DNA of 64,000 bases. Origin: Armatimonadota bacterium. Lineage in GTDB: Bacteria > Armatimonadota > Fimbriimonadia > Fimbriimonadales > Fimbriimonadaceae. Below the pieces are notes generated by a model. That model was not told where the DNA came from and ran no database searches. It saw nothing but the letters and a program-made list of their open reading frames with translations. Both the position numbers and the translations under genes were made by a program. The stretch covers positions 1-64,000 of the forward strand of contig JACRPN010000023.1 in NCBI GenBank assembly GCA_016223145.1, written 5' to 3'. Below, piece after piece: positions 1-64,000 of the stretch. How positions within the stretch are numbered: the stretch's first letter is position 1; every line of letters begins with the position of its first letter.

Positions 1-859
1 TCCCAATCGGGCTGGTTGAATCCCGCAGCCAGTCTCTCGCCAAGCCACACGGGTTGCCTTACGATCCGGGGGTCGTCATCTCCACCGTAATACCGGATGA
101 CCTTGTCACGCGAGATCCAGAGCCCAGCAGTAGATTCGCCCGTGTCAATCGTCAAGGAGATGGCGGCCTCCTTGGTCGTCGGGTTCCAGATGAGCCCGTC
201 TTGGCGCGTGAGCTCGACATAGAACGGCCCGCGATGCCACCGAAGGAGCCTGACTCGGAGCGAGACAGGGTCCAGCGTGTAGAGGGCGATCGGCCCTTCC
301 GCACCCTTGTTTCCCTTGGCCAGAAGCACGCGCCCCGATTCGTCTGCACATGAGAACGACATGGAGCGAGGAAGTTCGCGCTTGCGGGTCCCAATCTGGA
401 TGTACTGAGTTTCCAGCCAGCCGCCTTCTTTGTCTGTGTGCGGCCGGATCCGGGCCGCGTCATTGCCAGACCACCAGGCGTCCTGGCAGGCGCCGGGGAG
501 CTTTGTGATCTGGCGCGCCTTAAGGTCCACCACGACGGCCATTTGCGTATAGATCCGATAGATCAGCAGCCGCCCGCCATCGGGGCTGATCCTGATCCGT
601 TCCGGTTGGAAGAAGTCCTCGTCTTTTGGCAGGTCGACAGCCCTGTCATCGGGCCAGAAGCAGAGTTGAGGCCTGTAAGGACCCTCAAACGAGTCTGTGG
701 TGTAGTAGAGCGTTTTGCCCGAACGATCCCAGGCCAGTGCCGCGATCTCTCGGCCCTTCGGCAAGGCCATCCGCGCCTGTTCGACATAGTCGGGTCCTTG
801 AGCCAGGACTCCTGAGCCGCAGCCTATCAGGGCAAGTAGTGTCGCAAACGTATGGTCAT
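1..859 (-). pseudogene. Secreted lipoprotein with propeller-like repeats; apparent frameshift after the start; 3' end outside window
   Basis: A long open minus-strand frame runs from about position 854 to the window edge. It reads FATLLALIGCGSG at the N-terminus, a lipoprotein signal with an LIGC lipobox, followed by segments such as ISPDGGRLLIYRIY and LTRQDGLIWNP that resemble WD40/TolB-like propeller blades. No start codon lies in this frame. The only ATG (859-857), preceded by AGGAGG at 862-867, is in another frame and reaches a stop after ten codons. Adding one T to the TTT run (AAA at 846-848 on plus) would give MTIRFATLLALIGC, a textbook lipoprotein start. This is either a one-base loss in a homopolymer or a sequence error. 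The AGGAGG is only two bases from the ATG, which is tight. The function is unknown and the C-terminus is not visible. Confidence 0.55.
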
Positions 860-875
860 CGCCTCCTAGCTTTGC

Positions 876-2318
876 TTACGCCACAATCCCCAGTTCCGGC
901 ACGTTCTTCCAGACCCCTCGGGTGAAGTCGGGGACATCCACCGACCTTCCCCGCCTGGCCACTGAGACCTCGGAGAGCGGCGAGATCGCCGACCAGGCTG
1001 CCGCGTCGTAAACGTCCTGATCCAGCGGGAGACCGTTGCGCAGGCAGTAGACCATGCGCCAGAGCATGATGAAGTCCATGTCGCCATGGCCGCCGAGGTT
1101 GCCGGGCAGGTTCTTCACCTTGGTGTAGAGCGGGTGGTCGTATTTCTGGAACCACTTTCCAAGCTCTGCGTCCTCGGTCCAACCGTCGGCGCTCTTGGTC
1201 GCCAGCAGCCGGTTTTGCGCATCCTGGGTGCCCTTGGGCGCCTCGATGACCATGCGGTTCGGGTAGCCGCCGAAGACTCCCCGCGTACCCTGGAGCAGGT
1301 TCAGCCGGTTGTAGGGGCGCGGAAGCTGCTCATCCCACTGCACCATGATCGTCTTGCCCATCACCGTGCGTATGATCGTAGTATTGATGTCTCCGCAGAT
1401 GAACTTGGCCTTATTCCACTTGTGGTCCGGCGGGAAGTTGTCCTTGGCGTATTGGGCGCGGACCCGCGAGTTCGAGGAGACCGAGCTGAGGAAGTCCATG
1501 CGGTCGCCTCGGTTGATGCCCATGTACTGGCACACCGGCCCCAAGCCGTGCGTCGCATAGAGGTTGCCGTTTCGCTTGATGTAGTGGGGAGTTCTCCAGC
1601 TCCCGGTGCCCCGCTCGATCTCGTGCATTTGGCCGCGCAGATCATGGATATAGGCGGCTTCGCCATGCAAAAGCTCACCAAAAAGTCCTAGGCGCGCCAT
1701 GTGCAGGACCAGGAGTTCCTCTCGCCCGTAGCAGCAGTTTTCCATCATCATGCAGTGCTTGTGGGTCTTTTCCGAGGTCTCGACAAGCTGCCAGCACTCG
1801 TCGAGCGTCACACAGGCCGGCACCTCGATGAAGGCGTGCTTGCCCCGGTTCATGGCATCCACCGCCATGCGGGCGTGCTCCTCCCAGGGCGTCGAGATAA
1901 TGGCGATGTCGATGTCGTCGCGGTCGAGCATCGCCTTATAGCTGTCTTTGCCGGGGCCGTAGATCGTCGGCTTGGGGCGGCCTGCCTTTACACACCGGTT
2001 GGCGCTGTTTTCGGCCCAATCGGGATAGAGGTCGGCGATCGCCTTGACTTCGACGCCATCGATTTGCAGCATCTGGGCGACGTGGCCGGAGCCTCGCGCG
2101 CCCACGCCAATGAACCCGACGCGCACCTTGTCCAGTTTCGGAGCCGCATAGCCCGCCATGGTCTTCTGGTTCTGAGCAGGAGTCGGCTCGGGGAAGGAGA
2201 TTGAATCCGGTCCGAAGTCCGAGGCCCGAGGTCCGAGGGAGTTTGCCAGGGCTGACGAGGATAGGGCAGCAGCTCCGGCGGTGCCGAGGAACTGGCGTCG
2301 GTTGATGCGTTGGCTCAT
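876..2318 (-). CDS. Tat-exported Gfo/Idh/MocA oxidoreductase, GH109-type
   Basis: 480 residues. The N-terminus carries a twin-arginine signal (NRRQFLG at 6-12, then an Ala/Ser-rich stretch). An NAD-binding Rossmann motif GFIGVGARGSG lies at 68-78, with the family EVPA motif near 142. The central region (MMMENCCYGREELL, then HDLRGQMHEIERG and GNLYATHGLGPV) matches the glycoside hydrolase 109 branch of Gfo/Idh/MocA proteins. GH109 members cleave sugars such as alpha-N-acetylgalactosamine through an NAD-dependent oxidation-elimination cycle. Substrate cannot be read from sequence. Export fits a role on polysaccharide or glycoprotein outside the cytoplasm. Residues about 28-37, just after the signal, are encoded by four heptamer repeat units (2208-2235), so this linker looks repeat-derived. 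Confidence 0.85.
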   Translation of the reverse strand: MSQRINRRQFLGTAGAAALSSSALANSLGPRASDFGPDSISFPEPTPAQNQKTMAGYAAPKLDKVRVGFIGVGARGSGHVAQMLQIDGVEVKAIADLYPDWAENSANRCVKAGRPKPTIYGPGKDSYKAMLDRDDIDIAIISTPWEEHARMAVDAMNRGKHAFIEVPACVTLDECWQLVETSEKTHKHCMMMENCCYGREELLVLHMARLGLFGELLHGEAAYIHDLRGQMHEIERGTGSWRTPHYIKRNGNLYATHGLGPVCQYMGINRGDRMDFLSSVSSNSRVRAQYAKDNFPPDHKWNKAKFICGDINTTIIRTVMGKTIMVQWDEQLPRPYNRLNLLQGTRGVFGGYPNRMVIEAPKGTQDAQNRLLATKSADGWTEDAELGKWFQKYDHPLYTKVKNLPGNLGGHGDMDFIMLWRMVYCLRNGLPLDQDVYDAAAWSAISPLSEVSVARRGRSVDVPDFTRGVWKNVPELGIVA

Positions 2319-2384
2319 GGCGCCTAAGTTACCGCAGGTTCGGGGTCAATGGTGTTGCCGCCGGTTGGTCCATCGAAGAGGCGG

Positions 2385-3317
2385 CTACTTCTTGAGCTTC
2401 ATCGAGATGTCCATCGTTTGCACGACATCCATCCCGTTGGCGCGAATCGTATTTCTGCCCTTGGCGGCAGATGACTCTGGAAATCCCGTGGCGACGTCGA
2501 CCACAACGGTCCCTTGGGCGTCGATCACGAGGGTGACCTTCGTGGCGGCGGATTTTGCGCCGGACGAAGCCCCCATTTCGGCGCTGCCTTTCATCGCGTA
2601 AAGGATATGGGCCAGGGTCTTCCCACCTCGCTTCTCAACCTTCAGAAGCTTGAAGGAGATCGGAACTTGGCCGCCCTTGCTGATGGTCGCTGCGCCGGAG
2701 CTCGCGGCTCCCATCATGTCCTTCATGTCGATCGACGACTTCCAGGTGCTGCCGGGAGAAACGGGGCCGCTCGGAAAGACGACCCCGAGAAAGCCCGCAC
2801 CCATATTCGACATGGAGCTGGCCAAGGGGTTGGCGGCCGCCTTTCCTCCCATCTCCAGCTTCCCAACGTTATTGCCTAGCGGATCGTAGAGTCCGGTTAC
2901 GGTGAAGCCCCTGGTGGTGTCCTCGATCGCCTTCGCCATCCCCTCCATCATGCTGCCCTTCGGGGCTGAGACCGAAACGTCCGTGATCGTTGTCTTGACC
3001 TTGAAGCCCTTCGCGGATTTCGACAGGACCTCTAACGTCATGGTGATCCGCTGGGTGGAGTCCATATTCATGGGCCCGGCGCTATTGGCCCCGGCTTTCA
3101 TCTGGATCGCCGTTGTCGCCGAGTAAACGGCTTTCTTGCCAGCAGGTGGGTTCAATCGAAGGGTAATCGCTTGAGGCCACGCGGTGGCCCCGACGAGCGT
3201 TGCCAGACATAGACAGGAGAGGGTCCTCACACCCTTCAGACGCGGCAGCAGGCCCCCTTTGATGCCGAAATTGACAGGATCCGAGCCCGCTTTTTTCTGC
3301 TCAGCCCTGTTTGGCAC
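2385..3317 (-). CDS. Secreted protein of unknown function
   Basis: 310 residues from a GTG at 3317. A hydrophobic stretch (LSCLCLATLVGATAW, about 33-47) ends in PQA and looks like a Sec signal. A second GTG at 3230 would shorten the signal to about 20 residues and is equally plausible. Neither start has a Shine-Dalgarno site. The mature part is rich in Thr, Ser, Gly, Lys and Met and alternates short beta-like segments with TTGLYD-like turns. It resembles the loosely defined bacterial DUF6263-like secreted proteins, but I cannot confirm the family. No catalytic motif is visible. It is divergent from the PEP-CTERM gene that follows. Confidence 0.7.
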   Translation of the reverse strand: MPNRAEQKKAGSDPVNFGIKGGLLPRLKGVRTLSCLCLATLVGATAWPQAITLRLNPPAGKKAVYSATTAIQMKAGANSAGPMNMDSTQRITMTLEVLSKSAKGFKVKTTITDVSVSAPKGSMMEGMAKAIEDTTRGFTVTGLYDPLGNNVGKLEMGGKAAANPLASSMSNMGAGFLGVVFPSGPVSPGSTWKSSIDMKDMMGAASSGAATISKGGQVPISFKLLKVEKRGGKTLAHILYAMKGSAEMGASSGAKSAATKVTLVIDAQGTVVVDVATGFPESSAAKGRNTIRANGMDVVQTMDISMKLKK

Positions 3318-3412
3318 GCAATGTGCTCACCTCATTGACACAGACCGAGGTGAAGCCATCCAGGCAACACCCAACATGGCCAGGAGGCCCCGCTCGGTCA
3401 AGGGAGTGAACC

Positions 3413-4153
3413 ATGAGCAACGCACGAACTTCTCGAATCCTCGTCCTCGCCGCCGCAACCGCCCTTATGGCTCAGGCAGGCGCCGTCACCTTCAGCTTTA
3501 GCGGCAATTCGGGCATCAACGGCCAGGCCCTATCCGCCACAGCCAAGTTCACGGTTTCGGGCAACCACTTGACCGTCGTGCTCACCAACACGGGCCTTTC
3601 CGCGGCCAACGCCGGTGGCAACGTGCTCGACGCGCTCTATTTCAACATCAACGGCACCCCGACCCTCTCCAACGGCAACGCCACGCTCACCGCAGGTTCG
3701 AACCTGGTTAAGAAGAACAACAACGCGAACCAGAGCGGCAGCAACCTGAATTGGGAGTGGATGTACAGCGCCCCCGCCGGCGCCGGCTCGATCGGCTCCC
3801 GTTCCTATGGCATCGGCGCCTCGGGCTTTGGTGGATTCGCCAAGGAGAGCGAGAGCTTCGACCAGGTCTTCCACGGCGGTTCGCATCATCCGGGCAACAA
3901 CGACAGCGCCTACGGCATCGTTCCGACGGCGGGCATTTCGGCGGGCAACGGCTCCAATCTCTATTGCCGCAACTCCGTGACCTTCGCCTTCGACGTCAAC
4001 CAGCCGATCCAGGAGAGCGACATTCGGAACGTCGCCGTCTCTTACGGCTCGGCCGGCGAGACCCAGCTCCAAGCGGTCCCTGAGCCCGCCACGCTCGCCG
4101 TGCTCGGCATCGGCGGTCTGGGACTGATTCGTCGAAAGCGAAACCGCCGATAG
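3413..4153 (+). CDS. PEP-CTERM surface protein (paralogue 1)
   Basis: 246 residues. It has an N-terminal Sec signal (ILVLAAATALMAQAGA), a beta-rich Asn/Gly/Ser body, and a C-terminal sorting tail made of VPEPATLAVLG, a short hydrophobic segment and RRKRNRR. PEP-CTERM tails are known to be processed by exosortase, after which the protein is delivered to the surface or extracellular matrix. No exosortase gene lies in this window. It is a clear paralogue of the gene at 4472: both share the openings FTVSG, LTVVLTNT, NVLDA and the block PTAGISAGNGSNLY. A likely SD (AGGGAG) precedes the ATG. A strong hairpin terminator follows at once, so it is probably transcribed alone. Confidence 0.9.
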   Translation: MSNARTSRILVLAAATALMAQAGAVTFSFSGNSGINGQALSATAKFTVSGNHLTVVLTNTGLSAANAGGNVLDALYFNINGTPTLSNGNATLTAGSNLVKKNNNANQSGSNLNWEWMYSAPAGAGSIGSRSYGIGASGFGGFAKESESFDQVFHGGSHHPGNNDSAYGIVPTAGISAGNGSNLYCRNSVTFAFDVNQPIQESDIRNVAVSYGSAGETQLQAVPEPATLAVLGIGGLGLIRRKRNRR

Positions 4154-4176
4154 TCGAGGCTTCGGAGGCTCTCACC

Positions 4177-4215
4177 GAAAGGGGAGGCGGCAGGGAATCC
4201 GCCTCCCCTTTCTTG
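4177..4215 (+). terminator. Rho-independent-type terminator of first PEP-CTERM gene
   Basis: A perfect 14-bp stem (GAAAGGGGAGGCGG at 4177-4190 with its complement at 4199-4212) encloses an 8-base loop. Only a short T-rich stretch follows. It lies 24 bases after the stop codon. Confidence 0.75.
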
Positions 4216-4471
4216 CTGCATTTCACCATTTCGGTACTTCGGTATTTCTAACAGGCTCCGAGGACCAATTACCGGGTTGAGACCTGGCATACGTACCGGC
4301 TTACGCGTGCGCGCGTCACGCGAGGAACGGGGTTTGACAATTACCGAGTGTGCTCAGCCGGACCCCATCGAACCTGGGAACGGGGCGTTGATTCGATTTG
4401 GTCCCAAGTCGGGAGCCGGTTGAGACGGGTGCTTTGAGCCGCAGAAGCGGCTAGTGAAAGGAGAAGAATTG

Positions 4472-5197
4472 ATGAACCATTACTCTGTCAGCCGCTTGGC
4501 TATGATTGTCGCACTTTCAACTGCGGCGATCAGCGCCCATGCGCTCACGTTTACCTTTACCGGCGTTTCCGGGACAAACGGCCAGAACCTGAGCGCTGAA
4601 GCCACGTTCACGGTTTCCGGCTCGACCTTGACCGTCGTTCTCACCAACACCGCTACCGAGGCCGCAAGCGACGGCGCTAACGTTTTGGATGCGATCTACT
4701 TCGACGTCGATGGCGTCTACTCGTTCTCAAACGGCCAGGCGGCCCTCACGTCTGGATCGAGCCTCCGCAAGAAGGACGGCAGCACGGCATCGGGCAATCC
4801 GCTCAACAACGAGTGGATGTTTGACGGCCCTAAGGGCGCGCCGGTCAACCGAGACCTCGGGATCGGCTGCACGGGTTGGCTCGATTTCAACACGAATGCC
4901 GAAACGTTCGATCGCGTGTTCCATGGTGGAACGGGCAGCGCCGGCGCCAACGACAACTATGGCCTGATCCCGACTGCCGGCATCAGCGCGGGCAACGGAT
5001 CGAACCTGTATGCCAGGAACTCGATGACGTTCACGTTCACGGTAAGCGGCGGCCTTACCGAAGCCAAGATCTCGGGAGCGAAGGTGTCCTATGGCTCAGG
5101 CGGCCAGACCGTGATCGAGCACGACCCGGTGCCGGAACCGGCCACCCTTGCGGTGCTCGGTCTTGGGGCGCTTGGCCTGATTCGGCGACGCAAGTAA
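4472..5197 (+). CDS. PEP-CTERM surface protein (paralogue 2)
   Basis: 241 residues from ATG 4472, chosen because AAAGGAG lies just upstream. An in-frame GTG at 4454 would only add six residues over the SD itself. It has a signal peptide (MIVALSTAAISAHA), a beta-rich body and a C-terminal PEP-CTERM tail (VPEPATLAVLGLGALGLIRRRK). It is a tandem duplicate of the preceding gene, with near-identical segments around FTVSG-LTVVLTNT and PTAGISAGNGSNLYARNS and a diverged middle. The 5' leader holds a TTGACA at 4334-4339 without a convincing -10 box, and a small hairpin (AGCCGC/GCGGCT) directly before the SD that could limit translation. The role is unknown beyond surface sorting. Confidence 0.9.
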   Translation: MNHYSVSRLAMIVALSTAAISAHALTFTFTGVSGTNGQNLSAEATFTVSGSTLTVVLTNTATEAASDGANVLDAIYFDVDGVYSFSNGQAALTSGSSLRKKDGSTASGNPLNNEWMFDGPKGAPVNRDLGIGCTGWLDFNTNAETFDRVFHGGTGSAGANDNYGLIPTAGISAGNGSNLYARNSMTFTFTVSGGLTEAKISGAKVSYGSGGQTVIEHDPVPEPATLAVLGLGALGLIRRRK

Positions 5198-5460
5198 GGT
5201 GCCTTCGCAACGAAGTAGCCCTTGCTGCTTACAAGGGCCACACGTGGCCCGTTGCCCCCCTTGGGGACAGCGGGCCATATTCGTTCTTGGGGGACCCAAT
5301 CGGCCAAGAAGGTACCAATGTCCCCGCAAAATTGCGGGCTAGACGGGAATCTAGGGCCAGCACGTCACAATCTTCCCTTCCCCGGACAATTACTACCTAG
5401 CCATCTAGCACTAGTGCGGGGCACTCATTGCGCTTGCTTCATAGATGGAAAGGAGCACAA
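5198..5460 (+). other. Intergenic region between PEP-CTERM genes
   Basis: There is no credible gene. It holds a weak hairpin (CCCTTG/CAAGGG, about 5220-5236) that could end the upstream transcript, a 7-bp hairpin CCCGCAA/TTGCGGG at about 5321-5338, and the SD (AAAGGAG) for the next gene. Confidence 0.5.
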
Positions 5461-6063
5461 ATGAATACGAGGTCAATCAGAAGTGTGCTGGTTGGGATTG
5501 GGGCAATCGGATTCGCAACGGCCCATGGGGCCATCCTTATTGCCGCAGGCAACTCAGCCTTCACCGACAAAAACGTGTTGTTCAACGACGGAAGTTTGAC
5601 CCTTGATGGCACGACCATCAACGGCGTCCTCAACGGGACATCCACCTGGGTGGACTTCTTCAATGCCGGCGAGAGCCTGCACGGTAACGGCGGCCAGGCG
5701 CGCGTGGAAGGTTCCGACGGATCCTTCACCAAGCTCGAAATGAGCATGCACGATGCCGGTTGGGGCTACAAGACCCTGGTCTGGAACATCAATGCCGAAG
5801 ATGACGGTACGGTCACGTTTACGGTGCACCACACCGGCGGCGCAGACCACGTCGAGTCGTTTTCCGTGAACGACAACGGCAATAACTTCTTCAGCATCAG
5901 CACCACGGCCGGAGAGTTCATCACCTCGACCGAGCTCGCCATGGATGTGGATGCCGAAGACGTGCGCCAGATCCGCGTCGGCGGCGAAGGCGTGGTGCCC
6001 GAACCGGCCACCCTTGCGGTGCTCGGTCTTGGGGCGCTCGGCCTGATCCGACGCAAGCGATAA
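5461..6063 (+). CDS. PEP-CTERM surface protein
   Basis: 200 residues from ATG 5461, which has a good SD (AAAGGAG, spacing 5). The signal peptide is SVLVGIGAIGFATAHGA. The body is a beta-rich domain with acidic turns (NAEDDGTVTFTVHHTGG). The tail is VPEPATLAVLGLGALGLIRRKR. Its tail is almost identical at the DNA level to that of the gene at 4472, although the bodies differ. That pattern suggests tail exchange or recent conversion of the 3' end. A terminator follows. The function beyond exosortase-dependent surface display is unknown. Confidence 0.88.
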   Translation: MNTRSIRSVLVGIGAIGFATAHGAILIAAGNSAFTDKNVLFNDGSLTLDGTTINGVLNGTSTWVDFFNAGESLHGNGGQARVEGSDGSFTKLEMSMHDAGWGYKTLVWNINAEDDGTVTFTVHHTGGADHVESFSVNDNGNNFFSISTTAGEFITSTELAMDVDAEDVRQIRVGGEGVVPEPATLAVLGLGALGLIRRKR

Positions 6064-6085
6064 GACATCTGCCGAGCACCATTGG

Positions 6086-6125
6086 CGAAGCGGTCCTTGG
6101 GTATTTCCGAGGACCGCTTCGTCGT
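6086..6125 (+). terminator. Hairpin terminator after PEP-CTERM gene
   Basis: A stem GAAGCGGTCCT (6087-6097) pairs perfectly with AGGACCGCTTC (6110-6120), with a 12-base loop and a GTCGTTT tail. It separates the surface-protein gene from the tRNA. Confidence 0.7.
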
Positions 6126-6161
6126 TTGGTGGGACGTAAACAGGTATCTTGAAACCCCTGC

Positions 6162-6237
6162 GCGGCTGTAGCTCAGTGGATAGAGCGTCTCCCTCCGGAG
6201 GAGAAAGTCGGGGGTTCGAATCCCTTCAGCCGCGCCA
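6162..6237 (+). tRNA. tRNA-Arg (anticodon CCG)
   Basis: A 76-nt cloverleaf including an encoded CCA (6235-6237). The acceptor GCGGCTG pairs with CAGCCGC, the D arm is GCTC/GAGC, and the anticodon stem TCTCC/GGAGA frames a loop with CCG. The T loop is TTCGAAT on a stem with two G-T pairs. It reads CGG arginine codons. Confidence 0.95.
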
Positions 6238-6450
6238 TTTTCACTCTTGTCCATAGCGGGCTTTTGGGTGACAGATGATTCGAGACGCATCGGTTATGCC
6301 TTGACGGCAGAAAATGGGTTGGACATGGGATGCGTCCATCCCACCACGGGTGGCGCCCCGACAGATCGGGATCCGTAGACTGCCGCTCGACCCTTGGCGA
6401 CTCTCTTCTGACCCCGTTGGGACGTCGCGATCTGGGGTTCGGTTGCCCTC

Positions 6451-7470
6451 CTACCGATAGCCTTTCGCCAGGATCGTCTCCGCAATTTGAACCGCGTTCA
6501 GCGCGGCGCCCTTCAGGAGCTGATCCCCGGAGATGAACAACGCGATCGCATTAGGGTGCGAGATATCCCGCCGGATGCGCCCGACCAGGACGTCGCCCTG
6601 TCCACTGCTCTCCGAGGGCATCGGGAAGTGGTTGCCCTCCCGGTCGTCCACCAGTTTCACCCCCGGACTCGCGGCCATCGCGGCGCGGATCGCCTCGACC
6701 GTCGGCGGCTCCCCCTCGAATTCCACGGTCACCGATTCGCAGTGCGCCCGAAGCACCGGCACCCGTACGCAGGTCACGCCCAGCCGCAAGTCCGGCACGC
6801 CCAGGATCTTTTGCGTCTCCTGGATCACCTTCCACTCCTCCTCGTTATAGCCGAGCTCGTTGATGGCGGTGTTGTGGCTGAACAGGTTGAAAGCGTACGG
6901 GTGTGGCATAACCTTGGGCTCGGCCCGACCGCCGGCGAGCACGGTGCGGGTCTGGTCCTCCAACTCGCGCATGGCCGCCGCTCCCGCGCCGCTCGCGCTC
7001 TGATAGGTGCTCACGGTGACCCGCTCCATCTTGCCGAGCTTCATGAGGGGATAGAGCGCCATGCAGAGGATAATGGCGGTGCAGTTGGCCACTGCGATCA
7101 GCGTGTCATCCCTGGTCATCGCGTCCTGGTTGATCTCCGGAACGACCAGCGGCACCTCGGGGAGCATCCGATAGGCGCTGGAGTTGTCGATGACCGTGGC
7201 GCCCGCAGCCCTGGCGATCGGCGTGTACTGTTTCGAGCGTCCCGCACCCGCGCTGAAGAACCCAAAGTCCACGCCCGCAAAGCTCTCATCGTTCACGGCC
7301 TGAACCACGTTTTTCTCGCCCCGGAACGCAATCTCCTTTCCGGCGGATCGCTCGCTGGCCAGGAGCGTGAGCCTGCCCACCGGGAAGTTTCGCTCTTCAA
7401 ACAGGCGGACGAACTCGTGCCCTACAGCGCCGGTGGCGCCCAGAACGGCAACGTGATAGGTTCGGGACAT
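6451..7470 (-). CDS. asd: Aspartate-semialdehyde dehydrogenase
   Basis: 339 residues from ATG 7470. Catalyses NADPH-dependent reduction of aspartyl phosphate to aspartate semialdehyde, the branch point to lysine, methionine, threonine and diaminopimelate. The NADP-binding motif GATGAVG is at 11-17, catalytic Cys130 lies in VANCTAI, and the substrate-binding region around TYQSASGAGAAAMREL is present. The frame stays open upstream to 7638, but that stretch is low-complexity Pro/Thr encoded by an octamer-like repeat and is not part of the enzyme. The product feeds on from the lysC gene at 33.4 kb, which is not in the same operon. Confidence 0.95.
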   Translation of the reverse strand: MSRTYHVAVLGATGAVGHEFVRLFEERNFPVGRLTLLASERSAGKEIAFRGEKNVVQAVNDESFAGVDFGFFSAGAGRSKQYTPIARAAGATVIDNSSAYRMLPEVPLVVPEINQDAMTRDDTLIAVANCTAIILCMALYPLMKLGKMERVTVSTYQSASGAGAAAMRELEDQTRTVLAGGRAEPKVMPHPYAFNLFSHNTAINELGYNEEEWKVIQETQKILGVPDLRLGVTCVRVPVLRAHCESVTVEFEGEPPTVEAIRAAMAASPGVKLVDDREGNHFPMPSESSGQGDVLVGRIRRDISHPNAIALFISGDQLLKGAALNAVQIAETILAKGYR

Positions 7471-7519
7471 AGGGTGATTAGATACCAGATGGGGGTTCTG
7501 CTGTGCTGACGGAGAAGGG

Positions 7520-7600
7520 GGAGTGTGGGAGTTTGGAAGGGTGGAAGGGCGGAGGAGAGGGACGGGAGTTGGGAAGGGTGGCGGGGTGGAAGTGGGCACT
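7520..7600. repeat. Degenerate octamer array upstream of asd
   Basis: Purine-rich octamers follow one another in fixed register: GGAGTGTG, GGAGTTTG, GAAGGGTG, GAAGGGCG, GAGGAGAG, then more diverged units. It belongs to the short-period repeats scattered through the window's gaps. Confidence 0.55.
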
Positions 7601-7631
7601 GGTCTGGCCCACGCCAACCTTCTTAAGTTAA

Positions 7632-7667
7632 CCGGCAATTTTGCTATTCCCCTGATGATCTTGCCGG
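7632..7667 (+). promoter_or_regulatory. Inverted repeat in leader of fourth PEP-CTERM gene
   Basis: CCGGCAA (7632-7638) and TTGCCGG (7661-7667) are separated by 22 bases and flanked by CTTAAG and CTTAAA. It could be an RNA hairpin or an operator. There is no direct evidence for either. Confidence 0.35.
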
Positions 7668-7722
7668 GTCTTAAATGGAGGAGTTAGCTTGCCGCATCGG
7701 TGGAGCTTTGGAGAATGCCCCA

Positions 7723-8373
7723 ATGAAAATGAGATTTACAGCCATCGCAGGTCTGGTGGCCTGCGTTTCTGCTGCCCAAGCCTATGTCATCGTGCAGCCC
7801 ACCGCCGCTACGAGCACCCACACCAGCTATACAGGCGGCGAAATCGAGCGCACCATCGATCAGAGTGGCTTGTTCACCGGCTATACGAGCGGCGTGACCG
7901 ACTTCGATGCCTACATCGCTTCCAGCCCGTACCACACCAATATCTTCTTTGGCTATGAGTGGTGGGTGGATGACGGCTCCACCACCGACACCCTGATCTA
8001 TGATCTCGGCGCGGTGTACATGGTGGACCGCGTCGCTCTTTGGAACGAAGAGAGCGCCGGACTGGACAGCGTGACCGTGACCACAGCCACCCTTTCGGAT
8101 TTTTCCGACGCTATGGGTGGCGGCGGCTTCACGGCAACGGACTGGCCCGAAACCATCTATCTGCCTGACGTGCACACCCTTGCCGGCGGAGTCCGTGCGA
8201 CTCGCTACGTGAAGCTCGAGGTCACGGCAGACCCCACGCCCTCGAACGCAAGCCTTGGAGGCGTTCCTTACCTTTCCATGGGTGAGTTTGCGGTTTCCGC
8301 GGTACCTGAGCCCGCGACGATGGCCGTTCTTGGCCTCGGCGCGGCCGCGCTCTTGCGACGACGCAGACGCTAG
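7723..8373 (+). CDS. PEP-CTERM surface protein, discoidin-like body
   Basis: 216 residues from ATG 7723, chosen because MKMRFTAIAGLVACVSAAQA is then a complete signal peptide. An in-frame ATG at 7675 would add 16 residues that do not resemble a signal. The body has a pattern like F5/8 type C (discoidin) carbohydrate-binding domains: LIYDLGAVYMVDRVALWNEE, then RATRYVKLEVTAD and a final beta strand. This is inference from the pattern only. The tail is VPEPATMAVLGLGAAALLRRRRR. It is probably a sugar-binding surface protein sorted by exosortase. Confidence 0.85.
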   Translation: MKMRFTAIAGLVACVSAAQAYVIVQPTAATSTHTSYTGGEIERTIDQSGLFTGYTSGVTDFDAYIASSPYHTNIFFGYEWWVDDGSTTDTLIYDLGAVYMVDRVALWNEESAGLDSVTVTTATLSDFSDAMGGGGFTATDWPETIYLPDVHTLAGGVRATRYVKLEVTADPTPSNASLGGVPYLSMGEFAVSAVPEPATMAVLGLGAAALLRRRRR

Positions 8374-8391
8374 TCTCTCCGTATGCCAATC

Positions 8392-8434
8392 GAATCGCCC
8401 CTTTGGCAGAACTGCCAAAGGGGCGATTCTTTTC
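8392..8434 (+). terminator. Strong hairpin terminator
   Basis: A perfect 18-bp stem (8392-8409 with 8412-8429), a minimal loop and TTTT at 8430-8433. It lies 18 bases after the PEP-CTERM stop. Confidence 0.85.
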
Positions 8435-8490
8435 GATGCCGCGCTTCTCCGTTGCACGGCTCGATGGGCCCGTGCCGCGCGTTCGTTCCT

Positions 8491-8588
8491 TTGCGCATCT
8501 GGCGAACACCTAAAGTGCGCCGGCACGGAACCGGCGGCTTTGCGCATCTGGCGAACACCTAAGGTGCGCCGGCACGGAACCGGCGGCT
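8491..8588. repeat. Tandem duplication of a 49-bp unit
   Basis: Copies at 8491-8539 and 8540-8588 differ at one base. Each contains the palindromic core GCCGG-CACGGA-ACCGGC and the phrase GGCGAACACCTAA. No reading frame through it is convincing. Confidence 0.85.
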
Positions 8589-8628
8589 ACTCTATGGGAC
8601 TTCCGGGTCTGTTAAGGTGAAGCGCCGG

Positions 8629-9681
8629 CTAAAACACCTCTCGCTCCACCTTCTCAAGCGCCTTCGCTGAGTCGAACACCTTTTTCATCGCCTCTTCCGC
8701 CTTGGAGTCGCCCTCCGAGCGGATCGCCAGGAAGAACCAGACCTCGCTTCCAACCGTAACCGCATAGGAGGTCGCCACCTTCTTCGCGCCCTTCGACTCA
8801 AAGGTCAGCGTCGCGTGGACCACGCTTTGACCTGCAAGCGGCGCCCGATCCACCTTAATCGCCACGTTTCTCACGTCGGGTAGCTTCGATTGACCCTCCG
8901 ATTGCCACTTCAGCGCCTTTTCCAGCAAGGTGTGATCCAGCTTTACGCCCTCGCGAACGGCCATCTGCGTCACCCGAAGGACTAGCCCGTCTTGGCTCCC
9001 GGCAAAGGTGGTCTCGTTGTCAAACCAGTTCGCGTTGTGCATGTTGGTCGGCTCGCCCGCCCCCAGCGGAAACGGAACGATCATTCGAAGGCCAGGCGCA
9101 CCGGTCTGGAACCGGTACCACCCCGAGGCCAAGTCCATGAACTTCCGGCTCGAGACGATCCGCTGGGCGGTGTCGAGGTCCTTTTCCTCAAATGTGTAGC
9201 GCGCCATGCACCCCCACTCGCCATCCCAACCAGCCCAGTAGCCATAGCCCACCTTTTTGGGAGGCATGCCGCTGTCGGAGATGGCGATCATCAGGTCCAC
9301 CACCTGCGCCCCACCCTCCATGGAGTTCGCCTTGCTCATGTTGTTCTCGTTCAGCATCGAGCCATAGATGCTTTTGGAGAGCGCCTCGGCGCTTGCGAGC
9401 GCGCGGAACGGGTCGAAGTAGCCACCGGTCGCCTTGGGAAACACCTGCAGCACCATCTCGAACGACCCGAACTTCAGCTTCCAGGACTTGGCGTCCTGGT
9501 TGCGGGTGTAAACGCTCAGCCCTGCGTCATCCTCGGCTTGAACCATCGGGAAGGGCACCTCCATGCTCAAAGGGGACGTCCCCACGCGCATACGCTCCCA
9601 TTTGGGCTCCTTGGGAGGCTCTTGGGGCTGCTGCAACCCGGCAAAGAGGGCGACGGCGAGGGGTAGGGCCGCTAGGATCAT
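8629..9681 (-). CDS. Secreted two-domain protein of unknown function
   Basis: 350 residues. The signal peptide is MILAALPLAVALFAG. The mature part appears to hold two copies of one domain of about 150 residues. Each begins with a phrase of the type MxVPFP (MEVPFPM near 40; MIVPFPL near 202), continues with a beta strand and a helix, and ends with a phrase like RIVSSRKF or KVFDSAKA. The internal duplication resembles the PsbP/Mog1-like fold seen in many exported proteins, which is my inference. No catalytic residues are visible. It is co-directional with the lipoprotein gene just upstream. Confidence 0.75.
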   Translation of the reverse strand: MILAALPLAVALFAGLQQPQEPPKEPKWERMRVGTSPLSMEVPFPMVQAEDDAGLSVYTRNQDAKSWKLKFGSFEMVLQVFPKATGGYFDPFRALASAEALSKSIYGSMLNENNMSKANSMEGGAQVVDLMIAISDSGMPPKKVGYGYWAGWDGEWGCMARYTFEEKDLDTAQRIVSSRKFMDLASGWYRFQTGAPGLRMIVPFPLGAGEPTNMHNANWFDNETTFAGSQDGLVLRVTQMAVREGVKLDHTLLEKALKWQSEGQSKLPDVRNVAIKVDRAPLAGQSVVHATLTFESKGAKKVATSYAVTVGSEVWFFLAIRSEGDSKAEEAMKKVFDSAKALEKVEREVF

Positions 9682-9707
9682 GGCGTCTATGGGTTTAGAC
9701 GCAGCAC

Positions 9708-10592
9708 CTAGGGGATTCGAACAGTAACTTGTGCATCGCGGGCCACATAGGCTGTGACCCCAGTGCCCACCTGCGCGTGGATGGTATGGCCTCGGAAGGC
9801 GCCCTTTAGCCCCTGTTCGATCGATCCCGCCAATTCACCAAGCTCCTTGAGGGCGTTCAGCGCAAGGGCGATGTCGCCGGTGGAAAGGGCGGTTATCGAT
9901 CCGCTACGGGCCGAAGCCAAGAGCTTTCCAAGGTCGTCGAGACTGGACTTACCGTCTTCCGAAAGGTATTTCTTGGCGCTCTTGAGGTCGGTCGCATCCA
10001 GCAGCTGCCTAAGGGCCCTCTCGGTCTCGGCGCCGCCGCGAAGATTCTCCGCGTTTCCAGCCGAGAGAAACTGCTCCAGCGCTTGGTTCAGGTCCTCGAC
10101 CGTTGCCCGTTGTGTACCATCGACAAGGTTCTTGACTTCGGCCTCCAGCCGCCCGGGGACGGAGTTCTCGCTCGTGAAGCGGAAGACCTCGTCGCCTTCC
10201 GACTTGGGTGCGGCCGTGATGGCAATCGCGTTTTGGCCCTCGGGCTTGATCGTGAAGAACCGAACGGCAAGCCGCGCGGGCCGGTTCATCGCTGCCGAAA
10301 GCATGCCTTCGCTTCGCGACTCGGCCACTTCGCCTTCGGCCAGAGTCCCCCTCGGCACGAGCACTCTGCCTTGGGAGTCCTTGATGTCTTCCGAAACGAC
10401 GAGCGCGACCTTCGCACCCACGTCGGCCGTTCCCGCGCGAAGGTCGGTCAACAGCACCAGCGGCACCTTGGTGCCGGCGGAAAGGGTGGCCTGGACCTGC
10501 TTGTCGGGAGGATTGATGACCGTCTGGCCGGAGCACCCCGCCACGGCAAATAGGACGGAAGCGATCACAGGAATAGCGAGAAATGCCTTCAT
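9708..10592 (-). CDS. Lipoprotein of unknown function
   Basis: 294 residues. A lipoprotein signal ends in the lipobox AVAGC (Cys20). Residues about 38-120 (GTKVPLVLLTDLRAGTADVGAKVAL ... VLVPRGTLAEGEV) resemble the beta-rich TrbI/VirB10-like or FlgA-like phrase found in exported proteins that tune surface properties. The C-terminal half is predicted helical (ERALRQLLDATDLKSAKKYL). The function is unknown. The gene is followed within 30 bases by another secreted-protein gene on the same strand. Confidence 0.75.
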   Translation of the reverse strand: MKAFLAIPVIASVLFAVAGCSGQTVINPPDKQVQATLSAGTKVPLVLLTDLRAGTADVGAKVALVVSEDIKDSQGRVLVPRGTLAEGEVAESRSEGMLSAAMNRPARLAVRFFTIKPEGQNAIAITAAPKSEGDEVFRFTSENSVPGRLEAEVKNLVDGTQRATVEDLNQALEQFLSAGNAENLRGGAETERALRQLLDATDLKSAKKYLSEDGKSSLDDLGKLLASARSGSITALSTGDIALALNALKELGELAGSIEQGLKGAFRGHTIHAQVGTGVTAYVARDAQVTVRIP

Positions 10593-10641
10593 GGCTTATT
10601 AGGGAAACGTGTTGGAGAGGTTTGGAGTTTCAACTGTGCGT

Positions 10642-10683
10642 GGGGCGAAAGGCGAAGAGCGAAAAGCGAAGGAAGGAGGGCGG
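10642..10683. repeat. Heptamer array RRRGCGA
   Basis: Six consecutive units of exactly seven bases: GGGGCGA, AAGGCGA, AGAGCGA, AAAGCGA, AGGAAGG, AGGGCGG. The same unit recurs at 39111-39152 and 49472-49569, and on the other strand at 19638-19672. Confidence 0.75.
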
Positions 10684-11009
10684 GCTTCAGCGCGCCTTGT
10701 GCGCAGGGCATTCATGCCCAAGCCGCATCGAGGAATTGCCTGCTCCTAATGATGCTCGAGAGACGCTGCACTCTTGCGCGACAACCAGGACCCGCGCGGA
10801 GTGAAAGGCAAAGGAGTGCGCCGATCTTCGGCGCACCATGGAGCGCAGGCATCCTTGCCTGGCCCTGGAGGGCGAGTCTCCGTCCGAGCCGGCCGAGGGG
10901 GGGTGGCTCCGGCATGACCGGCGACCCCGTTGGCGCACTTTGGCAGTCTTGCCCGTTGGCTCCTTCACGTGGAATCCCCTGGAGTGATTGCCCTCAGCCT
11001 TTCCGGAGT

Positions 11010-11060
11010 CTCCCACCCCAACCCCTCCCTCAGTTTAGCTTCGCAAAACCAAGGGAGGGG
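11010..11060. repeat. Interspersed near-palindrome (CCCTCAGTTT...AAAACCAAGGGAGGG family)
   Basis: 51 bases that match 49687-49738 with about two differences. The arms CCCCTCCCT and AGGGAGGGG surround CAGTTTAGCTTCGCAAAACC. Further copies lie at 39159-39221 and 46019-46100 on the other strand. Confidence 0.8.
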
Positions 11061-11065
11061 CAATA

Positions 11066-13780
11066 CTACCGCCCCACATCGGCCCTGAGCGCCAACGCTC
11101 GTACCAGCGGGTTCGGATCCTCCCGAAGCTTCAGAAACGCTACTCGGAACTCCGCCGGGCACCGGCCGTCCAGCGCCAAGAGCGCCTGCGCCCGAACCCC
11201 CGCACGGGGGTCCTCCAACCTCATTCCCACGAACGTCAGTGCCTCTGGCGTACCTATCAACCCGAGCATCTCGATCCCCGTTCGGGCTCTGACCTCCTCA
11301 GGGTCCTCCGCCAGCGACCTCGCCGTGATCACCGACTGCTCTGGCAGCTTAGCCATCACAGCCATCGCCGCCTTTCGCATCGGGAGTGAGAGGTCGAAGA
11401 GGAATGCAGAAGCAGTTCCAAGCGCGCTTGGATCGCCGATCTGCCCAAGCGACACCATCGCCGCCAAAGCCGTCAAGCGGTCCTTCGACGTAGTGAGCAG
11501 CATCAGATCGTTGCAGAGTTCCTTGCCACCAAGCAGGCCCGAAGCTCGCGAAGCCAGCCGGGCTGTTTCTGGGTTCTGCAGCGCTTTGGGTAGGTAAGCC
11601 GCGGCCTCCTTGATGGTGCCATCAATGCAGGCGCCAAGTGCGGGAATGACCACCGCCCTCTCCCCGGCCCCCACCTTTTCCGCGAGGACCGCGCGCCCTT
11701 CGGGCCCAATGCCATTGGCAATCAGCGCATACGCGCTCTGCTCCAAACGGCTTGCGTTGGCGAGCTTGTTGTCCGCGATCCAGCGCATCGCCGGGACACC
11801 GATCTCGATGAGGGAATCTACGGCTTCGGCGGCGTCTTGCTGCGCGGTGCCCACGGCCCATTGCGTGGCTCGCCGATACAGTTCGGCGAGCGCCTCCATC
11901 GAGGGCATCGGCTTGGACCCGGGTATTGGCTTCGGCCTTTGAGCGGGAGGAATAGCCGTCTCGGTTCCGGCAAGGCTCGACTCTTGGTCGAGTGCGACGG
12001 CCCATTGAGTTGAAACCCGCCCCGCCCCATCCGCCAGACCGTCCATGAACTTGTCCGGCCCGTTCATATCGACAAACACGCCGAGCGACCCGGTCCCCCT
12101 CGCGGGGTTTCCGGTGGCAGGTGGCCCGATGTACCGGTCCTGGCCCGCCCCGTCGATAAAGACCCCCAAGCCGTTCGCGTTTCCCGTTCCGGGGCTGGCA
12201 TCCCTTGAAGCATATAGATCGTCGCCTGCTCGGTCCAGAAAGAACGCCACCCCGTAGTCATGCCCGATGGCGTGGCAGGCGCCCCAGGTCACCGCGTAGC
12301 TGTCGTCGCCCGCGAGGTCGAACAGGAACGCTCCGCAGAGGTGCATCGCGCTGGCCTGCGAATAGTGGTAGGCGCGGTAGGTGTCGTGGCCCTTGGCGTC
12401 GAAGAGGCTGCCGAGACCAAACCAGTAGCTCGCCGCCTGGCAGTAGGTCTCGCCGATGTAGGCGTCATCACCCGAGAGATCGGTCAACAACCCGACCCCT
12501 CCGCTCAAGCCGCCCGTGTCCTCGCGGTAGCCGGTGCCGAAGCCTTGGGCATTGGAGTAGTGGATGTCGGCGAAGAGCGGCGAGTTGAGAATCACGCCGC
12601 CGGCCCGATAGGTGTCGTCACCGGCGAGATCGATTAGCCAGCCGACCCCTTGGGTACTCGCTGCTCCCTGAGCGTTCATCGCGGCTTGATAGTGGTCTAT
12701 GCCTGCCGTGTCCACACACACACCGATTCCGAATTGGGCGTAGCCCTGGCCCATCGACTGGCACGCATAGAAATCGTCGCCGCCCTCCTTGAGGAACACC
12801 CCGACCCCCGCGAGCCCTGCGCCGAAGCACAGCGACTTGCCTCGGAAGACGTCTTTGCCGCCGAAGTCCATGGCGATGCCGATGCCGGTAACCCCCGCGC
12901 CGATACTTAGGTCTGGCACGTCGTACACATCGTCTCCACCAAGATCGAGCAGCACTGAGGCGTATCCTGGGCCGGCGCCGTAGCGCCCCGTGTAGCGGTC
13001 GTTACCGCCGAGGTCCACCGCAAGCTGCGCGGCCCTGCCCGAGTGCTCGTTGGATTCAACGCCGGAGAACTCCACGGGCACGTTGCCGGCCACAAACTCG
13101 ATCTGCCCGCGAAACGTCCTTCGCTTGGCGATGTCGGCGAGCGCCTTGGCGGGTCCGGAAATGTCGAACGCCAGCCGCTGCGCCGCCATTCGGATCCTCG
13201 AGAGATCCACTTTCGCTAGCAGCTCTAGCAGTTTGGCCTGATCGGCGGTTTTGACTTTGGAGAACTCCACCTCGAACTCAGGCGTAGCAAATCTCGGAAG
13301 ACCCTCGAGCAGCGCTCGCTTCTCCTCACCCGTTAGTTTGCCTAGTGATGCTTTCGTCTCCGAGCTGGCCCGATAGACTGCGGCCACGAGCCCGCGCATC
13401 GCCTCGTGGAACGCCTCCGGGATCGCCAACGGTATCTTGATGTCCGGCAATCCCGCCGCGCTCGAAGCGTCTCCGGCGGTGTCGGCAAGCAGCTCTGTCC
13501 GGCAGAGACTCAGCAAATCGAACACACTTCGGCCAGCCCGAGCGTGGATCCCCGTCAGCTTGCTTGCCGCTTCGACGGGCTTGTCCAGGCAAAGGTCGGT
13601 GATCGGCAGCCGATAGGCGTCTGAGAACGCCTTTCGCTCCCACTCCAGGTCGGAGAGCTTCATGTTGCCGAGGAAGAGCGTGTCCGCCAGAGCTTTGGTT
13701 TCCGATTGCAAAATCTGGGACAACGCCAACCCGGCGCAGGCGGCCAGCATCAGTGAGAGCAGCGCTTTCGCGAACTTCAA
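11066..13780 (-). CDS. Large exported protein with G-D-D-x-Y repeats and C-terminal HEAT-like repeats
   Basis: 904 residues if translation starts at TTG 13780. I chose this start because GAGGAG lies seven bases upstream and the peptide then begins as a clean signal (KFAKALLSLMLAACAGLALSQ). The frame also has an ATG at 13801. Residues about 260-600 contain roughly ten units of 30-40 residues, each with a core such as LGGDDVYD, DLAGDDTYR, DLSGDDAYI or DRAGDDLYA preceded by a hydrophobic G-V-G-V-F strand. This suggests a parallel beta-solenoid with acidic turns that could bind calcium. The last 300 residues form helical HEAT-like repeats (DPSALGTASAFLFDLSLPMRKAAMAVM). I know no named family. It lies four bases after the purF stop, so the two are probably co-transcribed. 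Confidence 0.85.
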   Translation of the reverse strand: MKFAKALLSLMLAACAGLALSQILQSETKALADTLFLGNMKLSDLEWERKAFSDAYRLPITDLCLDKPVEAASKLTGIHARAGRSVFDLLSLCRTELLADTAGDASSAAGLPDIKIPLAIPEAFHEAMRGLVAAVYRASSETKASLGKLTGEEKRALLEGLPRFATPEFEVEFSKVKTADQAKLLELLAKVDLSRIRMAAQRLAFDISGPAKALADIAKRRTFRGQIEFVAGNVPVEFSGVESNEHSGRAAQLAVDLGGNDRYTGRYGAGPGYASVLLDLGGDDVYDVPDLSIGAGVTGIGIAMDFGGKDVFRGKSLCFGAGLAGVGVFLKEGGDDFYACQSMGQGYAQFGIGVCVDTAGIDHYQAAMNAQGAASTQGVGWLIDLAGDDTYRAGGVILNSPLFADIHYSNAQGFGTGYREDTGGLSGGVGLLTDLSGDDAYIGETYCQAASYWFGLGSLFDAKGHDTYRAYHYSQASAMHLCGAFLFDLAGDDSYAVTWGACHAIGHDYGVAFFLDRAGDDLYASRDASPGTGNANGLGVFIDGAGQDRYIGPPATGNPARGTGSLGVFVDMNGPDKFMDGLADGAGRVSTQWAVALDQESSLAGTETAIPPAQRPKPIPGSKPMPSMEALAELYRRATQWAVGTAQQDAAEAVDSLIEIGVPAMRWIADNKLANASRLEQSAYALIANGIGPEGRAVLAEKVGAGERAVVIPALGACIDGTIKEAAAYLPKALQNPETARLASRASGLLGGKELCNDLMLLTTSKDRLTALAAMVSLGQIGDPSALGTASAFLFDLSLPMRKAAMAVMAKLPEQSVITARSLAEDPEEVRARTGIEMLGLIGTPEALTFVGMRLEDPRAGVRAQALLALDGRCPAEFRVAFLKLREDPNPLVRALALRADVGR

Positions 13781-13784
13781 AGGA

Positions 13785-15260
13785 TCACTCCTCGTCCACA
13801 TCGAGCAGCCTGCCCTGGCCCCGGGTGACGGCGGCAAGCTGCCCCACGTCGGGCGGCTGCTCGAAGGCGAACTTCTTTACATCCTGGGGTACTTCGATCG
13901 GATAATCGCCGTTGAAGCACGCCAAACAAAAGTGGTCGGCGCTCTTGCCGACCGACTCGACCGCTCCCGCAATGGATAGGTATCCTAGCGTATCGGCGCC
14001 GAGCTTCTGGCGGATCTCCTCGATGGTCCATTTTGCCGCGGCGAGTTCCCCGCGCGAGGCCATGTCAATGCCATAGAAGCAGGGGTGCTTGATCGGTGGC
14101 GCCGTGATCCGCACGTGCACCTCCTTGGCGCCCGCATCGCGCATGAGCTTGACGATCTGTGTGGTGGTGGTCGCCCGCACAATCGAATCGTCCACCAGCA
14201 CCACGCGCTGCCCCGCGATATGCTCGACGAGCGGCGTCAGCTTCATCCTCACGCCGATCTCGCGCATCTGCTGGTTGGGCTGGATGAAGGTCCGGTGGAT
14301 GTAGCGGCTCTTGGTCATCCCTTCGCGAAACGGGATGCCGCTCACCCGGCTGTAGCCTAGCGCCGCAGGGATGCCGCTATCGGGCACGGGCACAACGATG
14401 TCGGCCTCCACGGGGTGCTCTCGGGCCAGGGCTTCACCCATCCGCTCGCGCGCCGAGTAGAGCAGCGTGCCGTACATTTGACTATCTGGGCGCGCGAAGT
14501 AAATGAACTCGAAGAGGCACATGGCGGGGCGCATTCCGGGGCGTCCCTGCGCGTAGCGCAAGCCATCTTTGTCAATGATCGCCATTTCACCCGGTTCAAG
14601 CTCCCGCTCTGGGACGCCGACCACGGGGCCGAAGGCGCAGGTCTCGCTGGCCAGCAGCCACCCATCCCCAACTCGTCCCGCCACCAACGGGCGCACGCCC
14701 CAGGGGTCGCGAAAGCCGATGACCATCGTTGGGGTGAGTACGGTCACGCTGTAGGCGCCCCGAATGCGGGCCATCGTGGCAGACACCGCGTTCTCCGGTC
14801 CAAGGTGCATATTCCGGACCAGTAATCGGGCGATAACCTCGCTGTCGCTCGTGGTATCGAAGACCTCGCCCTCGGCTTCCATCTCGGTGCGCAGCTTGAG
14901 AGCGTTGATCAGATTTCCGTTGTGCGCAACGGCGATGTCGCCGACGAGGCTCTCGCAAAAGATGGGCTGGGCGTTTCGCAACACGCTGGATCCCGAGGTG
15001 CTGTAGCGCGTGTGGCCTACCGCCATCTGGCCCTTGAGGGTCTGCAGCACTTCTTCGTTGAACACGTGCCCGACGAGGCCCATGTCGCGGTGCATCCGCA
15101 CCTTGTCGCCGTCGCTGACGGCGATCCCCGCGGATTCCTGGCCCCGGTGCTGGAGGGCGAATAGCGCGAAGAAGGCGGTGCGGGCGGCCTCTTGGTTGGG
15201 CGTGAAAAGTCCAATGACGCCGCACTCTTCCTTCGGCCGGTCCAGGTGGTGGTGCTCCAC
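13785..15260 (-). CDS. purF: Amidophosphoribosyltransferase
   Basis: 491 residues from GTG 15260. First committed step of purine synthesis: PRPP plus glutamine gives phosphoribosylamine. The glutaminase nucleophile is Cys13 in KEECGVIGLF, behind a 12-residue propeptide as in the Bacillus-type enzyme. Four cysteines in the expected places (AMCLFEF, HPCFYG, FCLACFNGDYP) indicate the [4Fe-4S] form. The PRPP-binding loop reads VVLVDDSIVRATT. The open frame extends upstream to 15389, but that segment is low-complexity and encoded partly by a heptamer array, so it is excluded. The oversized exported protein follows directly. Confidence 0.95.
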   Translation of the reverse strand: MEHHHLDRPKEECGVIGLFTPNQEAARTAFFALFALQHRGQESAGIAVSDGDKVRMHRDMGLVGHVFNEEVLQTLKGQMAVGHTRYSTSGSSVLRNAQPIFCESLVGDIAVAHNGNLINALKLRTEMEAEGEVFDTTSDSEVIARLLVRNMHLGPENAVSATMARIRGAYSVTVLTPTMVIGFRDPWGVRPLVAGRVGDGWLLASETCAFGPVVGVPERELEPGEMAIIDKDGLRYAQGRPGMRPAMCLFEFIYFARPDSQMYGTLLYSARERMGEALAREHPVEADIVVPVPDSGIPAALGYSRVSGIPFREGMTKSRYIHRTFIQPNQQMREIGVRMKLTPLVEHIAGQRVVLVDDSIVRATTTTQIVKLMRDAGAKEVHVRITAPPIKHPCFYGIDMASRGELAAAKWTIEEIRQKLGADTLGYLSIAGAVESVGKSADHFCLACFNGDYPIEVPQDVKKFAFEQPPDVGQLAAVTRGQGRLLDVDEE

Positions 15261-15298
15261 TGTCGGAGGGTACCCGGGCGGGCGGCAGAGGATGAAGA

Positions 15299-15333
15299 GT
15301 GTGGGCCTTGAGGTGTGGGGTTTGGGGTGAGAG
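15299..15333. repeat. Heptamer array GTGTGGG
   Basis: Five units in exact seven-base register: GTGTGGG, CCTTGAG, GTGTGGG, GTTTGGG, GTGAGAG. Confidence 0.55.
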
Positions 15334-15465
15334 GAATGCGGATGCCAGCTGACGAGTGGGGATATCACGTTCGATGAGACCTCCGTCAATCATCGTTCTT
15401 CGAGTGCCCGTAGGGGAATGATGGAGATCGAACGCCCAAAGACGGCAGGGGAGACGGGCGCGAGG

Positions 15466-15496
15466 ATGAGCGATATAGCGCCGATCTATCGCTCAT
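15466..15496. promoter_or_regulatory. Inverted repeat in purF-ispH intergenic region
   Basis: ATGAGCGATA (15466-15475) and its exact complement TATCGCTCAT (15487-15496) flank 11 bases. Its place between divergent genes suits an operator, but it could equally be an RNA hairpin. Confidence 0.4.
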
Positions 15497-15654
15497 GGTG
15501 TGGAACTGGCAGACCTCGGAGCGTTGAGAAGAACAGGGACGGGAAAGGGGACCAGATATTGGCTGCCCCTGTAGCCATGGGCACGCCTCCCGTCGGGCTC
15601 TTGTACATTCTGTTCCCCACAATGCTCCGCCCCATCCTCACGTAGAATAACCCC

Positions 15655-16776
15655 GTGGACCGGATCCTGCTTGCTGCACCCCGAGGCTTTTGCGCTGGAG
15701 TGGCCTATGCCATCGAGGTGGTCGACCTGGCGCTCAAAATCCACGGCCCCCCCATTTACGTTCGCCATGCCATCGTACACAACGAGTGGGTGGTTCGTAG
15801 CTTTGAAGATCGCGGCGTCGTATTCGTCGAGGACGTAGATGACGTCCCGACAGGCATGCCCGCTGTTTTCAGTGCTCACGGCGTGAGTCCGGCTGTCCGG
15901 GAGCAAGCCAAAAATCGGGGCCTGTTGGTCATCGACGCGACTTGCCCGCTGGTCACCAAGGTTCACAACGAGGCCAAGCGCTACGCCGACAAAGGTTACT
16001 TCATGATCTACATCGGCCACGCGGGACACGTGGAGGCTGAAGGCACCATGGGCGAGGCGCCTGGGCGTATGGTACTGGTGGATAGTCCCGAAGACGCCGA
16101 GAAGCTCGACTTGCCCTATCACGAGAAGCTGGCGGTGCTCACGCAGACGACCCTGAGCGTCGACGAGGTCCAGCGCACGCTCGATGTGCTCAAACGGCGC
16201 TTCCCGCATCTGGAAACCCCCGCGAAGGAGGACATCTGCTATGCGACCACCAACCGACAGGCCGCGGTCCGCGAACTTGCGAAGCACTGCCAATTGGTGC
16301 TTGTAGTCGGAAGTCAAACCTCGTCGAACTCCAACCGACTTCGAGAAGTCGCTGAGTCCCTGGGGGCGGAAGCCCACCTGATCATGTCGCCCTCAGACAT
16401 CCGGCCGCAATGGCGGACGAACTACCCGGTCGTGGGAATCTCCTCGGGCGCAAGCACCCCGGAGCATCTGGTGGAAGATGTGATCGGCGAGCTGATCAGG
16501 GAGCCAGGGACGGAGGGACAAGGAGGAGGTCTGCGGTCTGAGGTCCGAGGTCAGGAAGAAGAGAGACCAAGGGACGGAGGGACGGAGGGACAAGGAGGCA
16601 CTGCCTTAGCCTCGCCCCTTTGGGGAGGGGCCGGTGAGCGTAGCGAACCGGGTGAGGGGGAAGCGGGTCCACGCACAACCCCAACACGGCCCACCGTCGA
16701 GATTCTCGAAACCGTTCGCGAGGACGTCCGGTTCTTGCCGCCTAGAGAGTTGATTCAGTTGGCGCAAAAGACCTAA
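15655..16776 (+). CDS. ispH: 4-hydroxy-3-methylbut-2-enyl diphosphate reductase with repeat-derived insert
   Basis: 373 residues from GTG 15655; the family is usually about 310. Last step of the MEP pathway, making IPP and DMAPP. Iron-sulphur cysteines are Cys13 (RGFCAGV), Cys97 (DATCPLV) and Cys195 (DICYATTNRQ). The catalytic TQTTLS and the SSNSNRL phosphate-binding motif are present. Between IGELIRE (279-283) and RPTVEILETV (345 on), an insert of about 62 Gly/Glu/Arg-rich residues is encoded by three repeat types: octamers NRAGGGAC, heptamers RGGTCYG, and one copy of the AGCGTAGCGAACCG family. The insert sits just before the last conserved strand (EDVRFLPPRE), so the enzyme probably still folds. 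Confidence 0.93.
   Translation: MDRILLAAPRGFCAGVAYAIEVVDLALKIHGPPIYVRHAIVHNEWVVRSFEDRGVVFVEDVDDVPTGMPAVFSAHGVSPAVREQAKNRGLLVIDATCPLVTKVHNEAKRYADKGYFMIYIGHAGHVEAEGTMGEAPGRMVLVDSPEDAEKLDLPYHEKLAVLTQTTLSVDEVQRTLDVLKRRFPHLETPAKEDICYATTNRQAAVRELAKHCQLVLVVGSQTSSNSNRLREVAESLGAEAHLIMSPSDIRPQWRTNYPVVGISSGASTPEHLVEDVIGELIREPGTEGQGGGLRSEVRGQEEERPRDGGTEGQGGTALASPLWGGAGERSEPGEGEAGPRTTPTRPTVEILETVREDVRFLPPRELIQLAQKT
16504..16660. repeat. Composite repeat block inside ispH
   Basis: Octamers at 16504-16527 and 16568-16599 (units such as GGAGGGAC, CAAGGGAC), four heptamers at 16527-16554 (AGGTCTG, CGGTCTG, AGGTCCG, AGGTCAG), and an interspersed-family copy at 16611-16660. All of it is translated in the ispH frame without a stop. 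Confidence 0.85.
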
Positions 16777-16813
16777 CAGAGTTCGCTTGGAAATCCGGGG
16801 ACAGGGGGCCATA

Positions 16814-17051
16814 ATGGACACTATGGAGAAGCTGTTCGACATAGAGCTTTACCCCTGAGAAGATGGTTGGTGGGTAGTCGAATGCCCGTCTCTCCCTGGA
16901 TGCGTAAGTCAGGGAAAGACTGAAGAGGAAGCGCTGGAGAATATCAAGGATGCCATCGCGCTCTGTCTGCAAACCCGAAGAGAAATGGGCCTTCCTGAGA
17001 CGGTCAGCCGGCATCACCGTCGATGAGTTCGCGGCAAACCTGGACGCCTAG
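16814..17051 (+). pseudogene. Degenerate hicB-like antitoxin gene
   Basis: From ATG 16814 the translation reads KLFDIELYP, a TGA stop at 16856-16858, then EDGWWVVECPSLPGCVSQGK and TEEEALENIKDAIALCL. This is the compact HicB/UPF0150 fold (strand, strand, helix) that partners HicA mRNA interferases. The frame then runs into a stop, while the expected C-terminus (ITVDEFAANLDA) continues in the next frame to the TAG at 17051. One nonsense change plus one frameshift indicates a dead gene. No hicA is next to it. The alternative of recoding at TGA is unlikely because of the second lesion. Confidence 0.7.
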
Positions 17052-18136
17052 CCCCGCTTCAGCGCGCCGGTGATCTCGCCCGTTTTCTCGTGAAGCAAGA
17101 GCAGCTTCTTGCCGCCGCCGGTCAGCCTCGCTTTGATCTGTGGTTTCTGGCCCTCAGGCATGGCGTCCAAAATCGCCTTCGGCTCCTTCGGCTTGAGCTG
17201 GATCGTGTCTCCCTCGATCTTCCAGGAGCCTCTGAACTGGATCATCATCGTCATGATAAAGGTGTTGTCTTCTCTGAGGTTGAGCCTGAAGTTGCCCATC
17301 ATCTGTCGCATCATCGCCTGGCCCTTCTTCTGCGCCTCGGTCATGCCCGCGGTTGGGGGCTGATAGTCGCCATCATAGAGCCACGAACCGACGACCTTGG
17401 ATTCGGCCGCCGTCACGCTTCGCTTGCCGACTTCCACACCGGGAGGCGCGTTTCTCACGAAGGTGATGTCCATTTCGTCAGGCCGCTCCTTCTTGCCGGG
17501 AAAGAACAGCGCGCTTCCGCGCATGGCGCCCACCATCGGCTCCTTGAACTGTGCGACAAATGCCGCGTTGCCCGCTTTGGCGGCCTCGTCGATGGAGCGG
17601 CCCATGACCTTTCGCGTCTGGAGCGTTAGCGTGTTGCCTTTCAGGGTGTAGTCGCCTTCAGCCGCGACACCGGTCAATTCCATCTTGAATTTGCCGCCCT
17701 TTTGCAGTTCCAGGGTGTTGATCATGGATTGCGCCACGACGGCCATCTGCTGAGCGTTCTGGCTCATCTGGCTCCCTTCGGTTGGGCTCAAAGCCCCGTA
17801 CCACTTCCCTTCGATCGAGCCGGCAGCGGCAGGCTTTTCGGACTCTCCCGATGATGGGGGCTCTGTGCCGGCGGGCTCCGCCCCGAGGTTGGGTGAGGTC
17901 CCGTTGATCTTGGGCTCTGCTGAAGTCGCCTGGGAGGTTCCGTCGCTGGAGACGGGCGTGTCGGGGTCGGTTCCCGGCGAAGCTGAGGCGGGTTCGTCGG
18001 GCTTCTGTGCCGAGCCGCCGGCCTGGTCCTTAGGGGTTGCCTCAGATGAGGGTGAATTCTCTGCGGCGCCGCCGGAGCAGCCGGCGGCGATCAGAGCGAG
18101 GGCGGCAAGCCAAGGCAACAGGAGCTTTCGGTTCAT
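17048..18136 (-). CDS. Lipoprotein with Ser/Pro-rich linker and lipocalin-like domains
   Basis: 362 residues. Lipobox IAAGC with Cys at about 20. A linker of about 75 residues rich in Ser, Pro, Glu and Gly follows. Then come two beta-rich segments that each start with a G-x-W-Y/L phrase (SIEGKWYGALSP near 102 and KVVGSWLYDGDY near 247) and contain GDYTLKGNTLTL and GSWKIEGDTIQL. This is the pattern of lipocalin-like small-molecule-binding domains in exported bacterial proteins. The second half is Met/Gln-rich (KKGQAMMRQMMGNF). The ligand is unknown. It is convergent with the dead hicB-like gene. Confidence 0.75.
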   Translation of the reverse strand: MNRKLLLPWLAALALIAAGCSGGAAENSPSSEATPKDQAGGSAQKPDEPASASPGTDPDTPVSSDGTSQATSAEPKINGTSPNLGAEPAGTEPPSSGESEKPAAAGSIEGKWYGALSPTEGSQMSQNAQQMAVVAQSMINTLELQKGGKFKMELTGVAAEGDYTLKGNTLTLQTRKVMGRSIDEAAKAGNAAFVAQFKEPMVGAMRGSALFFPGKKERPDEMDITFVRNAPPGVEVGKRSVTAAESKVVGSWLYDGDYQPPTAGMTEAQKKGQAMMRQMMGNFRLNLREDNTFIMTMMIQFRGSWKIEGDTIQLKPKEPKAILDAMPEGQKPQIKARLTGGGKKLLLLHEKTGEITGALKRG

Positions 18137-18202
18137 GCGCTGATTATGGAAGATGCGGGCGAGGGGACGAGCGTTGTGAACGTTGCGAAAATGGAGGTTA
18201 CG

Positions 18203-18235
18203 AGGCGGTGTCGGTGAACCACCGACGAGACGCCT
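18203..18235 (-). terminator. Possible hairpin between trpB and lipoprotein gene
   Basis: An inner stem GTCGGTG/CACCGAC (18210-18226, three-base loop) is extended by an outer AGGCG/CGCCT. It has no T-run, so it may be a repeat hairpin and not a true terminator. Confidence 0.4.
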
Positions 18236-18302
18236 GGGGACGAGAGGACAAGGCCGTGGCGAGGCAACCCTGGCGAGACGCCCGGGCTACAGAGGCTGGG
18301 GG

Positions 18303-19484
<1,182 letters not shown>

Positions 19485-19522
19485 CGGAGCCTATTCTACT
19501 TGGGGGCGGGGTGTAGGATTCG

Positions 19523-19592
19523 GGGTCTGGGGTTCGGGAGCTGGGGTCCGAGGTCCGAGGTCTGAGGTCCGAGGTCAGAATTCAGAGGTCTG
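19523..19592. repeat. Heptamer array RGGTCYG
   Basis: Ten consecutive seven-base units without one indel: GGGTCTG, GGGTTCG, GGAGCTG, GGGTCCG, AGGTCCG, AGGTCTG, AGGTCCG, AGGTCAG, AATTCAG, AGGTCTG. Diverged units keep their length, which argues for spacing being kept or for origin by unit slippage before divergence. Confidence 0.85.
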
Positions 19593-19637
19593 CAGGTTCT
19601 CAAGTATTCAGGTGCGAAGCGTTACTGCAGGAACCAC

Positions 19638-19672
19638 TTCGCCCTTCACCTTTCGCTCATCTCCCCTCGCGT
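19638..19672. repeat. Heptamer array TTCGCYC (reverse of RRRGCGA)
   Basis: Units TTCGCCC, TTCACCT, TTCGCTC, ATCTCCC, CTCGCGT in exact register, 46 bases after the RGGTCYG array. Together they fill the trpB-cyclophilin gap. Confidence 0.6.
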
Positions 19673-19726
19673 CGGGCAAGGTCCAGGGACCCGATCTTGG
19701 CCTTGAGACGTCTAAACTCTGTTAGC

Positions 19727-20302
19727 ATGAGAGTTGTGAGATTCCTCTTGGTTGTGGCTTGGACGCTGATCGGCGTTCTCGCCGCCGTGCCGCAGGCCTA
19801 TCAGGCTCAGCCTGGCGAGGTGCTGCTGCAACTCTCTGTCGAGGGCCGGGGCACGATTATGATCCGCATGCAGACCAAAGAAGCGCCCAAGACCACCGAG
19901 CACATTCTCTCGCTAGCGCGACGGGGATTCTACGACGGGCAGCGCTTCCACGAAGCGATCCGAACACCCAGGCCCTACCTGGTTCGACTCGGCGATCCGC
20001 TCAGCAAGGACCCCTCCAAGCTCGACGACCCCAAAATGGGCACGGGAGGCAGCGGATCGAAGGTCGCGTTTGAGAACTCCGGCCTTTCTCACGACACGGG
20101 CGCGGTCGGCCTCGCCACCGTTCAGGGGGAGCGGAACTCCGGCGACAGCCAGTTCTATATCATGCTCGCTCCTGCCAAGTTTCTCGATGGCAAGTACACG
20201 GTCTTCGGCAAGGTCGTGGCCGGGATGGACGTCCTTGGGCGTGTCCAGAAGGGCGACGTGGTGACCTCGGCCCGCGTGATCGTTGGGCAAGAGAGAAGCT
20301 AG
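19727..20302 (+). CDS. Cyclophilin-type peptidyl-prolyl isomerase, exported
   Basis: 191 residues from ATG 19727, chosen because the signal peptide (FLLVVAWTLIGVLAAVPQA) then begins properly. The frame opens at 19697. Cyclophilin landmarks are RGFYDGQRFHEAI, the GTGGSG loop, the active-site phrase GAVGLATVQGERNSGDSQFYIML and the closing FGKVVAGMDVL. The usual catalytic Arg in the FHR motif is replaced by Glu (FHEA), so activity may be low or altered. It likely assists folding of periplasmic proteins. It overlaps the manC end by four bases, tail to tail. Confidence 0.9.
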   Translation: MRVVRFLLVVAWTLIGVLAAVPQAYQAQPGEVLLQLSVEGRGTIMIRMQTKEAPKTTEHILSLARRGFYDGQRFHEAIRTPRPYLVRLGDPLSKDPSKLDDPKMGTGGSGSKVAFENSGLSHDTGAVGLATVQGERNSGDSQFYIMLAPAKFLDGKYTVFGKVVAGMDVLGRVQKGDVVTSARVIVGQERS

Positions 20303-21372
20303 ACCCGCGGATCCCCTTTCGCCTTGAGCGCCTCCACCAACTTCCTGACCTCTTGCGCCCGGTCCTTGGGGCACACCAGCACGGCATCGCCCATCACAGA
20401 AACCACCAGCCCTTCGCACCCCACCAGCCCCACCACCTGGTCCGAGGCGCCGTTGTAGACGATGCAGTCGTTCGAATCCGCGATCAGGGCATCGCCCACG
20501 ATGGCGTTGCCGCTCGCGTCGTTGGGCAGGGTGCGGGTCAGCGCGTCCCATGAGCCCACGTCATCCCAAGTGAAGGACGCGGGCACGACCATGACCTTCT
20601 TGGCATGCTCCATCAGCGCGAAGTCAATCGAGATGCTGGGAAGCTGCTCGAAGACGTCCGCCGCTTCCGCAGGGCTGCCCAAAGCAAGGTATTCGGCGAT
20701 GCGATGGGTCTTGGCAAAGGCATCCGGCTGAACGGCCTCCAGTTCGCGCAAGAACGCCGCAAGCGTCCACACAAACATCCCCGAGTTCCAAAAGTGCTTT
20801 CCCCCGGCCACGTAGGTTTCGGCGGTTGCCAAGTCGGGCTTTTCCCGAAACGCCGCCACCGGATACGCTACGCCGCTCGGAGAACTCCCGTCGGCGACTT
20901 CGATGTACCCGTATCCGGTCTCGGGCCGGGTCGGCCTGATGCCGAGCGTCACCAGGCTTCCGGTGGCTTCGGCGGCCTCGAACGCTGTGGCAAGCGAGGC
21001 GCAGAACGCCTCTTCCGGAGCGATCTTGTGGTCGGCCGTCAGGATCGCGAGCGTTGCGTCGGCCCGTCCCTCAGCCAGAAGGTGCGCCGCATGCCAGCAG
21101 AGGCACCCGAGCGTGTTACGCTTCGCAGGTTCCACGATCACGTTGGCCTCGGGGACCACGCCGGAAGCCCGGACCGTCGCCTCGATCGGCTTGCCGATGA
21201 GTACGGACACATTTCCCTTGCCAACGAGAGGCTCAACCCTCGCCACTGCCTCCTGAAGCAGCGACCGGTTCGGATCGCCGAGGTTCAGGAGTTGTTTGGG
21301 CATCGAGGCCCGGGAGGCTGGCCAGAACCTCTCGCCCGAGCCGCCGGCCATGATCGCTGCAAGTCGTGCCAT
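20299..21372 (-). CDS. manC: Mannose-1-phosphate guanylyltransferase
   Basis: 357 residues, the length of single-domain enzymes lacking the mannose-6-phosphate isomerase part. Makes GDP-mannose from GTP and mannose-1-phosphate for glycans. The nucleotide-binding signature MAGGSGERFWPASRASMPKQ opens the protein, followed by VEPAKRNTLG, LTADHKI, the EKPD motif (FREKPDLATAETYVAG) and WNSGMFVW. The overlapping tail-to-tail end with the cyclophilin gene leaves no room for a terminator between them. Confidence 0.93.
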   Translation of the reverse strand: MARLAAIMAGGSGERFWPASRASMPKQLLNLGDPNRSLLQEAVARVEPLVGKGNVSVLIGKPIEATVRASGVVPEANVIVEPAKRNTLGCLCWHAAHLLAEGRADATLAILTADHKIAPEEAFCASLATAFEAAEATGSLVTLGIRPTRPETGYGYIEVADGSSPSGVAYPVAAFREKPDLATAETYVAGGKHFWNSGMFVWTLAAFLRELEAVQPDAFAKTHRIAEYLALGSPAEAADVFEQLPSISIDFALMEHAKKVMVVPASFTWDDVGSWDALTRTLPNDASGNAIVGDALIADSNDCIVYNGASDQVVGLVGCEGLVVSVMGDAVLVCPKDRAQEVRKLVEALKAKGDPRV

Positions 21373-21407
21373 TGCCGGAGATTATGAAGGGAGTATCCTT
21401 TTAAGCG

Positions 21408-22199
21408 ATGCCCCGACCGTCCGCGCAAGCAAGGCCCGGCTCCAAGCAACTCGCGGACAGCCGCCGCCAATCGCGACTGCGCCGCACCTGGACCCCGGCG
21501 GCGATCCTTGCCCTCATCGAAGCGCTTGAGGCCCGGTACGGGACCGCCGACCCCCACCCGCGCTGCGAGCCGGTGGACGAGCTCATCTCGTGCATCCTCA
21601 CCCAGCACACGACCGACGCCACGGCCTTCCCCGCCTTTGACCGGATGAAGGCCAAGTTCCCGAGTTGGGAACAGGTGGTGGCGGCAGGGGAATCAGAGAT
21701 TGCCAACCTCATCCGAACGGTCGGGCTGGCCAATCAGAAGGCCCGCAACATCCTTGCCTGTTTGCGCGAGATCCACGCCCGAAACGGCGGCTACCACCTT
21801 GAAAACCTGCAAACCCTGCCGCCGCTCGAAGCCCGGACCTGGCTCATGGAGCTACCGGGAGTCGGCCCCAAAACCGCCTCGATCGTGCTGAGCTTTGCGT
21901 TCGGGATGGACGTCATCCCGGTAGACACCCACGTCTACCGTGTGTCCTGGCGGCTGGGGTTGATCCCGGAGGGTTGCGGCGAAAACAAAGCGCACGACCT
22001 TCTGCTCGACCTGGTGCCGGCGGGCATGGCGTTTCGATACCATGTTGCGCTGATCCGGCACGGCCGGGAGACCTGCAAGGCGCCCATACCGCTCTGTGAG
22101 GCCTGCAATGTCCGAGAGTCCTGCGCTTGGCTTAAGTCCAACGGCCCGGCGAAGCGCCGCAAGGAAATGAGCGCCAACAGGAAGGGCCGAAGCTCATGA
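21408..22199 (+). CDS. nth: Endonuclease III, DNA base-excision glycosylase/AP lyase
   Basis: 263 residues. Removes oxidised pyrimidines and cuts the abasic site. The helix-hairpin-helix LMELPGVGPKTAS holds catalytic Lys155, and Asp173 lies in PVDTHVYR. The [4Fe-4S] cluster ligands are Cys223, Cys230, Cys233 and Cys239 (C-x6-C-x2-C-x5-C). A basic N-terminal tail of about 28 residues precedes the core. Its stop overlaps the glnE start (ATGA), so it heads the operon. Confidence 0.95.
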   Translation: MPRPSAQARPGSKQLADSRRQSRLRRTWTPAAILALIEALEARYGTADPHPRCEPVDELISCILTQHTTDATAFPAFDRMKAKFPSWEQVVAAGESEIANLIRTVGLANQKARNILACLREIHARNGGYHLENLQTLPPLEARTWLMELPGVGPKTASIVLSFAFGMDVIPVDTHVYRVSWRLGLIPEGCGENKAHDLLLDLVPAGMAFRYHVALIRHGRETCKAPIPLCEACNVRESCAWLKSNGPAKRRKEMSANRKGRSS

Positions 22200-24847
22200 G
22201 CGGGCAACCCGCATTTCGCGATCCAGAAAAGGCGCATGCGGCCTTGGGGCGCATCGGCGAGCTTTGCGAGCTTGAGCCCTCCGAGGCCTTGAGCAGCCTG
22301 CTCACCGCGAACGTCGACCCCGACCGAGCTCTCGGCAACCTTGAAGCCTGGCTTAAATCGGCAGCCAACCCGGCGGCACAGCTTCAGGGTTTGCTCGATT
22401 CACCCGGGCTCGGCCGGCTGCTCCTGCAGCTCATGGGCGCGAGCCAGCCGCTTGCGAACGCGCTCATCCAGAACCCCGAGCTGGCCTCGCTGCTCACCGA
22501 CCCCACCGCGCTCACACAGGACCCGAGCACCGAGATCATCGAGGCCGATGGCGAAAGCCTGCTGGAGTCCGCGACCAGCTACAGCCATGCGCTGGATCGC
22601 CTGCGCTACCTGCGCCACCGATGGCTGCTGCCGATCGTGCTGCACGACTTGGCTGGCACCATGCCGCAAGAACAGGTCTGGCTGGGCCTCTCGAACCTGG
22701 CGGATGCCCTAATCCGGCTGGCGCTGCGGACGGCCTGGAGGGACTACGCCGTTCAAAAGGGCCTCGAGGGGGCGTGCCCGGTCGCGATCGTTGCGTTTGG
22801 CAAGCTCGGTGGACAGGAGCTGAACTACAGCTCCGATGTCGACCTCGTCTACGTGGCCGACCGCGCCTTGGCCGAGCAGGAGGAAAAGCACGCCACCCGC
22901 TTCTGCGAGGTTTTTGGGCGAGCCTTGAGCGACAAGATGGGCCGCGGCTCGCTATACAGGGTGGACCTTCGGCTTAGGCCGTTCGGCGGCGCGGGGCCGG
23001 TGCTGCAAACACGCCGCGCGGTCGAGGCCTATTACCGGTCGCACGCCCATCTCTGGGAGTGCCAGGCGCTGTTGCGGTCACGAGTCATCGCAGGATCGGA
23101 GGATTCTGCCGATTGGTGGGAGCGCTTGCGGCTCGAGCACTGCTTTAGGCCCCTCTGGAGCACCCACGCCTTGGAGGAGATCCTCGACATGCGCGCGCGG
23201 ACAGAGGATTTCGGAGGAGAGGACGACCTGAAGCGGGGCTACGGCGGCATCCGCGACGTTGAGTTCCTCACCCAAGTGCTCCAGATGATCCACGGCGCGA
23301 AAGCCGCCAACCTTCGCGAGCCGAACACCCTGTCGGCGCTCGCGGGTCTCAGGTCGCACGGGCTCATCTCGGAGGAAGACGGCCAGAGCCTCGCTGAGGC
23401 ATATCGCTTGTTGCGAAAGTCGGAGCACCGATGCCAGTTGGCGGAGGATCAGCACACGCACTCGCTGCCCGCCGATGAAGAAGGCCGCGCCCGCCTCGCC
23501 AAGCTGATGGGCTTTTCCGAGTGGACCCCCTATGCCGAAGCGCTAGCCGCGACAAGAAACCAGGTAAGGGAGATTTACGATGCGCGGTTCCCCCGGTCTG
23601 TGGTCGACGACGACAGGCTGACGGTCTTGGCCTCCTTGGGAGAAGCCGCGTCCACCGCAGAGGTCTGGTTTGACGACCTGCCCGAATGCGAGGCCTTCTA
23701 CAAGAGCCTCCACGAGAACCGAGACAGCCTGGAGCGGGTCCGCAAGATCGCGGAGATCGCACCGGTCCTCTCGGAGGTGCTCGCCAAGGATGTGAGTCTG
23801 ACGGAAGAAGTCCTAAGCGGAGAGGTCCTCGAGCCCTGGGAACCGGGCCGCAAGATCGCCGAGCTGCCTCCCGATGCGACAGACGAACGCTATGCGCTGG
23901 CCATCCGGAGCGAATGGACCAAGGCCGCCATCCAGTGGATGTTTGAGCCGTCTTCTGAGCTAGGGCAAGCCATTCAGAGGATCGGCGACGCGGTCCTCCG
24001 GTCCGCCATGGAGCGTGTCGGCGCAGAGTTCGACGTCGTTGCGCTCGGAAGCTATGCCTCCGGGGAGCTGGGTCTGGGCTCCGATCTCGATCTGCTGTGG
24101 CTGGTGGACACCGCCGAGCGGCACATGGGCGCCGAGACGCAGGCCCAGAAGCTCATGCTCCACCTGGACCGGATCAAGCGGCTCGGCGCGCCGGTGTCGA
24201 TCGACCTGCGCCTTCGCCCGGAGGGTAGACAGGGGCTCCTGGTCAGGACCTATGCGGGTCTGCGCGCTTACGATCTGGGAGAGATGGAGATGTGGGAGCG
24301 CTTCGCCCTCGGATCGGCGCGGAGCGTCTGTGGCGATCCGATGGCGGAAGCGGGCGCTCTCGCATCGGCCTATGCGCTGCCCCTAACGCCGGAACGCCTG
24401 ACCGAACTCCTCAGCATGAAGCAGCGGATCGAAACCGAGCGGGTCTCGATCAAGCACCGCCACCGCCACCTGAAGCTTGGGCGAGGCGGGCTCTCGGACA
24501 TCGAGTGGTTCGTGCATCTGCACGAACTCCGGTATCCCACCACCACCCAGGCGGGCACCCGGCGCGAAATGCCGCCTCGGATTCGAACGCTCGGGCACGC
24601 CCAACTCATCAATACATTGGAGCAGGAGGCTCTGTTGGAGGCAAGGAAACACCTTCTCGCCACTCGTGATCGTCTGGTTCTCTTGGGGTTTACTCCCGAC
24701 ATCGTGCCCGAAAACCCCGACAAGCTCGACATCCTTGCGCGTGCGGCAGGGTTTGTCGACGGAAACGAGTTCTTGGCCATCCACGAAGACATGACTCATT
24801 CGGTGCGTTCCATCTACGAGGAGGGGATCGATCGGCTGCAAAACTGA
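22196..24847 (+). CDS. glnE: Bifunctional glutamine synthetase adenylyltransferase/deadenylase
   Basis: 883 residues, near the family length of about 950. Switches glutamine synthetase off and on by adding or removing AMP on a tyrosine. Two nucleotidyltransferase domains are evident: the first at about 195-310 (GKLGGQELNYSSDVDLVYV, DLRLRPFGGAG), the second at about 610-720 (GSYASGELGLGSDLDLLWL, DLRLRPEGRQG). Each is followed by a helical linker with the GlnE phrase RGYGGIRDVEFLTQ or LGRGGLSDIEWFVH. It is translationally coupled to nth. Its presence implies PII-type nitrogen control elsewhere in the genome. Confidence 0.96.
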   Translation: MSGQPAFRDPEKAHAALGRIGELCELEPSEALSSLLTANVDPDRALGNLEAWLKSAANPAAQLQGLLDSPGLGRLLLQLMGASQPLANALIQNPELASLLTDPTALTQDPSTEIIEADGESLLESATSYSHALDRLRYLRHRWLLPIVLHDLAGTMPQEQVWLGLSNLADALIRLALRTAWRDYAVQKGLEGACPVAIVAFGKLGGQELNYSSDVDLVYVADRALAEQEEKHATRFCEVFGRALSDKMGRGSLYRVDLRLRPFGGAGPVLQTRRAVEAYYRSHAHLWECQALLRSRVIAGSEDSADWWERLRLEHCFRPLWSTHALEEILDMRARTEDFGGEDDLKRGYGGIRDVEFLTQVLQMIHGAKAANLREPNTLSALAGLRSHGLISEEDGQSLAEAYRLLRKSEHRCQLAEDQHTHSLPADEEGRARLAKLMGFSEWTPYAEALAATRNQVREIYDARFPRSVVDDDRLTVLASLGEAASTAEVWFDDLPECEAFYKSLHENRDSLERVRKIAEIAPVLSEVLAKDVSLTEEVLSGEVLEPWEPGRKIAELPPDATDERYALAIRSEWTKAAIQWMFEPSSELGQAIQRIGDAVLRSAMERVGAEFDVVALGSYASGELGLGSDLDLLWLVDTAERHMGAETQAQKLMLHLDRIKRLGAPVSIDLRLRPEGRQGLLVRTYAGLRAYDLGEMEMWERFALGSARSVCGDPMAEAGALASAYALPLTPERLTELLSMKQRIETERVSIKHRHRHLKLGRGGLSDIEWFVHLHELRYPTTTQAGTRREMPPRIRTLGHAQLINTLEQEALLEARKHLLATRDRLVLLGFTPDIVPENPDKLDILARAAGFVDGNEFLAIHEDMTHSVRSIYEEGIDRLQN

Positions 24848-24871
24848 GCCCGCCGACCTGCCACACGAGCC

Positions 24872-25627
24872 ATGACGCACCTGCTTCTTGCCCTTGGCGC
24901 CTACGTTCTTGGCGCGATTCCGTTTGGGGTGCTCGCCGCCAGGCTGCGCGGTGTCGATCTGGCGAAAGTGGGCAGCGGAAGCACCGGCGCGACGAACGTC
25001 CACCGCGCGCTCGGCTGGCAATGGAGCCTCCCGGTGTTCCTGCTCGACGTGGGCAAGGGGTTTATTCCAGCGCTCCTCGCAAGGGGTCTCATCGAGGAAC
25101 ATGCGACGGCGTGGTCCCTTGGGATCGGGCTCTGCGCGGTACTGGGACACTGCGCGTCGCCATTCCTCAGATTCAGGGGCGGCAAGGGGGTCGCGACGGG
25201 GCTTGGCGCGATCTTGGGGAGTACGCCATTGGCGGCGGCCGGCGCGCTGGCGGTGTTTGTGCTCATCATGGTTGCCACGCAGTACGTGAGCCTGGGATCA
25301 CTCCTCGCCACAGGCTCTTTGCTCATCTTCGATTACATCTTCATCAGCCCCATCCCGGTGGTGGCGGGCCATGGACTGCTGGTGGCGATGGTCTGGTACC
25401 GTCATCGAAGCAACATCAAGCGCCTGAGAGAAGGGAAGGAACCGAAATTCAAGTTCAAGAACAAAGATAGGGCCGATGGCGGATATGATCGAACATCGCA
25501 AGACGTTACCAGTCAGATAGGAGGCGCCGTCGTGGAGTGCCCTGATCGACCTGGCAATAGCGGGGAAGACGAGCCATCCGACGGTGAACCGGCTCCGGCC
25601 AAGGACGCAGCAGGACGAGAATGCTAG
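24872..25627 (+). CDS. plsY: Glycerol-3-phosphate acyltransferase (acyl-phosphate dependent)
   Basis: 251 residues; PlsY is usually about 200. Integral membrane enzyme that acylates glycerol-3-phosphate with acyl-phosphate, the first phospholipid step. Signature loops GSGSTGATNVHRALGW and FRGGKGVATGLGAILG are present, with several membrane spans and the RHRSNIKRLREGKE ending. After that, about 55 hydrophilic residues (Asp, Glu, Gly, Pro-rich) form an unusual tail with no recognised domain. It overlaps the next gene by seven bases. Confidence 0.95.
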   Translation: MTHLLLALGAYVLGAIPFGVLAARLRGVDLAKVGSGSTGATNVHRALGWQWSLPVFLLDVGKGFIPALLARGLIEEHATAWSLGIGLCAVLGHCASPFLRFRGGKGVATGLGAILGSTPLAAAGALAVFVLIMVATQYVSLGSLLATGSLLIFDYIFISPIPVVAGHGLLVAMVWYRHRSNIKRLREGKEPKFKFKNKDRADGGYDRTSQDVTSQIGGAVVECPDRPGNSGEDEPSDGEPAPAKDAAGREC

Positions 25628-26418
25628 CTCAGTTTGAGAATCCAGGATCGCTGGCCTTTGGGTGCTTCATATGGGCGCCCCTGGCGGTCTGGATCATCTC
25701 GCTGGTGCACTGGATGATCATGGGCGAGATCGATGCGATCTCAGGGGTCTTCGGCATCTTCGTCGCCTTTGGCATGGGCTACCTGGGCCTGAATCCGCCC
25801 TTTCCTGATTTCGCGATGATTGACTTCGTCGCTGTGCTCGCCACGGTGATCCTGGCGCCCATGACCCGCGTCGCGATGAACCGCTCGGCCCTCAGCGCCC
25901 TCGACGTCGAGGCCATCGGCCGCGCCTACGAACTCCTCGCCTCGAAGCCAGACAACTTCGGCGCGAAATTCCGCTTGGCCCGTTCGCTCTACAACAAGGG
26001 GATCGTCGGGCATGCGATCGCCATCGCCGACTCGGCGCTCAAGAACGTCCCTGAGCGAATGTTCCCCGAGGAGTTCCGGATGCTCCAGCAATGGAAAGCC
26101 CACGCGGGGAAATTGGATGCGCAAGAGCGGATTCGGTGCTTTGAGTGCGGCGTTCCAAACTACCCCGGCGCGGTCTTCTGCAGCCGCTGCGGCGCTCCTT
26201 ACCTGCTCGACTATGCCCAAGGACGATGGATGAAATCGACGATGGTGAAGCGCGTCCTAGTGACGTGGATCTTCGCCATGCTGTGTGTAATCGGAATCCC
26301 CACAGCGGCGGTGACCATGCCGCTGTTTCTGGCGGTTCCGACCATCGTTCTCCTGATGGCCCTTGGTGTGATTCTGCTGGTCTCGGGCTTCAGGGATGGT
26401 GGCGGCAATAAGCCTTGA
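25621..26418 (+). CDS. Membrane protein with helical repeat and zinc ribbon
   Basis: 265 residues. Two or three N-terminal membrane spans (about 10-85), a cytoplasmic helical section (VEAIGRAYELLASKPDNFGAKFRLARSLYNKG) like one or two TPR units, then a zinc ribbon with Cys173, Cys176, Cys187 and Cys190 (CFECGVPN...CSRCGAPY), and two C-terminal spans. It sits between plsY and lptF with overlaps on both sides (7 and 4 bases), so its job may concern envelope lipids, which is inference. I do not recognise a named family. Confidence 0.8.
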   Translation: MLAQFENPGSLAFGCFIWAPLAVWIISLVHWMIMGEIDAISGVFGIFVAFGMGYLGLNPPFPDFAMIDFVAVLATVILAPMTRVAMNRSALSALDVEAIGRAYELLASKPDNFGAKFRLARSLYNKGIVGHAIAIADSALKNVPERMFPEEFRMLQQWKAHAGKLDAQERIRCFECGVPNYPGAVFCSRCGAPYLLDYAQGRWMKSTMVKRVLVTWIFAMLCVIGIPTAAVTMPLFLAVPTIVLLMALGVILLVSGFRDGGGNKP

Positions 26419-27488
26419 AGAAGCTCGATAGCTACGTGCTGAAAGAACTCGTGCTGCCGTTCTTGGTCGGCACGGTCGCCGTCGTGCTCATGTTCCAGGC
26501 GAACATGCTCATCTTTCAGCTCAAAACGTTCTCGGTCTCGAGCGTCCCGCTGACTGCCACTCTCCAAACGATCCTCTATAGCACACCCGGCTTCCTGCGG
26601 ATGACTCTTCCAGTCGGAACCTCCCTTGCTGCGGCACTCGCCATTTCGCGTCTGGCGAGGGAAAGCGAGCTCAACGCCATGCGCATCGCCGGCGCGCCGC
26701 TTCTTAGGATCTGCATCCCCGTGGCGTTCTTCGGGCTGGCGGTCGCAGCGGGCAACTTCTGGATCTCGGAGAAGGTGATGCCCGTGACCGAGGTCGGCGC
26801 CCGCAAAATCATGCAGCAGGTGGGGCTCCTCGGCGTCATGCCGGACTTCAAGAGCAACGTCGTGATCAACCTGCCGAACTACTCGGCGAACATCGGCTCC
26901 GTCTCAAAGACCAACGACAACACGCTAAGGCTCTACGACGTGATCCTCTTTGAGCGGCCCGATGCCGACGTGATCAGCGTCATCCGCGCCAAAACCGGCG
27001 AATACAAGGACGGCGTCTGGACCTTCCACGGCACCAAGTACTGGTGGTTCAAGGGCGACAGCGTCGTGGACTTCAAGTCCGGCAAGCCCGTAGTCATCAA
27101 CGACCCGATCACCATTTCGGACTTCTTCACCACCGAACTCGACACGGAGTCCAATGCCGCAACCCTGGCTCAGAGCATCGCCGAGCGCAAGAAGACAGGC
27201 GTCGATTCCACGTGGGCCCAAGTGCTTTACCACACGCACTTCAGCATCCCCGCTTCCTCGATCATCTTTGCATTCGTTTCACCCGTGTTCGCCGTGCTCT
27301 TCGCCCGCAGCGGAAGCTACATGGGTCTCTTTCTCAGCATCCTGATCTGCGGCCTCTACTATAACGCGCATATCGTGTGTACCGAGGTTCTGGGCAGGCA
27401 TGGCTGGCTGAGCCCCGTGCTGGCGGCATGGGCGCCCAACATCCTCTTTCTGGCTTTGGGAGTGCTGGCGGTGCGGAGGTTGGAGTGA
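26415..27488 (+). CDS. lptF: LptF/LptG-type LPS transport permease
   Basis: 357 residues from TTG 26415, which overlaps the previous stop by four bases (TTGA). YjgP/YjgQ family: N-terminal KKLDSYVLKELVLPFLVGTVAVVLMF, three spans, a large periplasmic beta-jellyroll region (about 130-265), then three C-terminal spans ending in LGVLAVRRLE. In the LptB2FG machine this subunit extracts lipopolysaccharide. Only one permease gene is found here, so the partner must be elsewhere or the protein works as a homodimer. F versus G cannot be decided. Confidence 0.9.
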   Translation: MKKLDSYVLKELVLPFLVGTVAVVLMFQANMLIFQLKTFSVSSVPLTATLQTILYSTPGFLRMTLPVGTSLAAALAISRLARESELNAMRIAGAPLLRICIPVAFFGLAVAAGNFWISEKVMPVTEVGARKIMQQVGLLGVMPDFKSNVVINLPNYSANIGSVSKTNDNTLRLYDVILFERPDADVISVIRAKTGEYKDGVWTFHGTKYWWFKGDSVVDFKSGKPVVINDPITISDFFTTELDTESNAATLAQSIAERKKTGVDSTWAQVLYHTHFSIPASSIIFAFVSPVFAVLFARSGSYMGLFLSILICGLYYNAHIVCTEVLGRHGWLSPVLAAWAPNILFLALGVLAVRRLE

Positions 27489-29815
27489 GGCCGCTGCCGG
27501 CGGCGATTCTGATGGCGCTTCCCTGCGCGGCGCTCGCACAAAGTGGGGGCACGGGTCTGGCCACCGAGGTTGGAAAGGCGCTTGGCGCAAAGCCGAGGCC
27601 CGGCAACCCGCTCGATCCCAAGGGCACCCCTGGGCTACCCGAGCGCGACTCCTCCCTTCCTGAACCCCAGGCGGACGTCAACGTCTTTCAGTTGGTCCAA
27701 GCCGATCGTTGGAAACGAGTGGGTGACCAGATCGTGCTCGACGGCGGGGTGCAGTGCCACTACAAGGGCTACGACCTTTTCGCCGATCACATCGAGGGCG
27801 ACCTCGTCACCAACGTGTTCACCCTCACAGGGAGCGCCCGACTGGTCGGCAAGGACGGGATCGTGCGCGGCGACATCATCACCGCCGACCTCGACGCCAA
27901 GACATTTCGCGCAGGCAAAGCCGCGGCCCAGCTCCGTCCGGATCTCCTTCAGGGCCGCGTGGTGGACGACGTCTACATCTGGGGCGCTGAGACCTATGGC
28001 GACCCCAAGACCATCCACACCCACGATGGCGGCCTGACAACGTGCAACCTGGACCATCCCCACTACACGATCGACTCGAAAGATATCACGATCCGTACCG
28101 GCAAGCGGATCATTCTGAGAAACTCGAAGTTCGTGGTCCTCGGGCGAACGCTTTTTCGGATTCCCTATCTGGCGATCCCGCTCGACACGAAGAGGGAACG
28201 ATACACGCCCCAGATTGGGAGCGACCCTACCACGGGCTTCTTCATCAAGAACCGCATCGGCATCCCGATCCGGGGCAATAACTCGCTGGACGCCGACCTC
28301 GACTATTACTCCAAGCTGGGCTTCGGGATTGGAGGCATTTTCGGCTATGCGGGGAGCGCTTACGACGGCTACCTAAGGGCCTATGGGATCCTCGGCGACA
28401 CCAACACGGTGGAACTCCGCTCCCAGCACAACCAGGATTTTGGCTCGGGCGCGCAGTTCACGATGTCGAACAATTATCAGCAGCGCAACCAGTTCAACGC
28501 ACCGCAGAACACGAGCCTGAACACCCAGGCGTCACTCACCCTTCCGAGGGGCGGCCAGGGCCAAGCCCGGGGCCAGAACACGACTCGGCTGACCTTAATA
28601 CGCAACTCCAACGAGTCGCCATCTTTTTTCAGCAAGAACCAGGTCTGGGGTCTCTACGATCAAGAGCGATGGGGCAAGACGACCTCTGCGACCCTCAACC
28701 TTAAGTGGGCCACCTATGAGTCGGGCTCTTCGAACGGCACCCCGGTCCACCGGGAACAGGTCGACGTGCAGGTGCGCGCCCAGCAGGAAACCTCAAAGGG
28801 CCAGGCCGAGCTTGAATACTCGCGGAGCATCCCTGTCGGCGAGGTGGCGAACTTCTTCAGCGCGCAGGATAGAACCCCGGTCCTCTCCTTCCGCACCGAC
28901 TCCCGGAAGCTGCTCGGCGAAGACGCGAAGCCCTGGCTTCCCTTCACCGCCGAAATGAGCCTTGGTGAGTATGCCGATCCGGGTTCAAGGGGCAAGATCA
29001 CCAGGTCGTTCTTCGATTTCTCTGCCAACCGGGCGATGCAGAGCGGGAAAGGGTTCGGTTTTGGGCTTCAGGGCCGCTTCCGGCAAGGAATCTACAGCGA
29101 CGACACGGCCCAATTCGCCCTCCAAGTCAATCCGACGTTGCGCTACGGGTTCAGTAACGACACGGGGCTGAACATCCGCTACAACTACTTGCGGGCTCAT
29201 GGATACTCGCCGCTCTCTCAAGATCGTGTGGGCGAAACCAACCTCGCTACGGCCGACCTGAGCGTTCGTGCCCTGCCAACGCTGAAACTGGGGGTCCAGA
29301 CCGGTTACGACCTGCTGGCATCGGAGCGCCCCGGCGTGCTTTCCGCTTGGCAGCAGCTCGGCATACGCACCGAATGGACCCCGAACGACGCCTTTCAGCT
29401 TCGCGCTTGGCCCGTGTACGACACCGCAAACCGTCGGTGGGGCAACGTCCGCCTCGACGCCGACTACGGGTACGGCGACCTCTATCTTTCAGTGGGCGCC
29501 CGGTATGACTCCCCCCGGCACACTTGGGGCACCGTGAACTTCCGGGCGGACGGTTTGACCTTCGGCAAAACGCGCCTGAGCGTGCAGGGCGCGTTCAACG
29601 GGTACCTGAACAAGTGGGAGTCGATCTGGTATTCGGCAAGCTACGACCTCCATTGCTGGGAAGCCGTGCTTCAGGTGGCCGACAACAAGACCGGTTTCCG
29701 CGCTGGGCAGCAGATCTTCTTTGGGGTGCGCCTGAAGGCGTTCCCGTTCGACACGAGCTTTGGCACCGGCACCCGCGGCCAGCCGATCGGCACGGGTACG
29801 GGTATGGGGTACTAG
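27485..29815 (+). CDS. lptD: LptD/OstA-like outer-membrane assembly protein
   Basis: 776 residues from GTG 27485, which overlaps the lptF stop (GTGA) and gives a signal peptide (LPAAILMALPCAALAQ). The frame is open further upstream inside lptF, but that is a shadow. An OstA-type beta-jellyroll lies at about 60-220 (GDQIVLDGGVQCHYKGYDLFADHIEGD), followed by a long series of amphipathic strands that form an LptD-like barrel (about 230-770). It is expected to insert lipopolysaccharide or a similar glycolipid into the outer membrane. The order lptF-lptD in one operon supports this. The cell is therefore a diderm. Confidence 0.88.
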   Translation: MRPLPAAILMALPCAALAQSGGTGLATEVGKALGAKPRPGNPLDPKGTPGLPERDSSLPEPQADVNVFQLVQADRWKRVGDQIVLDGGVQCHYKGYDLFADHIEGDLVTNVFTLTGSARLVGKDGIVRGDIITADLDAKTFRAGKAAAQLRPDLLQGRVVDDVYIWGAETYGDPKTIHTHDGGLTTCNLDHPHYTIDSKDITIRTGKRIILRNSKFVVLGRTLFRIPYLAIPLDTKRERYTPQIGSDPTTGFFIKNRIGIPIRGNNSLDADLDYYSKLGFGIGGIFGYAGSAYDGYLRAYGILGDTNTVELRSQHNQDFGSGAQFTMSNNYQQRNQFNAPQNTSLNTQASLTLPRGGQGQARGQNTTRLTLIRNSNESPSFFSKNQVWGLYDQERWGKTTSATLNLKWATYESGSSNGTPVHREQVDVQVRAQQETSKGQAELEYSRSIPVGEVANFFSAQDRTPVLSFRTDSRKLLGEDAKPWLPFTAEMSLGEYADPGSRGKITRSFFDFSANRAMQSGKGFGFGLQGRFRQGIYSDDTAQFALQVNPTLRYGFSNDTGLNIRYNYLRAHGYSPLSQDRVGETNLATADLSVRALPTLKLGVQTGYDLLASERPGVLSAWQQLGIRTEWTPNDAFQLRAWPVYDTANRRWGNVRLDADYGYGDLYLSVGARYDSPRHTWGTVNFRADGLTFGKTRLSVQGAFNGYLNKWESIWYSASYDLHCWEAVLQVADNKTGFRAGQQIFFGVRLKAFPFDTSFGTGTRGQPIGTGTGMGY

Positions 29816-29867
29816 GTCGGGGAACGCAGTGAATCGAAGATCCCGCGCCTTACTGGACCGGGTGATG
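29816..29867. repeat. Truncated copy of the interspersed AGCGNAGCGAATCG family
   Basis: The stretch CGCAGTGAATCGAAGATCCC and the following CGCGCCTT...GGACCGGGTGA match the central and right parts of the two 105-bp copies at 49.6-49.8 kb. The left part is missing. It lies directly behind the lptD stop. Confidence 0.75.
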
Positions 29868-29872
29868 GTGTC

Positions 29873-29977
29873 AGGTCTGAGGTCTGAGGTCCGAGGTCCG
29901 AGGTCTGAGGTCTGGGGTCTGAGGTCTGAGGTCTGAGGTCCGAGGTCTGGGGTCTGGGGTCTGGGGTCTGGGGTCCG
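29873..29977. repeat. Heptamer array RGGTCYG, 15 units
   Basis: Exactly 105 bases in 15 units, drawn only from AGGTCTG, AGGTCCG, GGGTCTG and GGGTCCG. Variation is limited to unit positions 1 and 6. This is the longest and cleanest array in the window. Confidence 0.95.
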
Positions 29978-29981
29978 TTTT

Positions 29982-30002
29982 CCGCTATCCGGTATCCGTC
30001 AT
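29982..30002. repeat. Heptamer array CCGNTAT
   Basis: CCGCTAT, CCGGTAT, CCGTCAT follow the RGGTCYG array after four bases. The same unit occurs on the other strand at 38131-38151. Confidence 0.6.
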
Positions 30003-30020
30003 CAGTGGTCCCAGTATCAT

Positions 30021-30069
30021 CTCTCCCGACCGGGAGAGGTCGGTGAACGCAGCGAACCGGCGGAGGGGA
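30021..30069. repeat. Short copy of the interspersed AGCGNAGCGAACCG family
   Basis: CTCTCCC/GGGAGAG hairpin, then GTCGGTGAACGCAGCGAACC and GGAGGGG. It abuts the stop of the ABC-2 permease gene. Confidence 0.75.
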
Positions 30070-30855
30070 CTAGCTGCTCGCGCTAGCGTAGTTCCTTGTC
30101 GCATACAGCCAGAACAGCCGAGAAGCGAGGAGCGCGCCGAGCGCCCATGCCACCCCGATGCCGACGTGGATCAAGTTGAGACCGCGGGTGAGCTGGCTCG
30201 CCGGGACCGTTGCCAGGAAGGCCAACGGAATCCCATAGGTGAACGCCCTGCGCACCGACATCGGGAAGATGTCGATCGGGTACCGGGCGATGTCGAGCAC
30301 GGTCTCCCCCAGCACCCACAGGTTGTCCACTCGGACCAGCCAGATGGCGGTGGTCATCATGATCAGGTTCGCCGAATAGAAAAGGGCGATCGCGACCTTG
30401 ATGAGCAGCAGGTACGCAACCCACTGCCAGAAGCTTGGGTGCAGGCCGGACTGAACGAGGCCGATCACGAGCATCACGATCCCCGCCAAGAGCGCCCCGA
30501 GGCGGTCGAAATTGAAGCGTCGCATCGACACCCAGAACTGGGAATCGAGCGGCTTGGTCAGGATGTAATCGAGGGTTCCCCGACGAATGTGTTCGGGGAT
30601 CTCCATCAGCGAGAAGAACATCGCCGAGAACAGCGCGCTCATCGCAAAACAGGTTGCCACCAGAATGAACGCCTCACCCCGTCCCCAATTGGCGATGCTC
30701 GGCGTGTTCCGATAGATCGCCAGAAGCACGAGCAGGGAGAACCCGACCCACGTGGCGTTTTGGAGCAGCTTGGCCAGGAAGTTGGCGCGAAACTCCAGCT
30801 CGCGGGCAAGTGAGCTGACCCAAAACGTGCGGTACACGCGCCAAATGCGGGACAT
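30070..30855 (-). CDS. ABC-2 type transporter permease (COG3694/DUF990-like)
   Basis: 261 residues with six predicted membrane spans. The N-terminus (RVYRTFWVSSLARELEFRANFLAKLL) and the phrase IPEHIRRGTLDYILTKPLDSQF are typical of the uncharacterised DUF990-type ABC-2 permeases. These usually come as two permeases plus an ATPase. Neither partner is adjacent, so they must be elsewhere. The substrate is unknown. It is divergent from the next gene with only 23 bases between the start codons, so one of the two starts may be further inside. Confidence 0.85.
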   Translation of the reverse strand: MSRIWRVYRTFWVSSLARELEFRANFLAKLLQNATWVGFSLLVLLAIYRNTPSIANWGRGEAFILVATCFAMSALFSAMFFSLMEIPEHIRRGTLDYILTKPLDSQFWVSMRRFNFDRLGALLAGIVMLVIGLVQSGLHPSFWQWVAYLLLIKVAIALFYSANLIMMTTAIWLVRVDNLWVLGETVLDIARYPIDIFPMSVRRAFTYGIPLAFLATVPASQLTRGLNLIHVGIGVAWALGALLASRLFWLYATRNYASASS

Positions 30856-30878
30856 CAGGGGGAATATACTGCAACGCG

Positions 30879-32834
30879 ATGCTCGGCCTGCTGCTCAACT
30901 ATGTCATTTGTCTGGGAATGGCGGGCCTGGGCCGGCGGCTGTTTTCGCGCCTCATCGGGGACCTGGACCCGGCCCTAAGGTGGGGGATGGCGGGGATGCT
31001 CGGCTTGGCGGTGCTGGGGTGGGCCACGCTGCCGATAGGGATGATCCCCGGTGGGCTGGCCGTGGGGCCCTTCCTCGTTCTGGGGGGCGCGTTGATAGGC
31101 ATCGTATTCCTGGTTCAGGCGGCCAAGTTGGAGCGATTGCATGCCACAAAGCCTGTGGGATGGAAACTGGCGATCTCTGCCGCCTTGGGGCTGGCCTTCC
31201 TCTTTGCCTTGCTTGCCGCACTGGGACCCATCGACACGATGGAGTGGGATTCGCTCGCGTATCACCTGGCGGTGCCCAAACTATGGCTGAAGGCAGGAAC
31301 GATCACCTGGACTCCCACGATTCATCATAGCAACTTCCCTTTTCTTGTCGATAACCTCTATCTGTGGGGGCTTTCAGATGCCCTATCCCTGGGCTCCGGT
31401 GGCGCCGCCGCCAAAGCCTACAACATCGCCTACGCCCTGTTCGGCTTGCTCGCACTTTTCGGTTTTGCCCGCGCGCGCTATGGCGACAAAGCCGCTTGGT
31501 GGACGGCCTTGGCGCTTGTCGCCACACCGGTTGCGCTCTGGGAAATGGGCACGGCGTATGTAGACCTGGCGCATGGGCTCTGGGCGGGACTCGGGGTGCT
31601 CTTCGCTGCCCAGTACGCGGCAGACCGCGCCGACAAGAAGTCCCTTTGGTTGGCGGTGTGGTGCCTTGGGTTCGCCGCCGCGAGCAAGTACACCGGCCTT
31701 CAAGTGGCCGTCGCAGCGGCCGTTTCTCTCATCATCCTTAGCGCTGCATCGAAACAGGCGGCAGAGGGCCTCAAGGCCGGCGCCCTCGTGGGAATCGGAG
31801 CGATCGTCCTCTGTTCGCCGTGGCTCATCCGTAACGTCGTGAACACGGGGAACCCCTTCTATCCGTTTTTCTACAGCGTGTTCAAAGGGAAGAACTGGAG
31901 CCCCTGGCACGGCGAGATTTACGAGAACGAGCAGCACACGTTTGGGGTTGGCAATGCCGTCGGAGCACGCGACTGGAAACAATTGCCTCATGCTCTTTTG
32001 GGCATGGCCTATCAGCCGGGGCGTTATACGAATCCTATGCCAACCGAGGGCCTTGGGATGCCGAATCAGGCCCTTGGACCGGCGGTGTTCTGCGGCGCCC
32101 TGCTGTGGCTGCTCTCGGGCCGGATGCGTCGGTTCGAGGCGTTCACCCTGCTCAGCGTAGGATTCTGCTTCCTATTCTGGTTCGTACTCAGCCAGCAGAG
32201 CCGCTACTCGCTGAACATGGGCGTGCCCTTGTGCCTCCTGGCCGGCGCGGCAGTTTCCCAGATTCGGGCTGGGCCGGTCCTTGCGGGGCTCCTCGCCCTC
32301 CAAAGTGCTTATGCGTTCTTCTTAATCAAAGTGGCAATCCTCGACGCCAAGCTGCCGGTGGTAATAGGAAAGGTCGCGGCCGAGGACTTCCTGGCCAGTT
32401 CAGTGGCCTTCTACCGTCCGGCACAGGAGATCAACAACGATTCGGACGCTCGAGCGGTTGCACTCTATGATGAGGTGTTCGGCTATTACCTAAACAAACC
32501 GTATATGTGGGCCAACCCTGGACACAGCACCCAGATTCCCTATGGTTCGATGAAGAGCGGCGCCGACCTTGCCGATGCTCTCGCCAAATTGGGGATCACG
32601 CACGTCTATGTGAGCTTCGCCCAAGAGCCGCGCGGCGTGCTGGCGGCGCAGTTTGGCCCCGCAGCCGTCCAAAACGGCATCAAGCCCCCTCTTTCGGCGG
32701 ATGACCTGAAGGGCATCGAGGCGGAGCCCCAGACCAAGTGGAAAGCCCTGATCATCGATGCGGTGCGGCAGGAACGACTGACGATCCAGTTCACCGCGCC
32801 CGTCGGGGTCCTGTTCCGGGTTTCGGATAGGTAA
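30879..32834 (+). CDS. GT-C membrane glycosyltransferase-like protein
   Basis: 651 residues with about ten membrane spans in the first 490 and a soluble C-terminal domain. The first loop has the acidic pattern of lipid-sugar dependent GT-C enzymes (PIDTMEWDSLAYHLAVPKLW), followed by a second loop (GTAYVDLAHGLWAGLG) and a basic AASKYTGL phrase. It probably transfers a sugar from a polyprenyl carrier to a protein or glycan outside the membrane. The acceptor is unknown. There are two unusual GT-C proteins in the window (see 46.1 kb). Confidence 0.75.
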   Translation: MLGLLLNYVICLGMAGLGRRLFSRLIGDLDPALRWGMAGMLGLAVLGWATLPIGMIPGGLAVGPFLVLGGALIGIVFLVQAAKLERLHATKPVGWKLAISAALGLAFLFALLAALGPIDTMEWDSLAYHLAVPKLWLKAGTITWTPTIHHSNFPFLVDNLYLWGLSDALSLGSGGAAAKAYNIAYALFGLLALFGFARARYGDKAAWWTALALVATPVALWEMGTAYVDLAHGLWAGLGVLFAAQYAADRADKKSLWLAVWCLGFAAASKYTGLQVAVAAAVSLIILSAASKQAAEGLKAGALVGIGAIVLCSPWLIRNVVNTGNPFYPFFYSVFKGKNWSPWHGEIYENEQHTFGVGNAVGARDWKQLPHALLGMAYQPGRYTNPMPTEGLGMPNQALGPAVFCGALLWLLSGRMRRFEAFTLLSVGFCFLFWFVLSQQSRYSLNMGVPLCLLAGAAVSQIRAGPVLAGLLALQSAYAFFLIKVAILDAKLPVVIGKVAAEDFLASSVAFYRPAQEINNDSDARAVALYDEVFGYYLNKPYMWANPGHSTQIPYGSMKSGADLADALAKLGITHVYVSFAQEPRGVLAAQFGPAAVQNGIKPPLSADDLKGIEAEPQTKWKALIIDAVRQERLTIQFTAPVGVLFRVSDR

Positions 32835-32920
32835 ACTCCGATTTCCCGCGCGATATCGGCAGTGCCGCCGAAGCCAAAGACAATCCTCGCGCAAAGCCCC
32901 GATTTCAGAGACCAAAGAGC

Positions 32921-33403
32921 ATGTCCTTTCAAACCGCCGGCACCGAATTTGAGAAGCCTCGAGGCGTCAGCCAGATCGAGGTGAGACGCGGATTCGCTCA
33001 GGTTCACGTGTCCAACCTATCCGAACCGATCGCCGAGCGAAGGCTCGGCGTCTTGAAGTCCATCTCCGATGCCGATATCAGCCTGGACTTCCTGAAGCTC
33101 ACCCAAGGCGGCCTGTCCTTCGTTGTCGACGAGCAGAAAGCCTCCTCGGCACAGGCCGCTCTCGAGGGTTCTGGTGCGACGGTTTCGGTCCAGCTCGGCT
33201 GCAGCATCGTGCTGGTCCACGCCGTGAATATCCGCGACGAAGAGGGCCTGGTCGCGCGGCTCGTCTCGATCGCCACCCGCGAAAACACCCGCATCGAGCA
33301 CCTGGCCGATATGCACGACCGACTGCTCTTGGTCACTGAGAACGAACAGGCCGCCAAGCTCGCGGACGCCTACACGCGAGAGCTTATCGGGGGCCAGGCG
33401 TGA
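32921..33403 (+). CDS. Stand-alone ACT-domain protein coupled to aspartate kinase
   Basis: 160 residues with two ACT-type beta-alpha-beta units: FAQVHVSNLSEPIAERRLGVLKSI (about 28-90) and CSIVLVHAVNIRDEEGLVARLVSI (about 95-150). The phrases resemble the regulatory half of aspartate kinases, and the gene overlaps lysC by four bases. It probably binds an amino acid effector and modulates LysC or forms a complex with it. In bacilli and corynebacteria the aspartokinase beta subunit comes from an internal start in the same gene. Here there is a separate upstream gene. No catalytic domain is present. Confidence 0.82.
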   Translation: MSFQTAGTEFEKPRGVSQIEVRRGFAQVHVSNLSEPIAERRLGVLKSISDADISLDFLKLTQGGLSFVVDEQKASSAQAALEGSGATVSVQLGCSIVLVHAVNIRDEEGLVARLVSIATRENTRIEHLADMHDRLLLVTENEQAAKLADAYTRELIGGQA

Positions 33404-34752
33404 AAGTCCGCGTGATGAAGTTTGGCGGCACCAGCGTCGCGACGGCCGACGCCCGCAAGAAAGCCGCAGCCCTCGTCGCCGCCGCCAAGGAGCAAGGCTG
33501 GGCGCCGGTGGTCGTGGTCAGCGCCATCGGGCGGCGCGGCGATCCCTATGCCACCGACACCCTGCTCGGGATGCTGCGCGAGGTTGATCCCGCCGTGCTC
33601 CCTGACGCCCGCGAGGAGGACCTTATGATCGCCTGTGGCGAAATCCTCTCTGCGGCGGTGTTTTCCCAAACCCTAAAGTCGCTCGGGCTCTCGGCCCAAG
33701 GCTATCGGGGCGGACAAGCAGGCATCCGTACCGACGGCGTCTTCGGCAACGCGCGGATCGTCAGCATCAATCCCTCCTCGCTCTTTGAGTCCGTAGAGGC
33801 CGGCCGCATCCCCGTGATCTGCGGTTTCCAGGGCACCTACGTGCCGAAGCCGGGCGTGCCCGGCGGCGAGCTGACCACCCTCGGCCGCGGAGGCTCCGAC
33901 ACCACCGCCGCCGCCATTGGCGCCGCGATGAAGGCCGCGATGGTCGAAATCTACACCGACGTCGACGGCGTGAAAACCGCGGACCCCGACTACGTCCCGG
34001 ACGCTCCCACCCTTGGCAAGGTGACCTATGACGAGGTCGCCGAAATAGCCCACCTGGGCGCCAAAGTGCTTCATCCCCGCGCCGCAGAGATCGCGATGAA
34101 GTTCGACATCCCGCTCTGGGTCAAGAGCACCTTCAGCGACGCTCCCGGCACCGAAATCGTCAAGCGCGCCGACTTCCCCGGCAGCCGCGTCACAGGCGTC
34201 ACGCACACCGGACGTCTGGTCTATCTTCAGTTCGACCTTGGCGCCGCGCCAACGGATAGCCGACGCTCGATCGAGGCGCGAGTGTACGAGATGCTGGCCA
34301 GGTACGAGCTCAACACCTACATGATGAACCACAGCCCCGACGGCTTCGGGTTCGCGCTTCCCCGGGAGCAGTATCCTGCCGCCGAGAACATCCTCGACGG
34401 CCTCGTGCTTCCAGCCGGAACCTCGGCCACCGAGCTGTTTCTGGTCCAAATCGGCAAGACCCCGTCCCGCGAAACGGAGATCCAAGGCGACCTGCTCAAG
34501 CCGCTCGGCAAGGTCACCACGATCCCGATCGAACTCACCGAGAACTGCACGATCGTGTCGCTCGTGGGGCACGAGTACCTCCAGCAGCCCGGCGTCTATC
34601 TGGACGTCCTAACTGAGCTCCGCAACGCCAACATCCACGTCCAGCAGACCAGCGACTCAGAGTTTTCACTAAGCTGCCTCGTTCCGGAGGTGGACCAGAG
34701 GCGCGCCGTTCGCATCCTTCACGATCGCTTTGTGGTTGGCGAACACCAGTGA
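33400..34752 (+). CDS. lysC: Aspartate kinase
   Basis: 450 residues from GTG 33400. Phosphorylates aspartate, the first step towards lysine, threonine, methionine and diaminopimelate. Kinase signature KFGGTSVA at 7-14, then TTLGRGGSDTTAAAIGAA, IYTDVDGVKTADP and a C-terminal ACT pair (about 265-445; GVTHTGRLVYLQFDL and CTIVSLVGHEYLQQPGVY). Its own regulatory domain is intact, so the separate ACT protein upstream is an extra. It overlaps its neighbours by four bases on both sides, indicating one transcript. Confidence 0.95.
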   Translation: MKVRVMKFGGTSVATADARKKAAALVAAAKEQGWAPVVVVSAIGRRGDPYATDTLLGMLREVDPAVLPDAREEDLMIACGEILSAAVFSQTLKSLGLSAQGYRGGQAGIRTDGVFGNARIVSINPSSLFESVEAGRIPVICGFQGTYVPKPGVPGGELTTLGRGGSDTTAAAIGAAMKAAMVEIYTDVDGVKTADPDYVPDAPTLGKVTYDEVAEIAHLGAKVLHPRAAEIAMKFDIPLWVKSTFSDAPGTEIVKRADFPGSRVTGVTHTGRLVYLQFDLGAAPTDSRRSIEARVYEMLARYELNTYMMNHSPDGFGFALPREQYPAAENILDGLVLPAGTSATELFLVQIGKTPSRETEIQGDLLKPLGKVTTIPIELTENCTIVSLVGHEYLQQPGVYLDVLTELRNANIHVQQTSDSEFSLSCLVPEVDQRRAVRILHDRFVVGEHQ

Positions 34753-35561
34753 GAAGGCCCTCACCCACCGAGCCCGTAGCCGAGCTCAAGCGCGTGCCTA
34801 TTCAGGAAAACGGAGAGCCGATGGTGGACTTCGCGGTCGCTTGTCCGACGCTCGTCATCGCCTCGCCGGTGTACCGCTACACGCGAGCGACCCTTGTCCG
34901 CGCCACGGTCGCCGAGATGCTCAACAGGGCCGCAGAAGCCATCCCCAAGGGTTACCGGCTGGGCATCCTCGAAGGCTGGCGCCCCAACTACATCCAGCGC
35001 AGGATGTATCTGACCCAGTGGATCCGCTTCAAACAGCTTCATCCGGACTGGTCGGACCTGCAGCTTCGCCGCGTCGTCAACCGCTTCACCCACCCGCACA
35101 ACGCCAAGGCGCCACCACCCCACGCCAGCGGCGGCGCTGTAGACGTCATGCTTGTGGATGCGGAAGGCCAGCGGATCGACCACTCTTCGCCCTACAAAGT
35201 CTTTGACCCGAAGAACTACCCGCATGACTGTCCGGGCCTGAGCGAGACGGCCAAAAAGCACAGGCAGATCCTTCGCGAAGCGATGTTTCACGGCGGGATG
35301 ACGAACTACCCTAGCGAATACTGGCACTGGAGCTACGGCGACCAGGGGTGGGCATACCGGGGCTCGCAAGCTCCGAGCGTCCCTTTGTCCCTTGGTCCCT
35401 CTGTCCCTTCGCTAGGCCAATCACCCCAGGGATTCGCAATCTATGGCCCGATCTTCACCCCGGAGGGTTGGACGCCTGTTGCCGAAGACGACAACGACGA
35501 GCCGTTGGAACGCCTCTGGGGCGGTGGAGTGGGTAGCGGGTTTCCTCGAAAGGCCTCCTAA
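34749..35561 (+). CDS. VanX-like D-alanyl-D-alanine dipeptidase (M15D) with octamer insert
   Basis: 270 residues from GTG 34749, overlapping the lysC stop (GTGA). Zinc-peptidase features are GWRP (GILEGWRPNYIQ), the H-x-x-G-G-A-x-D site (PHASGGAVDVML) and the closing EYWHWSYGDQ, which contains the catalytic Glu and third ligand. It likely cuts D-Ala-D-Ala or related peptidoglycan dipeptides. There is no signal peptide, so it acts in the cytoplasm, perhaps in recycling. After the catalytic core, a Ser/Pro/Leu stretch (APSVPLSLGPSVPSLG) is encoded by four octamers (35379-35410). The C-terminal part (FAIYGPIFTPEGW) then resumes. Co-transcription with lysC links it to cell-wall precursors. Confidence 0.87.
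   Translation: MRRPSPTEPVAELKRVPIQENGEPMVDFAVACPTLVIASPVYRYTRATLVRATVAEMLNRAAEAIPKGYRLGILEGWRPNYIQRRMYLTQWIRFKQLHPDWSDLQLRRVVNRFTHPHNAKAPPPHASGGAVDVMLVDAEGQRIDHSSPYKVFDPKNYPHDCPGLSETAKKHRQILREAMFHGGMTNYPSEYWHWSYGDQGWAYRGSQAPSVPLSLGPSVPSLGQSPQGFAIYGPIFTPEGWTPVAEDDNDEPLERLWGGGVGSGFPRKAS
35379..35410. repeat. Octamer array GTCCCTYN inside the dipeptidase gene
   Basis: GTCCCTTT, GTCCCTTG, GTCCCTCT, GTCCCTTC. The reverse complement (NRAGGGAC) is the octamer found in the ispH insert. Confidence 0.85.
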
Positions 35562-35642
35562 GCCAGACACGTTTGCAGAGCCATGTGGTCCCCCACACCA
35601 TCAAGTCGGGCTGCGGGCCAATCGGCAGAGGGTCCAACGTGG

Positions 35643-36296
35643 CTATTCGTTCTCTTCCAGATACTCGTGGACGATCTCTTTGGCGTCCTTGTGCGAGAGC
35701 CCCGTTTCCGCGCGAATCTGCTGGATGGCTCGCTGCACCACTTCGGTCTTCTTCGCGTGCGCCTCCTCCTTCAGCCTTCGCCTGAGCTCGCGCGCCTCGC
35801 TGCCCGTGCCGATGTGTATCCCTGCGATCGCTCCGCTAGAGACCTCGTCCACCATGCCGGTCTCTCGGAGAGACTTGCGCGCCCGCCACCGTCGAAACTC
35901 GCGCTCGTTATCGTCGCTGCCCCGAGCGAACACGGTCCACGCGTGCCCGAAAATGCCGATGCCCCAACCGAGCAAAGGCCAGAACGCCCAACTGATGTGG
36001 CCATCTTTGAAAAGGTCCATCCCGACCAGGCCCAGGTTGACGACGACGTACCAGCCGAGGTGGCCCCAAAACTCTGCCTTTACGTGCTTGTCGAATTCAA
36101 GGCGCTCTTTAACCTCGGCAGAACGGGTCCTGTACTCGGTTTCCGCCGCGAGCACGGCTTCTGCGGAGATGCCGGCTTCGGCAGCATTGGCGAGGAGTTG
36201 CTCCCGGCTCATGGAGCCAGACGCATACTTGCGCGCGGCTAGCAGCAAGATCTGCTCCGCCTCGTCCTCTTCGAAAAACTGCTGTTCCTCCGACAC
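35643..36296 (-). CDS. 2TM-domain protein of unknown function
   Basis: 217 residues. An acidic N-terminus and a SHOCT-like phrase (YASGSMSREQLLANAAEAG) precede a 2TM domain of two spans (about 78-125; HLGWYVVVNLGLVGMDLF and WAFWPLLGWGIGIFGHAW). A charged helical tail of 90 residues ends in ETGLSHKDAKEIVHEYLEE. 2TM domains are often attached to sensor kinases, but no kinase domain is present here. The tail is probably a cytoplasmic coiled-coil or oligomerisation element. The function is unknown. Confidence 0.75.
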   Translation of the reverse strand: MSEEQQFFEEDEAEQILLLAARKYASGSMSREQLLANAAEAGISAEAVLAAETEYRTRSAEVKERLEFDKHVKAEFWGHLGWYVVVNLGLVGMDLFKDGHISWAFWPLLGWGIGIFGHAWTVFARGSDDNEREFRRWRARKSLRETGMVDEVSSGAIAGIHIGTGSEARELRRRLKEEAHAKKTEVVQRAIQQIRAETGLSHKDAKEIVHEYLEENE

Positions 36297-36446
36297 CCTA
36301 CGATTCTATGCGAATTGGAGAGCGGGGGTTGCAAAAGGGGATCCATTCACGGCAAGTTGGGCCCGACGAAGCGATTTGAGGGCCATCGGCCGTAAGGAGG
36401 TGTAGCGGGATTGGCATCGAATCCCCTTTGCTGGGCGAGAATCGGA

Positions 36447-38066
36447 ATGACGAGCGTGGGGAGCAAGGCAAGGCAGTGGGCTATCAGGTGCTTTGTGGTG
36501 CTCCTGTGCATGGCGCTTGGCGGTGCCCTGGTCGCCGGATACAACTTCGTCAGACACCGCAAGGCCGAGTCAGCGGCGCTCCTAGGAAGCTACGCCCGCA
36601 AGGACGTGCTCGCCGAAGCCGTGCGCAAAGACCCCTCCGCCGCGAATTACTTCAAGCTCGCCGAGGCCGCCGTGGCCACCGAGGACTTCGAGTCGGCGAG
36701 AAAAGCCTACGAGGGTGCGGCAGGCATCTACCGATCACTTGGCAAGATCAGTTTTGCCTATTCGGCCGAGCGCTTGGCGCAGCGCTACGAGGTCGTGGCC
36801 AAGCCCTTTGTTCATGAGGAGGCCGACAAGGGGACCATGGCGATGTTCGACACCAAGCGTCGACTGGAACCCGCCTATGGCTGCTATCTGGGCGCCTTTA
36901 TTGACCACGAGGACTCGATCAAAGGCACCTACCGCGACGAATATGGAACCTGGAGGCGCGACGTCAGCTCCTTCAACCACCTCTCCGGTACGCACCACGC
37001 CCTGTTCTTCATGTATCTGGGCTACGGGCGGCAATTCCCCCAGAAGTTCGTCGAGCACATGAAGCTGAACAAGGCGGGCGCTCAAATCGCGTGGGAGCCT
37101 TCAAGCTTGGAACAGGTCAAGGACGACGCCTACCTGCACGAGTTTGCCAGGGCCGCCAAAGAGAGCAAGACCCCCATCTTTCTGCGCTTTGCGAGCGAGA
37201 TGAACGGGGATTGGGTGCCCTATCACGGCGACCCCAAAAAGTACATCGAGAAGTTCCGCCTAGTGGCAAAGGTGATGCACGAAGAAGCCCCGAATGTGGC
37301 GATGGTCTGGTGCCCGTTCGAGACGCCGGTCAGCATTATGAACGACTACTACCCCGGCGACGAAGCCGTTGATTGGGTAGGGGTAAACATCTACAGTGTG
37401 CCCTATTGGAACGACGACCCCAAGCAGCCGGCAGCCTGGCGCAACCCCGCGGACGCGTTGCGATATGTCTACGAAACCTATTCCGAAAAGCATCCGATCA
37501 TGATCTGCGAGTACGCGGCCTCGCACCGGTCGTCCCTCGACCAGATGGACCGCTCCGAGCTCGCGCGCACCAAGATGGCCCAGTTCTACTCGGCGCTCCC
37601 CAGGATTTACCCACGGGTGAAAGCCGTCTGCTGGCTCAGCATGAACGCGATCAAGCACGCCATCCCGGGGAGGCAGTCGAATGACTATTCCTTGCTGGGA
37701 GATGAGAACGTGCGACGACGCTACGAAGAGCTCTTGAGCGTGGAGCCGCACTACCTAAGAACACTTGAACTTGGGGAATGGACCTATGCGAAGTCGTATC
37801 CTGTCGAGCTGGACGATGGCGCTCTGCTGCCTCGCCGAGCGGCGCTTACAGCCTGGGTGAAGCTCTACGACGACCACCCGACGGTGGTATGGAAGGTCAA
37901 CGGCCAAGCCGTTTCGCAGTCCTCGCTGCCGGGCCCGCACCGCTATGTGCTGGATACCCGCAAGCTGCCGAAAGGCGAGGCGACGATCGAACTGGACGTG
38001 TTTGACGACGCAGGCCGACTGGCAGCGCATGTGGAGCGCAAGGTTCAGGTGGGGGATGGGCGTTAG
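36447..38066 (+). CDS. Membrane-anchored glycoside hydrolase, GH26-type
   Basis: 539 residues from ATG 36447. One N-terminal span (FVVLLCMALGGALVAGYNF), then a short TPR-like helical region (about 62-115), the GH26 (beta/alpha)8 domain (about 140-420), and a C-terminal beta domain. The acid/base is Glu251 in FLRFASEMNGDW, and the nucleophile is Glu355 in IMICEYAAS. Both match GH26, whose members cut beta-mannans and related glucans. The anchored TPR plus hydrolase form suggests work on the cell's own exopolysaccharide and not on food. The substrate cannot be read from sequence. Confidence 0.9.
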   Translation: MTSVGSKARQWAIRCFVVLLCMALGGALVAGYNFVRHRKAESAALLGSYARKDVLAEAVRKDPSAANYFKLAEAAVATEDFESARKAYEGAAGIYRSLGKISFAYSAERLAQRYEVVAKPFVHEEADKGTMAMFDTKRRLEPAYGCYLGAFIDHEDSIKGTYRDEYGTWRRDVSSFNHLSGTHHALFFMYLGYGRQFPQKFVEHMKLNKAGAQIAWEPSSLEQVKDDAYLHEFARAAKESKTPIFLRFASEMNGDWVPYHGDPKKYIEKFRLVAKVMHEEAPNVAMVWCPFETPVSIMNDYYPGDEAVDWVGVNIYSVPYWNDDPKQPAAWRNPADALRYVYETYSEKHPIMICEYAASHRSSLDQMDRSELARTKMAQFYSALPRIYPRVKAVCWLSMNAIKHAIPGRQSNDYSLLGDENVRRRYEELLSVEPHYLRTLELGEWTYAKSYPVELDDGALLPRRAALTAWVKLYDDHPTVVWKVNGQAVSQSSLPGPHRYVLDTRKLPKGEATIELDVFDDAGRLAAHVERKVQVGDGR

Positions 38067-38088
38067 GGCATTAGGGCACTGGGGCATT
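38062..38088. repeat. Octamer array RTTAGGGC
   Basis: GTTAGGGC, ATTAGGGC, ACTGGGGC and a partial unit, partly overlapping the GH26 stop. The reverse complement (GCCCTAAY) forms the array 73 bases further on, giving an inverted pair. Confidence 0.8.
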
Positions 38089-38130
38089 ACACCTGTGCCA
38101 TGGCTTCCCTTTCCGAAAGGCGGAAATCGG

Positions 38131-38151
38131 ATAACGTATAACGGATAGCGG
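38131..38151. repeat. Heptamer array ATANCGG
   Basis: ATAACGT, ATAACGG, ATAGCGG, the reverse complement of the CCGNTAT units at 29982-30002. It lies between the two octamer arrays. Confidence 0.6.
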
Positions 38152-38160
38152 ACACTCACT

Positions 38161-38232
38161 GCCCTAATGCCCTCATGCCCTAACGCCCTAATGCCCTAAT
38201 GCCCTAATGCCCCAATGCCCCAATGCCCTAAC
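38161..38232. repeat. Octamer array GCCCTAAY, nine units
   Basis: 72 bases in nine units of exactly eight (GCCCTAAT, GCCCTCAT, GCCCTAAC, GCCCCAAT variants). It ends at the stop of the pilin-like gene. Confidence 0.92.
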
Positions 38233-38234
38233 GC

Positions 38235-39038
38235 CTACTCATAGATACTCTTCACACTCGAAAACATCGGCCTCTTCAGGCCGAAGTAGGTGATCCTCTT
38301 GGCGTGGGTGTCGGCCCAGAGCGCATTGGCACCTTTGCGGTGGAGGAAATGGAAATGGTCGATGAGGTTCGGGTCGTTCGGAGGACTGTTGAACCAGTCG
38401 GACGGCTGGAGGAAGTTGCAGACGGGCGCCCTGGCCTCGTGCTCCCAAAGCAAGAGGGTGCCGGCAGGCTCCTCGACCACCGAAGCATTGGCGCCGAGCG
38501 AGACCGTGGCGCCGCTGACATCGGTTTCACCGGTACGCGCCATCGGGCCATATTCTTGGCCCCTGGCCGCAGGGTTGGTGTTGTAGTACTCGGACGAGAT
38601 CCCCGGATTGAACCAATTGGTGGCGTAGGAAAGCTGCCATTCGCCCGGCATGGCGGGGCAGCGCTTGACGCCTTCATCCTTCAGGTAGCGGTCGATGGCG
38701 CCCGGCCGGACCGGATTCTGCGCGGGCTCGATCCCCCTACCAAAGAACCCGCCCAGGAGACCCGCATTGTTGTTGTCATAGCCGATCCACATCTGCTGCG
38801 GCGCAAAGCCGGGTAGGTTGTCGATGAGCGCCGCTGGGCAATAGGTGTCGTCCTCATCGGCCAGATAGAGCGAGACGGCGAGGCCCAACTGGCGCATGTT
38901 GCTCATGCACACGATCTGCTTGGCGGTGACCTTTGCCTGGACAAAAACCGGCAGCAGGATGGCAGCGAGGATCGCGATGATGGCGATGACAACGAGCAGC
39001 TCGATGAGCGTGAAGGCCTTTGGCAGGCGACGGCGCAT
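38235..39038 (-). CDS. Type IV pilin-like protein with H-X9-DG-type C-terminus
   Basis: 267 residues from ATG 39038 (GAGGG upstream, spacing 5). The prepilin N-terminus [26 protein letters not shown] has the cleavage and methylation site after KA-F and Glu at +5. The C-terminus [19 protein letters not shown] matches the H-X9-D(G/T) signature of the large family of pilin-like proteins in Planctomycetes, Verrucomicrobia and Armatimonadota. It is probably processed by a prepilin peptidase and joins a pseudopilus or surface layer. No other pilus gene lies nearby. Confidence 0.9.
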
Positions 39039-39110
39039 GGTTTCCCTCAAGGTATCTCCCATTCTGATACACGTCTAGGTCCGCTTGAGGCCCCGGTTTG
39101 GTTCGCAGAA

Positions 39111-39152
39111 GAGGCGAGAGGTGAGAAGCGAGGGGCGAGGAGCGAAGGGCGA
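39111..39152. repeat. Heptamer array RRRGCGA, six units
   Basis: GAGGCGA, GAGGTGA, GAAGCGA, GGGGCGA, GGAGCGA, AGGGCGA, with no indel. Confidence 0.85.
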
Positions 39153-39158
39153 TTGGGG

Positions 39159-39221
39159 CCCCCTCCTTGGTTTTGCGAAGCGAAATTGCTTCCGAGTCCC
39201 GACGTGTCGGGAAGGAGGGGG
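39159..39221. repeat. Near-palindromic family copy, interrupted
   Basis: CCCCCTCCTTGGTTTTGCGA and AGCGAAATTG match the family. The right arm is displaced by a small hairpin TCCCGACGTGTCGGGA before AAGGAGGGGG. Confidence 0.7.
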
Positions 39222-39296
39222 TTTCGGAGATCCCGCCGACCGAAGGGAGGGAAACGAAGTCGGGAGGGGGTGGAGACACCGGACTCAGTCCCCACA

Positions 39297-39400
39297 ACCT
39301 AAACTGCAGTGCACCAGAGCACCTGAACACCCGAAAACTTAACTCCCTATCACCTGAAAACCTGAACGCCCAGCACCCGAACACCTGAACACCCACGCGC
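39297..39400. repeat. Octamer array ACCTGAAC (two 7-base units)
   Basis: About 13 units, among them ACCTAAAC, ACCAGAGC, ACCTGAAC, ACCCGAAA, ACCTGAAA, ACCCGAAC. Heptamers TTCGCCC follow to 39422. Confidence 0.75.
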
Positions 39401-39455
39401 CCCTCGCCCTTCGCCCTTCGCCCAGGGCCCTCAATATGCCACAATTCAGGTTCAA

Positions 39456-40967
39456 ATGAGCGGAAATCTAGGCATCACTCCACGTGGCGAGAGCTACAGC
39501 GACTGGTATACCGACCTCGTCCTGAAGGCGGAACTGGCCGACTACTCGCCCGTGCGCGGCTGCATGGTGATCCGCCCGAACGGCTATGCCATTTGGGAAA
39601 ACATGCAGCGCGCCTTGGATGATATGTTCAAGGCAACAGGCCACACCAATGCCTATTTCCCGCTGCTTATTCCAATGTCCTTTCTGGTCAAGGAGGCCGA
39701 GCACGTCGAGGGCTTTGCCCCCCAATGCGCCATCGTGACCCACTACCGCCTCAAGCCGGGCCCGGACGGCAAGCTGGGCGTCGATCCAGACGCCGAGCTT
39801 GAGGAGCCGCTTATTGTCCGCCCGACCAGCGAGACGATCATCTGGCCAATGGTCAAGAAATGGGTCCAAAGCTATCGCGATCTGCCGGTGCTGCTCAACC
39901 AGTGGTGCAACGTCATGCGCTGGGAACTGCGTACGCGCCTGTTCATGCGCACTGCCGAGTTTCTTTGGCAGGAGGGCCACACCGCCCATGCGACCTATGA
40001 GGAAGCCGAGGCCGAACAGCTTCAGATGATCCACATCTACCGTCGATTTGCTGAAGAATGGATGGCCGTACCTGTACTGACCGGCCTCAAGACTCGAAAC
40101 GAGACCTTTCCGGGCGCGGATCACACCTACTGCATCGAGGCCATGTCGCAGGACCTGCGCTGCGCCCAGGCAGGGACAAGCCATCACTTCGCGCAGAACT
40201 TCGGAAAAGCCTACGAGGTGCAGTTCCAAACCGCCGACGGCCAACTCGACTTTGTGCACACCACGTCCTGGGGCCTCTCCACGCGCATGATCGCGGTGCT
40301 CATCATGGCCCACTCGGACGACAAGGGCTTCGTCGTCCCACCGAGACTCGCTCCGACGCAGGTGGTGTTTGTGCCGATGGGCCGCGACGATGAGACCCGT
40401 GCGCGAACCTATGCCGCTGCCGACCAGATGGCCGAGGCCCTCACCGGCGCTTCTTGGAACGGCCAAGCCGTCCGGGTGAAGGTCGACAAGCGCGCGAATG
40501 AGTCCCCCGGCTTCAAATACAACGATTGGGAGCTCAAAGGCGCCTGCCTCCGCGTGGAGGTCGGCCCGAGAGACCTGGACAGCGGGACCGTGGTCGTGGC
40601 GCGAAGAGACACAGGCGAGAAGGCCACAGTGCCCTCCGGAGAATTGGTCCAATACGTCCTATCCGCCCTATCCGACATACAGAGCTCCCTGTTCCGGAAA
40701 GCCCTGGCTCTCCGAGAAGCGAACACGCACCGTATCGACGACTGGGCTTCCTTTGAGAAGCATTTCGAAGGAGAGGGTGGCAGCGGTTTTGTGCTGGCGC
40801 ACTGGGACGGCACCACCGAGACCGAATTGGCTATCAGCGAAAAGACCAAGGCGACGATCCGGTGTATCCCGTTCGAGCCGCTCCACCCGGACGACGCCAA
40901 ACCCGGCAAGTGCATCCTCACCGGCAAGGAAAGCAAGCAAAGGGTCGTCTTCGCGAAGGCGTACTAA
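39456..40967 (+). CDS. proS: Prolyl-tRNA synthetase, archaeal/eukaryotic-like (ProS type 3)
   Basis: 503 residues, lacking the bacterial editing insert. Class II synthetase: motif 1 region around GCMVIRPNGYAIWENMQ, motif 2 (VMRWELRTRLFMRTAEFLWQEGHTAH), motif 3 (TSWGLSTRMIAVLIMAHSDDKGFVVPP), then the anticodon-binding domain (QVVFVPMGRDDETR) and a C-terminal Zn-like domain with Cys residues (GACLRVEV and KCILTGKESKQRVVFAKAY ending in Tyr, as in ProS type 3). The ATG follows the repeat-filled gap without a clear SD. Confidence 0.97.
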   Translation: MSGNLGITPRGESYSDWYTDLVLKAELADYSPVRGCMVIRPNGYAIWENMQRALDDMFKATGHTNAYFPLLIPMSFLVKEAEHVEGFAPQCAIVTHYRLKPGPDGKLGVDPDAELEEPLIVRPTSETIIWPMVKKWVQSYRDLPVLLNQWCNVMRWELRTRLFMRTAEFLWQEGHTAHATYEEAEAEQLQMIHIYRRFAEEWMAVPVLTGLKTRNETFPGADHTYCIEAMSQDLRCAQAGTSHHFAQNFGKAYEVQFQTADGQLDFVHTTSWGLSTRMIAVLIMAHSDDKGFVVPPRLAPTQVVFVPMGRDDETRARTYAAADQMAEALTGASWNGQAVRVKVDKRANESPGFKYNDWELKGACLRVEVGPRDLDSGTVVVARRDTGEKATVPSGELVQYVLSALSDIQSSLFRKALALREANTHRIDDWASFEKHFEGEGGSGFVLAHWDGTTETELAISEKTKATIRCIPFEPLHPDDAKPGKCILTGKESKQRVVFAKAY

Positions 40968-41024
40968 AGACTCAGCGTTCTCTTGGCCCCAACCTCGATC
41001 GTCGGGGTTGAGGTTGAGAGAGCT

Positions 41025-41576
41025 TCACTCCTCGCTGGGCAGCGAAGTCGACTTCCAGAACTTGGAGGCTCCGCCCGATATGCCACGCCAGATGCGCCGT
41101 GCGCCGATTAGCAGCACCAGACCGCAGAGTAGCGATACCAGTTCTTCTATCCGGACCGGCTTCATGAAATAGTCCCAAAATGGGTTGAGTAGCTGTCCCT
41201 CGGGGTCCTGACGAGCATCTGCCCAAGCCACCCAGATCCCCTGGACCAGGGGGCCCGCCGACTCGACCACAAAGTAGGCTCCTACAGCGCGAAGGAGTCC
41301 CGTCGTCCAGTCTTCCGAAGTCGCTTCGCGGTCCGATTCGATGGACTTCTCACGAAAGACCGAGGCGAACGTGCTCGCCCAAACCCAAAGGCCAACCGCC
41401 AGCAAAACGTCCACTGCAAAGGGTGTTACCGCCGATAGGAAATAAGAAGGCGGCATCTCATTGCCCGGCAGACCCTGAACCAACGCAATGGCATAGGCCA
41501 GAGCTCGGCCCGCCATGACTGCACAGACCACCGACATCAGACGTGCTGCCAGAAACCCGATCTGATAAGGAGACAT
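41025..41576 (-). CDS. Small integral membrane protein
   Basis: 183 residues from ATG 41576. Four predicted spans (about 8-35, 45-68, 92-112, 145-165) joined by short charged loops. It ends in KSTSLPSEE. The spacing resembles DUF2975-type small membrane proteins, but I see no diagnostic motif. It is divergent from the next gene with 37 bases between starts, and in that gap no boxes are evident. The open frame upstream of 41576 runs through the neighbour's N-terminus and is not used. Confidence 0.7.
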   Translation of the reverse strand: MSPYQIGFLAARLMSVVCAVMAGRALAYAIALVQGLPGNEMPPSYFLSAVTPFAVDVLLAVGLWVWASTFASVFREKSIESDREATSEDWTTGLLRAVGAYFVVESAGPLVQGIWVAWADARQDPEGQLLNPFWDYFMKPVRIEELVSLLCGLVLLIGARRIWRGISGGASKFWKSTSLPSEE

Positions 41577-41613
41577 GCCGCCATAGTAGCTGAAAACGAA
41601 CCATAATGGAACT

Positions 41614-43734
41614 ATGGTCGGAGTCTCGTCGATTCTGATAGCACTGTGTCTATCGGGGCTCCAAAAGCCGGCCGGGGCCGCCGTATCGCTGGACATTCCG
41701 GCCCAGACGGTCAAGGCCGTTTTGACTTCGCTGGAAGAAGCGGACGGCGTCACGCTAAGAGCCCTTGAACCGCTAAACGAAGAGGTCGTTACACTTCATT
41801 GCGAGAACCGCCCGATCGGCGAAATCCTCGAGCGGCTCGCCGATGCGCTTCGAGCGGAATGGTCAGAGGAGAAGGGCCTGCGCGTGCTCAAACGGTCCAA
41901 AGAGTCCCAATCCAGGCTGGAGGCCGATGATCGCCGGATGCGGGCCAACGCCCTCAAGCCTCAGCTCAAGCAGTTTGCTGACAGTTTGATCGCTTTGCAG
42001 ACCCCCTATCTTTGGGCGCGCTCCACAATTGAGGAGCTCAAGCGGACAACAAATGGGGAATATAAGGTCGGCGTCGACGCTGTCCTGCGCTACAGCGCGC
42101 CTGCAGAGACCCTCCTGAAGCAACTCGTGGTGGCGATGGGGTCTGATAGGCTCGCAGCGCTTCCCTATTTCCACCATGTGACATTTGCCCGTCGTCCAAA
42201 TCCCGCTGAAGAAGCTATTGGCAAGGGCACAGAACAGTCCTTTGCGCATTACGAGAAGACACTCGAAGCACTGGCCCAGGTCAATGAGGAAGATCTTAAG
42301 CTCCCCGATCCCTACCTCAATGACAGGTATCGGCTTCTCATGAAGGCGGCGCGGCGCGGAGGCGGCATCGGACAGGTTCTGCTTTCTGCCATTTGGTTTC
42401 CCGGCCGTATATCGCTCATCCTGCGCACGTTTGCCACCGACGGGACCATCATAGAGACCGCCAGTCAGAACCTCACCACCAACGACGGCTACCCCGCCTT
42501 CGGCCAGGCTGTTGAGCCGACCCTGAAGCGTCCTTCCCTGAAGCTGGGTGATCCGGCAGCGAGCATTCTCTCCATCCTCAGCGGCGTCGGCAACGAATAT
42601 TACTTTCTCGATGCGCCTCGGCCCGACGGCGAGTTGACGCCCGGAGCCAGAGCCGCGCTTCTTAATCCTGAGGAAACGGACCCCCTCGCGCTTGGCGCCG
42701 CGCAGGCGGTCCGCGATTCGTTTGAGGTTCAAGGCAGGCCCTTCTTGGCGGTTCTGCCGGACGCGCTCTTGCGGTGTGCCATCCGCGCTACAAAGGAAGG
42801 CATCCTCGATTCCTCGACGTTCGCAAAGGAGGCGCAGGACTTCGGGGGCTTGAAGCTCGAAACCCGAAATGGCTGGACCTTTGGCACCCCAAACAGCTCA
42901 CTTGTCTCCGAGAGAACGCGAGTTCACCGCCAGCCGCTGGGGGTCCTCATGCGCCGGGCCGTAGCGGACCAAAAGCTCACGATACGCGCAAAGGCGAAGT
43001 TCGTGGCGGCCGCGGGCGAAGGTTCGCTGGGTAGCCCACTTGCTGGCGCTTATCAGTTTCTGCTTCCCAAGTGCGGTGCTATGGCGCAGGACTTTCAGAT
43101 GCCGAGCATCGTGCTGATGATGCTTGGGAATCTCCCCGATACCCATTGGGCCCAATTGGTCAAGGGTGAAACCTTGGATGCGGCCTCGCTTTCCGCAGGC
43201 TTCAAAACTTGGTTCAGGGATTGGGCCAACTGGGGCCCCGACTATTATGAATGGCTCTCTCTTGGAGCAGAAGGCATCCGGCAGCAGCCGGCGAAGCCGT
43301 TGCCCGACCTCATGCGCGCGGGAGCGGAGTGGATGCCTACAGGCGTGCCGACTGGGACCTCGTTTCGGCTCAACGTCGGACAAAGGCACCAGGCGCTGAA
43401 CCTCGATGCTTCAAGCAGCTCAGGGACCTGGATCGGCCACAGCACCATCGCTAACAGCGCCGACGAAATAGGGCACCAGGTATGGTACGCCCATTTTCGA
43501 AACCCAGACCTGACGCCTCAGGAGCTTCTGAAGGGCCGCTGGTCCTTGCGTCTGGCCGAGGAGTTTGAGCTCGAAGCCCGCGCGCCAACCGGCCTGATCC
43601 TCAACTGGAGGTACAAGGGCCTGGTTCTTGGGGACGAGAACTCCGGCCCTGTCCGGTTTGACGAGGCGCCACCGTCATTTCGCGAGCGAGTCATGGAGGT
43701 TTACGAGCTCATGAAGAAGCGCTACGGTGGGTAG
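41614..43734 (+). CDS. Large exported protein of unknown function
   Basis: 706 residues. A signal peptide (SSILIALCLSGLQKPAGA) is followed by a domain like the secretin/TonB short N-terminal STN fold (VSLDIPAQTVKAVLTSLEEADGVTLRALEPLNEEVVTLHC ... PIGEILERLADAL; about 24-85). The remaining 600 residues alternate helices and strands without a recognised family. No catalytic motif or membrane anchor is visible. STN domains usually start proteins that assemble or gate at the envelope. The gene is convergent with the M28 peptidase, with no gap between their stop codons. Confidence 0.75.
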   Translation: MVGVSSILIALCLSGLQKPAGAAVSLDIPAQTVKAVLTSLEEADGVTLRALEPLNEEVVTLHCENRPIGEILERLADALRAEWSEEKGLRVLKRSKESQSRLEADDRRMRANALKPQLKQFADSLIALQTPYLWARSTIEELKRTTNGEYKVGVDAVLRYSAPAETLLKQLVVAMGSDRLAALPYFHHVTFARRPNPAEEAIGKGTEQSFAHYEKTLEALAQVNEEDLKLPDPYLNDRYRLLMKAARRGGGIGQVLLSAIWFPGRISLILRTFATDGTIIETASQNLTTNDGYPAFGQAVEPTLKRPSLKLGDPAASILSILSGVGNEYYFLDAPRPDGELTPGARAALLNPEETDPLALGAAQAVRDSFEVQGRPFLAVLPDALLRCAIRATKEGILDSSTFAKEAQDFGGLKLETRNGWTFGTPNSSLVSERTRVHRQPLGVLMRRAVADQKLTIRAKAKFVAAAGEGSLGSPLAGAYQFLLPKCGAMAQDFQMPSIVLMMLGNLPDTHWAQLVKGETLDAASLSAGFKTWFRDWANWGPDYYEWLSLGAEGIRQQPAKPLPDLMRAGAEWMPTGVPTGTSFRLNVGQRHQALNLDASSSSGTWIGHSTIANSADEIGHQVWYAHFRNPDLTPQELLKGRWSLRLAEEFELEARAPTGLILNWRYKGLVLGDENSGPVRFDEAPPSFRERVMEVYELMKKRYGG

Positions 43735-45051
43735 CTATTGCGCCGCAACAGGTACGCCGCCCACTGCCCCGACCGCAAACATGTGGTCGTCCACATTGAT
43801 CTTCTGCGCGATGAACTCCGTCTTCTCGCCCACCTCGAAAACGCCTTGCCACACCGGGCTCGAGGTCTCGCGCCAGTAGACCACGTACTTGACCCCCGGA
43901 GTGCCGCGCCATGTGATCTTGGAGTGGTGCCCCTGATCGCGCACCATGCGCACGTTCGTTGGCGCCTCGCCCGCATTCGCAAGCGCCGCCATCGAACAGA
44001 GGTTGGCACGTACGTTGTTGGCGAAATAGGCGTAGTCGATGAATTCGGGCAGGTCGTTCACGGTGTGCTGACGGTTGTATTCCTCGATGACCTCCACGAA
44101 CCGCACCGCCGTGAAGCCCTGCCGGACAAACGGCGTGTGGTCGCCGCCGCGCCCAAAGCGGTCGCGTCGGAAGACTAGCTTGATCCCGTGCCTTCCCTTC
44201 ATCGTCTGCCGAACCTGCCACTCGATGAACCGAGCCAATTCGCGGGAGTTGTGGGGCCTGGGTCCCTCCCCTTGTTGCGCGGCGGGAGGGGCGGCTACCC
44301 CCTCACCCGGTTCACTTCGCTTACCGACCTCTCCCACGGGGGGAGAGGTGGACTGCGAGACGCCGGCAGGCTGAGAGTCTGCCCCACGGGTTCGCGTGGA
44401 GGGAGATGGGACATATTCCTCGCTGAAAACCCGAACGAACTTGGTTTCCTTCTGGCTCAGGTCGTTGTGCGTGTTGCCCACCATGTCATTGCTGAGCACG
44501 GCTTCCAGATCCCAGTTCTCTTCGCGGGCTCGCTTGGCGAGCGCCCCCGAGCCCAACAGTCCCTGCTCTTCTCCCGAAAACGCGCAGAAGACTAGCGTGT
44601 TCTCCCACTTTCTCTGGCTCAGGATTCGCGCCAGTTCGAGCGCGAGGGCCGTTCCACTGCCGTCGTCGTTCGCTCCCGGCGAACGCGCTGTGAAGGGGTC
44701 CGCGCCCTGGCCCATGTTGATCGTGTCGAAGTGCCCGCCCACCAGAATGCGCCGGTTCGTTCTGCCGGGCAGAACCGCAACGACCTCCACCACTTCTTTG
44801 TCGGCCGGGATACGGCTCCCCCGCTTCACCTGATACTTGTAGAGCTCAACCTGAAGCCCGGGAATCTTCTTGTATTCGCCCGCGATCCACTCGGCCGCCT
44901 GGAAGAGCTCGGGCGTGTTGGTGTTCCGGGTGTTGAAGCTTGCCAGCTTTTCAACAGTCGCACGCAAGCGCTTCGGGTCGACTTGTTTGAGCATGGCGTC
45001 GAGGCTGGGTTCCTGCATCGTTAGGGCTCCAAGGGCGAGGATTGCGAGCAT
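43735..45051 (-). CDS. M28-family zinc aminopeptidase with repeat-derived insert
   Basis: 438 residues with a short signal (LAILALGALT). The di-zinc site is complete: His107 (GGHFD), Asp129 (GANDDGSG), Glu161/Glu162 (SGEEQG), Asp189 (SNDMVG), His305 (GGDHTPF). It is expected to release N-terminal amino acids outside the cytoplasm. Residues about 216-267 are an insert rich in Ser, Pro, Gly and Glu. Its DNA (44299-44351) is a copy of the same interspersed repeat found in ispH, read in the same phase (KRSEPGEG here, ERSEPGEG there). The fold resumes with NSRELARFIEWQVRQT. A fibronectin-like beta tail closes the protein. It is divergent from the NHL gene by 27 bases. Confidence 0.92.
   Translation of the reverse strand: MLAILALGALTMQEPSLDAMLKQVDPKRLRATVEKLASFNTRNTNTPELFQAAEWIAGEYKKIPGLQVELYKYQVKRGSRIPADKEVVEVVAVLPGRTNRRILVGGHFDTINMGQGADPFTARSPGANDDGSGTALALELARILSQRKWENTLVFCAFSGEEQGLLGSGALAKRAREENWDLEAVLSNDMVGNTHNDLSQKETKFVRVFSEEYVPSPSTRTRGADSQPAGVSQSTSPPVGEVGKRSEPGEGVAAPPAAQQGEGPRPHNSRELARFIEWQVRQTMKGRHGIKLVFRRDRFGRGGDHTPFVRQGFTAVRFVEVIEEYNRQHTVNDLPEFIDYAYFANNVRANLCSMAALANAGEAPTNVRMVRDQGHHSKITWRGTPGVKYVVYWRETSSPVWQGVFEVGEKTEFIAQKINVDDHMFAVGAVGGVPVAAQ
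44299..44351. repeat. Interspersed AGCGNAGCGAACCG family copy inside peptidase gene
   Basis: CCCTCACCCGGTTCACTTCG and CTTACCGACCTCTCCCAC, then GGGGGAGAGG. Reverse-orientation copy relative to the window; in the sense orientation of its host gene, like the ispH copy. Confidence 0.9.
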
Positions 45052-45078
45052 GGGGGAGTTTTACTCCATAATGCCGCC

Positions 45079-46014
45079 ATGAGCGAGTTTCTGGAGCCGC
45101 GAGTCAAGATTGACGGCGTCGTTTACGTTTGGGAGCGGGACTTCTTCAAGCTGCCGGCCGAGGTGAAAATCGAGAAGAACACCCATCAGGTCCAGGTGGA
45201 CAAACAGGGCCGAATCTATGTGCACTCGCCCAGCGACCACGCGGTGATCGTCTTCGACAAAAGTGGGCAATACGTCTCCTCCTGGGGCAGCCACATGCAC
45301 CAGGGCGCCCACGGAATGCAGATTCGCGAAGAAGACGGAACGGAATACCTTTACTTTGCGACCACCAACCAGCATTGGGTCTCCAAAAACACCCTCGACG
45401 GACGCGAGATCTTCCGGCTTGGCGCGCCTGCGGAGTCCGGCAAGTACCGTGAAGAGGGGCAGTACAACCCAACCAACATCGCCTTTGCTCCGAACGGCGA
45501 CTTCTACGTGGGCGATGGCTATGGGATGCACTACATCCACCAATACACGAAAGACGGCAAGTTCATCCGGACCTGGGGGGGTTACGGCAGCGATCCCGGT
45601 TTGATGAACTGCCCGCACGGACTCGCGGTCGATACGCGTGGCAAGGAGCCTCTTCTCGTCGTCGCCGACCGCGGCAACCACCGCCTGCAGCGCTTTACGC
45701 TCGATGGCAAGCATGTGGACTTCATCACGCACGACCTGCGCCTGCCCTGCCACTTCGACTTCCACGGTGGACTGACCCTGATCCCGGATCTCCAGGGCCG
45801 CGTGACGCTGATGGATGAAAACTACAAGCTCGTCGCCCAGCTCGGCGACAACCCGAAAGAGGGCGAACGCGCCAATAACGGCGTCAAGCGCGGAGACTTC
45901 CTCGATGGGCGCTTCATCGCCCCGCACGGCGGCTGCTTCGACAAGGACGGCAACATCTTCATCGCCGAATGGGTCAACGACGGCGGTCGCTTAACTCGGT
46001 TGAGAAGAGAATGA
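45079..46014 (+). CDS. NHL-repeat beta-propeller, peptidyl-glycine monooxygenase-like
   Basis: 311 residues with no signal peptide. Six-bladed NHL pattern: repeated phrases such as VQVDKQGRIYVHSPSDHAVIVF, IAFAPNGDFYVGDGYG, HGLAVDTRGKEPLLVVADRGNHRLQRF and APHGGCFDKDGNIFIAEW. Similar proteins are annotated as peptidylglycine alpha-amidating lyase-like, but bacterial members mostly have no proven enzyme activity. It probably binds a ligand or protein. It is divergent from the peptidase gene, and a repeat pair follows its stop. Confidence 0.82.
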   Translation: MSEFLEPRVKIDGVVYVWERDFFKLPAEVKIEKNTHQVQVDKQGRIYVHSPSDHAVIVFDKSGQYVSSWGSHMHQGAHGMQIREEDGTEYLYFATTNQHWVSKNTLDGREIFRLGAPAESGKYREEGQYNPTNIAFAPNGDFYVGDGYGMHYIHQYTKDGKFIRTWGGYGSDPGLMNCPHGLAVDTRGKEPLLVVADRGNHRLQRFTLDGKHVDFITHDLRLPCHFDFHGGLTLIPDLQGRVTLMDENYKLVAQLGDNPKEGERANNGVKRGDFLDGRFIAPHGGCFDKDGNIFIAEWVNDGGRLTRLRRE

Positions 46015-46018
46015 TTGA

Positions 46019-46100
46019 GCCCCCTCCTTGGTTTTGCGAAGCGAAACTGAGGGAGGGGCTTCCAGACTTCCCTTTCCCCGGCAATACCAAGGGAGGGGGG
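46019..46100. repeat. Near-palindromic family copy plus half-copy
   Basis: CCCCCTCCTTGGTTTTGCGA, AGCGAAACTGAGGGAGGGG, then a second right arm TACCAAGGGAGGGGGG after 25 bases. It lies between two converging genes, so it may act as a shared bidirectional terminator. Confidence 0.8.
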
Positions 46101-47579
46101 TTACTTCAACTCCCAGAGTTCGTACTTGTCTCCCCGCTCTTTGCACCAGATGTTGCGGCCCGCGACGCCGACCTGGATGAGCTCCGGCTCGCCGATGCGG
46201 CCCACTCGGGTCAATATGAGGCTGGGCTGGGGGTTCTTGAGGACGAGAGCAAAGTCCTCGACTTGTGGCACCACGCGGTTCACATAGAACTCCAGCGAGG
46301 GCAGGCTCGTCTCCATTACCTTCAGCTTGCCGGTACCGCGGTCCTTGGTCCTGCGGCCCATCTGAAAGGCCACGACGTCTCCACCGAGCGACCTTGCCCG
46401 TGTAGCGAGGGAATGAACTTCGGCCTGCCCGCTCGAGCGGTAATACCCGAGCCCGGCACTGGTGGCGACTACCGCAAGCATCAGAGCCATGAACACGACT
46501 CCGAATGCCGGCCTTGAGATGAACACTGATGGCTTCTTGCCCGCGAGTCTTGTCCCAAGGACCATCCCCAGGGCCGGCACCGCCGGGTAGATGTAGTGCG
46601 GCAGCTTGGACCCGCTGATCGAAAAGAACACCAGCACCACCCAGAACCACCGCCAAAGGAACCGTTCGACCTCATCCTGCGATGCATCGGCGGCTTCTTG
46701 TGCGGGCCGAACGCGCCGCACCACGAAAGGCCACCAGGGAAGCATCCCCACCGCCAGCACCACTGGGAAGTAGATCGGATGCGACCAGATTGGCACCTTG
46801 TGCGCCTGGTCCCCGCCCGTAAATCGCCCGATGTTTTGTGCAATCAGGAAGTCCTGCACGAACCGGTCGCCGTTCACCATCCAACAAGGCCAGTACCACA
46901 GCGCGATCACCGCCGCCATCACGACGAAGGCGCCGAGGTTGTCCACCCAGTTCAGGATGGAGGGCCGAAGCTCCTTCTCAGCCAATAACGTCCACAGCCA
47001 GATGCCCCCGAATAGCAGGATCGCCACGGGTCCCTTGGCCAACACCGCAGCCCCAAGGCATGCGCCGGCCAACAGCCGCCAACGTCCACAGTCCCGCAGC
47101 GAACGCCACCAGCAGAGCATCGCCGCCGCAAAAAAGAAGACCAGGAGCGGGTCAACCAGCATCATCCGGCCGACCAGCGCGGTGATGAGCGAGGTTCCGA
47201 GCACGACCATCGCCGCCCGGCCCGAACCCTCGCCGAAATGCCGCCGCACGAACCCGCCGCAAAGCGCGACCAGCCCAATCGTCGCCAGCACCGAAGGAAG
47301 CCTCGGCCCGACCGATTCGCCGAAAGCCGCCACGCTGGGCGCCGAGAACCAGTAGAGCAGGATCGGCTTTTCGAACCAAGGCGTACCATTGTAGTGTGGG
47401 GTGATCCAATCACCGCTCCGCAACATGGCTGAGGTCACGGCGGCATAGAAACCCTCATCGAGGTCGAACAGCCCGTAGAGCCAGAAACCCATCAAGGGCA
47501 ATGAGGCAACGGCGAGCCAGAGCAGCCAAGTTCTCCTGCTGCCCGATTCCCGAGCCTCATTCTGGGCTTCGAGGGTCAA
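46101..47579 (-). CDS. ArnT-like GT83 membrane glycosyltransferase
   Basis: 492 residues from TTG 47579, which overlaps the 5'-nucleotidase stop (TTGA). About twelve spans. The first periplasmic loop contains the catalytic-type acidic pair and the family phrase (GLFDLDEGFYAAVTSAMLRSGDWITPHYNGTPWFEKPILLYW). The second loop has GRMMLVDPLLVFFF, and the third has the KLPHYIYPAVPALG phrase. GT83 members transfer aminoarabinose or other pentoses from undecaprenyl phosphate to lipid A or glycans. The acceptor here is unknown. Confidence 0.9.
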   Translation of the reverse strand: MTLEAQNEARESGSRRTWLLWLAVASLPLMGFWLYGLFDLDEGFYAAVTSAMLRSGDWITPHYNGTPWFEKPILLYWFSAPSVAAFGESVGPRLPSVLATIGLVALCGGFVRRHFGEGSGRAAMVVLGTSLITALVGRMMLVDPLLVFFFAAAMLCWWRSLRDCGRWRLLAGACLGAAVLAKGPVAILLFGGIWLWTLLAEKELRPSILNWVDNLGAFVVMAAVIALWYWPCWMVNGDRFVQDFLIAQNIGRFTGGDQAHKVPIWSHPIYFPVVLAVGMLPWWPFVVRRVRPAQEAADASQDEVERFLWRWFWVVLVFFSISGSKLPHYIYPAVPALGMVLGTRLAGKKPSVFISRPAFGVVFMALMLAVVATSAGLGYYRSSGQAEVHSLATRARSLGGDVVAFQMGRRTKDRGTGKLKVMETSLPSLEFYVNRVVPQVEDFALVLKNPQPSLILTRVGRIGEPELIQVGVAGRNIWCKERGDKYELWELK

Positions 47580-49414
47580 CGCGCTCCTTGCCGGGCAGGG
47601 CCACCGACCCTATTGAGGGCAAGTGACCCGACCGCATACCTACAGCGATTCTCCAGGCCGAAGGGAACGAAAGATGGAGCGTCCGAAGGCCCAAGGGGCC
47701 GCTCTGCTGAAGCGAAGGGCGTAGCCCTGGGACGAAGCCGCCACCCCTCAGTTAGCCCTGTAAGGGCGACCTTCGACGCGGGGCCGAAAGTGCCGGAGCC
47801 AACGCGGCGCCAGGTCGCCGCACTCCAAAGATCAGACGCACCCCAAACGACAGCGCCTCCTGCTTTCACCCTCCCCTCCACTTGCGGGTCCACGGGGCTG
47901 TGCTTCTTTAGGTACTCGAGCAGCGCGTCGATATCCAGCATCCCGGTATCCACGCGTCGACCCTTCGCGTTCTTCAGGTCCTCGTGCGCGTCGCCGCCGC
48001 CCGCCACAAAACTGTTCAGGCACACCCGGTAGGTCTTGGCAAGGTCGAGCTTCTCACCCCCGACCACGACGTTTGAGACCCTCTGCCCCGCCGGCTTGTT
48101 CTTGTCGATGGTGTAAGCGCTTCCCTTCGAGATATGCAGGAACCCGCTGACGCTCGCACCATGCTCCAAAGCCGCCAAGAGTTCCGCGCCCGTCACGTCC
48201 AGCAGCACCAGCGTGTTGTTGAACGGCTGGACTGCGATTGCGGCCCCATAGGTAATCGTCCCGGCCTCCAGGTCGCCTCGAACCCCGCCGGCGTTCATAC
48301 AGGCCATCACCGCCCCCTGGGCCCGCGTTGCCTCGAGCATCGCGTCCGCGATCATGTTCCCCATCGGGCTCTCGCCGGCCGCGTTCTGGGCGCGCTTGAC
48401 CCCCCTGGGCGCTTGTCCCACCTCCTTGTTCGCGAGATCCGCGATCGGCTTCTTCAGCGCGGCAATCATCGAAAGAAAGGTCTTGTCCTCTGGCACCGAT
48501 TCGTCCACCAAGATCGGCGCGGCATCGAACCACTTCACCACCTTCCCTGCCTCGTCGAAGACCACTTTGATCCGCCCGAGAAGCTTGCCCCAATCGTGCG
48601 CCTGCACAACCAGCACTGTGTCGCCGTCGGCGTTCTTCGTCACGGTCGGATAGGGCCCCGCCGAACCCGAAAAGCCGTCCACCTTGATGTCTCCGAGAAG
48701 CGTATGGCTGTGCCCGCCGACGATCACATCAACGCCCTTCAGCTTGCCCGCCAGCTCGACCTCCTCCCTATAGCCGACGTGGGTGACCAGGATGATTTTG
48801 TTGATCCCCGAGCTACGAAAGGCATCGATGTTGGTCTGGCAGCTTTTAACCAGCTCGAGCATCCGGACATTGGGCCCCGGCGAGCTGATCGAAGGCAGTT
48901 CGGGAGTCACAGCGCCGACGATCGCGATCTGCTCCTTGCCCACCCACGTGGTCGCTCCACCGGCGATGTAACCGTTCAAGTCTTTGTCTGCGGAGACGTC
49001 GAGGTTTGAGGCAAGTAACGGAAAGGAAAGGGACTTTGCAAAGGTCGCAAGCGCCTTGGGACCACGATCGAATTCATGGTTTCCTACCGCCATCGCCGCG
49101 AAGCCGGCGTAGTTCATAAACGCCGCGTCTGCGAGGCCCTCATACACATTGAAATAGAGCGTTCCCTGAAAGGTGTCGCCCCCGTTCAGGAGGATCGGAT
49201 TGGGATCGGAGGCCTTGTACCTCCGAATAAGGGTTGCCAGCCTCGCGTAGCCGCCATAGAGTTTCCCTCGTATGCGGGTGGACTCCACATGCGCGTGCAT
49301 GTCGTTCGTGTGCAGGATGGTCATCGTGAACTGGTCCGCGAGAGCCGCCCCAGAAGCGAGAACACAGACGACGCCGAGCACGCAGCGTAGCGAGAAGCAA
49401 AGACGATGGCGCAT
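47576..49414 (-). CDS. Exported 5'-nucleotidase/UshA-type metallophosphatase with odd C-terminal extension
   Basis: 612 residues from ATG 49414, which gives a good signal peptide (VLGVVCVLASGAALA). The upstream open frame to 49630 is repeat DNA and is left out. Metallophosphatase motifs ILHTNDMHAH, GGDTFQG, GNHEFDRG and GGHSH, then the 5'-nucleotidase C-terminal domain (SPMGNMIADAMLEAT, NAGGVRGD, QPFNNTL) complete the enzyme at about VEGRVKAG. The remaining 95 residues or so (47576-47868) are Arg/Ala/Pro/Gly-rich with no pattern of a domain and read like translated intergenic repeat DNA (GEAGEG-like and AERPLGPSD phrases). The stop codon was probably lost. Confidence 0.88.
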   Translation of the reverse strand: MRHRLCFSLRCVLGVVCVLASGAALADQFTMTILHTNDMHAHVESTRIRGKLYGGYARLATLIRRYKASDPNPILLNGGDTFQGTLYFNVYEGLADAAFMNYAGFAAMAVGNHEFDRGPKALATFAKSLSFPLLASNLDVSADKDLNGYIAGGATTWVGKEQIAIVGAVTPELPSISSPGPNVRMLELVKSCQTNIDAFRSSGINKIILVTHVGYREEVELAGKLKGVDVIVGGHSHTLLGDIKVDGFSGSAGPYPTVTKNADGDTVLVVQAHDWGKLLGRIKVVFDEAGKVVKWFDAAPILVDESVPEDKTFLSMIAALKKPIADLANKEVGQAPRGVKRAQNAAGESPMGNMIADAMLEATRAQGAVMACMNAGGVRGDLEAGTITYGAAIAVQPFNNTLVLLDVTGAELLAALEHGASVSGFLHISKGSAYTIDKNKPAGQRVSNVVVGGEKLDLAKTYRVCLNSFVAGGGDAHEDLKNAKGRRVDTGMLDIDALLEYLKKHSPVDPQVEGRVKAGGAVVWGASDLWSAATWRRVGSGTFGPASKVALTGLTEGWRLRPRATPFASAERPLGPSDAPSFVPFGLENRCRYAVGSLALNRVGGPARQGAR

Positions 49415-49471
49415 GGGTAGCGGTATACCCAAGGGAGTCCCCTTGGAGTGCGGGGAATTGCCTGTGCTTTG

Positions 49472-49569
49472 AAAGCAAGAAGCGAAGGGCGATGCGCGAT
49501 GCGAAACACGCGTTGAGAGAGGGACGATATGTGACCGGCAATGCGCGGCGAGCGATGAGCGATGAGTTG
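49472..49569. repeat. Heptamer array RRRGCGA, 14 degenerate units
   Basis: 98 bases in strict seven-base register, from AAAGCAA, GAAGCGA, AGGGCGA, TGCGCGA to CGAGCGA, TGAGCGA, TGAGTTG. Middle units (CACGCGT, TATGTGA, CCGGCAA) are strongly diverged but still seven long. Confidence 0.75.
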
Positions 49570-49572
49570 TAT

Positions 49573-49677
49573 CACCACCTCGCCTCCTTGTGGAGAGGTC
49601 GGTGCCTGCCCCGGTTCCATCGGGGAGCAAAGCGAATCGAAGATCCCGCGCCTTATGGGACCGGGTGAGGGGGCCTT
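49573..49677. repeat. 105-bp interspersed repeat, copy 1
   Basis: Starts CACCACCTCGCC and ends CCGGGTGAGGGGGCCTT. It is the full-length form of the family whose shorter copies sit in ispH, the M28 peptidase and behind lptD. It contains GAATCGAAGATCCCGCGCCT. Confidence 0.9.
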
Positions 49678-49686
49678 GTCCCTATG

Positions 49687-49738
49687 TCTCCCACCCCAAC
49701 CCCTCCCTCAGTTTCGCTGCGCAAAACCAAGGGAGGGG
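49687..49738. repeat. Near-palindromic family copy
   Basis: Nearly identical to 11010-11060. It lies between the two 105-bp copies, suggesting that the families move or amplify together. Confidence 0.85.
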
Positions 49739-49742
49739 CTCA

Positions 49743-49847
49743 CACCACCTCGCCCCCTTTGGGAGAGTTCGGTGCCTGCCCCGGTTCCATCGGGGAGCGT
49801 AGCGAATCGAAGATCCCGCGCCTTGCGGGACCGGGTGAGGGGGCCTT
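49743..49847. repeat. 105-bp interspersed repeat, copy 2
   Basis: Same length and orientation as copy 1 with about ten differences, mostly in the left hairpin (CCTCGCC...GGAGAG) and the CCTT-NNGGGA loop, where changes look compensatory. Confidence 0.9.
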
Positions 49848-49899
49848 TGACTCTTGAACGGCCCTGACCTCCCCCGGAAGGTATCCTTGAACTCCTGGA

Positions 49900-49975
49900 G
49901 GGCCTGTAGCTCAGAGGTTAGAGCGTGCGGCTCATAACCGCTTGGTCCCGGGTTCGAATCCCGGCGGGCCCACCA
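49900..49975 (+). tRNA. tRNA with anticodon CAT (tRNA-Met, or tRNA-Ile2)
   Basis: A 76-nt cloverleaf with encoded CCA (49973-49975). Acceptor GGGCCTG/CGGGCCC with one G-T pair, D arm GCTC/GAGC, anticodon loop CTCATAA, T arm CCGGG-TTCGAAT-CCCGG. G1-C72 pairing rules out the initiator type. The anticodon arm GGCTCATAACC resembles Bacillus tRNA-Ile2, whose C34 becomes lysidine, so elongator Met versus Ile2 remains open. Confidence 0.93.
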
Positions 49976-49978
49976 AGG

Positions 49979-50013
49979 GATTTACGATTTGCGATTTGGG
50001 ATTTACGATTTCG
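49979..50013. repeat. Heptamer array GATTTNN
   Basis: GATTTAC, GATTTGC, GATTTGG, GATTTAC, GATTTCG, starting four bases behind the tRNA. It is unusually AT-rich for this window. Confidence 0.85.
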
Positions 50014-50063
50014 GAAGGGCTGAGAGGATGAGGGGATGATGAGAACGGTTCATTCAATACTTT

Positions 50064-50108
50064 CACTCTCACCATTCCTTCCACTCTCACCACTCTCACC
50101 ACTCTCAC
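50064..50108. repeat. Nonamer array CACTCTCAC in nadB leader
   Basis: CACTCTCAC, CATTCCTTC, then CACTCTCAC three times. It ends ten bases before the nadB ATG, in the place where an SD would be expected. No SD is visible. Confidence 0.85.
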
Positions 50109-50118
50109 CTCCCTTACT

Positions 50119-51615
50119 ATGACCTCTGAGCGCTACGACTTCATCGCCATCGGCAGCGGGCTCGCCGGCCTTGCCTTCGCATTGGAAGCCGCCGAACACG
50201 GCACGGTCTGCGTCATCACCAAGGCCGAAGCGGACAATGCCAACACCAGCTTTGCCCAAGGCGGCATCGCCGCCGCTGTCGGCGAAGCAGACTCCTGGGA
50301 ACTCCATGAGCGCGACACCCTGGTGGCAGGAGCCGGAATCTGCGACCCGGCCGCCGTGAGGTTCCTCGTGCAGAACGCGCCCTCAGCGATCGACTGGCTG
50401 CTCGAAGTGGGCACCCGGTTCGACGAATCCCCCAAAGGCGAGCTGTCCCTTGGCCTCGAAGGCGGCCACAGCCGCAAGCGCATCGTCCATTACAAGGACA
50501 AAACCGGAGCCGAGATCGAGCGCGCGGTCATCGCCGCGGTCCGGGCCCATCCAAACGTCCACGTCCTTGAGCACGCTTTCGTGACAGAGTTGCTCGTTCA
50601 TAAGGGCCGGTGCGTGGGCGCTGCCGCGATGATCGAAGGGCTCGGCCTCACCGCATTCTATGCCCGCGCCACACTGCTCGCAACTGGCGGTTGCGGCGTC
50701 ATGTATCAGCACACCACAAACCCTCGTGTCGCAACTGGCGACGGCATCGCGCTTGCCGACGGCGCGGGAGCCAAGGTCGCGAACATGGAGTTCATGCAGT
50801 TCCATCCGACGACGCTCTATCACCCGCAGCTTCGTGGGTATCTGATCTCCGAGGCCTGCCGCGGCGCAGGAGGAACCCTGAGAAACCACTTCGGCAAACG
50901 CTTCATGTACGACTACGACGAGCGCCTGGAACTCGCCCCTCGCGACATCGTGGCGCGCGCTATCGACGCCGAAATGAAGCGTCTGCAAACGTGGTGCGTG
51001 TACCTGGACCTGGCCCACCTCGCGCCCGGAAAGGTCGAAGAGGAGTTCCCCACGATCTACGCCAAGCTGAAGAGCGTCGGGCTGGAGTTCGACAAGGAGT
51101 GGGCGCCGATCGTCCCCGCTCAGCATTACTCCTGCGGCGGTGTCGCCACTGATCTGGACGCCAAGACCAGCGTGCCGGGACTCTATGCCGCCGGTGAGGT
51201 CGCCTCCTCCGGTGTGCATGGTGGCAACCGCCTGGCGAGCAACAGCCTCCTCGAAGCCATCGTCTATGCCCGCGCAGGGGCCGCAGCTGCTGCTTCTGAG
51301 CCCGAGCTAGGCGAAGCGCTTCCCAAGCCTACTCAGCCCCGCTGCATGGCAGAGACCGATTCTGTCCAGCTTCGCCGGGCGCTCCAGCACGCGATGACCG
51401 AACGCGTGGGTATCGTACGCACCACGGCGGGTCTCAGGGAAGCCGCCAAGGAGATCGAAAGGCTCATCAAGGAGTACGACTCAAAGACAGGCGCGCCCTA
51501 TTCTCCTTACCCCTTGGAGACGCGCAACCTGCTCTTGGCCGCTCGCCATGTGGTGTCCGGCGCGCTTAGCCGGGGCGAAAACGTCGGTCTGCACTTTAAC
51601 TCCGATCTGATTTGA
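50119..51615 (+). CDS. nadB: L-aspartate oxidase
   Basis: 498 residues. Oxidises aspartate to iminoaspartate with FAD for NAD synthesis. FAD motif GSGLAGLAFALEA near 13, substrate/flavin region NTSFAQGGIAAA, HPNVHVLE, the phrase MEFMQFHPTTLYHP, EACRGAGGTLRN, and the catalytic His and Arg in HYSCGGV and GNRLASNSLLEA. The fold matches succinate dehydrogenase flavoproteins, but no SDH partner is nearby. nadA and nadC are not in the window. The leader consists of a CACTCTCAC array and no SD, so initiation may rely on a leaderless or SD-independent mode. Confidence 0.95.
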   Translation: MTSERYDFIAIGSGLAGLAFALEAAEHGTVCVITKAEADNANTSFAQGGIAAAVGEADSWELHERDTLVAGAGICDPAAVRFLVQNAPSAIDWLLEVGTRFDESPKGELSLGLEGGHSRKRIVHYKDKTGAEIERAVIAAVRAHPNVHVLEHAFVTELLVHKGRCVGAAAMIEGLGLTAFYARATLLATGGCGVMYQHTTNPRVATGDGIALADGAGAKVANMEFMQFHPTTLYHPQLRGYLISEACRGAGGTLRNHFGKRFMYDYDERLELAPRDIVARAIDAEMKRLQTWCVYLDLAHLAPGKVEEEFPTIYAKLKSVGLEFDKEWAPIVPAQHYSCGGVATDLDAKTSVPGLYAAGEVASSGVHGGNRLASNSLLEAIVYARAGAAAAASEPELGEALPKPTQPRCMAETDSVQLRRALQHAMTERVGIVRTTAGLREAAKEIERLIKEYDSKTGAPYSPYPLETRNLLLAARHVVSGALSRGENVGLHFNSDLI

Positions 51616-51721
51616 TCCGAGGAATCGGCAAGATTGTGATCCTGTACTTCGAAGTCAGGAATACGAAAACCTGGTAACGAAAGGCCCGTTACACATACCA
51701 GCCCGTGTTAGTATCAGGAAC

Positions 51722-53146
51722 ATGAGGGCATTTGCCGGGCACAGCACGCCACGTATAGTCTGCCTCTTACTGTTGACCTGTTCACTGTCTTCTGCTGTGG
51801 ACGCAGGCGACCCGGACCTTAAGCCAGGCTTTCCGGTTCAGTGCTTCATCAAAGCTCATGACTTGTCTGGCCACAAGTTTATCGCCATAGGCAATGTGGA
51901 CCTGAAGCCGGACCTAGAGATCATCGTGGAGCGCCGCAACGTGTTGGGCTTGATCGAAGTGGTTGGTATCAGGAGCGACGGCACAACCACCCGGAACCTG
52001 ATCAGCAGCTCGACAACGCTAAACAACGGACTGTCTATTGGCGAGCTTTCCTTGCAGCACCCTGGCCTTGAAGTCATCGCGGATGCTTCGCTTGCGAGCG
52101 GCTCCATCACGCTCTCTTCAATCTTGCGCGCGGGGAGGTTTGTGGATTATTTCTCCATAGGATTTCCATCGATCGGCATCCCAGCACTCTTCGATTTTGA
52201 TGGCGACGGCGAAATGGAGATCGTTCACGGCGTGGATATCGGGGCAAGACTATACGTTCGGCGAGCCAATGGGGCAGTGATGCCAGGTTGGCCCGTTACC
52301 GACACGAGCGTCTATGGAGTCAGTACCGTCTGCGTTGCAGACATTGATCTTGACGGTTCCCCTGAGATCATTGTCGCGGCGCGGCCAAACTCAACGGACC
52401 GCAAGCTCTTTGCCTTTCGACTCGATGGAAGCACCGTTCCCGGGTGGCCTCTGTCCTTCAGTTCGCCAAACTACAGGACGCCAATCGTTGTCGGCAACGT
52501 CGATGACGATCCGCAACCCGAAGTCGTCTTTTTGCGGCCGCAGGGGATGTCCGGCAGTAATGCATCCGTTCTTCTGATCGGTCCCAACGGCGCCACGAAG
52601 AGAGTCATTCCACTAAGCAGTTACCAAGATGGTGATGACATCCCCTGCCCTGCATTGGCAGACATTGATGCCGACGGTAGGGCTGAGATCATCGTTCAGA
52701 CCGAAGGCAAGATTGATGTTGTTCGGGGCACCGGCAGCTCGATGCCAGGTTGGCCTGTAAGCTATCCAGGTGTGGTCAGTCGGGCAGTCCCCATCGTTGG
52801 AGACATCGATGGCGATGGGTCCCCTGACATCTGCTTTTCTTCGTCTGGCTTTCTTACCGAAATCTACGCCTACTCGGCAAATGGGTCCCTGATTCCAGGC
52901 TTTCCCAAGTCTCTTCCCGATACCACCGGGATTGGACTCACTAAGGCGACCATTGCGATGGCAGACCTCGAAGGCGATGGACGGACTGACCTTGTGGTCA
53001 GGCGATACGCGCCAGTTTTTGACACGGACGCCTTCATGGACACGGTGTGGGCGTTTGACCTCAAAGGGCCTCATTACGGTCCCGTTCTTTGGGGCCAGTT
53101 TGGCGGCAGCCCCCGTCACATCTTTACCTATCCGGTGATCCCATGA
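51722..53146 (+). CDS. Secreted FG-GAP/VCBS beta-propeller protein
   Basis: 474 residues. Signal peptide IVCLLLLTCSLSSAVDA. Then seven repeats with the integrin-type calcium loop D-x-D-x-D-G: DFDGDGEMEIVHG, DIDLDGSPEIIVAA, DIDADGRAEIIVQT, DIDGDGSPDICFSS, DLEGDGRTDLVVR. Each is followed by a W-P phrase (PGWPV, PGFPK). This is a classic FG-GAP propeller, usually a surface binding protein. The base composition is visibly less GC-rich than in the housekeeping genes. It overlaps the next gene by four bases (ATGA). Confidence 0.9.
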   Translation: MRAFAGHSTPRIVCLLLLTCSLSSAVDAGDPDLKPGFPVQCFIKAHDLSGHKFIAIGNVDLKPDLEIIVERRNVLGLIEVVGIRSDGTTTRNLISSSTTLNNGLSIGELSLQHPGLEVIADASLASGSITLSSILRAGRFVDYFSIGFPSIGIPALFDFDGDGEMEIVHGVDIGARLYVRRANGAVMPGWPVTDTSVYGVSTVCVADIDLDGSPEIIVAARPNSTDRKLFAFRLDGSTVPGWPLSFSSPNYRTPIVVGNVDDDPQPEVVFLRPQGMSGSNASVLLIGPNGATKRVIPLSSYQDGDDIPCPALADIDADGRAEIIVQTEGKIDVVRGTGSSMPGWPVSYPGVVSRAVPIVGDIDGDGSPDICFSSSGFLTEIYAYSANGSLIPGFPKSLPDTTGIGLTKATIAMADLEGDGRTDLVVRRYAPVFDTDAFMDTVWAFDLKGPHYGPVLWGQFGGSPRHIFTYPVIP

Positions 53147-54879
53147 AAAAGCTCATCACCACATTGAGCGTTTGCTGCCTCTTCGGTGCAACAGTCCAAG
53201 GCCAACTCACAACGAAATGGTCGGCTCTCTACACCGGACCTGGCGGCGTTGCCGTCCCGAAGTTGGGAAGAGGAATCGTGCTCAGCCCCGACGGAACCTG
53301 CTTTGCACTAGTCAGGAGCAAAGCGAACAACAAGAGCTCGTTCTGCGTTGTCAAATACAACGCCGCTGGAGCGCTCCTCAGTGAGGTGACCAACGGAGTG
53401 GGCTCGCAGGACGAGCCCATGGCAATCACTCTCTCCACGAACTCAAGTGTCTGGGTCGCCGGCTACGCACACAACGACACGGCCAAGGAGACCGCAATTG
53501 TTCGATCCTATTCCAATTCGCTGAGCCTCGCCAGCCAGTATTCGATCGTTCAGACCTACAGTGAGCGCTATTACTGTCTGGCGCCTGATGGCAGTGGCGG
53601 CGTCTATGCGGGTGGCTTGACGTCTCCCAATTCGGCGACAGTCCTTGGAGTGGTCACGCACTTCAGCCAATCCGGTACGGTCCTCTGGCGACGGGAGATA
53701 GGCGCAAGCAATGCTCGCTCTGAAGTCCGGTCTCTCGCCATAGCCGTTGACGGATCGGTCTTTGGGGTGGGGTACACCCAGCCATTGCCTTCAAACCGAG
53801 ATGCCCTCGTAGCAAAGCTGAGCCCTGCAGGAGACCTCCTTTGGCTCAGGACTTTCGACGGAGGCCATGGTCCGGACCAGTTCCTTGGCTGTGCCAATGT
53901 CGGCAACGGGCCCGTGGCTGTGGGCCAAACCATGAACGGGAGCGGCAATTCGGACGGATGCGCCATTAAGTACGGCTCTGATGGTACGGCCCTTTGGGTT
54001 GCCCAATATTCTGGACCCGAGGAAGCACCAGACGGCTTCAATTCCGTCTCCTATCAACCAGGACTAGGCTTCGCGCTGGGCGGATGGACTGGAAGTGCTG
54101 ACAGCGGAGAGGATTTCCTGGCCGTTAAGCTCAGCGAAGCAGGAAGTCAGGTTTGGGCCAGAACTGCGAGTAGCGCAGGCAACGCATGCGACCATGCCGA
54201 AAGAGTGTTCCTGGACACCGCGGGCAATCTGTTCGAGCTTGGCACTGGAGACGGCGGGAGTGCCGGACTGGACTTCATGGCGGTTCGCTGGGCGTCAGAC
54301 GGCCTGGAGTGCTCCAGAAACCTATGGGACTCCGGAAACGCCGACGACGACCTGGGGTCTGCAGCTTGGGATGGCGTGAATCGCTTCTTTATGACCGGCT
54401 TGGCAGGCACTGAAAACGGGACGGTCTCGATGGACGATTCGCAAGTCGTTCCGGATACCGCTGTGCTGGTCAAGGGGCTACTGGTGAGTGGCCCCATCAC
54501 CAACGTGCGGCTCAGAGACGGAGTCTCGGCCGTCGTTCGGGGGCGGCCGTCGGTGATCGTGGAGTGCTCGGGCGTATTGCCCCTTAGCCAAGTAGCCTCG
54601 CTGTCCCTTAGGTTGACCGGCCACACGAACATCCGAGAGATCGTGCAGATCGCAGAGATGTACGACGTAGTGCTGGGCCAGTTCGTACAGGTCGGGTCTT
54701 CTTCAATGACGACGACAGACGTTACGCGCACGTTTTCCTTGAGTAGTCCCAATCGCTTCGTTGATCAGTCGACGGGCCGGTTGCGACTTCGAGTTACCTG
54801 GTATCCGTTCGCAACGCGCCGTTTCCCGTCCGGCTGGCAGCTATCCAGCAACGAGATCGGCTGGACGTACGCCCGGTAG
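53143..54879 (+). CDS. Secreted beta-propeller protein (SBBP-like)
   Basis: 578 residues from ATG 53143 (ATGA overlap with the FG-GAP gene). Signal peptide LITTLSVCCLFGATVQG. The first 430 residues show about seven blades with W-x-R/A-x-Y and A-V-x-G-Y-T phrases (VWVAGYAHNDTAKET, VFGVGYTQPLPSNR, ALWVAQYSG, FALGGWTGSADSGEDFLAV), like SBBP or delta-60 propellers. The C-terminal 100 residues form a beta-sandwich (VECSGVLPLSQVASLSLRLTGHTN). It probably works with its partner propeller at the surface. It is convergent with the next gene, with 28 bases between. Confidence 0.8.
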   Translation: MKKLITTLSVCCLFGATVQGQLTTKWSALYTGPGGVAVPKLGRGIVLSPDGTCFALVRSKANNKSSFCVVKYNAAGALLSEVTNGVGSQDEPMAITLSTNSSVWVAGYAHNDTAKETAIVRSYSNSLSLASQYSIVQTYSERYYCLAPDGSGGVYAGGLTSPNSATVLGVVTHFSQSGTVLWRREIGASNARSEVRSLAIAVDGSVFGVGYTQPLPSNRDALVAKLSPAGDLLWLRTFDGGHGPDQFLGCANVGNGPVAVGQTMNGSGNSDGCAIKYGSDGTALWVAQYSGPEEAPDGFNSVSYQPGLGFALGGWTGSADSGEDFLAVKLSEAGSQVWARTASSAGNACDHAERVFLDTAGNLFELGTGDGGSAGLDFMAVRWASDGLECSRNLWDSGNADDDLGSAAWDGVNRFFMTGLAGTENGTVSMDDSQVVPDTAVLVKGLLVSGPITNVRLRDGVSAVVRGRPSVIVECSGVLPLSQVASLSLRLTGHTNIREIVQIAEMYDVVLGQFVQVGSSSMTTTDVTRTFSLSSPNRFVDQSTGRLRLRVTWYPFATRRFPSGWQLSSNEIGWTYAR

Positions 54880-54907
54880 TTCCCTGCTTTCTGCGGCTAC
54901 ACGCCCC

Positions 54908-56770
54908 CTACCGAGCTATCTCCGCATATCGGGGAAGGGGGACAGCGGACGGAAGCGGCTTGGCCCAGGGCGGGATCTGGAGGATCAGTTCGCACCTTCC
55001 TGGCGCCGAGGCGCGGTACTTAATGATTGTAAATCCCAGAGCGTCCTGAACGTTAAGGAGCGTGAGGTTCGTGCCGGCAGTGACCGTCAAGGGGTATCCA
55101 GAGGCCAGCACGAGCGTCTTGGGTTCTGCGGAAGCCGCGTCGAACTGCAGCACGGTTCCGGGGCCCTCGTTCTTTGCCGCGAGCGCCGCGTCGCCATACA
55201 CCCGCACCTCGCTCTGAAGCATCTTCAGCAGAAGCTCGTCCGCGGGCGCGCGGCTCGCCATCGCAAAGATCGCGTTTCGCGCGCCTTCCAAAGGTTCGAT
55301 CAACTCAGGCGCGCCGTCCGTTCCCAGGGCCGTGTGCCGCCAAACCTGCAAACCCCTCTCTGCCGCAAGCCCCGCCTGAAGCATTGCGGCATCGAGCCTA
55401 CGCTCCTTCTCTGGGCAGAGAGCCGCTGCGAGGGCTGCCAACGCGGTCGCGCGTCGCATGAGCACTGGATTGTTGGCCCAGATCCTCCAAGTTGCCCAAT
55501 CGCGCCTCCAAGTGACCGAAGTCAACAGCGAGTTGGGCTCTGACGTGGCCTTGTCGGCATTCATGGCGCATTGCATGAGAAGCGCGTGGGCTGCCGCAAG
55601 GTCGAGCCCCTTGCCAGATGCTGAGTAGGGGAGCTGCTGGCCTGAGTTGGGCTCAGCCTCAAAGGCCGCCTGGCGCAGGTACTCGTCGAGCGTCGCCTCC
55701 GCCAGCGCTTTCGCGCCCGAGTCGCGCCGGCAGCCCAGATTTGCCAGCGCGAGCTCGACAACGCTCGGCACGTCGATGGACGAGACGGTGGCCGGCGCGA
55801 CCCAGTCGGCCTCCCCCACCGCCACGGCGCGCCCCGTTGGGATCCGTCTGACCGGGAACCGGATGCTGAGCGACTTCTCCAGGGCCACGACCACCGGGCC
55901 AATCTCGTCTCGGATGCGAAGGCTCTTTGTCGCGCCGGTGACCTTAATCGGATAGCCACCCATCGAGGCGAGAAGCACGGGATCGGGAAGGACCGCGCCC
56001 TCGCGATCAAAGGTGTAGGTGGCGGTTACCCCGTTCAGGTCCTCCTCGACTACAGTGGAAAGGAGCTTGGGCAAGGAGCTACTGTTGAATTGCGTGTCTG
56101 CCTTGACCCGATTGACCAGTTCCCCCAGGTCGGCGGCCTTGTTCGCCGAATAGCCCTCCAAACCGATCGGCGCCACGACCCGTACCCACCCTGAATACGG
56201 GGCCGTCGTCTTCAGCGTCCAGTTCCCCGACTGCCCATCAAGCTGAACGGCGCCGGGTTCGCCGGGAAACCCAAACAGTACCGGGGGCTGCTGGTCGCGG
56301 AAGGTGACGAGCACCCAATTGACTTTCGGCGTGGGCACGCCTGGCCCCACACTGCCCTCGAACCAACTGAGAAACGGCGCGGCCAGCGAGCCCAGTTTGA
56401 GGCGGAATCCGTTCTGATAGTAGAGTTGAAAACCTGCCGCCAAAAGGTCCACTTTGAGCTTCTGAGGAGTACCTCCACCGCCACCCAGATAGAGCGTCTG
56501 GCCCATCTCGGAGGTCGCCGTCACCCGCCAAAGGGAAGCAGGCGTGTCGAAGGCGAACCAGTCGGCTTGGGAGTGCTTGACCCGGAAGCCCCTCTTGTCC
56601 ACCTCGAATCGCGGTATGGCAGCGCCCGCCTGATAGCCGAATCGGCCGAAACCCGTACCCGAGACTTGAGCGCCCTTCAGAACCTCGAGGGTCGCCCTTT
56701 CATGGCTTGCGAGGGCTCTCCCAGACGGGACGAGGCTAATCGATAGGAGCACCAAGGACCTGAAGGCCAA
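54908..56770 (-). CDS. Exported protein of unknown function
   Basis: About 620 residues. The start is unsure. TTG 56770 or TTG 56755 would yield a signal peptide (SLVLLSISLVPSGRALA) that overlaps the end of the preceding barrel gene. The frame also runs up to 56845. Mature part: an N-terminal domain with PEGA-like strands (GKVxLDGQSGNWTL; ASLWRVTATSEMGQTLYLGG), then a helical section rich in Ala/Leu (ALAEATLDEYLRQAAFEAE; RATALAALAAALCPEKERRL), and a closing beta sandwich. I recognise no family. Coupling with the LptD-like gene hints at a shared envelope role. Confidence 0.72.
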   Translation of the reverse strand: MAFRSLVLLSISLVPSGRALASHERATLEVLKGAQVSGTGFGRFGYQAGAAIPRFEVDKRGFRVKHSQADWFAFDTPASLWRVTATSEMGQTLYLGGGGGTPQKLKVDLLAAGFQLYYQNGFRLKLGSLAAPFLSWFEGSVGPGVPTPKVNWVLVTFRDQQPPVLFGFPGEPGAVQLDGQSGNWTLKTTAPYSGWVRVVAPIGLEGYSANKAADLGELVNRVKADTQFNSSSLPKLLSTVVEEDLNGVTATYTFDREGAVLPDPVLLASMGGYPIKVTGATKSLRIRDEIGPVVVALEKSLSIRFPVRRIPTGRAVAVGEADWVAPATVSSIDVPSVVELALANLGCRRDSGAKALAEATLDEYLRQAAFEAEPNSGQQLPYSASGKGLDLAAAHALLMQCAMNADKATSEPNSLLTSVTWRRDWATWRIWANNPVLMRRATALAALAAALCPEKERRLDAAMLQAGLAAERGLQVWRHTALGTDGAPELIEPLEGARNAIFAMASRAPADELLLKMLQSEVRVYGDAALAAKNEGPGTVLQFDAASAEPKTLVLASGYPLTVTAGTNLTLLNVQDALGFTIIKYRASAPGRCELILQIPPWAKPLPSAVPLPRYAEIAR

Positions 56771-58736
56771 GGCGTTTCGTCTGACGCGAATACACCAGTC
56801 CAATATCTCGGCCGCCGAGCCGATACGCCAACATCCAACTGTCATCGAGGTAGGAGCTTCCCAAGTAGCGGTTGTAAGTATAGGCGTAACTTAGCCTCCA
56901 AAACTGGCTGACGCGGTAGGAAGTGTCCCCATAGTAGGTGAGCCGGTCCAGGTCCAGGCTCTTGTTGCCAAAGAGCGACAGCGTCGTGCGTCCAGCGGAA
57001 TAGTAAGCCTGCATGCTCAACGAGTGCCGCCCGATGACCTGGTTCGTGAAGCCGTCTTCGGCGAAGTTATAGGTGAGCACCGTCGAAGCGTTCCTTCCCA
57101 GCCTTTTGGAAAGTGAGACGTCGGAGAAGTAGGTGAGCCCCTTCAGGGTGTTCTCGCCCTGGAGCTTGCTGACCGTGAACGAGAAGTTCACCATCGACGA
57201 AGAGTCAACCTTCCACGGCGTCATCTGCAACCGCGAACGGACGCCAAAAGCCGACTGGCTTCGATCGTAAAAGTCGGTGTGGGTGTTGTTTTGAGTCGCC
57301 GTGATGCCGTTGTAGACCTTGAATGGCGATTTGCCGATCTGAGAGCCGTTGGTCTCCGCCACAAACGCATAGGAACTGCTGTCGAAGGTCGGGCCCTTCA
57401 GCGACCGCGCGCTGTTGCCGCTCAGCGACATCGTGAACCCGTTGAACTGGCGTGAGACGCTGCCCGAGCCAGAAATGCTTTGGTGCGCTGGAAGCTCCAG
57501 ACCGATGTTGAACGTGGAGCGATCGTCGATCTTTTGGAAATGGCGGATGCCCAGGCCCCAGTCCTTGCGCGCAAGGCCGTTGATGCTGAGACTCCCTTCC
57601 AGGTCGTCGCCCTTGTGCCAGTCCACCTCATAGTCCAGAAACGCCCCGCCACTGGTGGAATAACCCCGTCCGTAGCGGTCGCCGGTCCGAAATCTCAGCA
57701 GCGACGTGAACCCCGGTTTGAGCGAAAGGTAGTGGGGATAATTGATCGAAATCTGGTTGTCGTAGACGTTGACGACCTGCTCGGTCAAGATGGGTGTCTG
57801 GCCGTAAAGGCTTACCTGGAAGAGTGGCAGCGTGAGCAGCTTGGCCCCGCCGACATAGACGTCCGCCTTGTGGAACTGAATCTCCCTCCTGGGGAACGCC
57901 ACAGCCTTCTTCGAGTTGATGGCGCTGGCTGATTCGCTGAGGTCTTCGAACTCGAAGAGCTGATCGCCTACTGGGTCGTTGGGCCTCGTTAGGCCGTCGG
58001 CGTGGACCTCGAACATCGAGTACTGCTCGCGCTCGATCGGCACGGCGAGCATCGCTCCGTGAAGCTGCACCGAGACGGCCGCGATGGACCGCGCGGTCGT
58101 CGAACCGTAGCCTTTGCGCTCGTTCAGCTTGAAGTAAAGCTCGTCAAAGACCTGGTCGATCTTGCCGAATTTCAGACGCGCCTTTCGCGCCCGGACCTCG
58201 TAGGCCGGTACGTTGAGTTGAAGGTCGTCCGCGGTGATCTCGACTTCGCGATACTGTAGGTGGACCTTCCCGCCTTGGCCGGAGCCGCCCAGGACCTTTT
58301 GGTCCAGGGAGTACATCAGGTATTCCGGCGCAACGACTTCCACGTAGTCGTTGGCTGCTGCGAGCATCGCCCGATCGGCCACAAACTCCACTTCCACCGT
58401 GGTCACGGCGTTGTAGGCCAGCGCGCTCGCCGTGATCTTGGCGACACCCGAAATCGAGCCTGCAACCAGGACCACTTGGGCGTAGCCGCGCTCGGTGGTT
58501 ACGATCGGATCGCGGAAGTTCCCCAGGGTCGTCGAGAACACCACCTGGGTGCCGTCGGCTACGAGCCGTCCTGTGGTGTCGCGGATTTGCGCGGAAATGG
58601 TGATGGTGCTGCGTCCATCGGCGACCGTAATCCCAGGAAAGGTCGTGAGCTTGATGATGCCCGTGTCGGCGAAAGAGGCCGCTGCCAATAGGAGCAACAG
58701 CACCAATCCCACCCCGATTCGAAGGGCTTTCATCAT
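56736..58736 (-). CDS. LptD-like outer-membrane barrel with N-terminal Big_1 (invasin-type) Ig domain
   Basis: 666 residues from ATG 58736 (frame open to 58763). Signal peptide ALRIGVGLVLLLLLAAASFA. Residues about 27-125 form a Big_1 domain, as in intimin/invasin (GITVADGRSTITISAQIRDTTGRLVADGTQVVFSTTLG). Then comes an OstA-type segment (REVEITADDLQLNVPAYEVRARKARLKFG) and about 16 amphipathic strands forming a barrel to the C-terminal end (YSRQTKRLGLQVLG). This is a second LptD-like architecture, clearly distinct from that in the lptF operon. The Ig domain suggests it displays or threads a surface protein and not LPS. Overlaps the next gene. Confidence 0.85.
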   Translation of the reverse strand: MMKALRIGVGLVLLLLLAAASFADTGIIKLTTFPGITVADGRSTITISAQIRDTTGRLVADGTQVVFSTTLGNFRDPIVTTERGYAQVVLVAGSISGVAKITASALAYNAVTTVEVEFVADRAMLAAANDYVEVVAPEYLMYSLDQKVLGGSGQGGKVHLQYREVEITADDLQLNVPAYEVRARKARLKFGKIDQVFDELYFKLNERKGYGSTTARSIAAVSVQLHGAMLAVPIEREQYSMFEVHADGLTRPNDPVGDQLFEFEDLSESASAINSKKAVAFPRREIQFHKADVYVGGAKLLTLPLFQVSLYGQTPILTEQVVNVYDNQISINYPHYLSLKPGFTSLLRFRTGDRYGRGYSTSGGAFLDYEVDWHKGDDLEGSLSINGLARKDWGLGIRHFQKIDDRSTFNIGLELPAHQSISGSGSVSRQFNGFTMSLSGNSARSLKGPTFDSSSYAFVAETNGSQIGKSPFKVYNGITATQNNTHTDFYDRSQSAFGVRSRLQMTPWKVDSSSMVNFSFTVSKLQGENTLKGLTYFSDVSLSKRLGRNASTVLTYNFAEDGFTNQVIGRHSLSMQAYYSAGRTTLSLFGNKSLDLDRLTYYGDTSYRVSQFWRLSYAYTYNRYLGSSYLDDSWMLAYRLGGRDIGLVYSRQTKRLGLQVLGAPID

Positions 58737-58787
58737 TCTAACGACGGACCAGTCGCGCGGCATGGTTCTGGAACCCCAAAAGAACTT

Positions 58788-58816
58788 GGGAGGCCAGGGC
58801 TTATCCCTGACCTCCC
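58788..58816 (-). terminator. Hairpin between FlgD-Ig protein gene and barrel gene
   Basis: A 12-bp stem GGGAGGTCAGGG/CCCTGGCCTCCC on the minus strand with one G-T pair and loop ATAAG, followed by TTCTTTTG. It ends the upstream minus-strand transcript. Confidence 0.75.
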
Positions 58817-58840
58817 ATTGTATCCTGCTGGGAGCCTCGG

Positions 58841-61711
58841 CTATCGAACGACGTTCAGCGGAATCACGCGTCGAACGCGGACGCCTTCAGTCGTCTCGGC
58901 CAGGATTTCGGCTCGGTAAGCGCCCGGCGCCACGAGCCTGTTCGCGTTGTCGCGGAGGGCCCAGGTCACCGTGTTTTCACCGGCGCGGTCCGCTCGGCCA
59001 CGGGAGGCCGTGTAGATTTCCTTGCCGGCGCTGGAGAGGATGCGCACCGTTGTGCTGGCCTCGTTCGAGAGCGTGTAGCTGATCGAGAACGGAGTCCCGG
59101 AGCCACGTCCACCGCCCGCCACGACCACGTTGCCGATCACCGGCTTGGTGAAGGACGTGCCCGAGCTGACCTCCAGGCTGAACACGCGGGTGGAGCCTTC
59201 GGTAGCGCTGTAGGTGTAGCCCGAGGTCTGGCGCAGGTTCCTCGATTCGCCGGTCGCGCTGTCGATCAGTCGGAGCTGAACGTTGCGCGGGAGTGTGCTG
59301 AGGTTCGGCCAGTTCAGGGTCACGTTGCCGGACTCCTGAGCCGTCACCACAACCTTCCAGGCCTTACGCGCCGAACTGTCGGTGAGCGCCTGTGCGAGGC
59401 GGGTCGTCTTGCCAGAAGCGGTCTCCTCGATGGAGAGCTGCACCTTGTGGCCGTAGGCCGTCGGCGGCTCAAGCACGGTGTTCGCCTTGGCGTCTGCCGC
59501 GGTCTTCACGCGTCCGATGTAGTTCTGGCCGTCCAGCGACGTCGCCGTGCGCGCCGAGAGCATCAGGCGCCAGTGCTCGTTGCTCTGGACCCATTTCTCG
59601 TTGTAGCTGCGCGCCGATCCCGGCAACGCAGGATAGAAGACTGCGGGGTAGGAGACCGTAACGTCTTGGAGCGTGCCGACATACACCCAGTAACCGGTGT
59701 TCGGCTGGAGCAGGCTGTCGGAGCCCTGAATGTAGGAGTAGTCGCCGGTCGCCGTGTTGTACTGCGCGAGGAAGCCGCTGACAACGCCCTGCTGCACGAG
59801 CTCAGCCCACGTATAGGCGTTGCCCGGGTTGCTGGCGGTCACACCCACCAACTGCCCGATCGCGATCGGATAGGGGTAGGGGTTGCCAATCATGTTCCAC
59901 CCCGATTTGAGGTTGATCTGAAGGAACCCAATCGCTATGTCCGCGGGAACCTGAGGGTTGCTGCTGAGCGGCGTGAACGGATAGTCATTGTTGGCGACGA
60001 CCCAGTAGGACTTGCCGCGCTCGACGCTGGTGGCGACCACATAGCCTTGGCTCACGGGGTCGTAACGGTAGGCGATGAAGTCGGCCGGCGTGGTCAGCGG
60101 GCTCAAGATCGATTCGATGGAGGTGTCGCTAAAGTCCCAGGGAAGGGTGATCAGGTTCGCGCCTGCAAGCAGGTTGAGCTTCGGCGTCGAGGCCACCTGG
60201 ATGCTGCCGTTGAGGGTACGAGGAGACTGAGTGATCGGATCGTTGACCGTCACGGTGAAAGGCAGGTCACCATATACTTGGCCGTCGGCCTCCACGGTGA
60301 AGTCCACAAACTTCACTCCGAGCGGAAGTACCTGGCTGATCACGCGCACGTTCGATTCGCCGTTGGCCATTTGGAAGCCGGCAGGAAGGTTGAGCGTGAT
60401 GCGCACGTCGTTCAGAGCGATTTCCTTGTTGACCTCGGCATAGTTGAAGTTGTCGATGTAGACGCGGATCGTCATTGGGTTCGGCCGAAGACCATCCTGA
60501 GAGCCTTGGCCACCGCCATTGTCGAATGACACCAGTTTGGGAGCGTCCACGACGATCGAATACGGCTTCACATAATTCGAGAGGCCCCACGTGCTGCGGA
60601 AGAACTGCGTGAGCCGCTTCGTTCCGTTGTTGGCTGGGACGGCTGTCTCAGGGTACTTCTGAATGTATCCCAGGTCATCAAGAGTTAACGTGTCGCCGAA
60701 GATGAAGTCCGGCATGGTGGGAGGATCGGTCCAATCGTTGCCCATCAAGAAGAACGAGTGGCCCAGAACAAATTCGTCAGCTTGCGCCGTATCGCTTTGT
60801 CCCGTCTTTTGATCCGTTGTCGAAGCATCTGGACCGTTCAAGACGCGCAAGCCATAAGCTGCTGTTTGGCCAAAATAGATGTCAACTATGTTGGGGAAGT
60901 TTGCGGGATCAATGGACCTCTGATACCGCGTGTCGACTTTGGGCGGCCGCGTCCCGGGCAAATACACATAGGTGTCTTTAGGGCCCCTGCCAAAAACAGT
61001 CGGCGACTCCAATGTCGAGATGCCGGCCAGGTTCGCACCATTGCGATCCGAAACCGCTTCCGAATTCGTTAGCATCCCCATCCTATGGCCAAACCACAGC
61101 CCAACCGTGTGCGTGTCTGTTGTGGTGTTGCGATAGGTCCAGTCGAGCACGGCCGCATCGCCCGCGACGGTTCCGGTGATGTGGATGAAAATGCCTTCGA
61201 TCGTGGTTTCGACTACGTAGTAACGATTCGAAGCTCCGACGAAAGCCAAGCTATAGCCGTTTTCGCCAAGGGGATGGGCATTGCCGTCGATGTTGACCAA
61301 CGCTATAGCACCCACTGGGCTCGGAAAGCCAAAGGTGAGCGTCATGTCGTCATCCACAAAGCCAGCATTTGAAGGATCTGCCGGAAACTGATCCTGAATA
61401 CTGCCAGAGGATCCATAGGAAAACGCGAATCTGCCGACGAGCGCAAGATCATGGGCGGCAATGTAGCATGGCCAGTCGTCATTGTTTGCCGCGTCGCCAT
61501 AGTTGACCGTGCCTGATACTCCTGCCGCGTTGATCATGAGCGCGTTGCCCACACGTTCAAACCCATAGTCGGGTGAATAAGGACTGTCTGTTCTATCGGG
61601 GTCGATGCACTGGATATCCCAGTCACCGGTTTGGGCAAACGCGGCAGAAGCAAACAGCGTCGCAAACGACGCCATGGCTACAAGCTTCCCATGCAGAGGT
61701 TTCATGTTCAT
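58841..61711 (-). CDS. Large secreted protein with C-terminal FlgD-type Ig domain
   Basis: 956 residues. Signal peptide LVAMASFATLFASAAFA. Long beta-rich body. At about 520-700 a repeated element (WNMIGNPYPYPIAIG; LQPNTGYWVYVG) is typical of surface proteins of Fibrobacteres, Gemmatimonadetes and Armatimonadota. The last 90 residues are a FlgD_ig domain (FSISYTLSNEASTTVRILSSAGKEIY ... NTVTWALRDNANRLVAPGAYRAEIL), which in type IX systems and relatives directs surface attachment. The N-terminal third has lower GC and different codon use from the rest, hinting at a chimaeric gene. No T9SS gene is nearby. Confidence 0.85.
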   Translation of the reverse strand: MNMKPLHGKLVAMASFATLFASAAFAQTGDWDIQCIDPDRTDSPYSPDYGFERVGNALMINAAGVSGTVNYGDAANNDDWPCYIAAHDLALVGRFAFSYGSSGSIQDQFPADPSNAGFVDDDMTLTFGFPSPVGAIALVNIDGNAHPLGENGYSLAFVGASNRYYVVETTIEGIFIHITGTVAGDAAVLDWTYRNTTTDTHTVGLWFGHRMGMLTNSEAVSDRNGANLAGISTLESPTVFGRGPKDTYVYLPGTRPPKVDTRYQRSIDPANFPNIVDIYFGQTAAYGLRVLNGPDASTTDQKTGQSDTAQADEFVLGHSFFLMGNDWTDPPTMPDFIFGDTLTLDDLGYIQKYPETAVPANNGTKRLTQFFRSTWGLSNYVKPYSIVVDAPKLVSFDNGGGQGSQDGLRPNPMTIRVYIDNFNYAEVNKEIALNDVRITLNLPAGFQMANGESNVRVISQVLPLGVKFVDFTVEADGQVYGDLPFTVTVNDPITQSPRTLNGSIQVASTPKLNLLAGANLITLPWDFSDTSIESILSPLTTPADFIAYRYDPVSQGYVVATSVERGKSYWVVANNDYPFTPLSSNPQVPADIAIGFLQINLKSGWNMIGNPYPYPIAIGQLVGVTASNPGNAYTWAELVQQGVVSGFLAQYNTATGDYSYIQGSDSLLQPNTGYWVYVGTLQDVTVSYPAVFYPALPGSARSYNEKWVQSNEHWRLMLSARTATSLDGQNYIGRVKTAADAKANTVLEPPTAYGHKVQLSIEETASGKTTRLAQALTDSSARKAWKVVVTAQESGNVTLNWPNLSTLPRNVQLRLIDSATGESRNLRQTSGYTYSATEGSTRVFSLEVSSGTSFTKPVIGNVVVAGGGRGSGTPFSISYTLSNEASTTVRILSSAGKEIYTASRGRADRAGENTVTWALRDNANRLVAPGAYRAEILAETTEGVRVRRVIPLNVVR

Positions 61712-61740
61712 TCCCTATCGCTGTCAGATTTGTTTGGTGG

Positions 61741-61773
61741 AGGGTCCCCACCCGTAGGTTGGACGGGGACCCT
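61741..61773 (-). terminator. Hairpin between CsgG/FlgT-like gene and FlgD-Ig gene
   Basis: A 9-bp GC-rich stem AGGGTCCCC/GGGGACCCT with a 15-base loop. It lies 38 bases behind the CsgG/FlgT-like stop. Confidence 0.65.
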
Positions 61774-61811
61774 GGACTGACGGTTTCATCCAATTGACGG
61801 GTTCTGGCTGA

Positions 61812-63587
61812 TTACTGTGGAGGTGGAGGCGCCGACGGCAGCGTGAACCGTCGGTTGGCGCCGAAGATGTACTTGTAGCCGCTGGCATCGGCCGCAGGGC
61901 CGGGCCGGTCGGCAACGTTCTTCGCACCGACTCTCCAATAGAACTCCGTTTGGGATGTGCCGAACTTGGCCGAGAGCTTTCCGAGCAGGCCAGAGACGCT
62001 GCCGGTGCTCAGGGTGCCGGTGTCGCTTCGCGTGAACGGAGCGACGGGAACCAGGACCTTGCCCTTGGGGAAGTTCGGGTCAGACGAAATCTCCAGGATG
62101 TACTCCACCGTGATCGGATAGGTCGGGTTGACCACCGAGATGAAGGTGAAGGGGATATCCGTGGAGACGACCGCATTGGGCGATGGCGAAACCAGCGCCG
62201 GGCGATCCAGAGGAGTCGCGATGCCCTTGGCAGACACCTGCTTCGAGATGAAGAAGCAGTAGCCATCCGCGTCGTTTCCTGCGCCAGGATAGTCGATCGC
62301 GAGAAGCTTGTAGACGAGCTCGATCGTATAGGTGTAGGGCCGGCCAGGGGTCACGCCCGCCACGTTCACGTCGGTGGTGCTCATGCTGTCCACGCAGGTG
62401 CCCGTGTCGCCGATGCCGTCGAAGGTCGCGTACGAGATGTCGCGAGCGACGTTGTCGTCCACTGCGAAACCGAAGTCGCCGGGAACAACCATCACGGGTG
62501 AGCCCAGGATGTCGCTTCGGCGGACTTGCCACTGCACGGCAGTCTGGCTGCCACGCACCCAGCCGTCCTTTCTCCAGGTGAGCTTGACGGCCGGCGAGCC
62601 CGAGAAGTCGGGATACATGGTCGCCGAGGCGGCCAGTTCATTGGCTGGCGTAAAGCCACCGCTCTTGGAGAGCAGCGCCACACCCAGGAGCACGAGTGCC
62701 AGGGTCGTAAAGTCGCCAGTCTTGCCCGACTTGCGTGCACCCTGTGCGGCCTTGATGCCGCCGTTCTCAGGGAAGTCCTCGCGGGGCACGGGCACGTCGA
62801 AGATCGCGCGGACTCGGTCGCCGGGCTGGACACCCAGGTACATGCGCTCGATCTTGATCATGGCGCTGTCAGGCTCCACGTCGGTCACGCGCGCCGTCGC
62901 CACCTGCTGGCGGCCACGGTTCACGATGAGCTCCTGCCCAACCTTGAAGCCGCTGCGCGTGCCTTGGTTGACCAACGCTGTAGCCTCATAGGTATTCAGA
63001 ACCGTAGCCGTGGGAAGGTTTTTGGTTCGAATCTCGGTTACGGCCATCGTCGCGGCGGTTGCCAGAGCTTCGTTCAAAACCGTCATGTCTTCGGCTTCGC
63101 CTGTTCGAACACTCGATGAGCCGCGAACGGCCGCCCCGTTGACAGGAAGGCCCGAAGCCACATCGTTGACGACCACGCGCAGAATCACTTCCGCACGCTT
63201 GCCGCCGCCCGAGTTCGTGATCCGCGTCCCGATGACTTGGCCGTTGACGATCGTCGCGGCGCGAAGCTCTTCACCAAGGCGCATCATGCTGGTGCGATCC
63301 CGGATCGGCTCTTGCAAGCCAAGGCTGGCGATCGTGCGCACGACGGAATCCTTCGGCGTGATGTCGATCCCGGGGATCTTCACCAACGCGCTTTGAACTG
63401 CGTCGGCCGCCGCCTCGCCCACTGCGGGGTCTTTGGCGTCGAACTTAACGACCGCCCACGCCGGCGCTTGTTGGAGCTGAGCGACCACTCGCCCTGCCGT
63501 GAAAAACGAAAATGAAGGCAACAGCAACGCCATGATCATCACGTTGCAGATCGCCCTCCCTAAAGTCGATTTGATGAACCGCCTCAC
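61812..63587 (-). CDS. CsgG/FlgT-like exported protein with fibronectin-like tail
   Basis: 591 residues from GTG 63587 (AGGAGG ten bases upstream). A long signal or anchor (ICNVMIMALLLPSFSFFTAGRVVA) opens it. Residues about 40-190 follow the CsgG/TolB-N pattern (WAVVKFDAKDPAVGEAAADAVQSALVK; GEELRAATIVNGQVIG), residues 200-250 a FlgT_C-like SH3 barrel (GFKVGQELIVNRGRQQVATARVTDVEPDSA), then a second span (ALVLLGVALL). Two fibronectin-like beta domains follow. CsgG forms a secretion pore for curli and FlgT supports the flagellar basal ring, so a role in surface assembly is plausible but inferred. It heads the cluster. Confidence 0.8.
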   Translation of the reverse strand: MRRFIKSTLGRAICNVMIMALLLPSFSFFTAGRVVAQLQQAPAWAVVKFDAKDPAVGEAAADAVQSALVKIPGIDITPKDSVVRTIASLGLQEPIRDRTSMMRLGEELRAATIVNGQVIGTRITNSGGGKRAEVILRVVVNDVASGLPVNGAAVRGSSSVRTGEAEDMTVLNEALATAATMAVTEIRTKNLPTATVLNTYEATALVNQGTRSGFKVGQELIVNRGRQQVATARVTDVEPDSAMIKIERMYLGVQPGDRVRAIFDVPVPREDFPENGGIKAAQGARKSGKTGDFTTLALVLLGVALLSKSGGFTPANELAASATMYPDFSGSPAVKLTWRKDGWVRGSQTAVQWQVRRSDILGSPVMVVPGDFGFAVDDNVARDISYATFDGIGDTGTCVDSMSTTDVNVAGVTPGRPYTYTIELVYKLLAIDYPGAGNDADGYCFFISKQVSAKGIATPLDRPALVSPSPNAVVSTDIPFTFISVVNPTYPITVEYILEISSDPNFPKGKVLVPVAPFTRSDTGTLSTGSVSGLLGKLSAKFGTSQTEFYWRVGAKNVADRPGPAADASGYKYIFGANRRFTLPSAPPPPQ

Positions 63588-63845
63588 TATGACGCGTCCT
63601 CCTGTGTCAGTCCTCGGTGTTACCACTCATGCCAAAAGCCATCACTGACTCAAGGCAGCTTCCTTGCATTCTGGCGCATTTAGTTCGGACAATGCTCCGG
63701 TTTCGCCGGAATTCATCGTTCCAGACCGTCAACCTATCCAACACGGAACAGATCCGAGTGAAATTGGCCGTTGGCAAACTCAAAAACGCCCGCTGCAAGA
63801 AGGCCCGTGCAGTATATCATCACGGGCAGCTTCACGCCAAGTTGT
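63588..63845. other. Intergenic region upstream of CsgG/FlgT-like gene
   Basis: 258 bases without a supported gene. It contains the promoter of the downstream minus-strand gene, a small hairpin TCCGGTTTCGCCGGA near 63699-63713 and AAT-rich stretches that differ from the GC-rich surroundings. I identified no boxes. Confidence 0.4.
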
Positions 63846-64000
63846 TTATTGACCGAAGTCCTCAGCCAGAACTCTCAGTACATAAGACCGGACGTCAGGC
63901 TCAGGTAGATTGGTTCGCACGATCCTGTCGGCGAATGCGCATTTCGCTCGCGTGGGCATCTGCGACGCGATCAGAAGCCGCGCTTCTTCCGCGTCACCGA
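63846..64000 (-). CDS. C-terminal fragment of an alpha-helical (HEAT-like) protein, cut by window edge
   Basis: The minus frame is open from the right edge to a TAA at 63848-63846 and reads DAEEARLLIASQMPTR, then CAFADRIVRTNLPEPDVRSYV and LRVLAEDFGQ. The helix-turn-helix rhythm fits HEAT-like repeats. Too little is visible to name it. Confidence 0.6.
   Translation of the reverse strand, partial: GDAEEARLLIASQMPTRAKCAFADRIVRTNLPEPDVRSYVLRVLAEDFGQ

Follow-up and report, generated by a model that had tools for sequence, protein, structure and literature searches.

A 15-unit RGGTCYG heptamer array as a probable member of a set of inserted 7-9-nt repeat arrays in a Fimbriimonadaceae genome

The 15-unit heptamer array at positions 29873-29977 of the window (the whole 64,000-nucleotide stretch analysed here; contig 23, GenBank JACRPN010000023.1, positions 1 to 64,000, of the 3.87-Mb draft genome GCA_016223145.1 of an Armatimonadota bacterium, hereafter G000) is probably one member of a genome-wide, lineage-specific set of insertions that carry tandem arrays of 7-, 8- and 9-nt units, and the gene blocks on its two sides lie apart in a congener. 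Judged from gene spacings in the congeners, array-bearing DNA has been inserted into nearly empty gene junctions, and recently. The preferred reading of these insertions, which is held tentatively and at a little under even confidence, is that they were written by slippage in 7-9-nt steps together with fold-back copying, and have been kept where harmless.

The 105 bases of the focal array comprise 15 units of RGGTCYG with zero off-register bases, in which five bases are fixed and the choice is A or G at unit position 1 and T or C at position 6, precisely as the earlier note had described both the register and the variation. The longest RGGTCYG run obtained when the window was simulated 100 times with an order-2 Markov model was 2 units, against the 15 observed, and the window contains the two-unit pattern (≤1 mismatch) 25 times versus 0.65 expected, with a maximum of 2 per shuffle in 100 shuffles; a chance origin of the arrays is ruled out by these shuffles and simulations. 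Read in its G-rich orientation the focal array has stop codons in each of the three frames; read in the C-rich one it has none. The last five G runs fit the canonical G-quadruplex pattern, with one G3+ match in the 15 units, as a sequence pattern only. The array stands between a REP-like palindrome and a diverged half copy of that element (Table 1). Genes to its left match 552-563 kb of congener G001, and those to its right match 394-399 kb, with the order inverted; the match of the left flanking gene to LptD is weak and partial, far below the cut-off.

Table 1. Positions of the focal array, its surroundings and other repeat arrays in the window.
Feature	Position	Strand	Remarks
GH109-type gene	876-2318		PF21252
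RGGTCYG-family array in GH109-type gene	2209-2238	+	G-rich antisense; near N-terminus
ispH gene	15700-16776		PF02401 LYTB
AGGTCYG array, then AGGGACGG octamer array	16526-16591	+	IspH C-terminal extension, past LYTB domain
Degenerate RGGTCYG array	19523-19592	+	4 perfect units at 19544-19571; between PLP-enzyme gene and cyclophilin gene
Left flanking gene	27485-29815	+	Orthologue in congeners, 44-45% identity
Intergenic region with focal array	29816-30069	.	Flanking genes convergent; synteny breakpoint versus congener G001
Diverged half copy of REP-like element, gtcggggaacgcagtgaatcg	29816-29836	+	17/21 bases as at 30039-30059
RGGTCYG array, 15 units (focal)	29873-29977	+	G-rich on +
REP-like palindromic element tctctcccgaccgggagaggtcggtgaacgcagcgaaccg	30020-30059	.
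Right flanking gene, ABC-2 family transporter permease	30070-30855	-	PF06182
GTCCCTTN octamer array (AGGGACNN family)	35379-35409	-	C-terminal part of Peptidase_M15 gene
GGGCATTA octamer array	38058-38089	+	Left arm of inverted pair with 38160-38235
TGCCCTAA octamer array	38160-38235	-	Right arm of inverted pair with 38058-38089
GAAGCGAGGGGCGA heptamer array	39110-39152	+	Left side of region upstream of prolyl-tRNA synthetase gene
CACCTGAA and CGCCCTT arrays	39312-39423	-	Right side of region upstream of prolyl-tRNA synthetase gene
GATTTAC heptamer array	49979-50011	+	Left side of region shared with 50064-50109
CACTCTCAC nonamer array	50064-50109	-	Right side of region shared with 49979-50011

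The RGGTCYG unit had also been reported in the GH109-type gene and in ispH, and both occurrences were recovered, the former as a degenerate array and the latter as an array at 16526-16552, past the end of the LYTB domain. An array is likewise present where 10 units had been counted between the PLP-enzyme and cyclophilin genes, but that count was too high, as four consecutive units are perfect and the remainder degenerate. Elsewhere in the window, at 8489-8588, a 49-bp unit (CTTTGCGCATCTGGCG...GGCGG) is tandemly duplicated in nearly perfect form (98% match).

The wider census covered 1.6 Mb of stretches plus the window, 1.66 Mb or ∼43% of the G000 genome, and the same array detector was applied to congener samples of 1 Mb (G001) and 0.2 Mb (G002). 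Unit length is restricted: of the arrays in the 1.66 Mb, period 7 accounts for 96, period 8 for 65 and period 9 for 18, with at most two at each of the other periods from 4 to 13, and 114 of 178 arrays of period 7-9 lie outside predicted genes. About a dozen main word families and many minor ones follow one common grammar; RGGTCYG accounts for 29 arrays, and further recurring families include RGGCGAR, AGGGACNN, GGATTGC, GGTGAGAAT (9 nt), GATTTAC, GATGAAGG, GGGCATTA and TCAGGTGN, among others. Neighbouring units within an array resemble one another more closely than units in shuffled order (0.98 differences versus 1.34, sd 0.035, with 0 of 1000 shuffles that low), as expected if each unit is templated by the previous one or if there is block duplication, and some arrays shift from one word into another along their length.

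A scan of the whole genome, which had been proposed as a check, returned 117 three-unit RGGTCYG matches spread over many contigs of G000, against 7 for the reversed control; a lack of further copies, named in the earlier note as refuting, is thereby excluded. Zero three-unit matches were found in 60 relatives, including two congeners, and no period-7 array was found in 1 Mb of G001; the sampled C1 stretches of G001 and G002 carry a common long octamer array, CCAACACA/CCAACAAT, that is unlike the words of G000. Beyond the order, at least 120 stretches of named genomes contain RGGTCYG arrays of six units, with carriers among the matches listed that include a Thermoanaerobaculaceae MAG, Acidobacteria, Planctomycetes Poly30, Oceanobacter, Neolewinella and Streptomyces, and the whole genomes of some of the six-unit carriers hold tens to hundreds of three-unit matches. 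The interpretation in the earlier note is supported in part: G000 is the sole carrier of RGGTCYG arrays among 61 genomes of its own order, but because the arrays are found in many unrelated phyla the motif is not lineage-specific. At the loci found in named genomes through RGGTCYG, the other arrays among the matches listed have period 7 in 39 cases, period 6 in nine, and periods 8 and 9 in eight each. An assembly artefact, which had also been considered, is unlikely, as the arrays lie in-frame within conserved proteins and on many contigs, and similar arrays are present in unrelated named genomes.

Insertion is seen where gene neighbours are conserved. In G000 the spacing of six conserved array-bearing gene pairs is 166-313 bp, whereas in G001 the same pairs are separated by -4, -1, 5, 6, 40 and 44 bp; gene pairs without arrays have median spacings of 12 and 9 bp. 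In the comparison with G001 and G002, growth of more than 80 bp was found in 8 of 8 rows with arrays versus 18 of 135 others (p = 4e-7), rows that are partly dependent since two pairs were counted against both congeners. None of the tested sites with arrays in G000 has an array in the congener, and the interior of the insert at grown junctions is non-array sequence. These empty sites represent six gene pairs and one main congener, and with only ∼70% DNA identity where alignable the ends of the insertions cannot be placed to the base. Within genes, array-translated extra residues that are in-frame relative to congener orthologues are found in a fumarase-like enzyme, a dGTPase-like protein, a radical-SAM-like enzyme, an RND-type pump, a phosphopentomutase-like enzyme and the N-terminus of ribosomal protein L18 (names that are the authors' reading of the sequences, made independently of any family scan), and the inserted peptides vary with word family and frame. 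As a class the arrays do not appear to mark places prone to rearrangement; the focal one sits at a breakpoint, but the excess of arrays at breakpoints falls short of significance (5/38 versus 8/137, p = 0.16; length-matched p = 0.74).

The arrays obey a strand rule. With gene calls made by the authors (a dicodon caller replaced the first caller, and both gave the same orientation result), the G-rich strand of the 114 intergenic arrays points away from the nearest gene edge in a ratio of 87:27, rising to 41:1 for arrays in the outer 15% of the intergenic region (n = 42), and this is seen in all four arrangements of flanking genes, whatever the gene direction. When adjacent opposite-strand arrays are scored without gene calls, 15 are in G..C and one in C..G order. 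Loci found through RGGTCYG in named genomes, among the matches listed, favour G..C order by 20:6. Adjacent arrays in three named genomes of other phyla (L062, L122 and L145) are in the opposite C..G order, and the rule may differ between lineages. Since the G-rich strand runs inward from each insert edge, left and right arms are inverted and often belong to one word family; inverted 7-mers common to the two ends of one intergenic region reach 1.02 versus 0.48 for swapped ends (sd 0.056), with little excess in the congeners (0.57 versus 0.49). Beside genes, the G-rich strand is the sense strand in a ratio of 40:3 within 40 nt after stop codons, and the antisense strand in a ratio of 16:1 within 40 nt before start codons. 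Array starts lie mostly 1-7 nt past natural stop codons because insertion is into junctions of a few bp, and part of the edge rule can stem from stops, given that the focal array has them in the G-rich strand and none in the C-rich strand. The ends of genes adjoining arrays coincide with the ends of their orthologues, and this agreement of C-termini rules out gene truncation through stop codons supplied by the arrays. A choice of target according to the stop codon was likewise rejected, the stop usage beside arrays being like background, although this is a crude proxy.

Folding z-scores against mononucleotide shuffles lay between -2.5 and -10 for nine of 11 chosen inserts, and the common structure was a single long, near full-length hairpin with the arrays as its arms; some inserts have one arm only and fold poorly, and the window's own insert has the G-rich arm only and no good fold (z = +4.1). 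REP-like palindromes accompany array regions (19/60 versus 44/449, p = 2e-5) and are nearly absent from the two congeners. Such palindromes, including ACCGGGTGAGGG, CCTCTCCCC..GGGGAGAGG, CAGACTCTCAGTCTG and others, are dispersed over many intergenic regions of G000. Matches to Y1_Tnp number 12 in G000 versus 4 and 4 in the congeners. Four strong copies of the IS200/IS605 type are located at C5:138613, C5:144745, C5:206448 and C11:195558, and each congener has one. The single Y1 protein that was scanned proved to be an ordinary transposase of the IS200/IS605 type, and for the REP-like palindromes and Y1 proteins present neither the fixed tag (GTAG or CGTC) nor the RAYT gene link of REP/RAYT systems was established. 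Loss of MutS as a cause was rejected, MutS being present in G000; neither reverse transcriptase nor Ku was found in that genome. No match to SbcC_Walker_B (PF13558) was found in six genomes of this family (G000, G001, G002, G003, G006 and G013), while 12 of 14 control genomes have one. Inverted repeats could persist where such a hairpin nuclease is missing, but because PF13558 is unmatched in five relatives too, its absence is perhaps permissive and does not explain the difference between G000 and its relatives.

The STRR of heterocystous cyanobacteria are short tandem heptamers dispersed between genes, and a likeness to them had been proposed in the earlier note. The analogy is sound insofar as G000 contains a dispersed, strand-asymmetric class of intergenic tandem heptamers, the two being compared by description only, but it does not extend to a single heptamer, as the units in G000 are of 7, 8 and 9 nt. 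Three STRR in Calothrix are mentioned in a study of the heptamer repeats GGGAATC / GGGGA(C/T)T of Xanthomonas and Nostoc, which are dispersed and intergenic, comprise 2 to 26 units, and have as their G-rich strand the coding one directly past stops and the non-coding one directly ahead of starts (Rehm et al., 2015; PMC4692102). Xanthomonas has about 70 convergent inverted GGGAATC pairs per genome (PMC4692102). G000 shares with these genomes the dispersed, mostly intergenic heptamers, the stop/start strand rule and the convergent inverted pairs, but its units are RGGTCYG and other 7-9-nt words rather than GGGNATC / GGGGAYT, and where Xanthomonas and Nostoc have one motif of period 7 only, it has about a dozen main families of periods 7, 8 and 9 that are absent from its congeners. 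Conservation also differs, 83% of repeats being kept between two species in that study (PMC4692102) versus no tested G000 site with an array in the congener, and the insertion and in-frame protein inserts seen in G000 were outside the focus of that study.

TAACTGA direct repeats of Beggiatoaceae, Cyanobacteria and Bacteroidetes (MacGregor, 2015; PMC4679880) resemble the G000 arrays as intergenic heptamers with a patchy distribution across phyla and stop codons in one orientation; unlike them, they represent a single motif in few copies, mostly upstream of starts in one orientation, with one inverted case. In Geobacter metallireducens four tandem GGGACCG units occur at 49 sites, in and between genes, and other classes have 7-8-nt tandem units paired on opposite strands as in G000, but sequence and copy number are fixed within each class, and the elements have been read as regulator sites (PMC2700814). 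Rickettsia palindromic elements, in the account of Ogata (2000) as relayed by PMC10969869, lie in-frame in unrelated housekeeping genes, as G000 arrays do in conserved proteins according to orthologue alignments; the same account gives them as ∼150-bp families with conserved sequence and peptide, whereas the G000 arms are short-period arrays and the inserts are without conserved sequence. REP and REPIN elements with their RAYT transposases form many small intergenic hairpins with a conserved 20-40-nt palindrome (PMC3116915; PMC2817692), and REP-like palindromes accompany the G000 arrays, but the array arms share no sequence. We did not find a description of many 7-9-nt unit families in one genome, with one grammar and with empty sites in a congener.

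In the slippage and fold-back reading, a 3' end engaged in replication repair or restart would be lengthened by repeated 7-9-nt slippage, each unit being templated by the preceding one; the extended end would then fold back or switch template and copy its own array in inverted form, and the product would be joined into the chromosome. Harmless insertions would survive, whether in the gaps of a few bases that separate genes or, in-frame, in loops of proteins. The polymerase or other enzyme, the order of the steps, the fold-back and the joining are what we infer here. The locking of unit length to 7-9 nt across many sequences, the neighbour-unit likeness, the strand rule, the inverted sharing of 7-mers, the empty sites, the in-frame protein inserts and the hairpins all speak for this sequence of events; against it, no enzyme has been identified, the empty sites come from six gene pairs, some inserts, the window's own among them, have one arm and fold poorly, and the same words recur at many places in G000 and in other phyla, which plain self-templating does not predict and which needs between-site copying or a sequence preference. 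Simple expansion in situ, by slippage of short seeds in old intergenic DNA with a strand bias from selection on stops or leaders, would equally yield the likeness of neighbouring units, and stops confined to the G-rich orientation of the focal array would bias the locations permitted; it is nevertheless improbable, as it cannot alone yield inverted arms of the same family or the inverted sharing of k-mers, and it does not account for congener junctions of -4 to 44 bp where G000 has 166-313 bp with a non-array interior. Similarly improbable is a telomere-like healing in which an enzyme adds G-rich 7-9-nt units to both broken 3' ends before joining, the arms being the healed ends. It would explain why the 3'-ending strand is G-rich at either side of the junction for any gene direction and why both arms often carry one word, but neither reverse transcriptase nor Ku was found in G000, and breakpoint enrichment is not significant, though the focal array sits at a breakpoint.

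Hairpin shape and insertion at gene junctions also suit non-autonomous REP/REPIN- or MITE-like elements with hairpin ends moved by an HUH transposase (Y1, of the IS200/IS605 or RAYT type), the array arms being what the enzyme tolerates or produces. The co-occurrence of arrays with REP-like palindromes nearly absent from the congeners, and the larger number of Y1_Tnp matches in G000, point the same way, but such elements are rather unlikely: the arms come from many unrelated families and have no common terminal sequence, the Y1 protein scanned is of the ordinary type with no RAYT identity established, and the crude proxy for target choice, stop-codon usage, is background-like. Selection near stops and starts on regulatory elements (terminators, G-quadruplex or RNA-hairpin switches, or protein-binding arrays) is quite unlikely, even though the strand ratios near stops and starts agree with it and part of the focal array fits a G-quadruplex pattern. 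The strand rule applies to either end of a gene and to every gene arrangement, and the tight spacing is explained by insertion into junctions of a few bp; GGG runs are absent from many families, and those like GATTTAC cannot match the G-quadruplex pattern; arrays also occur within proteins, the relatives manage without them, and no functional class is enriched among repeat-neighbouring genes in Xanthomonas (PMC4692102). The pattern can be explained with no need for a cellular function.

Over-representation of heptamers in bacteria has been noted for years with no agreed cause, and the papers on Xanthomonas, Nostoc, Beggiatoa and Geobacter each dealt with one motif that was read as a possible regulatory element. 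With many families under one grammar and empty congener sites, G000 moves the question from what a motif regulates to what inserts and extends units of 7-9 nt. As a bolder and rather doubtful proposal, this species and, independently, some bacteria of other phyla may carry a repeat-writing, telomere-like end-healing activity that works in 7-9-nt steps and leaves G-to-C inverted inserts; if so, it would copy the last unit or a remembered word, giving an output of fixed unit length and free sequence. The housekeeping proteins that have absorbed array DNA in-frame would represent a route to new protein loops outside Rickettsia.

Follow-up and report, generated by a model that had tools for sequence, protein, structure and literature searches.

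Dispersed repeats resembling intrastrand triplex motifs in a Fimbriimonadaceae genome: covariation of a tag with both hairpin arms and insertion into protein genes

The BoxC/PIT repeats of Escherichia coli (TM_ECO; Hoyne & Maher 2000, as cited in Holder et al. 2015, PMC4666352) are intrastrand triplex motifs, and oligonucleotides of such motifs fold as triplexes in vitro. According to the purine-motif code given in that article, the third strand runs antiparallel to the purine arm, with G matched by G and A matched by A or T, and its introduction states that purine-motif triplexes do not form in RNA. In-vivo DMS footprinting, as reported there, did not show a stable triplex in E. coli, the motifs were linked to instability, and their copies were always found to be intergenic. 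Holder et al. 2015 (PMC4666352) left it unsettled whether such motifs undergo insertion or deletion, as well as where they came from and by what means they spread, and the main text of the article contains no word starting with “covari” or “compensat”. Other described repeats that bear comparison include the Rickettsia palindromic elements (RPEs), which are reported in frame in 19 frames of protein genes (PMC2229807), the GTAG/CGTC REPs with their RAYTs (PMC3733652), and the heptameric repeats of Xanthomonas and Nostoc (PMC4692102).

Here, we describe an island of repeats in the genome of an Armatimonadota bacterium (3.87 Mb, GenBank assembly GCA_016223145.1, hereafter G000), located within a window of 64,000 nucleotides, i.e., the whole stretch of DNA that was analysed. 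The island consists of a heptamer array followed by A, B, and A elements, and is bordered by a 5'-nucleotidase gene on one side and a tRNA-Met gene (49900-49975) on the other (Table 1). The original prediction of 14 heptamers is borne out as a degenerate array, of which the lag-7 signal is significant after choosing the best of lags 5-12 (p 0.0005); TRF alone does not list an array at this place. Two direct copies of 105 bp (92% identical, 8 differences) likewise proved to be as predicted. The near-palindrome between them (49686-49740, with 18-nt arms that are 83% complementary) does exist, but it does not repeat the 105-mer: A and B are two separate families.

Table 1. Positions of the repeat elements, their parts, and one element-bearing gene in the window
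Feature	Position	Strand	Evidence
Degenerate heptamer array, 14 units	49472..49569	.	lag-7 identity 0.505 vs 0.29 shuffled
A element, long form, copy 1	49573..49677	+ (purine strand)	105-bp direct repeat, 92%
B element, hairpin and mirror tag, 54 bp	49687..49740	- (purine strand)	R1 match 82.8 bits; triads 10/10
B tag GGGGTGGGAG, mirror of purine arm, third-strand candidate	49688..49697	-	sequence; tag/arm covariation
B purine arm GAGGGAGGGG	49700..49709	-	sequence read-out
B 5' pyrimidine arm CCCCTCCCTT	49729..49738	-	sequence read-out
A element, long form, copy 2	49743..49847	+	105-bp direct repeat, 92%
A copy 2 tag GGTGAGGGG, third-strand candidate	49834..49842	+	sequence read-out
B element	11009..11062	-	78.0 bits
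A element, short form	16609..16661	+	
Partial long A element	29817..29865	+	
Diverged short A element	30016..30075	+	
Partial B element	39158..39188	-	
M28 peptidase gene bearing short A	43735..45051	-	PF04389
A element, short form, in frame within M28 peptidase gene	44299..44351	-	insert missing in 9/9 aligned relatives
B hairpin without tag	46019..46060	+	covers model positions 2-43 only

Both families are dispersed throughout the source genome. The island DNA used as a query hit 62 places, and at E ≤ 1 the B model R1 matched 141 times, often with both strands of one hairpin; leaving out such opposite-strand duplicates and the weakest rows, 97 distinct B sites were listed. For the short form of A, a DNA query gave 49 matches and an exact pattern 67, while the reversed pattern, used as a control, gave none. 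A and B elements lie at most 60 bp apart in 13 pairs for the 97 listed B sites, where about 0.4 would be expected, and the A-B-A island is therefore one of several composites. Dispersed elements of a REP-like or MITE-like kind had been foreseen, and these counts, together with the evidence for insertion presented below, agree with that view. Compared with MITEs, for which terminal inverted repeats and a target-site duplication are expected, B forms an inverted repeat that carries its tag on one side, and the nearest relatives are too distant to show exact junctions.

The window contains further repeats. Many tandem arrays of 7-, 8-, and 9-mers with unrelated units occur in intergenic regions beside A or B elements (19541-19590, 29873-29975, 38160-38235, 39110-39152, 49977-50013, and 50064-50109); the array at 49977-50013 was recognised by eye and the others by a tandem-repeat search. 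Intergenic 7-mer arrays are also known from the heptameric repeats of Xanthomonas and Nostoc, but these are built from other units, and the GGGNATC unit described for them (PMC4692102) is absent here. The window further contains a 49-bp tandem duplication (8489-8588, 98% alike) and four related 60-bp stretches (4075-4134, 5128-5187, 5994-6053, and 8301-8360). Read by eye as VPEPATLAVLGLG..., these stretches presumably resemble a PEP-CTERM-like sorting signal.

On its purine strand, a B element reads as a pyrimidine arm, an inner stem with loop, a purine arm, the linker TT, and a tag that mirrors the purine arm, A being matched by A or T. In the copy of the island, 10 out of 10 triads fit the class II order of pyrimidine arm, purine arm, and reverse-Hoogsteen tag (G·GC, A·AT, and T·AT). 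The hairpin itself has been maintained by compensatory changes. In an alignment of 26 copies (A2; 2 of the 28 candidates were left out) with 24 distinct rows, 98.3% of the cells are paired, 4 of the 15 pairs have changed on both sides, and the covariation score of 0.170 (0.081 when shuffled) is reached by none of 500 shuffles. Pair 14-33, for instance, is G-C in 16 distinct rows and U-A in the other 8, pair 7-40 is U-A in 20 and C-G in 4, and pair 8-39 is C-G in 20 and U-A in 3.

In family A, 6 of the 15 pairs have changed on both sides, and the covariation score (0.102 vs 0.055 shuffled) is again reached by none of 500 shuffles, so that hairpin compensation is significant in both families. 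The compensatory arm differences of the original prediction thus hold for the family alignments; a comparison of just the two 105-mers yields no clean two-sided case, and their folds barely beat shuffled sequences (z -1.34, -0.63, -1.87, and -0.51). The short form of A is an E. coli-like motif in which the second linker is replaced by a hairpin, the linker measuring ~20 nt in the short and ~66 nt in the long form. In an alignment of 47 copies (A5), this linker hairpin (helix 2) is 97.4% paired, both sides having changed in 4 of its 6 pairs, and the arms often contain a G.A mismatch (34 of 45 unpaired at 8-20). Shorter copies had been predicted to be internal deletion forms. They do exist, but as they are commoner than the long form, which carries two additional inner hairpins that also occur separately at 11 and 13 sites, the short form could just as well be the basic one. 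The exact short-A pattern was found in only two out of 101 genomes, G000 (67) and G079, which belongs to another genus (70). The linkers of G079 are different hairpins, with four complementary outer pairs in 20 of the 24 distinct linkers (permuted mean 9.9, maximum 18), and a hairpin linker is therewith seen independently in a second genus.

The likeness of both families to BoxC/PIT lies in the class II order, the high GC content, and the many dispersed copies (Hoyne & Maher 2000, as cited; Holder et al. 2015, PMC4666352). For family A it extends to the sequence, as the arms CCTCGCCCCTTTGGGGAGAGG and the tag GGGTGAGGGG of A copies are identical to those of E. coli motifs 7, 11, and 15 listed in Table 1 of PMC4666352, including the G.A mismatch. 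Compared with the TM_ECO/BoxC consensus, CCCTCNCCC N3-6 GGGNGAGGG N3 GGGNGAGGG, A comes close in its arms and tag and misses the 3-nt linker, while B has another sequence altogether. Both also fall outside the ITxF class II definition, which, as given in that article, wants both loops to be 1-6 nt long: B has ~19 nt between its arms, paired inside, and A has the hairpin linker of either length. The A tag is nearly invariant, so its putative role as a third strand is suggested by this likeness to the E. coli motifs.

For B, the tag can be examined through its natural variation. Other B copies have the arm GAGGAGGGGG with the tag GGGGGTGGAG, so that the three strands change register jointly, and this change occurs on two different loop backgrounds inside the source genome alone. 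The tag/arm rows selected with R1 numbered 300 (150 of 161 and 150 of 158 matches), of which 240 were full-length, 238 had a hairpin, and 176 were distinct; 168 of these could be parsed and 8 could not. Perfect 8-mers are present in 66/83, 43/51, 7/9, and 4/6 of the elements in the four largest arm classes, and 35 of the 75 unique tag/arm pairs are perfect mirrors, where 5000 permutations gave a mean of 15.4 and a maximum of 27. The mean mirror score of these pairs (6.60) is slightly above that of the permutations (mean 6.35, maximum 6.57). When the R1 matches are parsed with the arm running into the TT linker, 29 of 135 are perfect (permuted 11.3, maximum 22).

To avoid selecting for the mirror, a further search left positions free in both arm and tag. 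The pattern GAGGRRGGGGTTGGGGDDGGAG, which leaves two arm and two tag positions open, was matched in 85 stretches in the contigs of 84,980 species, and 89 of the 99 distinct matches fit the mirror rule (permuted mean 38.0, maximum 55). After exclusion of the 13 matches without a hairpin, 82 out of 86 fit the triplex rule, compared to a mean of 35.5 and a maximum of 51 in 10000 permutations; the class GAGGAGGGGG-TT-GGGGGTGGAG accounts for 47 of the 86. As the copies are related and not independent, the matches were also counted once per genome and class, which removes shared ancestry only partly: 35 of 37 then fit (permuted mean 12.5, maximum 23), spanning 29 genomes, 7 of which have two or more arm classes. 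Most of these records belong to Armatimonadota, with others from Burkholderiales, Novosphingobium, Croceibacterium, and Gammaproteobacteria, and exceptions to the rule come from an Anaerolineae MAG (three matches) and a Nitrospinaceae MAG (one match). Weaker results came from a broad hairpin scan that also took in hairpins outside the repeats, with 10 perfect mirrors in 163 (permuted 2.0, maximum 7), and from all 1204 purine-arm hairpins taken together, which contain 157 (permuted 23.7). Three-strand covariation holds for B and its relatives, with A standing outside this evidence. Among the pattern matches, the JADZEW records, deposited as Methanoregulaceae archaeon SJ84, seem to be identical to a genome of the bacterial family of the window (G013), and their deposit name looks wrong. 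In genome G009, a 41-bp triplex-type motif occurs in tandem with a 51-bp spacing at two loci (L083 and L085).

Elements are found not only between but also inside genes, in both orientations. The short A element in the M28 peptidase gene is read in frame and coincides with ~51 extra residues that are missing in all nine aligned relatives, and an A element and a B-like hairpin in frame in the alanyl-tRNA synthetase (AlaRS) gene coincide with a 44-residue insert that is missing in all 11 aligned relatives, two of which are of the same genus. Such empty sites mean that the elements insert. For GlnRS, only one of 12 relatives was matched at a strict cut-off, so solved structures provide the evidence for an empty site: residues 55-146 and 178-632 are covered by the alignment of PDB 5bnz, which has 8 residues in between, and the element occupies residues 151-168. 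Solved structures were likewise the reference for the in-frame elements of LeuRS and the aconitase AcnA. Copies in frame were also found in IleRS and PheT, in an amidohydrolase, in a GH2 enzyme, and in an MBL protein, as well as in a glycosyltransferase and an Fe-S protein with a long A.

In a Pfam scan of 20 distinct long spanning frames, 14 had family evidence before and after the element, i.e., M28, GlnRS, LeuRS, AlaRS, IleRS, PheT, AcnA, amidohydrolase, GH2, MBL, Fe-S/CCG protein, GT2, DUF5107/TPR, and FG-GAP protein. The element sits between two domains in the cases of Fe-S, DUF5107, and FG-GAP, which are weaker. Of the remaining frames, three have one-sided family evidence (L197, L365, and L368) and three have none (L103, L350, and L182). 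The elements have inserted into protein genes, essential ones included, with an unbroken reading frame. This is no general habit, since the elements of G079 are nearly all outside long spanning frames (of 36 places scanned, which include duplicates, one is a weak case). The AlaRS frame (L201, G000:C11:134825-138680) has a second B element at residues ~816-880, where the relative G001 has a CGGCH motif and ~66 residues. The motif CGGxH (x = C, T, S, I, or L) was found nowhere in any frame of L201, and the metal site of the AlaRS editing domain therefore seems to be lost.

Palindromic repeats of similar size lying in frame in conserved protein genes recall the RPEs, but no mirror tag is described in the RPE passages compared (PMC2229807), the taxon is unrelated, and here five aminoacyl-tRNA synthetase genes carry elements. 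The in-gene copies also differ from the intergenic habit of the E. coli motifs (PMC4666352). A hairpin with a tag at one end, clustering, and some in-gene copies are shared with the GTAG/CGTC REPs (PMC3733652), but the elements here show no GTAG or CGTC tag and no RAYT at their flanks, and two genomes that carry them have no Y1 gene.

Taken together, A and B are probably short, non-autonomous repeats of the intrastrand-triplex (BoxC/PIT) type that have been mobile in evolution. When the purine strand is single-stranded, e.g., on the lagging-strand template, the GC-rich hairpin would form, and the G-rich tag could fold back antiparallel on its purine arm in G·G.C, A·A.T, and T·A.T triads, bridged by a linker of 2 nt in B and by a second hairpin in A. 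A putative ssDNA-handling machine may recognise this folded strand and copy or insert it. Insertions fall between and into genes, and those in essential genes persist if the frame stays open. The E. coli footprints (PMC4666352), the frequent G.A mismatch in the A arms, the near invariance of the A tag, the matches that break the rule, and the scarcity of in-gene copies in G079 weigh against this reading.

Several other explanations can account for part of these observations. Selection at the RNA level, with the hairpins acting as terminators, attenuators, or mRNA stabilisers, would produce the compensatory changes in both families, and the purine strand of B folds well with RNA parameters (z -5.06, 0 of 200 shuffles equally good). 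However, Watson-Crick pairing cannot explain why an unpaired tag mirrors the arm, so the RNA structure that the original prediction suggested may be kept is unsupported; moreover, RNA reportedly does not form purine-motif triplexes (PMC4666352), the elements also lie in genes in both orientations, and an Rfam scan of the 64-kb window matched two tRNAs and nothing else. We consider this explanation very unlikely. Still more improbable are G-quadruplexes, for which class-1 B would provide four runs of at least three G (G3-A-G4-TT-G4-T-G3) from arm and tag: a quadruplex does not require mirror order, and it was rejected as a shared constraint because class GAGGAGGGGG-TT-GGGGGTGGAG keeps the mirror with only two such runs. 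A protein that reads tag and arm separately and imposes the match through its own specificity, with no triplex involved, would leave the same covariation. IS200/IS605 transposases, which match a guide with a cleavage site, are a precedent for such matched pieces. Mirror repeats lack twofold symmetry, though, and one protein surface would not be expected to read both as duplex; in addition, matching of G with G and of A with A or T would be just the reverse-Hoogsteen code. A separate reading of the two pieces is unlikely.

What moves the elements is a related question. Passive spread of the elements as hot spots that are copied through replication stalling, template switching, and repair, with no dedicated enzyme, would suit the instability tied to triplex motifs in E. 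coli (PMC4666352) and the second AlaRS site, where B replaces ~66 residues of the G001 protein, but it fits poorly with in-frame inserts between intact flanks and with the sharp ends of many copies, and appears somewhat unlikely. Movement as classic REPs by a RAYT (TnpA_REP, a Y1 transposase) that reads tag and hairpin, the partner proposed in the original prediction, would agree with the presence of a hairpin and a tag, with the A-B composites, and with the occurrence of Y1_Tnp in 16 of 19 element-rich genomes of the window's family compared to 17 of 42 others (p 0.0014, uncorrected for kinship). Against it, no conserved GTAG or CGTC is present at an element end in the alignments A2 (B) and A5 (A), and none of the 12 Y1_Tnp matches in G000 has an element close by. 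R1 matches were found at 2 of 31 Y1 loci, both distant from the gene, and among 20 further Y1 loci from relatives there were five matches at E ≤ 0.1 in four loci, strong only at L259 (~160 bp from the frame) and L250 (~750 bp). Furthermore, no Y1_Tnp was found at E ≤ 10 in G079, a 99% complete genome with 70 A copies, or in G041, with 11 B matches, so a Y1 enzyme is unneeded for carrying the elements now. A Y1 enzyme may have played a role in the past, but a RAYT as the mover is quite improbable. The further genome copies and the alignment covariation on which the original prediction depended were nevertheless both found.

As far as the openly readable literature goes, the covariation of all three strands, the form with a hairpin as linker, and the copies in frame are new. 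They bear on the question left by Holder et al. (PMC4666352), as the third strand co-varies with the duplex and empty sites show insertion, and element-bearing genomes that lack Y1 transposases speak against the enzymes that would be suspected first. The natural classes with matched and mismatched arms and tags are ready oligonucleotides for asking if triplex formation is the selected property. More tentatively, and with considerable doubt, the repeats might represent a widespread class of mobile DNA that is recognised as a three-stranded fold of a single strand, in which tag and arms co-evolve across phyla, for which the known REP transposases would be dispensable, and which may rewrite essential proteins, including several aminoacyl-tRNA synthetases.
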